DNA of 23,994 bases from a virus. A program made the position numbers and the translations under genes. The stretch lies in IMG/VR virus record IMGVR_UViG_3300050121_000033, positions 1-23,994 of that record; one strand, written 5' to 3'. The notes below the pieces were generated by a model, which saw nothing but the letters and a program-made list of their open reading frames with translations, had not been told where the DNA came from and made no database searches. Shown here one piece after another: positions 1 through 23,994 of this stretch; within the stretch, counting starts at the first letter, position 1; every line of letters begins with the position of its first letter.

Positions 1-108
1 GGCGGCTTGTTCTTGAACCTTGGCTGCGCCACTGGCTGCGTCTGCGGACATGGAAGCGCTTGCCATCCCCGCTACGGCGGTGCCCACTCCTACGGCTGCT
101 GCGACCAT
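1..108 (-). CDS. Partial gene, probable ejection/internal virion protein (N-terminus only)
   Basis: Thirty-six codons are visible before the window edge, so the product is truncated by the window and not necessarily in nature. It begins MVAAAVGVGTAVAG and is almost entirely Ala, Gly, Val, Ser and Met, a small-residue hydrophobic start followed by SADAASGAAKVQEQAA. The start is supported by a Shine-Dalgarno GGGAG 7 bases upstream and by tight coupling to the acetyltransferase gene, whose TGA lies one base upstream (TGATATG). Ala/Gly-rich starts like this are common in podovirus DNA-transfer proteins. The position after the gp10-like and needle-slot genes corresponds to P22 gene 7 (ejection protein). 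The function is inferred from position and composition only. Confidence 0.55.
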   Translation of the reverse strand, partial: MVAAAVGVGTAVAGMASASMSADAASGAAKVQEQAA

Positions 109-109
109 A

Positions 110-565
110 TCAATCTCCCAACATCTTGCTGTACGTCGTTTCGACGTGATGAAAGCCGAGCGCCTCAAATAGTCGAGACGCGTCCTTGTGTGCTTTTGAG
201 CCGACGAACCAACGCTGTACGCCGCGCCGCTTCAATTCTTTCTCAACTGCTTTGAACAGAATCACGCCACCACGTGCGCCGCGACGATCAGGGCGGATAA
301 AAAATATATCCATGTGGCAGGTTAGGCAGGTTTGGTAATGCAGCCCCGGCGCGATGAAGCCGATGAAGTAGCCCACCAATTCGCCAGCATCGCGCAAGGT
401 GACAAAAATGAGTTCGCCGCGACGCTCACGATCAATGTAAACGGGGTATTGCGGATCAAGTGGCACCGTGTCTTGGTTGAGTGCAAGCTCCGCGTAATGC
501 ATCGGTAGAAGCGTCTTCAGTTCGGGCAACCGCTCTTCGAACGATTCAATGCAGGGCGTAAGCAT
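110..565 (-). CDS. GNAT-family N-acetyltransferase
   Basis: 151 aa. The fold pattern fits GNAT: a central stretch ending in FVTLRDAGELVGYFIGF (beta strands 2-4), then an acetyl-CoA loop region around RPDRRGARGGVILFKAV, and a C-terminal KDASRLFEALGFHHVET, the usual 'A..LYEKLGF' block. The ATG at 565 is chosen because it overlaps the preceding oxygenase stop (TAATG). A longer reading starting at 601 would intrude 12 codons into that gene. GNAT enzymes transfer acetyl from acetyl-CoA to amines or protein N-termini and lysines; the substrate cannot be read from sequence. Related phage acetyltransferases occur in structural cassettes of podoviruses and are often left unexplained. Its place between an oxygenase and an ejection-protein gene suggests late expression, perhaps modifying a virion or host protein. 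Confidence 0.8.
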   Translation of the reverse strand: MLTPCIESFEERLPELKTLLPMHYAELALNQDTVPLDPQYPVYIDRERRGELIFVTLRDAGELVGYFIGFIAPGLHYQTCLTCHMDIFFIRPDRRGARGGVILFKAVEKELKRRGVQRWFVGSKAHKDASRLFEALGFHHVETTYSKMLGD

Positions 566-1134
566 TAGCGTGAAGTCCTCACGTCGACCACCATTGACCA
601 ACGCTCATCGGCGCTGTTGTTTGTCACTTCATGCTCAAGTGCGTTGTTGAACCAAAATACGTCACCGGTGACCATGTTCATCGTCTCGTCGGCGCATCGA
701 ATGACGGCACCTGGCAGGCCTTGGAGAACGACGTGAAACCGTGTGTAGTACTCGCAATGCGCAGGCGTATCGGCGTGCGCAAAGATGCGCCCCCCCGGCA
801 TGATCTTGTTAATCATCACGCGGCCCAAACGCTCACCCGCAACGCGAGTCATCAGGTTCATGACCATCGGGCGCGCTTCGTGCAGGAGCTTGTATGGCGG
901 GTAATCGATGCTTTCGTGCATGTCGTGCGTTTTGATGAATTCGTCCGCTTCGGCTTGCGTTTCCTTCACCGTTTTGACCGGGAAGCGCAGCATGATCGTT
1001 TCCACCTGGCCGAACGGTCCCTGCGGGTAGTCACGCAGGTACGTATCTTCCTTCCACAACTCAGGCCGACGCGCAATTGCCATAACGAGCGGCCCCGTAT
1101 CCAGGCCACGAGCCAGGACGTTGAAATGCTTCAT
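565..1134 (-). CDS. 2-oxoglutarate/Fe(II) oxygenase, aspartyl/asparaginyl beta-hydroxylase-like
   Basis: 189 aa. The C-terminal half carries the double-stranded beta-helix signature: GGRIFAHADTP gives the HxD metal pair (His120, Asp122), YYTRFHVVLQG follows as the next strand, GDVFWFNNALEHEVTNN supplies the distal metal His168, and ERWSMVVDV supplies Arg178 for 2-oxoglutarate binding. The spacing matches the Asp/Asn (and Pro/Arg) hydroxylase family, which hydroxylates protein side chains using O2 and 2-oxoglutarate and releases succinate and CO2. All expected metal and cosubstrate ligands are present, so activity is plausible. The gene ends in TAATG, coupled to the acetyltransferase, so the two enzymes are probably made together during late expression. 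The target (capsid, ejection protein or host protein) is unknown. A role in modifying a virion protein is inference from location. Confidence 0.82.
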   Translation of the reverse strand: MKHFNVLARGLDTGPLVMAIARRPELWKEDTYLRDYPQGPFGQVETIMLRFPVKTVKETQAEADEFIKTHDMHESIDYPPYKLLHEARPMVMNLMTRVAGERLGRVMINKIMPGGRIFAHADTPAHCEYYTRFHVVLQGLPGAVIRCADETMNMVTGDVFWFNNALEHEVTNNSADERWSMVVDVRTSR

Positions 1135-1139
1135 AGTGG

Positions 1140-1508
1140 TTATCTCGGGAGGAAATTAAGGGTTGGCGCAGCGGTATAGGTGACTTTCACCGAATCGCCT
1201 GCGCTTATGGGGATGATCTGGCCGGTGGCCGGTGTGATGGCGTAACTTGCAGCACCGCGAATGAGCGCGACAGCGGACACCGTTCCGCCTGCGATATGCA
1301 GGCTTCCAGCGCTCGCAGCAACATAAGTGAATGGCGATGCACCGGTAGCAACGGCGGACGCGTCCTGAGGCGACCTAGTGCCTCCCTGAAGCTGCCCAAT
1401 AGCGCGCATGATCGATGCGAAGAAGCGAAGATAGGTAAGCTCGGGCACCATCGTGGCGGCTATCGGCACTTGGCCTTGCGGTGCTTGAACCTGATAGGCA
1501 TCAGCCAT
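1140..1508 (-). CDS. Small beta-rich virion-operon protein in the tail-needle slot
   Basis: 122 aa, beginning MADAYQVQAPQGQVPIAAT. The ATG at 1508 overlaps the stop of the gp10-like gene (TAATG); a reading starting further upstream would run through gp10 coding sequence. The N-terminal 45 residues contain a helical patch (LTYLRFFASIMRAIGQLQ). The rest is strand-rich and low in charge (FTYVAASAGSLHIAGGTVSA, then GDSVKVTYTAAP), ending NFLPR, a pattern seen in small beta-sandwich phage proteins. In P22 the gene after 10 is 26, the tail needle. This protein is too short and lacks the long coiled coil of a needle, so it is either a stubby plug substitute or an unrelated accessory protein. I do not recognise a named domain. 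Confidence 0.7.
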   Translation of the reverse strand: MADAYQVQAPQGQVPIAATMVPELTYLRFFASIMRAIGQLQGGTRSPQDASAVATGASPFTYVAASAGSLHIAGGTVSAVALIRGAASYAITPATGQIIPISAGDSVKVTYTAAPTLNFLPR

Positions 1509-2941
1509 TACGCCACCTCCGCATACGTGCCGAGGATTACGACTTTCACTGGGTCGGTGACGCTGATTTCCCACACGCGGTTTCGACCTTCGCCGCAGAA
1601 ATCCCACTTTGCACGGTGTCCGTATTTGCCGATCTTGCCCATTGATGCTGTGCGACGCTTACTCCACGTGTGTCCACCATCATTCGAATAGCGCATCATC
1701 ATCTGCGGCGAGCTACCTTGTCCGTCGACCAGTCCCACACCGGCCTCGATCGCCACCTGAAACGATGCGAAGGTCAATAGCTGCTGGTTTTTGCTGACGG
1801 TCTGACCAGCACGGAGCCGGTAGATCGTCGCGCCGTCATCGGTGAAGTTATCCAAATCCAGCGCATAGAGCCGACCATTCGCGTAATCGCCCACGATGCA
1901 TTTACCGGCGAACGCCGCGTAGCAGTTGGAGCGATGGCGAGAGAACAGGCCGGTGACGCTATCGAACGAAGGACGTTCGGACCATGCCTGTGTCGTCACG
2001 TCAAACACCCATGTCTGATTCCCCGATGGGAAGTTCAGCACGTAGAAATTGTGGCCCTCCTGCCGGTAGGCATAACCCACGGCGTCCGCAATCGTGCCCG
2101 TCCTCGCCATTTCAGCAATGGCATGCTCTACGCCGTAATTGGATACACGCCTGGCAACGTAGCCATCGACACGGACCACAATTCCTTGACCTGCATCGTC
2201 AGCGGATAGCCACATCAGGCCGTTATCGATCTTCGTCACGCTATAGGGCGCGCTGCATCCCTGCTGAATGAAGGCGTTGCCGGCAGACAGAAAGCCTTGT
2301 GAGTCGGCGATAAAAATCTCGGTCGTCAGCGAGCCAACAAGATACAGCTCCCCGAGGTTCACTACATGCGACACGATAGGATCAGGCGATTTCTCAGCCG
2401 ACGCAAAGTTCAGCCCCGGCCATGAGGTAATGTCGTTCAGTGCAGACCATGAAAACTGCTGTGTATTGGGCGATTCAACGATGAACTGATCGGCCAGATA
2501 GGTAATGTGCTTGGCACCGGATGGCAGCAGCGGATCGGCAATAACCGCGAACGTAGATGAGGGAAAATCGTAGTAATAGCCGCGATCACCATCCACGAGG
2601 CCAAGTTGCGTCTCGCTGTAGGCCATCGATACCGGACCCGTCGAGGTGGCAAGACTGCCAATATTGACCGCGTTAAAGCTCGAATCAACCCGATAAACGA
2701 CGCTTCCGGCCACCACCCACAGAAAGCCGTGAAATACCTCGGCGCCACGCACCGGAACGTTGCCGTTGGGGAATTGCAGCAAGCGAGTAAGCCCCGGCGT
2801 GCCGAATAGAGCGTTTTGCGCGCCCTTCCCTGACCCCGGTTCCAGGTATAGATTCACACACCGCTGCGCCGACAGATTCAGGCTTCGTGCTTCGTACGCT
2901 TGGCCGACGAACGGCAGCGGAATGACGTTCTGACCGCTCAT
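1508..2941 (-). CDS. P22 gp10-like tail accessory factor (packaged DNA stabilisation protein)
   Basis: 477 aa, close to the 472 aa of P22 gp10. It opens MSGQNVIPLPFVGQAYEARS and continues with SLNLSAQRCVNLYLEP and the block GTPGLTRLLQFPN, all typical of the phage stabilisation protein family. The body is a repeated strand pattern consistent with a beta-propeller-like fold. In P22, gp10 joins the portal-gp4 stack, closes the filled head and forms the tail hub that receives the tailspikes and needle. It starts at 2941 with an ATGA overlap of the gp4-like gene, which is the P22 order 4 then 10. Confidence 0.93.
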   Translation of the reverse strand: MSGQNVIPLPFVGQAYEARSLNLSAQRCVNLYLEPGSGKGAQNALFGTPGLTRLLQFPNGNVPVRGAEVFHGFLWVVAGSVVYRVDSSFNAVNIGSLATSTGPVSMAYSETQLGLVDGDRGYYYDFPSSTFAVIADPLLPSGAKHITYLADQFIVESPNTQQFSWSALNDITSWPGLNFASAEKSPDPIVSHVVNLGELYLVGSLTTEIFIADSQGFLSAGNAFIQQGCSAPYSVTKIDNGLMWLSADDAGQGIVVRVDGYVARRVSNYGVEHAIAEMARTGTIADAVGYAYRQEGHNFYVLNFPSGNQTWVFDVTTQAWSERPSFDSVTGLFSRHRSNCYAAFAGKCIVGDYANGRLYALDLDNFTDDGATIYRLRAGQTVSKNQQLLTFASFQVAIEAGVGLVDGQGSSPQMMMRYSNDGGHTWSKRRTASMGKIGKYGHRAKWDFCGEGRNRVWEISVTDPVKVVILGTYAEVA

Positions 2942-3636
2942 CCGATACCCGACAAGATGTTGAATCGACCGCTGGTGTCGATGCCGATTGGCATATCGAG
3001 CACGGGCGTCTGGTGGTTGCTGCGTTTCAGAACACGGCGAGCATTGGCACCTATCTGGATGGTGACGTTCGACAGTTGACGCCCTGGGGGCAGCAATTCC
3101 ACGGCCAGCGAGTATTCCATCGCCTTACGCGCACCCGGAGCCAGAGGATAATCCGTTTCAACGTCTACGAACTCGATCAACTGCTGCGCAAGCGGAAGAT
3201 GCAGTTCCAACAAGCCAGCAGGCACGGGGAACAGGTAAATCGTCCCGGATGGGTACCCACGGTTATAAAACAGTGCGCTCGGGTAACTCGACGGCGCAGT
3301 TTTCAGTTGAATCTGCTCATACTGAATCTGTTGGATGATATCCATCGGATAATCAATCCCGCTGGAACGACAAAACGCGCCTTCTTCTACTTTCTGCGGC
3401 ACAGGCATATCGATCTGCATGCCCGGGCCAATCGTGACGCTTTGCTGACCCGGCGTAAGTTGCAGAATCGACTCAGCTACCGTGGACACGTACAAATCCT
3501 CAGTGCGCCACGAGTCGATCATGGAATTGAGTACGCCTAAGGCGTCGGAAATCAACTCGCCGTCGAGCGATTCGCCCAACGCGCGCGTGCCTACAATCGT
3601 GTAGGCGCGGTTGATAATGTCAATTGCTTTTGACAT
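2938..3636 (-). CDS. P22 gp4-like tail accessory factor / head-completion protein
   Basis: 232 aa, longer than P22 gp4 (166 aa). The N-terminal half is helical: AIDIINRAYTIVGTRALGE, then DALGVLNSMIDSWRTED. The motif NSMIDSW plus the following SFTLTPGQQSVTIGPG-like stretch (here ILQLTPGQQSVTIGPG) is characteristic of the gp4/head-completion group in podoviruses. A later strand-rich section contains YPSGTIYLFPVPAG and PLAPGARKAMEYSLAVEL. The family forms a dodecameric ring beneath the portal that seals the packaged head. The start overlaps the end of the preceding small gene by 17 bases. The extra length relative to P22 sits at the C-terminus, as in many non-enteric relatives. Confidence 0.88.
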   Translation of the reverse strand: MSKAIDIINRAYTIVGTRALGESLDGELISDALGVLNSMIDSWRTEDLYVSTVAESILQLTPGQQSVTIGPGMQIDMPVPQKVEEGAFCRSSGIDYPMDIIQQIQYEQIQLKTAPSSYPSALFYNRGYPSGTIYLFPVPAGLLELHLPLAQQLIEFVDVETDYPLAPGARKAMEYSLAVELLPPGRQLSNVTIQIGANARRVLKRSNHQTPVLDMPIGIDTSGRFNILSGIG

Positions 3637-3859
3637 CGTCGATAGCCTTTTGCAGACGCTTCACGCCCCAACGCGGGCCCGGTTCGATGCCGAGGGATTT
3701 CGCTTCCTCGATCAATGCATCACGGTTGGCAGTATCTTCCTCGAATGCAGCAGGCGTTTCAGCCCAACCCTCCGATAAATGTTCGTCAACGTCATCCTGA
3801 GTGTGCACAATCTTGGCATCCTGCTCAGGGTGATATAGCCATTTTGGTAACTTTTCCAT
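3620..3859 (-). CDS. Small acidic protein with LEM/SAP-like C-terminal helices
   Basis: 79 aa. It begins MEKLPKWLYHPEQDAKIVHT, a segment often found at the start of small proteins encoded next to phage coat genes. The last 33 residues (DALIEEAKSLGIEPGPRWGV then KRLQKAIDDVKSN) look like a two-helix HeH/LEM or SAP-like unit, small folds often used for nucleic-acid or protein contact. The Shine-Dalgarno GGAGAG lies just upstream (TTTCGGAGAGACACATG). It sits between coat and the gp4-like gene, where P22 has no equivalent, and its 3' end overlaps the next start. Function unknown; a decoration, head-maturation or assembly role is only a positional guess. Confidence 0.82.
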   Translation of the reverse strand: MEKLPKWLYHPEQDAKIVHTQDDVDEHLSEGWAETPAAFEEDTANRDALIEEAKSLGIEPGPRWGVKRLQKAIDDVKSN

Positions 3860-3884
3860 GTGTCTCTCCGAAAGAAACGCCCAC

Positions 3885-3898
3885 CCCGGAAATCCGGG
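3885..3898 (-). other. Perfect hairpin after the coat gene
   Basis: CCCGGA-TT-TCCGGG on the minus strand, a 6-bp inverted repeat lying 14 bases past the coat stop codon and about 25 bases before the next start. It is not followed by a T run, so it is unlikely to be an intrinsic terminator. A stable hairpin here could protect the 3' end of the abundant coat mRNA after processing. Seen in sequence; function is inference. Confidence 0.4.
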
Positions 3899-3911
3899 AC
3901 GGACGGTCTCC

Positions 3912-5180
3912 TTAGTTGGTCAAGCGAGCGGCAAAGTCCGGCAGCACCAGTGCGGCGCCCCAAACGATGTCAAAACGCGAGATACGACGGTTATTGGTGA
4001 TATCGAAGCCGCGAACAAAGCGGAGTGACACGCCGTCATACGACGCACGAGAGGCCATATCCATACCGTTCGGCAGATCAAGATCGACCGAGACAAACTG
4101 GATGGCGTCTTTGTGCCAGATCAGGTTTTGCGCGTAGGACGTAGCAGCCGTACCCGTCATAACCGTGATCGCGGCATTGTCGGCAGGACGAGCCGTCACG
4201 TTCTGGTACGCACCGCCCGCAATGATGGCCGGAGCGATAACCAGGGTGGCGACGCCGGTACCATCGGACAATGCGTTGGCGGTGACCACGAACTCGCGCA
4301 AGGCACCCGTCGTTTGCTTGGTCTCAGGATTGACACCAAACACACCAGCTAGCGTAATCACGTCGCCAGCATTCAGGCGAAGTGCAGCAGCAGCCGTCCA
4401 GCCATCTGTAGCCAGCGACGTAGTATCGGCGCGCGGGTTATCGGTCGTGCCGGTGTTGATGATGCCTTGGTTGGCACCGTTCACCAGAGGCGTTCCACCC
4501 AGCGGCCCGACCGTGTGCACAGGCAAGTTCTGCGACATGAGGAAGTCAACGCCGAGGTTGGTCTTCATCAAGCCGGTCTTGTTCTGATCGCTGACCGTCT
4601 TCTGGTCATTGAACAGATTGCCCATGCCGCCCACGATCTTGCTGTTGGCAAGCGGCGTGAGCGCGGCCATGCGATCGCCATCGCGTGGAACAGCCAGGTT
4701 ATCGAGCAGCACAGCAGCATCCAGAATGTTCTGTGCGGCGTTCGGCACCGTACCAGGCGTACCGGCAAAGCTCGAAATGCCTTTGTAAATCTGCTGGCCG
4801 ATCTGGTAATCGAGCGTGGCAGCGATCTGCATGCCGGCAGGCTTGCAAAATCGGTTCTTGAAGTCCGCATCCAGGCTTCCGCCGTTACCTATGGCGGTCA
4901 CCAATTGAACGTCGGACACGTCAAAGTCGATGCCCAGCTCGGGATTGAGCGTGAGCGATACGGTCGGCTCGTTGGCGTCCTGAATGTTGACGGTCGGGCC
5001 GCTGCGGGTCGTGAACTTTATAGGCGAGCGGATGGCGAACGACGTACCGGGTTTGTAGCCACCAGAGGCATACATCTTCTGGTAGTCGGTACGCATGTTG
5101 CCAAGGAACGTGCTGTTGTTATGCGCGATACGCAGCACTTCGTTGGTGATGAGTTGCGAGGTCTTGAGGGTTGCGGTCAT
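3912..5180 (-). CDS. Major capsid protein, P22 gp5-like
   Basis: 422 aa, against 430 aa for P22 coat. The N-terminus (MTATLKTSQLITNEVLRIAH) leads into an HK97-type fold with NMRTDYQKMYASGGYKPGTS and the delta-domain/A-domain segments typical of the P22 coat family. Residues roughly 225-345 form a strand-rich insertion with GDVITLAGVFGVNPETKQTT and REFVVTANALSDG, corresponding to the P22 telokin-like insertion (I-) domain. Near the C-terminus come LIWHKDAIQFVSVDLDLP and VSLRFVRGFDITNNRRISRF, also typical. It follows portal and scaffold, the standard head order. It assembles around the scaffold into the procapsid and expands on packaging. Confidence 0.95.
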   Translation of the reverse strand: MTATLKTSQLITNEVLRIAHNNSTFLGNMRTDYQKMYASGGYKPGTSFAIRSPIKFTTRSGPTVNIQDANEPTVSLTLNPELGIDFDVSDVQLVTAIGNGGSLDADFKNRFCKPAGMQIAATLDYQIGQQIYKGISSFAGTPGTVPNAAQNILDAAVLLDNLAVPRDGDRMAALTPLANSKIVGGMGNLFNDQKTVSDQNKTGLMKTNLGVDFLMSQNLPVHTVGPLGGTPLVNGANQGIINTGTTDNPRADTTSLATDGWTAAAALRLNAGDVITLAGVFGVNPETKQTTGALREFVVTANALSDGTGVATLVIAPAIIAGGAYQNVTARPADNAAITVMTGTAATSYAQNLIWHKDAIQFVSVDLDLPNGMDMASRASYDGVSLRFVRGFDITNNRRISRFDIVWGAALVLPDFAARLTN

Positions 5181-5196
5181 GATGAGAGCCTATGAA

Positions 5197-5934
5197 TTAA
5201 CGTCGGCCAGACGCCTCTAAGCGGTTCTGCTCACGAATCCATGCTGCCGAGTCGGAAGGGTCAACAGATCCCTTACTTCCCGACGGCTTGACCGTGGATA
5301 GAGGCTTTGGTGCGTTGGACGGCTTGGGTTTGGGTGCGGCGTCTAGATCGCGCTCGATGAGGGCGAGACGCCGTATTTGCTGGCGTGGGTTGAGGTCTGC
5401 CAATTCGGATGCAAGATCCGGATTCGTGCCAAGGTGATGAATGAGTGCGGCGGGATCGTTAGCGTCCAGAAGCGCCTCCATGAATGGAGTGGCGCGGTTA
5501 TCGACAAACGTTGGAACCTCTTGCGAGAGTTCCGCGAATACCTTGCCGAAATCTGAAAACTGCTTGGTTCCAGTCGAATTCACACGATCGCACTTGGCGT
5601 TGAATTCGCGCACGTCTGCAATAACTGACGCACGGCGGTTTACCTCTTCCTCCGTCAATGGCTGATTGGTTGTTTCCGTCGGCTTTGGGGCGGCTTGGCG
5701 GTACTGATCCAACTGCGCTTCTCGCTGATACTTCTCGCGAGTCATGCGGCTGATGCGCCGTTCAAGCGCCTTTGATTTATTCTCAGCGTCTGCGGCCTTT
5801 TTCTCGGCTTCAGTTAGCTCAGGAGGTTCGCCTTCGGTGTTGTCGGTATCCGCGTTACCGGGTTGTTCAATCGCGGTGTCAGCCAGTGTGTTTTCCGTCT
5901 CCAAGGCAGGTGCGACGTTCAGTTCAATGTCCAT
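5197..5934 (-). CDS. Scaffolding protein (gp8-like by position and composition)
   Basis: 245 aa, highly charged and low in hydrophobics. The N-terminal third is acidic (EGEPPELTEAEKKAADAENK) and runs into a helical segment KALERRISRMTREKYQREAQ. The centre is helical, a Pro/Lys/Ser linker spans about residues 205-230 (PKPKPSNAPKPLSTVKPSGS), and a short basic tail ends EQNRLEASGRR. This layout (acidic start, coiled middle, flexible linker, short basic C-terminal coat-binding helix) matches phage scaffolds that direct capsid assembly and then leave or are degraded. It lies between portal and coat exactly as P22 gene 8 does. Sequence identity to gp8 is not evident by eye, so the call rests on synteny and composition. 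Confidence 0.85.
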   Translation of the reverse strand: MDIELNVAPALETENTLADTAIEQPGNADTDNTEGEPPELTEAEKKAADAENKSKALERRISRMTREKYQREAQLDQYRQAAPKPTETTNQPLTEEEVNRRASVIADVREFNAKCDRVNSTGTKQFSDFGKVFAELSQEVPTFVDNRATPFMEALLDANDPAALIHHLGTNPDLASELADLNPRQQIRRLALIERDLDAAPKPKPSNAPKPLSTVKPSGSKGSVDPSDSAAWIREQNRLEASGRR

Positions 5935-5952
5935 AGCTCTCAGCTAAGTAGG

Positions 5953-8181
5953 TCATGGCGAAGCCCCGCCAAGTGGGTTTGAATTGGGCGTAAAAAAACC
6001 ACCCGGAGGTGGTTGTGGTGTTGGGGGTTGCATGCCCGGAGGCATTCCAGGCGGTGCGCCAGGCGGTGGTCCTGGCGGCATGCCCTGCGGCTGGATGCCC
6101 ATTCCGGGCGGCGGCATCGGAGGTTGTCCACCACCTGAATCTGCTGGCGTGCTAATCGTGTCCATCACGACGCGCGCGGCCATCTGTGCGATTTCCTGCG
6201 GATTGAAGTCGCCCTTCATGGCGGTAAGGCGCGCTGTCTCGGCGGAATACCACGCCAGCTTCCGGTCCTCGGCAGCGCTGTATTGCTTGCCCATTTCCTT
6301 GACGGAGTCGGATTCGAGCTTTTGATTGGCCTGCTGAAGTTGCTGACCCATTTGCTCGATCTGCTGCTTCATCTGCGCCATCTGCGCTTGCACGGCTGGC
6401 GGAATCTCGGTGTCGCCCTGCTCGATCGCTTGAACCTGCGGCGGCGCCATAGCGAGCAGCATGCGGCCGATCTTCTCGGCGTTCGGCCAGTCCTGCATCT
6501 TTGCCCACTCGGGGCCAAGCACCGCCATCAATTGCGGGCTGGTTTGCAGAATATTGCCGATAGCTTCGGCAGACTCTTGCCGCAGGGTGGAATAGCTTGG
6601 GCCAGCCTGCACGCGTACGTCATAGGTACCGACGCCTGGATTGATGACTACCGGGCCAGGTTGGCCGGGAGGCGGCTTTGTGATCGCCCGCGGATGATTC
6701 GGGTCTATCGTTACCTGATCGATCTTGCCATCATCACCTGTGATGTGCGCCTGGCGCTTGGTGTCGTAGACGATTGGCACCATGTCAACGATGATGCGGC
6801 CAAGCTGCTCGATAGCGCGTGCTTGGTTGTCAACGTAGTGGAAGTTAGCGGTGTCGCCCTGGCGCTCATCAGCCTGCTTGGCCCTGCCTGAGACGGCGTT
6901 GCTCGGTGCGCCCAGGCTCGAGCGATACATGCCGATAGAGGCTTGCACGTCCGCCAGTGCTAACTGCCCGCCCTCGATAAATGCTTGCGACATGGCTGGC
7001 GGTTGCTGACGCTCAGGCCTCGGAATTGGATTGCCTTCACCGTCTACGCCGTTGAACGGCAAATAGGCACGGTTTGACGTGTTAGCGCCGCGCCATTCAT
7101 CCTCGAAGTTCTCGAACGCCCGGATATCACCCACGAATGGAGCTTTCGGCTGCAACGCGACCTGCTCGATGTAGGAGGTGCGCTCGTAGTTGTACGCTTG
7201 CTGCGCGTCACGCATACGGCGGGTCATGCCGCACAGAAAACGCTCGCCCTCGATCCATAGCTCGTCGCCCAATACAGGGATCAGCGGAATATAGACGCTC
7301 GGGAAATTCGTTTCCTCAAGGATTTCTTGACCATTCAGCTTGCACCACTTGACCGTGACTTTCTCCGCAGCAAAATTACCCAATCGAGCCGGGTGCGTAG
7401 CTGTCATCGGGTCAGGCGGCAATGCCCAATATTCTTCCTCGCTTACGGGCTGCGGCGTGCCATCCTCACCAGCTACCAATATCTGGTTCGTGGAGGTGCG
7501 CTCTTTATAGAAATATTCGCAAATGCGGATCGTGTCCTTGCTGCACCAGTCATCACGCGATGAACTGCCTTCCCATGCAACAGGCTCTGCGTCCGGGTAT
7601 TCCTTCTCGAACGCCTCCCGCGTCATCTTGCTTTCGACAAATCCCCAATCGGCGTCAGAGCCGTCAGGTTCCATGGAGTTGGGATCAATCACCACCGAGA
7701 GCGGGTCATGCACGCGCTTGATGCGGATTTCCTGCTCGTTCTTCTCGGTGTTCACCACCTCAGTCACTATGCGAATCCAGCCTAGGCCAATACGGGCAGC
7801 GTATTCAATAGCAGTGTCGTAGGCGATTGAGGCGCGAGATTGATACTCGATATGCCGGATCAATCCCTCGAGCCTCAGCGCTACATCAACGTCGGCACCG
7901 TCAGCAGTAGGAATGACCTTGATGCCGGGCTTGTTCTGCCGGCTGTCGTTGACCACCTGGGCAATGTATTGATTCGTCTGATCGAATGTCAGGCAGGGCC
8001 GCGCACCGTTGGCGTTTGATGCGCGCGCAGTGCGTATAGCCGGATCCCATTGCTGCGGATCCGCAGGGTTGGAGAATTTTAGATCCTCCACCATGCGATC
8101 ACGGTTGTCCTTGAACGCGTCTTTGCCGTCGCTGAACCGCTGCTTAGCGGTAGCGAGCGTGTCGTCCTTGTCGTCAGCCAC
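5953..8181 (-). CDS. Portal protein, P22 gp1-like
   Basis: 742 aa against 725 aa in P22. It starts at a GTG at 8181 preceded by AAGGGTAATCC, a good ribosome site. Early residues include DLKFSNPADPQQWDPAIR and RPCLTFDQTNQYIAQVVND, core blocks of the P22 portal family. YEYAARIGLGWIRIV-type segments and RRMRDAQQAYNYERTSYIEQ follow. A Gln-rich helix at about residues 605-660 probably forms the barrel inside the head, and a Pro/Gly/Met-rich tail occupies the last 55 residues. The portal is the dodecameric vertex through which DNA enters and leaves, binding the terminase and later the gp4-like ring. The end of the coding region contains a hairpin plus T tract, described separately. Confidence 0.95.
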   Translation of the reverse strand: MADDKDDTLATAKQRFSDGKDAFKDNRDRMVEDLKFSNPADPQQWDPAIRTARASNANGARPCLTFDQTNQYIAQVVNDSRQNKPGIKVIPTADGADVDVALRLEGLIRHIEYQSRASIAYDTAIEYAARIGLGWIRIVTEVVNTEKNEQEIRIKRVHDPLSVVIDPNSMEPDGSDADWGFVESKMTREAFEKEYPDAEPVAWEGSSSRDDWCSKDTIRICEYFYKERTSTNQILVAGEDGTPQPVSEEEYWALPPDPMTATHPARLGNFAAEKVTVKWCKLNGQEILEETNFPSVYIPLIPVLGDELWIEGERFLCGMTRRMRDAQQAYNYERTSYIEQVALQPKAPFVGDIRAFENFEDEWRGANTSNRAYLPFNGVDGEGNPIPRPERQQPPAMSQAFIEGGQLALADVQASIGMYRSSLGAPSNAVSGRAKQADERQGDTANFHYVDNQARAIEQLGRIIVDMVPIVYDTKRQAHITGDDGKIDQVTIDPNHPRAITKPPPGQPGPVVINPGVGTYDVRVQAGPSYSTLRQESAEAIGNILQTSPQLMAVLGPEWAKMQDWPNAEKIGRMLLAMAPPQVQAIEQGDTEIPPAVQAQMAQMKQQIEQMGQQLQQANQKLESDSVKEMGKQYSAAEDRKLAWYSAETARLTAMKGDFNPQEIAQMAARVVMDTISTPADSGGGQPPMPPPGMGIQPQGMPPGPPPGAPPGMPPGMQPPTPQPPPGGFFTPNSNPLGGASP
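5992..6014 (-). terminator. Terminator-like hairpin and T tract inside the 3' end of the portal gene
   Basis: On the minus strand a 7-bp stem AACCACC/GGTGGTT with the 4-base loop TCCG is followed directly by T's (seven in a row counting two in the stem). It lies about 38 bases before the portal stop codon, inside codons for the Pro-Pro-Gly-Gly-Phe-Phe tail. It closely resembles the strong terminator at 17361-17383. Genes downstream (scaffold, coat) must still be transcribed, so it may cause only partial termination, or be bypassed by the late antitermination complex or by translating ribosomes. Structure seen; effect inferred. Confidence 0.4.
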
Positions 8182-8222
8182 GGATTACCCTTGCGCCTGA
8201 ACAGGCAACGTATCGCCGAGGA

Positions 8223-8429
8223 TTATTGCTTCACCCACGCGGATTCACCGGTCATGGACGTCCCGGTATAGGTGAACGTTTTGATCCACGTGTGCACGCC
8301 GTCTGTGCATGTGTCGGTATCCAGCGCACCATTAGGGCCAGCATACGTATATACATGCTTCAATGAGTCGGGATCGAGCGGAAACTGGCCCGTTGAATCG
8401 ATCACTTGGTTCTGGGTTAATACGGGCAT
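8223..8429 (-). CDS. Small conserved-type phage protein between terminase and portal
   Basis: 68 aa, beginning MPVLTQNQVIDSTGQFPLDP. AAGGAA at a good distance precedes the ATG (AAAAAGGAACAACCATG). The protein is Thr/Asp/Tyr-rich with no basic cluster or membrane segment; TWIKTFTYTGTSMTGESAWV is probably a beta hairpin. I do not recognise a family. A small strand-rich product at this spot could be a head-joining or decoration component, but that is only position. It is not found between genes 2 and 1 in P22. Confidence 0.72.
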   Translation of the reverse strand: MPVLTQNQVIDSTGQFPLDPDSLKHVYTYAGPNGALDTDTCTDGVHTWIKTFTYTGTSMTGESAWVKQ

Positions 8430-8441
8430 GGTTGTTCCTTT

Positions 8442-9779
8442 TTAGGCCGCCATCCAGCCGAGGGATGATGGTTCTTCGTGCACTTTTGGTTTAGCCTCTT
8501 TCTTGGGTTTGACGATGCCAGGGAATAAGGCAGTGATGGCCCATATCAGCGCGTCTGCACGGTTGGGCGACGATGCGCCTGTGTAGCCAAAGGTCGAGAA
8601 CGCGATGAGTTCGTCCTCAAGATCCAGGTAGTTGCCGACGTGGCGCACCTTGCCTTGCTCGTACAGGGCTGAGATTGGCTCGGCACGCACAGCCTTGCCG
8701 CGCGTAGCAGTGACAGCGCGATATGGCGTCCTGGCGCGCGCGGTCTGGATGGTGAATTCCACCATTGCACCACCGTAGTTCGTCTCACCTACAACAACAT
8801 CAGCATTCCAGCGGTCATAGGCATCCGTGGCGATCTTGCCCCATGTCGCAGGGCCAGCCTTCACGGTGCAGTCTTCGAGCAGGTAGGCATTGCCATCTGT
8901 TCCTAAGCCAGCGACGACGATGCCAATCGCATCGTTATCCGCGTTATCCACATCGCCGGATCCAGACGGGTCGACAGCAACGACAATGCGTACCATGTCA
9001 GGCAGTTCGCCACCAATGATGCGGTATTGCTCTATGTTCTCTTCGGTAAATAGCTGGTTTGGCGTGGCATCAGCAAACTTGCCGTCCATGAACCGGGCGC
9101 GCAGACGAGCACCCATCGAGCGCAGCGTTTCCAGATAGCCGGATGTAAGATTTTCGGCGTTATCCATTGGGTTAATCTGGAAACTGGCGTAGTTGTCGGG
9201 GTTGGGATTGGCCTGCTTGGAATCGGGGTCCGTCTTCTGGCGGAATACCTTGTACGACCAGTGCGCCTTCGATGGCGGGTTGCAGTCGTAATACACGCGC
9301 GGCGTCAGTTCGGTGTCGTCGCGGCCTTTGATCTTCTGAATGGCCTTCTGTGCGAGCCGGGTTAATGCAACACCTACGCTCGCCCACGGAATCTGACTGC
9401 ATTCGTTTAGGTAGATGGTGACGAACTCCATGCCGAGAATCTTCTCGGTGCGCTCCTTGTCATCCAGCCCACCGAACCAAATCTCGCTCTTATTGGGCAA
9501 CGTGGCGAACCAATCTGTTTTGTTGATATGCGCTTCCACGCCTGGGAATGCTAGCGCCATTACTTTAGGGAACGTGTCCATGATGATGGACGCCTTGATG
9601 GCATTGAATCGAAATCGCAGGATGGCGTGACGTGATCCAGGAGCTTTCAACGCACGCAGTACAACGTTGCGCACGAGCAGGAATGTTTTACCCGAGCGTG
9701 AGCCGCCGAACAGCATGACGTGCGTAGCAGCACCGGCCAGGATGCGTTGCGCTTCCTGTTGCTTGGCGTTCAGCTTCAT
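8442..9779 (-). CDS. Terminase large subunit (ATPase-nuclease)
   Basis: 445 aa. The Walker A motif GGSRSGKT is at residues 25-32. Walker B, VTIYLNE, ends in the catalytic Glu126. The C-terminal RNase H-like nuclease begins with VVAVDPSGSGD, giving the first metal Asp270; a Glu follows in VVVGETNYGG, and a last Asp in NRADALIWA. The intermediate block RFMDGKFAD (229-237) is typical of the family. Together these make a complete packaging motor, where the ATPase pumps DNA into the prohead and the nuclease cuts the concatemer, probably by the headful mechanism as in P22. The ATG at 9779 overlaps the small-subunit TGA (ATGA). Confidence 0.95.
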   Translation of the reverse strand: MKLNAKQQEAQRILAGAATHVMLFGGSRSGKTFLLVRNVVLRALKAPGSRHAILRFRFNAIKASIIMDTFPKVMALAFPGVEAHINKTDWFATLPNKSEIWFGGLDDKERTEKILGMEFVTIYLNECSQIPWASVGVALTRLAQKAIQKIKGRDDTELTPRVYYDCNPPSKAHWSYKVFRQKTDPDSKQANPNPDNYASFQINPMDNAENLTSGYLETLRSMGARLRARFMDGKFADATPNQLFTEENIEQYRIIGGELPDMVRIVVAVDPSGSGDVDNADNDAIGIVVAGLGTDGNAYLLEDCTVKAGPATWGKIATDAYDRWNADVVVGETNYGGAMVEFTIQTARARTPYRAVTATRGKAVRAEPISALYEQGKVRHVGNYLDLEDELIAFSTFGYTGASSPNRADALIWAITALFPGIVKPKKEAKPKVHEEPSSLGWMAA

Positions 9780-10084
9780 ATTGCCTCGTCTATGTCCGAG
9801 ACAGCGAACATGACCGGACCCCCACCCTCACCCGTAACCTGTAACGGTAGGAGCTTGGGATAGATCGATCCCCAGAACACACGTTCGTTGGCGGGGTCTT
9901 CTTTCGCCCACTCTACGAGGCGCGTTGCACCACCCAATTGCTCAGCAGCCTGGGCAATTGCGTCTTTGGCTGCGATGGTGGTTTTGTTCTGCAAACCCTT
10001 CGGGCGACCTGGCCCAGGTTTACCGGCAAAGAAAGGTTTTCCACCCGTTTTAATTACGGGCGAGGCCTTCGGTGCTTTGGTCAT
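9776..10084 (-). CDS. Putative terminase small subunit (DUF5681-like basic N-terminus)
   Basis: 102 aa from the ATG at 10084; a GTG at 10129 would add 15 residues overlapping the upstream gene and is less likely. The N-terminus is basic and Gly/Pro-rich (KPFFAGKPGPGRPKGLQNKT), resembling the AT-hook-like start of DUF5681 proteins often encoded beside terminases. Helices follow (AKDAIAQAAEQLGGATRLVE, then ANERVFWGSIYPKLLP). The small subunit recognises the packaging site and loads the motor. The call rests on position immediately before the large subunit and on the DNA-binding-type start. A weak ribosome site suggests translation is coupled to the upstream gene, whose stop is only 10 bases away. 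Confidence 0.75.
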   Translation of the reverse strand: MTKAPKASPVIKTGGKPFFAGKPGPGRPKGLQNKTTIAAKDAIAQAAEQLGGATRLVEWAKEDPANERVFWGSIYPKLLPLQVTGEGGGPVMFAVSDIDEAI

Positions 10085-10094
10085 GCTAAAGCTG

Positions 10095-10451
10095 TCAAAC
10101 GTCCGCTTTCTTGCCGCGCAGATAGGCACGGATCTTGTCCACCAAATGCGCAGGCAGGCCTTCGAGGATCACCAAATCTGCCTCGATCTCATCGAGCAAG
10201 TTGCGCCTCTCGGCCTTAGCTTGCGCAACAGGCACAGTGGCAACGGTCATATCCACTGCGGGAGCGGGATACGGTACGACGACGGAGCCGGGCTGACGCG
10301 TTTGGCTGGCGGGGTCGGCGGGATCGAGGTCGGGGTTGGGTTCGGACGCAACCGGCTCGCCAGATTCAACAACCGGCGCATCGGCTACAGGCGCAGTCGG
10401 CGCATCGGGCATCAGTTCGACCGATTGTTCGGTGCTAGTGGTTTCGTCCAT
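10095..10451 (-). CDS. Acidic Pro/Ala-rich protein, first gene of the late cassette
   Basis: 118 aa. The first 80 residues are acidic and low-complexity, rich in Ala, Pro, Asp, Glu and Val (DAPTAPVADAPVVESGEP), and probably disordered. The last 35 are helical and mixed-charge (RRNLLDEIEADLVILEGLPA, then KIRAYLRGKKADV). A strong ribosome site (CCCGGAGAGAGCG) lies just before the ATG, immediately downstream of the T run of the terminator at 10468-10502, so translation can begin as soon as polymerase clears the terminator. I do not recognise the family. Its place directly before the small terminase gene may indicate a packaging accessory, but nothing in the sequence proves it. Confidence 0.75.
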   Translation of the reverse strand: MDETTSTEQSVELMPDAPTAPVADAPVVESGEPVASEPNPDLDPADPASQTRQPGSVVVPYPAPAVDMTVATVPVAQAKAERRNLLDEIEADLVILEGLPAHLVDKIRAYLRGKKADV

Positions 10452-10467
10452 CGCTCTCTCCGGGCAT

Positions 10468-10502
10468 AAAAAAAGCCGCCATCCCCTGAAAGGATGCGCG
10501 GC
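10468..10502 (-). terminator. Intrinsic terminator ahead of the late cassette
   Basis: On the minus strand, GCCGC and CATCC arms pair to make a 10-bp stem with one bulged base and a 7-base loop, followed by seven T's. It stands 17 bases before the first late gene start and after the gene at 10538-11005. As transcription arrives from the replication operon, this would stop it unless an antitermination factor acts, the logic of lambda tR' and Q. Confidence 0.85.
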
Positions 10503-10510
10503 AATTGAAA

Positions 10511-10538
10511 AGCCCCGGCCGATTTCTCAGACGAGGCT
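10511..10538 (-). terminator. Second, weaker terminator-like hairpin
   Basis: Minus-strand AGCCTCG pairs with CGGGGCT (seven pairs, one G-T wobble) across a 14-base loop and is followed by TTTTC. It begins at the stop codon of the upstream gene and precedes the stronger hairpin by about 10 bases. Tandem terminators are common where read-through has to be low. The long loop and short T run make it weaker than its neighbour. Confidence 0.4.
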
Positions 10539-11005
10539 CAAATTTTGGAGGCTATTCGGCCTCTGTGCGGATTATCGGAGGGTTGCGTCATTTTTGCAAC
10601 CTTTTCCAACAACTCCCGCTGCGCGAATGCCGTTTGCAGGAGAATCCGAGCCTCCTGCCACGCTTCGAGCAATTGGTCAGGGCTCATGCGTGCGTTGCCC
10701 CACACATGCGCGCCTGAGCGGTTTGCAGCGTGCAGCTCAACGGCCACACGCATCTGCCATGTTGGCAATGCATCTACACATGCCTCAACCGATTTGGCGA
10801 TGATGCGATGGATTGCTCGGTCCGCCGCGTCCGCTGCGTCTGAGTCGTCGTGGTAGACGTTCCCGGCGTTGTTTTGCGTATCCCTGAACATGGGCGAGCA
10901 CTGGCCCGTTCCGAGGTTTGGCCGATAGGCGCACAGGGACGGATACCAGAACCGGATCAAAAGATCCTCGACCGGATCGTGATCCTCAAATGGATTCGGT
11001 GTCAT
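10538..11005 (-). CDS. Last gene of early operon; candidate late regulator (Q-like by position)
   Basis: 155 aa from the ATG at 11005, which follows a very strong ribosome site (GGGGGAGGGGGA) and overlaps the TGA of the upstream tiny gene. The sequence begins MTPNPFEDHDPVEDLLIRFW and is mostly helical, with DAADRAIHRIIAKSVEACVD, LPTWQMRVAVELHAANRSG and PDQLLEAWQEARILLQTA. The 'dimer helix, LP-x-x-x-R, then a further helical unit' layout recalls proteobacterial phage Q/antiterminator-type proteins, and the location (end of replication operon, directly before tandem terminators and the late genes) is where such a regulator is expected. No zinc cysteines or clear HTH are visible. Existence of the gene is well supported; the antiterminator role is inference. 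Confidence 0.78.
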   Translation of the reverse strand: MTPNPFEDHDPVEDLLIRFWYPSLCAYRPNLGTGQCSPMFRDTQNNAGNVYHDDSDAADAADRAIHRIIAKSVEACVDALPTWQMRVAVELHAANRSGAHVWGNARMSPDQLLEAWQEARILLQTAFAQRELLEKVAKMTQPSDNPHRGRIASKI

Positions 11006-11124
11006 TCCCCCTCCCCCTCGATGCATCCATCCCACCCGTCGCGGGAATCCTGCCAGATGCAATAGCCACATATGGCAATAACAAGCATGACCAGCACCGT
11101 CAAAACACCGATTCCGTAATTCAA
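11002..11124 (-). CDS. Tiny single-pass membrane protein with TTG start
   Basis: 40 aa. The start is TTG at 11124, overlapping the previous stop (TTGA), with GGGAG six bases upstream. The end overlaps the next ATG (ATGA). Residues 6-23 form a hydrophobic span (GVLTVLVMLVIAICGYCI), followed by an acidic, Trp-containing tail (DSRDGWDGCIEGEGE). The tail is cytoplasmic or periplasmic depending on topology. The codons for its last residues double as the strong ribosome site of the next gene. Function unknown; short phage membrane peptides of this kind may act on membrane potential, lysis or superinfection, but no such role is shown here. Confidence 0.6.
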   Translation of the reverse strand: MNYGIGVLTVLVMLVIAICGYCIWQDSRDGWDGCIEGEGE

Positions 11125-11300
11125 GATTTCTCCCGTTTTATTAACAAACAGCCCCACACTAAAACGAACAGCGCCGCGAGGACGGCCCCGACCATGTCGC
11201 TATACGTCCGATCAGGCACAACGCCGTGGAGTAGAAAATCCAATCTGGTGAATATCTGCACGGCGCAAAATATGCAGATCGCGAGCACGAAGGTAATCAT
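11121..11300 (-). CDS. Small two-span membrane protein
   Basis: 59 aa, ATG at 11300 overlapping the previous stop (ATGA) and ending in the TTGA overlap with the next gene. Two hydrophobic stretches are visible, at about residues 2-18 (ITFVLAICIFCAVQIF) and 37-54 (VGAVLAALFVLVWGCLLI), with a basic end KREKS. The connecting segment is short and polar (HGVVPDRTYSDM). Size and layout resemble small class II holin-like or inner-membrane phage proteins. However, the lysis genes of P22-like phages usually lie beyond Q or after the tail genes, and no endolysin is adjacent, so I do not call it a holin. Confidence 0.65.
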   Translation of the reverse strand: MITFVLAICIFCAVQIFTRLDFLLHGVVPDRTYSDMVGAVLAALFVLVWGCLLIKREKS

Positions 11301-11635
11301 CGCGAATCACCACCCTCAACCCATCCGCGCCCATCCCCCGTCACGCTCATCATCGGCGGCTGCGCAGCCCGTGCACGAGCAGCATTGACCATGAGCAGCC
11401 CCGCGCCGAATTTGAGCGGCCTGAATGCTGGCGGTGTGCGGGCCTCTGTTTTGGGCATCGCCGCTTCCGCAGCCAATCGAGCCGAACGTGCCGCTGCTCG
11501 ATCCCTGGCGATCCTCGCAGCACGCCCCTTTACCCACGCCTCCATGGCCTCATCCGGCGAACAGGCTATGCGCCTCACGCCATCCCCTTCGGCTACGTAC
11601 TTTCCGGTGGCGGTCTTGCTGATGATTGGTGTCAT
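11297..11635 (-). CDS. Hypothetical Ala/Arg-rich protein
   Basis: 112 aa. It follows a GGAGAGGG ribosome site and overlaps the RusA stop (ATGA). The start, TPIISKTATGKYVAEGDGVR, looks like a short beta meander. The centre is a basic helix (KGRAARIARDRAAARSARLA) and the C-terminus is Gly/Arg-rich. The composition suggests nucleic-acid contact, but high local G+C can produce the same bias. No family recognised. The chain of overlaps on both sides supports it as a real gene. Confidence 0.6.
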   Translation of the reverse strand: MTPIISKTATGKYVAEGDGVRRIACSPDEAMEAWVKGRAARIARDRAAARSARLAAEAAMPKTEARTPPAFRPLKFGAGLLMVNAARARAAQPPMMSVTGDGRGWVEGGDSR

Positions 11636-12138
11636 TTTCCCTCTCCTATTTGATGCACACGCACCCTCACACTCGGCTCGTCCGAGTAGCGCTTACACAT
11701 ATCGATGTTCACGACCTGGCTGTCGTCCTTCCAAACCACGCCGTTCAACGCGTCGCAAATCATTTTGATAACGTTGTCTGCGTCAGGCTTTCCGGTGGGC
11801 AGCGACTCGCCAGTGCGCGCCGCCCGCTGCTTCTTGCCCGACCACGATGCTGGGATTTGCAGCGCCACATTCATGACCAGTCGCACCGGGCCGGTAATCA
11901 GCGGACGCCCTCGCATCGCCTGAGCCGCAAACAGCTTGACGACGCCCTCATAGTTCACCGTCTTCTCAGGGGCGTACATCATGGCCTGCCCGTTTCGGCT
12001 ACCGATCCGTGGACGACCCTTCGCCACCGGCTGGCCGGGAATGGTGAAAGACACCATTTCGACGGTTTGCGAATCTGTGCAATCTGCCTTCAGCGTCCCC
12101 GCGTTCGGATCGAGGGCGATTTCGGTGTGGTCGGTCAT
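11632..12138 (-). CDS. rusA: RusA-family Holliday junction resolvase
   Basis: 168 aa. After an acidic lead of about 28 residues comes the family core: MVSFTIPGQPVAKGRPRIGS (the 'G.P..K.RPR' block), then PTGKPDADNVIKMICDALNG with the metal-binding Asp pair in KPDADN, and VVWKDDSQVVNIDMCKRY with two further acidic residues. RusA dimers cut four-way junctions symmetrically, resolving recombination intermediates and branched concatemers before packaging. It is commonly found at the end of lambdoid replication/nin-type operons, as here. The N-terminal extension is longer than in E. coli RusA (about 120 aa), and an internal Met at about residue 28 (MVSFTIPG) is an alternative start, although the ATGA overlap favours the longer form. 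Confidence 0.92.
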   Translation of the reverse strand: MTDHTEIALDPNAGTLKADCTDSQTVEMVSFTIPGQPVAKGRPRIGSRNGQAMMYAPEKTVNYEGVVKLFAAQAMRGRPLITGPVRLVMNVALQIPASWSGKKQRAARTGESLPTGKPDADNVIKMICDALNGVVWKDDSQVVNIDMCKRYSDEPSVRVRVHQIGEGK

Positions 12139-12788
12139 GCTTCGTCCTTTTCGGATTCGAGTTGCGGCACCGATTGATCCAGATTGGTATGTACGCGGGT
12201 GAAGCTGATCGTCGGCTTGTCAGAGCCGTTCTCGAGCACCTTCTTGGCGACCTCGGGATTGCCAATCAGCACCGGGGGATCTGACGGAAAGCCCGACTGT
12301 GCATTCTGAGATTCGGCAATGCCAACCAGCGCGTGCGGATATTCACGGACATCGTTGCGCGCCTTGAAGCCGCGGTATCGGGCCTCAAACTCATTGCGTA
12401 TGAACGGCCATTCCTTCTCTTCTTTCGTGCCTAGTGCCACCCATCCGCCCATTTCCTGAATCACCGCGTGAATGATCGGGTCATCAAATGCCACCGTGGC
12501 GTAGGTGCCGATCTGCCGGATGCCCTTGTCGACTTTCGCCCAGGCCACCAGCGCGGAATCCTTGGTAGACCCCTGGAGCATCTTCACCACGTCGGCAGGC
12601 TTTGGCATGAACTGGCCGTTATCCGGGTTCACGCAATGCCGGTTCAACGCGTCTGCAACGGCTTCGTAGTCGAATGGCGTTGCCGCTTGCCACCAGACGT
12701 TCAGCGCAAACTCGGATGTATCCTGTCGATAGAAGGCGAACACCGCCGCGATCAGTTTCAGGAACTTGGGTTTTTGGTCGGGGGTCAT
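12135..12788 (-). CDS. DUF6475-like replication-associated protein
   Basis: 217 aa. The N-terminal 70 residues (KFLKLIAAVFAFYRQDTSEF, then NVWWQAATPFDYEAVADALN and GQFMPKPADVVKMLQG) match my memory of the DUF6475 domain in beta-proteobacterial phages. This resembles the compact helical N-terminal segment of helicase-loader-type proteins. The middle part, AKVDKGIRQIGTYATVAFDD and so on, is followed by a variable, probably flexible tail. It starts by ATGA overlap with the O-like initiator gene, the place where lambda has P (DnaB helicase loader). A P-like role is therefore plausible but rests on context; no ATPase motif is present. Confidence 0.75.
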   Translation of the reverse strand: MTPDQKPKFLKLIAAVFAFYRQDTSEFALNVWWQAATPFDYEAVADALNRHCVNPDNGQFMPKPADVVKMLQGSTKDSALVAWAKVDKGIRQIGTYATVAFDDPIIHAVIQEMGGWVALGTKEEKEWPFIRNEFEARYRGFKARNDVREYPHALVGIAESQNAQSGFPSDPPVLIGNPEVAKKVLENGSDKPTISFTRVHTNLDQSVPQLESEKDEA

Positions 12789-13612
12789 AGCGAATTCCGT
12801 AACATGCGTTCAACTACGGCTTGGTTGCTGGCTTCCAGGGCCTCTTGCTTGTTCATGCCTGGATGGGCAGGACCAGCGCGCGACTGAACCCATGAGGCGT
12901 CGAAGGATTGCCAGCCACGCTCGATGCATTTCCTCAAAGCGTTATCAACGCTCAACCCTGCGATATCGGCCTCACGTCTGATTCCAGCCATTGCGAGTTC
13001 GGTCAACGGGGCGCGCTTGCTTTTCCGGATTGAAAGAAATTCGTTTGCAGTTTGGGAAGCGACACCAAACTTTTTCAGGTCGGAAACCGAGAGCGACGAA
13101 ACACGCGCAGCGGGTTTAGGTTCTTTCTTTTCTGTTTTCTTATCTTTATCTTTCTCTTTATCTTCTTCTTTATCTTCTTCTTTATCTAGCGTGACACTGC
13201 GTGACTCATCGTGACATTGCTGATCGGCAGGTTCGGAGCCTTGCAAACGAGCACGCTCACGTTGCTCCCTTTTCCTCTGTGCAGCGGACTTTGCCCCGGT
13301 AGATTCGTCGCCAGAGTCCTCTCTTTTAGGCTGGCGGAGTTCCCATCCTGACAGCCTAATGCCATCCAAAACGCGACCTTGCATCGCGGCCAAAATCGCC
13401 TTGATAACCTCTTCTGTCACGTCGAGTGCGCTTGCTAAATCTTCGTGCGTGACAGTGGCGTGACCGCGCGTGACGTTGCGTGACGCGTCCACTAGAAGGT
13501 GCAGATACACCGAAAGCACAAGCGAAATCGGCTGGTTCGCGATTCGAGCAACGGTCCGCCATTTCGGATCGTTGGGCATGTCATGCCAAAGGCGGAGCCA
13601 TTGATTCGACAT
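12785..13612 (-). CDS. Lambda O-like replication initiator
   Basis: 275 aa. The first 95 residues resemble a winged-helix DNA-binding region (MSNQWLRLWHDMPNDPKWRT, then HEDLASALDVTEEVIKAILA). A charged, low-complexity linker spans roughly residues 100-175, including a Lys/Glu/Asp tract (KEEDKEEDKEKDKDKK) at about 142-165. The C-terminal 95 residues (SDLKKFGVASQTANEFLSI, then ALRKCIERGWQSFDASWV) form a helical domain like those that recruit the helicase partner. The gene contains its own candidate origin: iterons and an AT-rich tract, annotated separately, as lambda O contains ori. It lacks a strong ribosome site and starts 4 bases past the GIY-YIG stop, so it is probably translated by coupling. 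Confidence 0.85.
   Translation of the reverse strand: MSNQWLRLWHDMPNDPKWRTVARIANQPISLVLSVYLHLLVDASRNVTRGHATVTHEDLASALDVTEEVIKAILAAMQGRVLDGIRLSGWELRQPKREDSGDESTGAKSAAQRKREQRERARLQGSEPADQQCHDESRSVTLDKEEDKEEDKEKDKDKKTEKKEPKPAARVSSLSVSDLKKFGVASQTANEFLSIRKSKRAPLTELAMAGIRREADIAGLSVDNALRKCIERGWQSFDASWVQSRAGPAHPGMNKQEALEASNQAVVERMLRNSL
13121..13187. other. AT-rich, strand-asymmetric tract: candidate duplex-unwinding element of the phage origin
   Basis: 67 bp made almost only of T and C with some A on the plus strand; I count about one quarter G+C and a single G. It contains tandem TTTATC and TTCTTC units. On the coding (minus) strand it is purine-rich and encodes the Lys/Glu/Asp tract of the O-like protein. 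It directly abuts the iteron cluster at 13189-13215. In lambda the A/T-rich asymmetric region lies just 3' of the iterons inside O and is where the duplex opens. The same order is seen here; the function is inferred. Confidence 0.65.
13189..13215. repeat. Origin iterons, cluster A (3 copies)
   Basis: Heptamers GCGTGAC at 13189-13195 and 13199-13205 and a near copy TCGTGAC at 13209-13215, each exactly 10 bp apart, so all face the same side of the helix. They lie inside the O-like gene and touch the AT-rich tract. Phased direct repeats next to an AT-rich element are the signature of initiator-binding iterons. Confidence 0.65.
13447..13484. repeat. Origin iterons, cluster B (4 copies)
   Basis: Four exact GCGTGAC heptamers at 13447-13453, 13458-13464, 13468-13474 and 13478-13484, spaced 11, 10 and 10 bp. 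They have the same orientation and sequence as cluster A about 230 bp away, and encode part of the winged-helix region (residues 43-56) of the O-like protein. Helical phasing and exact repetition despite different reading-frame positions argue for selection on DNA, not on protein. Confidence 0.65.
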
Positions 13613-13615
13613 GGG

Positions 13616-14035
13616 CTAGTCAACCAGCATTGAGACAACGTTCGACTGAGGGCCCACCTGGATCGACGCGCGCAATGCAGCTTGTTCGCGGTTAAACGCA
13701 TCTTCTTGGACATCAACCAAATGTTCGAAATCTGGATCCATCCATTTGGCTTGGGTATCGAAAGAAGAAAGCGCCCAATAGATTTCACGTGCCTGGCAAT
13801 GGAAGAATTCTCGATTGGTTGCGATCCGCTCATTCACCATCATCTGATGGGCGTCAGACTCAACCTCCTCCATGTTGTCGACAGCGATAAACATCATCAC
13901 CTGAAATGAACAAGGGACGGATGTCGAATTACTCAACTCGTCCGCTCTTTTAAAGGGGCTGCGTTCAGTCATCCCAATCTTGTAGACATTGGGCATGTAG
14001 GGGTTGCTTAATGCGTAGACGAATCCTTGTGTCAT
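13616..14035 (-). CDS. GIY-YIG nuclease-family protein (T5orf172/MUG113-like)
   Basis: 139 aa. The N-terminal 80 residues show the family pattern: FVYALSNPYMPNVYKIGMT (a GIY-YIG variant, VYA...YKIG), the Arg in PFKRADELSNSTSVP, and a late acidic/aromatic block NERIATNREFFHC with the catalytic-type Glu. The C-terminal 50 residues are helical and less conserved. T5orf172 domains occur in phage and bacterial proteins with assumed DNA-cutting or DNA-binding functions; most are untested. The start follows AGGAAGAGGT and overlaps the DUF1364 stop (ATGA). The gene lies just before the O-like initiator, so a role in replication or junction processing, or a selfish homing-type insertion, are both possible. 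Confidence 0.82.
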   Translation of the reverse strand: MTQGFVYALSNPYMPNVYKIGMTERSPFKRADELSNSTSVPCSFQVMMFIAVDNMEEVESDAHQMMVNERIATNREFFHCQAREIYWALSSFDTQAKWMDPDFEHLVDVQEDAFNREQAALRASIQVGPQSNVVSMLVD

Positions 14036-14397
14036 ACCTCTTCCTTATCCCGAACCGTTGACCAGCGTGTGTAGGCCCACTCCCAAACGGCGCGTTTGGC
14101 CTCTTTGGTGAGCGAGAATCCTTGATCCAACTCGGCATGGCATCGCGCGCAGCCGGGTACGGTGTATATGTCCTTTGCCTTGATGCCCATGCCCTTCCCG
14201 TATTCCGCCCAGTTAGCGTGGCACGGAACGACCGTTTCCGATTCACCGCGGCATACGCCAGTGATCGACAGGAAGCACGATTGCCCCTTGCAGGCGTTCA
14301 GATAGGCTTTGTCATGGCCCGGACGAGCTTTGCGTGCACGACGCCGCATAGGCGTACGTGCCATGGGTGTAGTTCGCAGGAGCGCTGAGCGCTTCAT
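14032..14397 (-). CDS. YbcO-like DUF1364 nuclease-fold protein
   Basis: 121 aa. The first 28 residues are very basic (MKRSALLRTTPMARTPMRRRARK). The core then shows paired cysteines and histidines: GQSCFLSITGVCRGESETVV, PCHANWAEYGKGMGIKAKD and VPGCARCHAELDQG. This Cys/His pattern is the DUF1364 family of lambdoid phages; E. coli YbcO, a member, was crystallised as a zinc-bound HNH-like putative DNase. It sits between NinB and a GIY-YIG protein, so three recombination or nuclease-type genes are adjacent. It is linked by ATGA overlaps on both sides. Confidence 0.87.
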   Translation of the reverse strand: MKRSALLRTTPMARTPMRRRARKARPGHDKAYLNACKGQSCFLSITGVCRGESETVVPCHANWAEYGKGMGIKAKDIYTVPGCARCHAELDQGFSLTKEAKRAVWEWAYTRWSTVRDKEEV

Positions 14398-14846
14398 GCC
14401 GCCACCGAATGAAATTCAACGCCCAGGTCAGCACCGAAGGCTTCGATCTGCGTGATGTATTGCGCCATGCCCTTGACGGTTAGCTGCGTGGTGCTGCCCA
14501 CCAGCACGCGCTGACCAGCAGGGGTGATATCCCACTTGCGATACCCTTCCCTGCACAGCGCAGCATCAAACCCTTCCGGCAAAAACAGCAGCTTGAAGTG
14601 TTCGTGCCAAATATCAGCGGTAAAGGCGCGCCCGGACACATAGGCCTGCTCGGCGATGTCAGCCAAGGGGCCAGCCCACATCAAGTCATTCTGCAAACGC
14701 TTGCGAGGCTTGACCACCTCGCGCACCACAATCTCAAGCGGATTGGATGAGTCGAGCGGCAGATTCATCGCAATCGACATCAGCGCGTCTCGCTGCGTCT
14801 CTGTGCGCAGTAGGATCTTGCGTTCGGTAAAGGGCTGGCGGTCCAT
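14394..14846 (-). CDS. ninB: NinB (lambda Orf)-family recombination mediator
   Basis: 150 aa (lambda NinB is 146 aa). Family features: an N-terminal RTETQRDALMSIAMNLPLDS strand-helix, VREVVKPRKRLQNDLMWAGP with the typical 'K..R....N..MW....DIA' stretch, FTADIWHEHFKLLFLPE, and a C-terminal GSTTQLTVKGMAQYITQIEA helix. NinB binds SSB-coated single-stranded DNA and helps load recombinase, replacing RecF/O/R-type functions. It acts with the RecT/YqaJ pair encoded at 19498-21118 on the other strand. Its start overlaps the upstream stop by one base (TGATG). Confidence 0.93.
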   Translation of the reverse strand: MDRQPFTERKILLRTETQRDALMSIAMNLPLDSSNPLEIVVREVVKPRKRLQNDLMWAGPLADIAEQAYVSGRAFTADIWHEHFKLLFLPEGFDAALCREGYRKWDITPAGQRVLVGSTTQLTVKGMAQYITQIEAFGADLGVEFHSVAA

Positions 14847-15034
14847 CAGTGCCTCGTCTCGTGTTCGTCCTGCGCCCGCAGCAGTCCAATCATTTCGAAT
14901 GCCTCGCTAAGCTCTGGATTTTGTATTTCCAGCCATTTCATTGCACGCAGAAAGGCCACCTCACTATCTCTAGCGCCCTTCGGCAAATCTCGGCATGCGT
15001 GCCGGATAAGCTCTCGCGCTTCTGTCTCGTTCAT
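14846..15034 (-). CDS. Small helical hypothetical protein
   Basis: 62 aa, mixed-charge and all-helical by composition (TEARELIRHACRDLPKGARD, then AFLRAMKWLEIQNPELSEAF). It starts by ATGA overlap with the HTH protein and ends in TGATG with NinB. I do not recognise it. The tight coupling supports a real gene; the next gene acts in recombination but a shared job is unproven. Confidence 0.65.
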   Translation of the reverse strand: MNETEARELIRHACRDLPKGARDSEVAFLRAMKWLEIQNPELSEAFEMIGLLRAQDEHETRH

Positions 15035-15402
15035 GCAATCCTCTGCGAGATAAGCTCTTCCATGATGGTTAATTTTCCTAAACGATTCAGGTATTGCGCC
15101 ACCGCGTAATTACCCACTGCGAGATTGAAATCAGCAATGCAAGCGGGCGGTAAGTCCAAGCGCTTCTTGCCCTGCCGATCCAGCGGATTACGATTTAAGT
15201 AGCTGCTGACGTGGGGTGCATACAAACCGCATAGTTCTCCCAACGTCGATTGCGTCATGTTCTGGCGCGACCTGTTCTCCCATCCGAGCAAGACTGCATC
15301 GCGATACGTCTGGCACTTCGCGATTTCACTGGCAGGGAGGAAGCGCATACCGTCAAGTCCCGGTGCGGCAAAGGGTGCGTGGGGAACGAGCTGCGTATGC
15401 AT
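15031..15402 (-). CDS. Helix-turn-helix phage protein, possible CII-position regulator
   Basis: 123 aa. A non-conserved, Pro-rich start is followed by CQTYRDAVLLGWENRSRQN and an HTH-like segment MTQSTLGELCGLYAPHVSSY, then DRQGKKRLDLPPACIADFNL and a C-terminal helix. Similar proteins ('MTQ..LAELCGLY..HVS.YL') are encoded in many beta-proteobacterial prophages downstream of Cro, in the position of lambda cII. The HTH suggests it controls a lysogeny promoter or activates the replication operon. The ATG at 15402 has only a modest AAGAAG ribosome site. It is the first gene of an unbroken chain of overlapping genes running to 11002. Confidence 0.72.
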   Translation of the reverse strand: MHTQLVPHAPFAAPGLDGMRFLPASEIAKCQTYRDAVLLGWENRSRQNMTQSTLGELCGLYAPHVSSYLNRNPLDRQGKKRLDLPPACIADFNLAVGNYAVAQYLNRLGKLTIMEELISQRIA

Positions 15403-15570
15403 TTCAGATTCGCTTCTTAGGAAAATTCAATGGGGTTACAGAATGAATGACAGCGTGGGCGCGGGCGAAAATAAAGGCCATGAACTCACGCAGCAGCAAA
15501 ACGGGCGGCCAGCCCCAGCCCACTATGATTGCGGTTACTAGGACGCAAACACTTGAGGAAGGGACTGACC

Positions 15571-15906
15571 ATGAAGAAATTCTTTGTAGCGATACGGCAC
15601 GACATGAGCTTGATGCCACTCATAGCGACCTCGAAACTTCAGTTCTTTCTGGAGAAGCCTGCGCACCCAACAGGAGAGACCGAAGATTTGTATTTTCTGT
15701 ACCTGCTGTGTACGTCGGTCTCGGCAACGGATCTTGGAATGTTTCGGATGGAGTCGCCCACACAAAAGGACGCCCCACCGCCTCATTTCGCAGCGTTGAC
15801 GGTGCCAGCGCATTTAGTTGCATGGGTGGCCGAGCTAGAAGATGGGCAAGAATTCCCGATTGGATTTCTCGGATCTGTCGTAGCTCAGAAAGCATCGCCT
15901 GCTTGA
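15571..15906 (+). CDS. Possible plus-strand gene, hypothetical (antisense to the gene at 15620-15922)
   Basis: 111 aa. A good ribosome site (GAGGAAGGG, 7 bases) precedes the ATG. The product begins MKKFFVAIRHDMSLMPLIAT and ends with a well-behaved strand/helix mix (HLVAWVAELEDGQEFPIGFL). By my rough count G+C by codon position is high-low-high, as expected for a real gene here, which is more typical than in the opposing frame. Against it, it would be a lone plus-strand gene inside the leftward Cro operon with no visible promoter or terminator. No family recognised. At least one of this gene and the minus-strand gene is probably real; both may be. Confidence 0.4.
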   Translation: MKKFFVAIRHDMSLMPLIATSKLQFFLEKPAHPTGETEDLYFLYLLCTSVSATDLGMFRMESPTQKDAPPPHFAALTVPAHLVAWVAELEDGQEFPIGFLGSVVAQKASPA

Positions 15907-15922
15907 AATCGGCGTCACCCAT
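15620..15922 (-). CDS. Possible second gene of the Cro operon, hypothetical
   Basis: 100 aa. The ATG at 15922 lies one base past the stop of the Cro-like gene (TGAGATG) with AAGGTGGG upstream, as expected of an operon neighbour. The first 32 residues form a convincing amphipathic helix (DADFKQAMLSELRQIREIQS). The rest is Pro/Thr/Ser-rich and looks disordered. It overlaps the plus-strand frame at 15571-15906 almost completely, and codon statistics alone do not favour it. No family recognised. Context favours it, composition favours the other strand. The 217 bases from here to 15402 hold only a doubtful GTG-started frame. Confidence 0.5.
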   Translation of the reverse strand: MGDADFKQAMLSELRQIREIQSGILAHLLARPPMQLNALAPSTLRNEAVGRPFVWATPSETFQDPLPRPTYTAGTENTNLRSLLLGAQASPERTEVSRSL

Positions 15923-15923
15923 C

Positions 15924-16157
15924 TCAACCCACCTTCTCGGTGGCGAGTTCGGGCCAGATGCGTTGCCAGTCGTCGGGACGAAGGTCGCGGCGCGTTACGA
16001 CGCCCTCTGTGACGCGCTCAATAGCAGGGCAAAACTCCACGGGGATGGGCCTTTCGCCAGTCGCCCACCGACTCACGTCCGGAGCGTGAGCTTTGATTTC
16101 TTTAGCCAGCGCAGCTTGGCGGCCCCTGGCTTCGGATAGGTATTCGGCTAGTTTCAT
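15924..16157 (-). CDS. Cro-like repressor of the YdaS type
   Basis: 77 aa with a compact HTH. RGRQAALAKEIKAHAPDVSR is followed by WATGERPIPVEFCPAIERVT (the 'A..IGV....VS.W..G.RPVP...C..IE' YdaS signature), then GVVTRRDLRPDDWQRIWPEL. YdaS-family proteins were first listed as antitoxins but in several lambdoid prophages occupy the cro position and act as Cro. It is divergent from the CI-like gene with 95 bp between start codons. The promoter in that gap has -10 TAATAT and -35 TTGTCG, with operator 1 overlapping the -10. It heads the leftward replication operon. Confidence 0.85.
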   Translation of the reverse strand: MKLAEYLSEARGRQAALAKEIKAHAPDVSRWATGERPIPVEFCPAIERVTEGVVTRRDLRPDDWQRIWPELATEKVG

Positions 16158-16163
16158 AAGTCG

Positions 16164-16214
16164 ATATTAGCGTAACGCTCATGTGGCGACAAGCATTTTC
16201 GCAAGCGTAACGCT
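16164..16214 (-). promoter_or_regulatory. Cro-operon promoter and operator pair (PR/OR-like)
   Basis: Two copies of the 11-bp palindrome AGCGTaACGCT, at 16169-16179 and 16204-16214, are 35 bp apart. The leftward promoter has -10 TAATAT (complement of 16164-16169) and -35 TTGTCG (complement of 16187-16192) with a 17-bp spacer. Operator 1 covers the -10 and spacer, so a bound repressor would block RNA polymerase. Operator 2 ends at 16214, next to where a -35 for the rightward repressor promoter would lie. A matching pair is found at 17415-17460. Confidence 0.8.
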
Positions 16215-16243
16215 AATTCATAAAGTTAGCCTGTTGCTATCAA
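16215..16243 (+). promoter_or_regulatory. Weak candidate repressor promoter (PRM-like)
   Basis: A -10-like TATCAA at 16238-16243 would start transcription about 16250, almost at the repressor ATG (16253), giving a near-leaderless mRNA. That would fit the absence of a ribosome site and the behaviour of lambda PRM. The corresponding -35 (AATTCA) is poor but directly abuts operator 2, where a bound repressor could contact sigma and activate. This is inference from geometry. Confidence 0.35.
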
Positions 16244-16252
16244 ATCCAAGCC

Positions 16253-16639
16253 ATGACTATTGACGAGATCCGCAGGGCGAACCTTGCAGTACTGGTAACC
16301 GAGTTGGGTGGCGTTGGGCGCCTGGCCGAGACAATCGGTAAAGACCCATCGCAGGTAAGTCAATGGCTGAATGCGTCGCCAGATTCACGCACGGGCGTTG
16401 CCCGAGGCATGCGGGCGAAGACTTGCCGCGACATAGAGCGCAAGGCAGGTAAAGGAGAGAATTGGTTAGATATCAACCACGCTACGGAAAGCGGTGCGCC
16501 GTGGCCGTTCCAGAGAATCACACCCGAGCAGTGGGCAAAGATTCCAGACACCGTAAAAGGAATAATCGAGGGCCGGGCATTAACCGAGATAGACGCCTGG
16601 GATAAGTCGGAATACCAAAGAAAAGCCAACGCGGCCTAG
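16253..16639 (+). CDS. Short CI-like repressor (HTH only, no LexA-type peptidase domain)
   Basis: 128 aa. The N-terminal HTH reads LAVLVTELGGVGRLAETIGK followed by DPSQVSQWLNASPDSRTG and the turn ARGMRAKTCRDIERKAGKGE ('IS..IARKIE.....GWLD'), typical of phage C1/XRE repressors. Instead of the Ser/Lys peptidase domain of lambda CI, only about 45 residues remain (RITPEQWAKIPDTVKGIIEG), probably a small helical dimerisation tail. Without that domain it cannot undergo RecA-stimulated self-cleavage, so induction must use another route such as an antirepressor or competition from the Cro-like protein. No clear ribosome site. The probable targets are the four palindromes in the flanking regions. Confidence 0.85.
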   Translation: MTIDEIRRANLAVLVTELGGVGRLAETIGKDPSQVSQWLNASPDSRTGVARGMRAKTCRDIERKAGKGENWLDINHATESGAPWPFQRITPEQWAKIPDTVKGIIEGRALTEIDAWDKSEYQRKANAA

Positions 16640-16647
16640 GCTGTGGC

Positions 16648-16677
16648 TGGCAGTCGATAACTGCCCGCTCCTATTAT
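16648..16677 (+). promoter_or_regulatory. Candidate promoter and dyad of the lipoprotein gene
   Basis: Between the repressor stop and the lipoprotein ATG there is a -10-like TATTAT (16672-16677), with TGGCAG 18 bp upstream as a poor -35. A perfect 6-bp inverted repeat (GGCAGT-CGATA-ACTGCC, 16650-16666) overlaps the -35 and spacer. No T run follows, so it is more likely an operator or mRNA structure than a terminator. Low confidence; the gene may simply be co-transcribed with the repressor. Confidence 0.3.
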
Positions 16678-16709
16678 CCGTAGGGCGGTATCCAAAACAA
16701 TGAGACATC

Positions 16710-17342
16710 ATGAATAAAGCGGTATGCGGACTGATTGTCTGTGCCTTATTGGCTGGCTGCGCCCAAATGGAGCAACGCAAGCGAGACGCGCAAATGCAGG
16801 AAACACGCGTAGCCAATGGCGTGGTTTGCGCCGCGGCCGGGCAAAATCCAGATATTCAGATTTTGCGGGAAAAAATTCCATTCGAAGACCACGCCGCGAC
16901 AATGACGCAGCTTGCCGACGCAAGTCGCCCGGACGCGCTGCAGAAAGCAGCCCTTTCAGCCTGGGACGGGGCATGGTCTGAATGCTACGGCCGCACGCGA
17001 AGTTTCATTGATATGTACAGCGCGCCCGGCGTCAGTCTCGCCTACAACACAATGATTAATCAGGAGCGAGTGGTGCGCGGCTCTCTCTTTAGCGGATCGA
17101 TAACCTACGGCGATTACAACAAATGGCGAGCAGACATGCTGGCTTGGTTTTTTAAAACAACCAATGACGATACCCAGGTCTACAACGCCGAGCAGCAACG
17201 CCAAAATGAAGAGGCCGCCAGGGTTCGGGCGCAAAACAACGCCGCCATGCTGGGCTATCTGGCAGCGCACCCTATCTACACGCCGCCGACGACGACCAGC
17301 TGCACACGCTACGGCAACATGGTGAGCTGCACCACGCAGTAA
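16710..17342 (+). CDS. Lipoprotein, candidate lysogenic-conversion (moron) gene
   Basis: 210 aa. A short signal peptide MNKAVCGLIVCALLAGC ends in the lipobox LLAGC, so Cys17 would be lipidated. Residue 18 is Ala, not Asp, which usually means export to the outer membrane inner leaflet. The mature part is helical, soluble and Gln/Arg/Ala-rich. It ends SCTRYGNMVSCTTQ, a two-Cys tail often seen in host lipoproteins and possibly a disulfide. No domain recognised. Being downstream of and co-directional with the repressor, and followed directly by a strong terminator, it is likely to be made in the lysogen. Blocking phage receptors (superinfection exclusion) or altering the host surface are possibilities; neither is shown by sequence. 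Confidence 0.85.
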   Translation: MNKAVCGLIVCALLAGCAQMEQRKRDAQMQETRVANGVVCAAAGQNPDIQILREKIPFEDHAATMTQLADASRPDALQKAALSAWDGAWSECYGRTRSFIDMYSAPGVSLAYNTMINQERVVRGSLFSGSITYGDYNKWRADMLAWFFKTTNDDTQVYNAEQQRQNEEAARVRAQNNAAMLGYLAAHPIYTPPTTTSCTRYGNMVSCTTQ

Positions 17343-17360
17343 TCACCCTCACCTAGATCG

Positions 17361-17383
17361 CCACCTTCGGGTGGTTTTTTTTT
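17361..17383 (+). terminator. Strong intrinsic terminator
   Basis: CCACC-TTCG-GGTGG stem-loop with an extra-stable TTCG loop, followed by nine T's (17375-17383). It ends the repressor-lipoprotein transcript and insulates the rightward operon promoter just downstream. Confidence 0.92.
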
Positions 17384-17414
17384 CGTCAAAAATTCTCAAG
17401 TTACAAATTATCTT

Positions 17415-17465
17415 AGCGTTACGCTTAGATAAAGCTTGCGCTACTCATGAGCGTTACGCTAACCT
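17415..17465 (+). promoter_or_regulatory. Rightward early promoter with operator pair (PL/OL-like)
   Basis: Two copies of AGCGTtACGCT, at 17415-17425 and 17450-17460, again 35 bp apart. The promoter-proximal copy sits in CATGAGCGTTACGCTAA, identical over 17 bases to the reverse complement of the copy at the Cro promoter. A -35-like TTGCGC (17436-17441) and -10-like TAACCT (17460-17465) with an 18-bp spacer lie as in the Cro promoter, with operator overlapping the spacer and -10. It would drive the operon starting at 17503. The -10 is poorer than at the Cro promoter. Confidence 0.75.
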
Positions 17466-17502
17466 TCGTTCATCCCCTCCCCAACCATCCAGCGAGAACG
17501 AG

Positions 17503-18105
17503 ATGAACACAATCCAAATCCAAATCAAGCACCGCCTCACTGAGGTCGTCCTATTCACGGCTGAGATTCCGAGCGATACGCCGAGCGGGTTGCGGACGCG
17601 TGTTGCGCTCGAACAGGCGACGGCGGCGAAAGCGATCCTGCGCGATGCGGACCTGCGCGATGCGAACCTGGGCGGTGCGAACCTGGGCGGTGCGAACCTG
17701 GGCGGTGCGAACCTGATCGGTGCGAACCTGATCGATGCGAACCTGATCGGTGCGAACCTGCGCCGTGCGAACCTGAGCGATGCGAACCTGAGCGCAATCC
17801 GCGACGACATGTTTGCAGTGCTCTCCGCCGCGCCCAATGAAGTGCAGGGCCTAATCACCGCACTGAAAGACGGCAAGGTAGACGGCTCTACGTACGAGGG
17901 CGAATGCGCTTGCCTTGTCGGCACCATCGCTAACGTACGCGGGAAAAATTACCAAGAACTTGGCGATCTACATCCCGACTCGACGAGGCCGATAGAGAAA
18001 TTTTTCTTTGGCATCAGCAAGGGCCATACGCCCGAGAACAACCCTTTCAGCAGGCTCGCGCTGGAATGGGCCGAAGAGTGGGTTACTGCTAATCCGGCCG
18101 CATAG
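17503..18105 (+). CDS. Pentapeptide-repeat protein, first gene of the rightward operon
   Basis: 200 aa from the ATG at 17503; an upstream reading from 17371 would include terminator and operator DNA and is rejected. After 42 residues (MNTIQIQIKHRLTEVVLFTA and more) come about ten A(D/N)LXX pentapeptides (LRDADLRDANLGGANLGGAN and on, to LSDANLSAIRDD), which form a quadrilateral beta-helix of about 2.5 turns. The C-terminal half (DDMFAVLSAAPNEVQGLITA, then GTIANVRGKNYQELGDLHPD) is a separate globular region, also seen in other phage pentapeptide proteins. Some pentapeptide proteins mimic DNA and protect gyrase, but those have longer helices. Immediate-early expression under repressor control suggests a host-takeover role, unproven. 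Confidence 0.85.
   Translation: MNTIQIQIKHRLTEVVLFTAEIPSDTPSGLRTRVALEQATAAKAILRDADLRDANLGGANLGGANLGGANLIGANLIDANLIGANLRRANLSDANLSAIRDDMFAVLSAAPNEVQGLITALKDGKVDGSTYEGECACLVGTIANVRGKNYQELGDLHPDSTRPIEKFFFGISKGHTPENNPFSRLALEWAEEWVTANPAA
17641..17790 (+). repeat. Ten tandem 15-bp repeats inside the pentapeptide gene
   Basis: Ten in-frame units of the form NNCGRTGCGAACCTG, three of them identical (GGCGGTGCGAACCTG, from 17671, 17686 and 17701). The near-identity at DNA level, including synonymous sites, points to recent expansion by slippage or unequal recombination. The number of turns in the beta-helix may therefore vary between related phages. Confidence 0.9.
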
Positions 18106-18107
18106 TC

Positions 18108-18299
18108 ATGAAAGGCACAACGTATTTCGACTCTAACGGGTTCGCCCTGAATGACGCCGCCGACTGGCATTGGCTACGGGTATCCGCAGTACCAGTGACA
18201 GTGTTCACCCCGGGCTGCCCAGGCTGGATACCCTCAGTCATGCACGATGCCGTCACCGACGATTTCGGCAACCTCGTTTCTGTTCGGAGTTATCAATGA
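18108..18299 (+). CDS. Small hypothetical protein
   Basis: 63 aa, beginning MKGTTYFDSNGFALNDAADW three bases past the preceding stop and ending in an ATGA overlap with the next gene. It has two Trp residues and FTPGCPGWIPSVMHDAVTDD, suggesting a compact beta-rich fold. No recognised family, and no strong ribosome site, so translation is probably coupled. Function unknown. Confidence 0.65.
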   Translation: MKGTTYFDSNGFALNDAADWHWLRVSAVPVTVFTPGCPGWIPSVMHDAVTDDFGNLVSVRSYQ

Positions 18300-18685
18300 T
18301 CGCCCTCCCGATCTTCCAATCTGGCGATGATTTCACTCGCACCGGCGATTACGAAGAGCCGCGCCAATCTCCGCCTACCGTCAGCGAGGAGCATGCCGTC
18401 CGCGACATTCTTGCGCTGATCTTCTTCGAATCGGAGCGCGCATTCGGTCAAGATCGCACATGGTGGCTCGAATACCTCCGCGATGAGTCGATCAGCCTAG
18501 AAGAATTCACATACGGGCACCTCTTCGCGCCAATGGCATACCCGCACTTCGGGGAAACCGTGCGCGTGCGACTGAAAAAGTTTGTCGGCATCAAGGCCAA
18601 CGCATTGCTAAAGCAACAGTTCGAGGATTCGTTGCCTGGCGAAATGGACGATGAAGAAACTGAGCGTCAGGAGTTGGCGCAATGA
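18296..18685 (+). CDS. Hypothetical acidic protein
   Basis: 129 aa from the ATG at 18296 (ATGA overlap, GGAG upstream). Acidic and Glu/Asp/Phe-rich, with helical segments EEHAVRDILALIFFESERAF and ETVRVRLKKFVGIKANALLK and the C-terminal EMDDEETERQELAQ. No signal peptide, cysteine cluster or membrane segment. I do not recognise the family. The strongly acidic ends would fit a protein-binding early phage factor, but this is not diagnostic. Confidence 0.7.
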   Translation: MIALPIFQSGDDFTRTGDYEEPRQSPPTVSEEHAVRDILALIFFESERAFGQDRTWWLEYLRDESISLEEFTYGHLFAPMAYPHFGETVRVRLKKFVGIKANALLKQQFEDSLPGEMDDEETERQELAQ

Positions 18686-18792
18686 AAACCGCTCGCAAAG
18701 TAGCCGCTTTCCTGCTGGAACTGGCCGCGCTGATAGCCATCGCCGCGTTTGTTATCGCAATCGTCGTTCAACATTTGGTGGATTCGCTATGA
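18682..18792 (+). CDS. Tiny single-pass membrane protein
   Basis: 36 aa with ATGA overlaps on both sides and GGAG 8 bases before the start. A basic start (MKTARK) is followed by a long hydrophobic span (VAAFLLELAALIAIAAFVIA) and the short tail VQHLVDSL. The positive-inside rule predicts the N-terminus in the cytoplasm. Unknown function. Confidence 0.6.
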   Translation: MKTARKVAAFLLELAALIAIAAFVIAIVVQHLVDSL

Positions 18793-19154
18793 GCATCACG
18801 CACTCACCCGGCCCTTTGTCGGTCGCAGATATGAAAACGGACCATACCGCAACGCCCTGGACGCTAACCACAGTTCGCACGAGCGCCGGACTTTGCCACA
18901 AGGTAGGCCCGTTTCCGTGGCGCAATGGCAAAGTAAACCACGCGTGCATCTACGACGACTTCCCCGGGTGCACTGGCGGCACTCCTGAGTTGGTTGCAAA
19001 CGCCCACCTGATCGCCGCCGCGCCGGATCTGCTCGAAGCTGCTCAGCGTGCACTCAACTATATCGCCAACACGGAAAGTGAGATGGGCACCACGTTTGCG
19101 ACTGGCGACATGCTACGCGCCGCCATCGCCAAAGCTCTCGGAGAATTGCAATGA
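18789..19154 (+). CDS. Conserved-type phage protein
   Basis: 121 aa from the ATG at 18789. The C-terminal half, PELVANAHLIAAAPDLLEAA with the following Arg-Ala-Leu helix, is a motif shared by many small phage early proteins of Gram-negative hosts. These often end, as here, with a short helix (LRAAIAKALGELQ). The N-terminal half (ATPWTLTTVRTSAGLCHKVG) is strand-rich and contains CIYDDFPGC. The biochemical role of this family is not known to me. ATGA overlaps both sides. Confidence 0.78.
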   Translation: MSITHSPGPLSVADMKTDHTATPWTLTTVRTSAGLCHKVGPFPWRNGKVNHACIYDDFPGCTGGTPELVANAHLIAAAPDLLEAAQRALNYIANTESEMGTTFATGDMLRAAIAKALGELQ

Positions 19155-19351
19155 GCAGAATTCCTTTTGGTGGCCCCGGTGACATTCCACCCGTAGATAT
19201 CTGCTGCGAAGGCGATCAATTCGAGAATGTCATCCGAGCGTATGGCGTGGTCAGCGCCTGCGAGTGGTTCGGCCATGCCCCTGGCAGTGAATTCACTGCT
19301 GACGCGATCAATACCTTGCGCGAGCGCTCAGCTATCGGAGAACCAGCATGA
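19151..19351 (+). CDS. Small hypothetical protein
   Basis: 66 aa with an ATGA overlap at each end. It begins MSRIPFGGPGDIPPVDICCE; the rest looks helical (NVIRAYGVVSACEWFGHAPG, then AINTLRERSAIGEP). Several cysteines but no CxxC zinc site. Family not recognised. Confidence 0.65.
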   Translation: MSRIPFGGPGDIPPVDICCEGDQFENVIRAYGVVSACEWFGHAPGSEFTADAINTLRERSAIGEPA

Positions 19352-19488
19352 AACCCAAACCCTGGTCCATCAAAGAGCGCTTCGAACTCGCCATCTTGGC
19401 ATTCGCATTCGCCATCGCAATCGTCATGGCAGTCGTTCTGCCGACGATTGAGGAGCATCAAGTGTATTTGCACTCTGCGGCGAGATAA
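19348..19488 (+). CDS. Tiny single-pass membrane protein
   Basis: 46 aa, ATGA overlap at its start, GGAG 8 bases upstream. A basic N-terminus (MKPKPWSIKERF) leads to one hydrophobic span (LAILAFAFAIAIVMAVVLP) and a 15-residue outer tail (TIEEHQVYLHSAAR). It is the second such peptide in this operon and directly precedes recT. Function unknown. Confidence 0.6.
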   Translation: MKPKPWSIKERFELAILAFAFAIAIVMAVVLPTIEEHQVYLHSAAR

Positions 19489-19497
19489 GAGAAAAAT

Positions 19498-20478
19498 ATG
19501 AGCAATCTCCAAGTCATCACTCAAGAAATCTACGACACGCGGGATGCTTTCGCTGCGGTGCTGTCAGATCAATCGATCAGCTTCGAGCGTGAGGCGGGTT
19601 TCGCAATACAGGTTCTCCAGCAAAACGATTTTTCGTTGGGCGTTGCCATGAAGAACCGGCAGTCGGTAATCAACGCAATCACCAACATTGCCGCAATCGG
19701 GATCAGTCTCAACCCTGCAAAGAAGCAAGCCTATCTCGTGCCACGCGATGGTCGGATCTGTCTTGATATCTCCTATATGGGATTGATCGATCTGGCAGTG
19801 TCCACAGGTTCGATCAAATGGGCGCAGGCGAATCTTGTTCACGAGAACGATAACTTCGCCCTCAATGGCTACGATGCGCCGCCTACGCACGTTTTTAATC
19901 CGTTCTCGAAGGATCGTGGCGAGATTGTCGGTGCGTATGTAGTTGCCAAGACGGCTGATGGTGATTATCTGACCGAAACCATGTCTCGCGCCGATATCGA
20001 TGGAATCATGAATCGATCTCAGTCGGTGAAATCCGGCAAGTCATCGCCTTGGAAAACCGATTACGGCGAAATGGCAAAGAAGACAGTTGTGAAGCGCGCA
20101 AGCAAATACTGGCCGAAGACGGATCGGCTCGATGTTGCCACTCACCACCTGAATACCGATGGTGGAGAGGGTATTGATTTCAAAGATACGCCACGCGCCG
20201 ATCCTGACCTACTGCCGCGCCTGCGCAAGCTGGTAGATGCTGCGCCAGACACCCAAGCCCTCACCAAAGTCTGGACGGATGGTCTGGCAGAGGTGAAAGC
20301 AACCAAAGACATGGCTGTCTACAACGCGTTCAAGGCGTATGTCACGCAGCGTGGAACCATATTGCGCGGCGAAGCTACGCCAACAGCAACACCGCCCAAC
20401 GATGGCAAGACGATCGATGAAGAGCGTGCGCCGGAAGATGAGGGGTTTGGGCAAGACACAGGAGCACAACATGAGTGA
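19498..20478 (+). CDS. recT: RecT-family single-strand annealing protein
   Basis: 326 aa. The core spans about residues 15-235: SFEREAGFAIQVLQQNDFSL, RQSVINAITNIAAIGISLNP followed by KKQAYLVPRDGRICLDISYM (the 'GL.P.....YLVP....... DYRG'-like region), GEIVGAYVVAKTADG, and SSPWKTDYGEMAKKTVVKRA ('F.EM..KT....L'). RecT binds single-stranded DNA and anneals complementary strands, working with a 5'-3' exonuclease, here the YqaJ protein encoded next. The acidic C-terminal tail (TIDEERAPEDEGFGQDTGAQ) is typical of such proteins and may bind partners. It overlaps the exonuclease start by 8 bases. Confidence 0.95.
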   Translation: MSNLQVITQEIYDTRDAFAAVLSDQSISFEREAGFAIQVLQQNDFSLGVAMKNRQSVINAITNIAAIGISLNPAKKQAYLVPRDGRICLDISYMGLIDLAVSTGSIKWAQANLVHENDNFALNGYDAPPTHVFNPFSKDRGEIVGAYVVAKTADGDYLTETMSRADIDGIMNRSQSVKSGKSSPWKTDYGEMAKKTVVKRASKYWPKTDRLDVATHHLNTDGGEGIDFKDTPRADPDLLPRLRKLVDAAPDTQALTKVWTDGLAEVKATKDMAVYNAFKAYVTQRGTILRGEATPTATPPNDGKTIDEERAPEDEGFGQDTGAQHE

Positions 20479-21118
20479 TTACCTGATCTGCCAGCACGAG
20501 CAGGGCACGGACGGATGGAAGCGTGATCGACTTGGCAAAGCTACCGGCTCTCGTGCGGCTGACATGATGGCGAAAACCGCGAAAGGCGTCTGGTCTGCCA
20601 AACGTGCCGACTACATGTTTGAGCTGGCTATCGAGAAGCTCACGAATGAACCGGCTGTCGATATCTACGTCTCGCGTGAAATGCAGTGGGGCGTCGATAA
20701 CGAGCCATTTGCGCGCATGGCATACGAAGAGCAGACGGGAAATATTGCTCTCGAAAGCGGCTTCTTCTATCTGCCCAACATCGCGGCAGGATGCAGCGTG
20801 GACGGGCTGTTTGTTGAGGCTGGCAAGACCGGTTTGCTCGAAACAAAATGCCCAAAGAGCACCACGCACATTCGCTACATGCAAGCGCAGACCATCCCCG
20901 ACGAATACAAGCCGCAATGCCTGCACAACATTTGGGTATCGGGTGCCGAGTTCGCCGATTTCGTGTCGTTTGATCCACGCATGCCTGAGCCCTTGCAGCT
21001 TTTCATCCATCGCTACACGCCCACATTCGAAGAGTTGCTGGCGCATGAAGTCGCAGTCAATCAGTTCTTGGCCGAGGTCGATGGCTTGGTCGAAAACCTC
21101 CTCAAACTTGCCGCATAA
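20471..21118 (+). CDS. YqaJ-family 5'-3' exonuclease (lambda Exo-like)
   Basis: 215 aa from the ATG at 20471 with AGGAG upstream. The PD-(D/E)XK core is visible: RLGKATGSRAADMM, then MQWGVDNEPFARMAYEE (Glu78), AAGCSVDGLF (Asp111) and LLETKCPKST with Glu124-x-Lys126, all conserved catalytic positions. The later YKPQCLHNIWVSGAEFADF is the usual 'Y..Q...QM.V.G' region. This enzyme chews 5' strands from double-strand ends to give single strands for RecT. Together with NinB and RusA (minus strand) the phage has a complete recombination set. Confidence 0.94.
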   Translation: MSDYLICQHEQGTDGWKRDRLGKATGSRAADMMAKTAKGVWSAKRADYMFELAIEKLTNEPAVDIYVSREMQWGVDNEPFARMAYEEQTGNIALESGFFYLPNIAAGCSVDGLFVEAGKTGLLETKCPKSTTHIRYMQAQTIPDEYKPQCLHNIWVSGAEFADFVSFDPRMPEPLQLFIHRYTPTFEELLAHEVAVNQFLAEVDGLVENLLKLAA

Positions 21119-21126
21119 GGATAACC

Positions 21127-21741
21127 ATGAATCTCGCCCTATTTTACGACACGGAAACAACTGGCCTCCCGCTTTTCAAGGAGCCGTCTGAGCATCCCGA
21201 CCAGCCGCACATCGTCCAGTTAGCCGCCGCATTGGTTGACCTGGACACGCGAAACATCATCAACAGTATCGATTTGGTCATCAAGCCCGATGGCTGGACG
21301 ATTCCTGACGCTGTTGCGGCTATTCACGGCATTACCACCGAGCATGCGATGGACGTAGGCGTACCTGCGCACATGGCAATCGAAATGTTCCTAGAAATGT
21401 GGGGTGTAAAGCGTACCCGCATTGCCCACAACGAACAGTTTGATGCGCGCCTGGTACGAATCGCCTGCATGCGTCACGCGCCGCAATGTGCCGACATGTG
21501 GAAAGACGGTAAGGCCGAATGTACGGCGATTATGGCTACGCCCATCGTCAAGGCCCCGCCCACTGCCAAGATGATCGCCGCTGGCCGCAATCACTACAAG
21601 ACCGCCAACCTGGCCGAGGCCGTTCTCCACCTCACCGGCAAGCCCCTGGTCAATGCGCACAGCGCCATGGCTGATGTGACCGGCTGCATGGATGTGTACT
21701 TCGCTATTCGGACGATGGCTGACGCCGCTAAAGCCGCTTAA
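21127..21741 (+). CDS. DnaQ-like 3'-5' exonuclease (DEDDh)
   Basis: 204 aa. Exo I motif YDTETTG (Asp8, Glu10), Exo II HNEQFDARL (Asp106), and Exo III NAHSAMADVTG with His178 and Asp183 make a full DEDDh active site. Such enzymes degrade single-stranded DNA 3'-5', proofread, or trim RNA. It is preceded by AAGGATAACC and lies 8 bases past the YqaJ stop. Here it probably trims 3' tails during recombination or replication. It has no polymerase domain attached. Confidence 0.93.
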   Translation: MNLALFYDTETTGLPLFKEPSEHPDQPHIVQLAAALVDLDTRNIINSIDLVIKPDGWTIPDAVAAIHGITTEHAMDVGVPAHMAIEMFLEMWGVKRTRIAHNEQFDARLVRIACMRHAPQCADMWKDGKAECTAIMATPIVKAPPTAKMIAAGRNHYKTANLAEAVLHLTGKPLVNAHSAMADVTGCMDVYFAIRTMADAAKAA

Positions 21742-21770
21742 CCCCACGCACGACCCCACAGGAGCATTAC

Positions 21771-21890
21771 ATGGACGATCAATCCATCGAGCAGGTCAAG
21801 AAACTCTACGAGGTGCTGGGCGGCGATATCAGCATCAGCGTGGAACCGGCGCAGGATAAGCAGGCTGGCTTGGATCTGAGGGCAGCATGA
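21771..21890 (+). CDS. Small acidic hypothetical peptide
   Basis: 39 aa, MDDQSIEQVKKLYEVLGGDI and on. GGAG lies 7 bases before the ATG, and the stop overlaps the next start (ATGA). Mostly one amphipathic helix plus a polar tail. No family recognised. The good translation signals support it. Confidence 0.55.
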   Translation: MDDQSIEQVKKLYEVLGGDISISVEPAQDKQAGLDLRAA

Positions 21891-22123
21891 CACGCCAAGG
21901 TCAATCCAAGCGCGGAAGTGTCTCTGAGGCCATCGTTAATGTGATCGTCGGCTACGGCATCAATATGACCGCTAACGCAGTGCTGTTCCCGCTGTTCGGG
22001 TGGCACATATCGCTGCGGCAAAACATCGCCCTCGGCGTCTTCTACACCGCAATATCGCTCGTGCGCTCGTACTGCCTGCGCCGCACTTTCAACTGGATCG
22101 GCTTCGGCCGTAAAGGAATATGA
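21887..22123 (+). CDS. DUF7220-like small membrane protein
   Basis: 78 aa. A polar start (MTRQGQSKRGSVSEAIVN) leads to two hydrophobic spans, about 18-36 (IVNVIVGYGINMTANAVLFP) and 44-62 (ISLRQNIALGVFYTAISLVR), and a basic end RSYCLRRTFNWIGFGRKG. This 'E...N...G......VFPLFG..... N......T..S..RSY.LRR.FN' pattern is common in phages and is, I believe, classed as DUF7220. Role unknown. The stop codon overlaps the methyltransferase start. Confidence 0.8.
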   Translation: MTRQGQSKRGSVSEAIVNVIVGYGINMTANAVLFPLFGWHISLRQNIALGVFYTAISLVRSYCLRRTFNWIGFGRKGI

Positions 22124-22893
22124 ATGAGCTGTATATTCAGCGCCGCGATGGTGAAGGCTTGCGGGAACTCGCGCTCTTCGCTGGTGCCGGCGGAGGCATC
22201 CTCGGCGGTCACCTCCTTGGATGGCGAACCGTGTGCGCAGTTGAACGTGATGCCTACGCCGCACAAGTTCTCGCGCAACGACAAAACGATGGATGCCTCA
22301 GACCATTCCCGATTTGGTCTGACGTGTGCAGTTTTGACGGCCGACCGTGGCGCGGCATTGTTGATGTCGTATCTGGCGGCTTTCCGTGCCAGGACATCAG
22401 CGCGTCTGGCAACGGCAAAGGACTCTCTGGAGAACGAAGTGGACTCTGGACGGAAATGTTCCGGATCATTCGCGAGGTGGAGCCCGAATACGTTTTCGTG
22501 GAAAACAGCCCAATTCTCACTTCTAGGGGGCTTGGAACCGTTCTTGGAGATCTGGCCTCGATCGGGTTCGATGCGCAGTGGGATGTGTTTTCAGCAGCCG
22601 ACTTCGGCGCCGATCACCTACGCGAACGTATCTGGATTGTTGCCCACTCCAACAAAATCCTGGGCTCGCCGCGGGCCTGGCCTAAGCAACAATCTGAACC
22701 GCTTGCGCATGACCCTATGGGTTACGCAAACCTGTCTGGCGATAGTCGCAGCCGTTGGGTGGCGCTGGCCTCCCAGTTTCGTCGAATGGATGATGGGATG
22801 GCCCATTCAGTGGACCGCACTGCGGCCCTTGGAAACGGCCAAGTTCCACGAGTGGCAGCAGCAGCATTCACCATTCTCAGCAATCGATTCTAA
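22120..22893 (+). CDS. C5 cytosine DNA methyltransferase (short form)
   Basis: 257 aa. Motif I LALFAGAGGGILGGHL for AdoMet, the motif II acid in AVERD, motif IV GGFPCQDIS with nucleophile Cys90, motif VI as FVENS (128-130), motif VIII RERIWIV (168-174), and motif X GNGQVP (238-243) are all present and in order, so catalysis is plausible. Only about 60 residues lie between motifs VIII and X, so the target-recognition region is unusually small. It would methylate phage DNA, perhaps to evade host restriction. The ATG at 22120 overlaps the previous stop (ATGA), but the SD (AAGGA) is only 2 bases away. The entire gene is overlapped in the +1 frame by the ORF at 22124-22906. Confidence 0.88.
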   Translation: MNELYIQRRDGEGLRELALFAGAGGGILGGHLLGWRTVCAVERDAYAAQVLAQRQNDGCLRPFPIWSDVCSFDGRPWRGIVDVVSGGFPCQDISASGNGKGLSGERSGLWTEMFRIIREVEPEYVFVENSPILTSRGLGTVLGDLASIGFDAQWDVFSAADFGADHLRERIWIVAHSNKILGSPRAWPKQQSEPLAHDPMGYANLSGDSRSRWVALASQFRRMDDGMAHSVDRTAALGNGQVPRVAAAAFTILSNRF

Positions 22894-22906
22894 GGAAACA
22901 GCATGA
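22124..22906 (+). CDS. Overlapping +1-frame ORF covering the whole methyltransferase gene
   Basis: 260 aa, open from 22124 to 22906. Its ATG lies 6 bases from the AAGGA site, a better distance than for the methyltransferase ATG four bases earlier. Its stop overlaps the next gene start as ATGA, the rule in this operon. The product has blocks I recognise from many phage and metagenome proteins: GAALLMSYLAAFRARTSARL, SWKTAQFSLLGGLEPF, WPRSGSMRSG, LLPTPT, and PSFVEWMMGWPIQWTALRPL. Such proteins are usually annotated methyltransferase-like or hypothetical. They correspond residue for residue to the +1 frame of C5 methyltransferases (the motif X DNA gives this WMMGWP block). It may be a real overprinted gene, or a frame kept open by codon bias. 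Confidence 0.45.
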   Translation: MSCIFSAAMVKACGNSRSSLVPAEASSAVTSLDGEPCAQLNVMPTPHKFSRNDKTMDASDHSRFGLTCAVLTADRGAALLMSYLAAFRARTSARLATAKDSLENEVDSGRKCSGSFARWSPNTFSWKTAQFSLLGGLEPFLEIWPRSGSMRSGMCFQQPTSAPITYANVSGLLPTPTKSWARRGPGLSNNLNRLRMTLWVTQTCLAIVAAVGWRWPPSFVEWMMGWPIQWTALRPLETAKFHEWQQQHSPFSAIDSKETA

Positions 22907-23322
22907 CCCACCCTGACCACCCTACCCCCGATCCCACGAATGCGAAGGCAGCATTCACGCACCGTGAATTAACGCGCCGCACGATCAAAAGTTGGCAAAG
23001 ATGCGATCCGAAGGTCATGTCTACGATGTCGGAAGCTGCAATCTTTCTCGCATTGGATGATGCTCGTGCCGACATTCTCACGCTTTCGACATTGCGCTAC
23101 GCTGCACCTGTTGCTGCGGTGCCTGGGTGGATCAGCGTGGAGGATCGATTGCCAGAGCTGGGGGGTTCTATAGCTGTGGTTATCTACGATAAATATGTCT
23201 TCTCGGGCAAGTACGAGGGGAACACTAATTTCGGCCATAGATGTTTAGACCGGCTATCTAGCAGATGGTATAGCTTCGATCTGTGGCATCCACTACCCGC
23301 CGCGGCGGAGGTGAAATCATGA
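22903..23322 (+). CDS. DUF551-domain protein
   Basis: 139 aa, start 22903 with AAGGA upstream. The first 70 residues are helical, including KAAFTHRELTRRTIKSWQR and ARADILTLSTLRY. The C-terminal half has the DUF551 pattern: GWISVEDRLPELGGSIAVVI, a variable centre, then RWYSFDLWHPLPAAAE ('W......WMPLP.PP'). DUF551 is a small beta fold found widely in phage early proteins, with unknown function. The stop overlaps the next start (ATGA). Confidence 0.87.
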   Translation: MTHPDHPTPDPTNAKAAFTHRELTRRTIKSWQRCDPKVMSTMSEAAIFLALDDARADILTLSTLRYAAPVAAVPGWISVEDRLPELGGSIAVVIYDKYVFSGKYEGNTNFGHRCLDRLSSRWYSFDLWHPLPAAAEVKS

Positions 23323-23672
23323 GCGATATCTATCAAGCCACGTATGACGCCGTACGCAGTCGTATCTCGGGCGGCAATATTTCCGAAGCGTTTCAGGAGG
23401 CGATCGGTCAGCAAGTCCACTACCTAGCTCTGTCCATAGAGGCCGTCAGAACGGAGTATGGGCAAGCTGCCGATACGCAGCGTGTGGCAGCGCTGGAAAC
23501 CATGCGCCCTTCGGTTATTTACCGACCAGCGATCAGCATCGATGGCAGCCAGTGGTGCGCTCTCTATGGTGAGAATCTGCAAGATGGCGTTGCGGGATTT
23601 GGAGATAGTCCAGCTCTGGCGATGGCGGACTTCGATGCTAATTGGATATTGCCATTGGAGGTGAAACCATGA
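23319..23672 (+). CDS. Hypothetical accessory protein
   Basis: 117 aa. A strong GGAGGTGAAATC precedes the ATG at 23319. It begins MSDIYQATYDAVRSRISGGN followed by a long helix (SEAFQEAIGQQVHYLALSIE). The second half is a small domain, PAISIDGSQWCALYGENLQD, GVAGFGDSPALAMADFDANW, resembling the 'G.G.SP..A..DF...W' phage domain that binds nothing known. The stop overlaps the next start. Function unknown. Confidence 0.8.
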   Translation: MSDIYQATYDAVRSRISGGNISEAFQEAIGQQVHYLALSIEAVRTEYGQAADTQRVAALETMRPSVIYRPAISIDGSQWCALYGENLQDGVAGFGDSPALAMADFDANWILPLEVKP

Positions 23673-23994
23673 GCACCAAACTATTGAGCGATGACGAGAT
23701 TGAAGCGGTGCATGCCCGCGCCTATCAAGCACTGTACGCTGGTGGCTACACGGGAGGCATGGGTGGCGAGCAATGGGATAACGCATCGGCCCGCGCCATC
23801 GAATCCGCCGTGCTCGCCAAGGTAGCAACGGTGAGTGCCCCGGTTGCATATCGCTTTCGTCGTAGTGCGGACGAAAAATGGTATTACGACGAGCGCGACG
23901 CCAATTGGTGGCAGCATGAGCCTCTATTCACTCACACCGCCCCAACGCAAGGCACGCTGCAACCGGATGCGGAGCCGGTGGCGTGGCAACGAGC
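23669..23994 (+). CDS. Partial hypothetical accessory protein, runs off the window
   Basis: At least 108 aa, no stop before the end. It begins MSTKLLSDDEIEAVHARAYQ after the same ribosome site as its neighbour (GGAGGTGAAACC). AGGYTGGMGGEQWDNASARA follows, then a small aromatic domain (VAYRFRRSADEKWYYDERDA, then NWWQHEPLFTH) and the start of a repeat of the 'EPVAW' type. This VAYR/VAWQ tandem arrangement is common in phage early proteins with unknown function. Confidence 0.75.
   Translation, partial: MSTKLLSDDEIEAVHARAYQALYAGGYTGGMGGEQWDNASARAIESAVLAKVATVSAPVAYRFRRSADEKWYYDERDANWWQHEPLFTHTAPTQGTLQPDAEPVAWQR

Follow-up and report, generated by a model that had tools for sequence, protein, structure and literature searches.

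A probable replication origin made of two phased iteron blocks within the coding sequence of a phage O-like initiator gene

Introduction

Why would a 7-bp repeat recur about once per helical turn in two separate parts of one protein-coding gene? The question is raised by the window, that is, the whole 23,994-bp stretch of DNA analysed here (virus record IMGVR_UViG_3300050121_000033, positions 1 to 23,994). An earlier note, made from the letters of this DNA, had claimed a GCGTGAC repeat in seven copies, one of them altered to TCGTGAC, that form two clusters with a spacing of 10 or 11 bp, and had read them, with an adjoining AT-rich tract, as a lambda-style origin inside an O-like gene. In lambda and the Stx phages, as described in the portion of the source consulted, iterons bound by the initiator (four in lambda, six in Stx phages) and an AT-rich tract lie in the middle of gene O of a temperate phage (PMC7466680). 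Judged from sequence comparisons, the two iteron clusters and the tract studied here very probably form a theta-type origin within the initiator's own coding sequence. These comparisons directly support the array itself, its conservation at the level of DNA, a joint switch of the two clusters from one repeat class to another, low duplex stability beside cluster 2, and the location of the repeats in a loop and a linker of the encoded protein.

Results

Phased repeats lie in two places within an initiator gene

The features of the locus are as follows.

12785–13612, minus strand: O-like replication initiator gene (275 aa) with the putative origin inside, assigned from PHROG profiles and an AlphaFold2 model
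13447–13484, plus strand: iteron cluster 1, four GCGTGAC spaced 11, 10 and 10 bp; encodes residues 43–56
13416–13420, minus strand: inverted iteron core GTGAC after cluster 1; codons 65–66, at the start of the predicted recognition helix
13189–13215, plus strand: iteron cluster 2, GCGTGAC, GCGTGAC and TCGTGAC spaced 10 and 10 bp; encodes linker residues 133–142
13121–13187, minus strand: strand rich in A+T and in purines when read in the coding direction; encodes a Lys/Asp/Glu linker and is a candidate DNA unwinding element
13575–13587, no strand: palindrome GGCATGACATGCC, codons 9–13, near the gene start
12135–12788, minus strand: DUF6475 gene (PF20081), next downstream of the initiator gene

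Exact positions bear out the number, sequence and spacing of the repeats as first described: GCGTGAC occurs on the plus strand at 13189, 13199, 13447, 13458, 13468 and 13478, and TCGTGAC at 13209. Read in the coding direction, cluster 1 consists of GTCACGC copies spaced 10, 10 and 11 bp. The inverted core that follows it was absent from the earlier note. The 7-mer with one mismatch allowed is not enriched across the window (114 matches against 101 expected), so that the signal resides in the phased clustering of the repeat. In 20,000 synonymous redraws with the protein held fixed, a null that, like the class B and class C motif definitions used below, was set after the data had been inspected, seven GTCAC copies arose 3 times and five 10/11-bp links never arose; 20,000 synonymous permutations within the gene produced neither.

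Profile matches of the encoded protein are to phrog_21423, phrog_3729 ("replication initiation protein") and phrog_678 ("replication initiation O-like"), with phrog_3729 aligning to residues 1–161 at an E-value of 4.3e-60, and searches of Pfam and NCBIfam returned no match at E≤0.001. The AlphaFold2 model (mean pLDDT 80.7, pTM 0.43) predicts an N-terminal winged helix at about residues 16–87 (helices 16–25, 29–45, 56–63 and 67–77, and a hairpin at about 78–87), a disordered linker at 130–164 (pLDDT below 50), and a helical C-terminal domain at 176–275. The best structural match is to the winged helix of CRP (Z 8.2, rmsd 2.4, 71 residues aligned), a fold that is common; Foldseek gave no match at E≤0.001, and a sequence search of the PDB with the family profile found no relative (best E 0.52). 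The repeats had been placed in the winged helix and the linker. In the model the linker assignment stands for cluster 2, as it does for the tract, whereas cluster 1 falls in a loop of the predicted DNA-binding domain, between helices 29–45 and 56–63, and not in the wing.

Both clusters carry the same repeat class in relatives

Relatives were collected by scans (the best 80 each of 412, at least 584, 419 and 440 matches, and 21 of 21 from another scan), from the matches of a DNA-pattern scan, and from a few phage records. The resulting 467 records contain 197 distinct ORFs, 182 of them complete with at least 183 codons, which reduce to 52 non-redundant relatives at less than 90% identity. Both clusters carry one shared repeat class in 49 of the 52, and none is discordant, although these are not 49 independent events because switches of class are few (5 changes, over all labels, on a weakly resolved tree). 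Class A, GTCAC(GC), accounts for 36 relatives, class B, GAACGC, for 10 and class C, GTAACGC, for 3. The exceptions are one relative with class B repeats, as defined here, in cluster 1 only (L039) and two without arrays of any of these classes (L102 and L319). Cores of the GTCAC type typically lie at ORF offsets 128, 138, 148 and 159 and then near 386–430. Across the 49 relatives, successive spacings are 10 bp in 90 + 101 cases, 11 bp in 38 + 19, and other values in 22, and the start-to-start distance from cluster 1 to cluster 2 is 179–319 bp. Relatives that keep the O-like protein but scramble the spacing, which had been named as evidence against an origin, were thus not found among these 49, in which 10/11-bp spacing prevails.

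Because the motif definitions followed inspection of the data, we added a test that presupposes no motif. Of the 52 relatives, 50 have a 5-mer with 10/11-bp links in the cluster 1 region, and in 48 of these 50 the best such 5-mer recurs at least twice in the cluster 2 region, with 176 copies in the cluster 2 region, 9 in flanks and 11 in the remaining 16,774 bp. Among 226 control ORFs examined, which may include spurious frames, 51 have a linked 5-mer and 11 of these were positive.

Several observations indicate that it is the DNA that is conserved here. The iterons occupy all three reading frames in classes A and B and two in class C, and the peptides that the arrays encode differ by class (SRNVTRGH, NATERGRT and TQSNAGVT), which upholds the earlier view that protein repetition does not explain the repeats. 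A comparison of synonymous sites, which the earlier note had proposed, places the iteron codons among the most strongly constrained of 82 columns: in the sample, the 30 of 36 class-A relatives that share the peptide, S44 is TCA, V47 GTC, G50 GGT, H51 CAC and V54 GTC in 30 of 30 each. Taken together, the use of multiple frames and the invariance of synonymous codons argue that the DNA and not the peptide is conserved. The strongest synonymous constraint among the 82 columns lies elsewhere, at the Asp11 codon within GGCATGACATGCC, which is GAC in 36/36 class-A relatives, and this palindrome is possibly an extra site. The inverted core is found 33 nt past the last cluster 1 core in 26 of the 36 class-A relatives, the V65 codon is GTG in 30 of 31, and in the 13 relatives of classes B and C the repeat proper to each never occurs inverted at that place.

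The protein varies together with the repeats. The class-specific residues are 31, 33, 42, 65, 66, 67, 69 and 91, and outside the loop the columns that differ most between classes A and B include 65, 66, 67 and 69, where the predicted recognition helix begins. This pattern fits co-evolution of a reader and its site, with the reservations that class switches are few on the weakly resolved tree and that residues 65–66 overlap the inverted GTGAC, so that part of their class difference could be driven by the DNA. The loop encoded by cluster 1 is longer by 7 residues in two relatives (L044 and L098), which corresponds to 21 bp or two iterons, and it is longer still in class C. A DNA-binding C-terminal domain of the DnaT type is present in 11 of 49 relatives.

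We note that one of the relatives without class A, B or C arrays (L102, positions 3001–4302, from Pantoea) carries a different repeat, CTACG/CGTAG, at two other sites, that GATACA repeats come after the second of these, and that CTACG/CGTAG is possibly a fourth iteron class. We considered whether this protein is instead a fusion of an initiator DNA-binding domain to a GIY-YIG nuclease, lacking iterons, similar to Odn of ICP1 as described in the part of PMC8263062 available to us. We rejected that assignment: the GIY-YIG match of its linker (E 0.012–0.024) is below the Pfam cut-off, a C-terminus of the helicase-loader type is kept, and repeats occur in two places in the gene.

An unstable, strand-asymmetric tract adjoins cluster 2

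The tract beside cluster 2 has the composition first reported for it, a 67-bp, nearly one-quarter G+C pyrimidine strand (G+C 0.239; 91% pyrimidine on the plus strand). Of all 60-bp segments in the contig, both the one with the lowest duplex stability (start 13129) and the one with the greatest strand asymmetry (start 13124) lie inside it. In all 49 relatives the 60 nt past cluster 2 have a lower G+C content than the remainder of the ORF (mean 0.376 vs 0.557), and in 45 of 49 they are richer in purines. In every one of the 49, the 60-bp segment of lowest stability in the ORF begins between −31 and +25 nt relative to where the last cluster 2 iteron ends. Codon choice in the tract is shifted to A+T. 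Specifically, Asp is encoded by GAT and GAC in a ratio of 193:12, compared with 419:436 elsewhere, Lys by AAA and AAG at 156:23, compared with 328:288, and Thr by ACA in 85 of 108 cases, compared with 122 of 588. This codon choice, together with the low duplex stability beside cluster 2, suggests that the linker codons, at least, serve the DNA, and so supports at the codon level the proposal that the linker exists because the origin does.

Other indicators were also examined. The GC skew, another check proposed earlier, does not turn at the gene in the window. The detrended skew extremes of one complete relative lie at 30,500 and 10,614, with the gene at 20.0 kb, and those of a second at 18,015 and 31,895, with the gene at 22.4–23.4 kb. 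GC skew therefore lends the origin no support. Nor do the sequences point to a host-factor site: among the 49 relatives, 2 have an exact DnaA box and none has the IHF consensus. Two circular records that contain the genes and are labelled as plasmids (CP137943.1 and NC_015459.1) are phage genomes with integrases and are therefore weak evidence for autonomous replication.

The array is associated with the initiator gene

A DNA-pattern scan of viral contigs showed how closely the array follows the gene: among at least 119 stretches listed, 111 encode the O-like protein on the same strand, many of these being near-copies from E. coli prophages, and the other 8 lie outside such genes and are mostly intergenic. 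These eight, GTCAC arrays with 10, 10 and 11-bp spacing that do not fall within a detected initiator homologue, occur at L113 2003, L163 5046, L197 5270, L200 6833 and L201 1154, and in L157, L160 and L216. All 7 whole records checked have the array in the initiator gene and nowhere else. Where the relationship is limited to the C-terminal half, the N-terminal domain is a different one, and the gene has different repeats or none.

A comparable arrangement is found in one such group related through the C-terminal half, a second initiator family, phrog_2509, in which 39 of 41 non-redundant members have at least two copies of TAACG/CGTTA in both of the places that hold the clusters here (142 and 187 copies in the two places, compared with 24 in the other 20,730 bp). 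A purine-rich tract follows the repeats, with purines above those elsewhere in 37 of 40. Comparison of the N-terminal profiles of the two families gave a probability of 18.5 and an E-value of 0.0013.

Discussion

The reading that we favour, an origin within the initiator gene, has to be weighed against three others. According to one, the O-like protein binds the iterons for control (autorepression, handcuffing or a transcription roadblock) and not for initiation, the AT-rich tract being an independent feature of the linker. Iterons in plasmids also control copy number, and cluster 1, some 180–320 bp from cluster 2, may have a control role of this sort; however, in all 49 relatives cluster 2 directly adjoins the part of the ORF with the lowest duplex stability, and in 7/7 records the gene holds the only array, with none at a promoter or any other site, which makes control alone highly improbable. 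We consider it less probable still that the arrays are bound by another protein (a neighbour's product, a host factor or a partition protein) for partition, packaging or recombination. The repeat clusters of ParR centromeres, whose iterons ParR binds, do share the 10–11-bp spacing, and a T5orf172 nuclease gene adjoins the initiator gene. Yet the first residues of the predicted recognition helix vary with repeat class, the array accompanies the initiator gene in 111 of the at least 119 DNA matches listed, and it stays in place while C-terminal halves and downstream genes vary.

That the repeats arose as a side effect of a conserved peptide, S-R-N-V-T-R-G-H-x-x-V-T, together with a linker rich in Lys, Asp and Glu is scarcely credible: although cluster 1 does lie within a well-conserved peptide region, synonymous codons are invariant, the iterons fall in different frames and peptides, and a phased array arose in 0 of 20,000 synonymous nulls.

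If the locus is an origin, we infer binding by the O-like protein, melting, helicase loading, theta mode and a role for cluster 1. The N-terminal winged helix would bind the 7-bp iterons, and their recurrence once per helical turn would place several monomers on one face of the DNA. The AT-rich, purine/pyrimidine-asymmetric tract abutting cluster 2 would then melt, and cluster 1, about 180–320 bp off, may provide a second platform, either for looping or for control by pairing. The C-terminal domain, carried on a disordered linker that the origin itself encodes, would recruit the helicase machinery. The product of the downstream DUF6475 gene, which has a weak match to the helicase loader profile phrog_2289 (1e-4), is from its sequence a candidate P-like helicase loader.

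The plan of this locus recalls several known systems. As with the lambda origin in O, iterons and an adjoining AT-rich tract lie in that order inside an initiator gene (PMC7466680, as excerpted), a likeness of sequence anatomy, and to this extent the term lambda-style is apt. It does not extend to family or layout, since the lambda O family of Pfam (E≤0.001) is absent from the window protein and from all 49 aligned relatives, the repeats form two blocks 179–319 bp apart in the 49 relatives rather than a single block, one block falls where the DNA-binding domain is encoded, and the repeats are 7 bp long at 10/11-bp spacing and switch class. In the excerpts consulted on rep of pSK41, of the RepA_N type, a winged-helix N-terminal domain binds Rep boxes inside rep, the origin encodes a central linker, the C-terminal domain is separate, and pPR9 differs in its N-terminal domain and its origin jointly (PMC5703833). 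The O-like protein is predicted to share the winged-helix N-terminal domain and the origin-encoded linker. However, RepA_N proteins belong to plasmids of staphylococci and other Firmicutes, Rep boxes are described, in those excerpts, only centrally in rep, and Pfam RepA_N (E≤0.001) matched neither the window protein nor the 49 relatives.

Phage P1 also has an origin, oriL, in its initiator gene repL, and synonymous changes to the AT-rich region there inhibit replication in cis, according to the sections available (PMC9948254). The window protein (phrog_21423/3729) is of a different family from P1 RepL (phrog_2418), and a scan of P1 repL found no linked 6-mer array. The DNA-binding domain and iterons of the RepA/ori of PLE, the Vibrio satellites, are reported in the accessible text to covary as modules with the C-terminal domain kept; unlike the origin proposed here, the PLE ori is intergenic and has three semi-palindromic iterons of about 30 bp (PMC8263062). 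For phage KIRK, a putative lambda-like origin in ORF43 is mentioned in the part of the report seen (PMC7924643). In the open-licence literature searched, part of it in excerpt, we recognised no earlier description of the present array. Given this, and given the failed family tests, the separated blocks, the 7-bp repeats at helical pitch and the class switches, we regard the locus as a new form of a known origin plan.

A broader idea, to which we give somewhat less than an even chance, is that the two-block origin occupies both permissive segments of the protein, the loop and the linker, so that the site dictates part of its reader's structure. The array and loop would grow by two iterons at a time (21 bp, or 7 codons), holding both phase and frame, the blocks would switch with the recognition helix, and the gene would be a self-contained, swappable replicon of discrete classes that could set prophage incompatibility.

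Relatives of the initiator gene are detected at the DNA level in 2,128 of 5,426 complete E. coli genomes, a count of partial gene matches, none covering 80% of the query, and not of arrays; relatives also occur in phages of Pseudomonas, Aeromonas and Escherichia. Their annotation is often only hypothetical, "primosomal protein I" or "phage replisome organizer". Discrete repeat classes in a recognisable origin would allow phage origins to be marked directly in metagenomes, and the natural variants allow tests of co-evolution between initiator and site. They also open the question of whether repeat class decides which prophages can co-replicate. The locus is, moreover, a clear example of a protein sequence constrained by a function of the DNA.

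Some further observations concern the surroundings of the gene. A RusA gene also lies downstream, and upstream are the T5orf172 gene, a YbcO-type nuclease and NinB. The T5orf172 gene (GIY-YIG type; 13616–14035, minus strand) is immediately upstream of the initiator gene; ICP1, as described in the excerpted source, has a T5orf172 nuclease, joined to a RepA-like domain, that cleaves the origin of a satellite (PMC8263062). A 36,047-bp record (L002, IMGVR_UViG_3300050120_000032) carries an identical initiator (100% over 275 aa) and is probably a longer copy of the same phage or of a very near one. GCGTAAC/GCGTTAC sites at 16170 and 16205 and at 17416 and 17451 form two pairs, with 35 bp within each, and are operator-like, near a YdaS-like repressor region. 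The ORF at 17371–18105 (plus strand) has what we take to be ANLGGANLGGANL-type pentapeptide repeats, and the ORF at 22120–22893 (plus strand), with the motif GGFPCQDIS, presumably encodes a DNA cytosine methyltransferase.

Follow-up and report, generated by a model that had tools for sequence, protein, structure and literature searches.

Overprinted genes of a tailed phage are proposed to encode the two subunits of one C5 DNA methyltransferase

Introduction

Rarely can both products of a long overlap on one strand be named. In the viral record analyzed here (23,994 bases, all of which we call the window), a DNA methyltransferase gene is overlapped by a second open frame, and this raises the question of whether the +1 frame encodes a protein and what such a protein would do. 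The window contains terminase, portal, major head protein, RecT-like and exonuclease genes and therefore belongs to a tailed phage. A previous, sequence-only reading proposed two overprinted genes, with a complete short C5 methyltransferase in frame 0 and, in the +1 frame, either a partner for target recognition or an independent early protein.

Results

Two start codons and one ribosome-binding site

The start region of the window (GTAAAGGAATATGAATGAGC) has two start codons 4 bases apart in ATGAATG, preceded by AAGGA at distances of 2 and 6 bases. Both frames stay open for about 260 codons, giving 257 amino acids in frame 0 (alpha) and 260 amino acids in the +1 frame (beta). The beta stop codon TGA (22904-22906) overlaps the ATG of the next gene at 22903 in an ATGA. 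All this had been read correctly from the letters. The features of the locus are as follows.

22120-22893, plus strand: alpha, the catalytic body of a C5 DNA methyltransferase, 257 aa, frame 0 (PF00145, M.HhaI profile match, phrog_363)
22124-22906, plus strand: beta, the overprinted +1 protein, 260 aa, a proposed recognition/motif IX subunit (phrog matches, open frame kept across loci, single-chain profile match)
22113-22117, plus strand: AAGGA ribosome-binding site common to alpha and beta, 2 bases from the alpha ATG at 22120 and 6 from the beta ATG at 22124
22120-22126, plus strand: double start ATGAATG; the TGA inside it (22121-22123) also terminates the upstream gene 21887-22123

The double start NTGAATG was found in at least 140 distinct loci and was followed in nearly all of them by AGYTGG, so that the two together are decoded as MNEL in frame 0 and as MSW in the +1 frame. 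A ribosome site was recognizable in 114 of 140 loci, with a median gap of 4 bases to the alpha start and of 8 bases to the beta start. We conclude that a single site serves both starts and, because of these gaps, that its spacing is better for beta. Termination at the upstream gene followed by reinitiation was rejected as the general mode of expression, since only about half of the NTGAATG loci have an upstream frame of at least 40 codons ending at the TGA; it may contribute to expression, though not generally.

The +1 frame is open beyond chance and is conserved

Viral loci were fetched with the methyltransferase protein (80 loci) and with the +1 protein (22 loci). The 86 usable loci comprised approximately 15 that came via the +1 protein, the others having come via the methyltransferase. 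For the window gene alone, the absence of +1 stops had a P value of 0.005 under phage codon usage and of 0.07 when its own codons were shuffled. In the 86 loci, one +1 stop was observed, while 306 ± 12 were expected from synonymous codon shuffling, a deficit of approximately 25 standard deviations; the frame was free of stops in 85 of the 86 loci versus 1.4 expected. The +2 frame of the same loci contained 1319 stops. Frequent +1 stops among homologues, named earlier as an observation that would speak against overprinting, were thus absent.

The +1 proteins were 37 to 56% identical to that of the window (mean, 44%), compared to 29% after synonymous shuffling, and in every one of the 54 loci compared, the observed identity was higher than in any of the 30 shuffles. 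In line with the prediction of the sequence-only reading, synonymous change in frame 0 was strongly reduced, most of all at the conserved blocks of the +1 frame. Among 30 sequences that were less than 75% identical, same-residue codon identity in alpha was 0.61, versus 0.34 ± 0.002 by shuffling. It was highest (0.77 to 0.80) at alpha residues 41-80 and 221-240, which correspond to the most conserved parts of beta, and only 0.39 versus 0.34 at residues 101-120, where beta is variable. Shared ancestry contributes to this signal, and the controls showed a smaller excess (0.445 versus 0.363 in single-chain relatives; 0.389 versus 0.339 in two-gene relatives). It is unlikely to be the cause, however, because the excess varies by region within the same sequences. 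Between close relatives, 60% of the differences still fell at third codon positions of alpha; since these positions change most, beta is less constrained and evolves faster than alpha.

In summary, the +1 frame is open beyond chance and the synonymous sites of frame 0 are constrained, the two properties by which overlapping genes are recognized. The codon-shuffle, synonymous-constraint and conserved double-start tests agree with the overprinting that had been proposed, and we conclude that the two frames are conserved and that selection acts on both.

Frame 0 encodes a catalytic body without motif IX

Alpha matched PF00145 (5e-32, residues 17-192) at profile positions 4-177 of 324 only, and in profile comparison its match to M.HhaI stopped at motif VIII. 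It also matched phrog_363 (8e-65). Its main motifs are located as follows.

22384-22392, plus strand: motif IV, catalytic PCQ, alpha residues 89-91, invariant in alignment A2
22501-22509, plus strand: motif VI, ENS (ENV in classical enzymes), alpha residues 128-130, from A2 and the M.HhaI alignment
22621-22635, plus strand: motif VIII, RERIW, alpha residues 168-172, from A2 and the M.HhaI alignment
22831-22848, plus strand: motif X, GNGQVP, alpha residues 238-243, from A2 and a motif scan

Alpha thus has motifs I, IV (PCQ), VI (EN), VIII (RxR) and X (GN), which identify C5 cytosine DNA methyltransferases. As a whole, it carries motifs I to VIII and X, with a minimal recognition region and no motif IX. 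It does not have the recognition domain and motif IX that a complete single-chain enzyme holds between motifs VIII and X. The view that frame 0 is a complete short C5 methyltransferase could therefore not be upheld.

Conserved blocks of beta

Beta matched phrog_1008 (7e-19, residues 73-201), and phrog_26627 and phrog_35493 were also matched. Searches of Pfam and NCBIfam with beta gave no match, and the beta profile found nothing meaningful when searched against PDB sequences. The AlphaFold2 model of beta alone was of low confidence (pLDDT 57.8). It had no match with a Z score of 2 or more among PDB structures, and its TM-scores against BFVD were very low, these matches reflecting sequence relatives. 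The conserved parts of beta are listed below.

22496-22513, plus strand: block SWKTAQ, beta residues 125-130; W126 is more than 90% conserved in alignment A1
22553-22582, plus strand: block WPRSGSMRSG, beta residues 144-153; P145, G148 and G153 are invariant in A1
22637-22654, plus strand: block LLPTPT, beta residues 172-177, the first LPTP module, with an in-frame counterpart between motifs VIII and IX in single-chain relatives
22763-22819, plus strand: motif IX equivalent RWPPSFVEWMMGWPIQWTA, beta residues 214-232, aligned by hhalign to the single-chain motif IX

The C-terminal pattern of beta is (L)NPxWVEWLMGWPxGWT. For the first half (MSWLFSQAL... to approximately residue 100), no counterpart was found in single-chain methyltransferases. 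Three loci (L014, L016 and L053) have longer betas with two or three LPTP modules; the ADS/ADT-type segments of their alphas match the module number, so that both frames vary together.

Single-chain relatives carry the module of beta in frame

In single-chain enzymes (locus L021, Gordonia phage CheeseTouch gp88, locus L270 and others), the order is motifs I to VIII, a variable stretch, RLSPxFxEWMMGxPxGWVT (motif IX) and GNGVVPQQ (motif X). The variable stretch between motifs VIII and IX often contains LLPTPxAxD modules. In profile comparison with the L021 enzyme, alpha aligned at residues 101-257 and beta at residues 340-450 (probability 96.6, E value 6e-10 for beta). Using hhalign, beta was aligned at motif IX with a profile of 23 single-chain sequences (18 columns, E value 3e-9). 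Furthermore, beta shares its phrog_1008 match with the CheeseTouch enzyme (residues 191-341), and PF00145 spans the beta-like segment in CheeseTouch and L270, reaching profile positions 316 and 314 of 324, respectively. The beta-like motif IX segment is collinear with M.HhaI 273-308, a stretch that alone scores -0.1 bits and is individually insignificant.

The AlphaFold2 model of the L270 enzyme was confident at residues 1-160 and 262-345, motifs IX and X included, and of very low confidence between motifs VIII and IX. The whole chain was aligned with M.HhaI (Z score 23.7, 234 residues, rmsd 3.2).

In the single-chain actinophage loci (L178, L183-L193, L262-L271 and others), motifs IX and X lie in frame 0. 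The +1 frame of these loci still spells W-T...WPxSGxxRNG...LLPTP and stops before motif IX. As a group, they are depleted of +1 stops across motifs V to VIII (15 versus 56). Since a beta-like +1 frame persists where motif IX is in frame 0, the role of beta cannot be motif IX alone. Judged by these sequences, the contribution of beta probably goes beyond motif IX and may include the recognition surface itself.

Layouts, distribution and annotation of the family

Motif IX was located by HMM, because a regular-expression scan missed a third of the loci. In the HMM scan of approximately 300 loci, motif IX was in the +1 frame and motif X in frame 0 in 213. Single-chain loci, with both motifs in frame 0, numbered 43, and in 17 loci both motifs were in the +1 frame. 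The latter are two-gene loci of the type of Mycobacteriophage Catdawg, in which gp6 and gp5 are partly overlapping and both annotated as "DNA methylase". In Stenotrophomonas phage SOVA965 (L181), beta is shorter and starts near motif IV, so its N-terminal half is dispensable there. In a tree of alpha N-terminal halves, single-chain and overprinted types were mostly separate, with a weakly supported base.

The overprinted arrangement occurs in viral contigs as well as in genomes from Pseudomonadota and from several further phyla. When loci were fetched with beta, the alpha frame overlapped in 93 of 95, and the two without alpha look truncated or disrupted by insertion. The sequence-only reading had counted it against overprinting if members of the +1 family existed only as out-of-frame readings of methyltransferases. 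This is nearly the case, yet it does not refute beta, because the frame-0 synonymous sites are constrained and because Catdawg gp5 and the single-chain enzymes have the module in its own frame.

The overlapping arrangement has been hidden because annotation mostly takes one of the two frames. Only beta is annotated in phages phPA-G, Vibrio 1.236.O and SOVA965, and only alpha in S9-5, ABMM1 and an A. baumannii plasmid. The SOVA965 gene annotated as "DNA-cytosine methyltransferase" is the beta frame, and its catalytic alpha frame is unannotated.

Several individual loci are rearranged. In L017 (1700-1790) and L172 (2690-2830), nine consecutive Gs just past motif IV join the beta N terminus to the alpha frame, which may be due to slippage, sequencing error or decay. 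L177 (Mycobacterium phage Llama gp74/gp75) has a frameshift at motif VI that interrupts the two frames together, so that the methyltransferase is annotated as two genes; the match is split in the same way in several related mycobacteriophages. In L175 (1-900), the pair is interrupted at the site of motif IX by an HNH-type endonuclease frame, which is flanked on both sides by a motif IX block. In L173 (2300-3400), both frames are cut at one point after approximately 60 codons and an apparent other methyltransferase gene comes next, which looks like a recombination remnant.

Discussion

By computation, both frames are selected, the methyltransferase motifs are partitioned between them, and the beta C terminus shares homology with the part of single-chain enzymes that holds the recognition region and motif IX. 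On the basis of these sequence comparisons, we consider it likely that alpha and beta together constitute one two-subunit C5 methyltransferase, to which beta would bring the recognition region and motif IX. This is in agreement with the earlier suggestion of a target-recognition partner, for which the C-terminal homology provides support. In the proposed mechanism, ribosomes would initiate at either AUG of AUGAAUG from one ribosome-binding site. Translation of frame 0 would yield alpha, responsible for AdoMet binding, catalysis and motif X, and translation of the +1 frame would yield beta, which would supply a recognition region of the LPTP type together with the motif IX segment. In ordinary C5 enzymes, the motif IX segment links the recognition domain to the catalytic body. 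We infer that beta is translated and that it would assemble with alpha into an active enzyme, as is reported for the two polypeptides of M.EcoHK31I. Solitary phage methyltransferases usually shield phage DNA from host restriction, and the phage would probably methylate its own DNA for such protection.

Beta could also be a real, overprinted protein with a job unrelated to methylation, for example in anti-restriction or as another early protein. The first half of beta, which has no counterpart found in single-chain methyltransferases, would suit such a job, and so would the beta-like +1 frame that actinophage loci retain despite having motif IX in frame 0. However, the C-terminal third of beta is homologous to exactly the methyltransferase region that alpha is without, and loci with beta and no alpha are confined to the two damaged-looking cases among 95. 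We therefore regard this explanation as unlikely, and the independent early protein of the sequence-only reading has become less likely as well.

It is extremely improbable that the amino acids and codon bias of frame 0 leave the +1 frame open as a by-product that yields no protein. The codon-shuffle P value of 0.07 for the window gene alone would accommodate this, but the deficit of +1 stops across the 86 loci, the block-by-block synonymous constraint and the conserved double start speak against it. Ribosomal frameshifting between the frames, restoring one chain, is very improbable too. While single-chain relatives join the N-terminal half of alpha to the C-terminal half of beta, and the G-runs in L017 and L172 show that fusion of the frames can occur, beta has its own well-placed start and a conserved N terminus. 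Moreover, the fused order would need two shifts, to +1 past motif VIII and back ahead of motif X, and the window showed no slip site common to the two frames.

The two-subunit methyltransferase proposed here has its closest known counterpart in M.EcoHK31I, the small chain of which is encoded within the large-chain gene in another frame. As summarized in PMC3404938 (citing Lee et al. 1995 NAR 23:103), M.EcoHK31I is a two-polypeptide C5 methyltransferase that recognizes YGGCCR, with motifs I to VIII and X on the large chain, motif IX on the small chain and the recognition domain assigned to the large chain. Alpha and beta similarly have motifs I to VIII and X on one chain and motif IX on the other. 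Unlike the M.EcoHK31I small chain, beta spans all of alpha, starting 4 bases later and ending 13 bases beyond it. It has extra N-terminal blocks, and recognition is proposed to reside on it. The pair is also phage-borne, and no restriction enzyme was recognized among the annotated genes of the window.

M.AquI is described in the same source (PMC3404938) as a C5 methyltransferase of two separate chains, naturally split after motif VIII, with motifs IX and X on the small chain. The window enzyme is likewise split, but its motif X (GNGQVP) is on alpha, so it is not of the AquI type; Catdawg gp6/gp5, with motifs IX and X together, represents an AquI-like layout inside the wider family. The single-chain actinophage enzymes (CheeseTouch gp88, L021, L270) share a homologous alpha part, an EWMMG motif IX and, in several, LPTP modules. 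They differ in that motif IX is in the catalytic frame and beta is represented by a partial +1 frame ending before it. A protein hidden in a second frame of a phage methylase gene is also found in the ShiLan type, in which HNH endonucleases are inserted out of frame (PMC11855218), but there it is a mobile endonuclease insert, whereas beta is conserved and is considered integral to the methyltransferase. The families phrog_1008, phrog_26627 and phrog_35493, all matched by beta, carry the label "DNA methyltransferase" or unknown; they seem to represent the beta half, or a C-terminal piece of it, and not a whole enzyme. No description of the phage alpha/beta overlap was found among the papers searched.

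There is a fair case that, in a large class of phage enzymes, both obligate subunits of one methyltransferase come from the same DNA and one start region, and that the recognition/motif IX module has moved in evolution between the +1 frame, frame 0 and a separate, partly overlapping gene. Catalysis and specificity would then be tied to each other nucleotide by nucleotide. In hundreds of loci from viruses and prophages, chiefly of Pseudomonadota but also of other groups, approximately 770 bases are shared by the two proposed halves of the enzyme. A function can thereby be proposed for phage families that are recorded as unknown or loosely labeled methyltransferase, and the overlap explains why annotation flips between the frames. 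Our results suggest that many short phage methyltransferases, if expressed alone, would look inactive without beta. The locus offers a testable system for the evolution of a heterodimer whose subunits would be unable to mutate independently.
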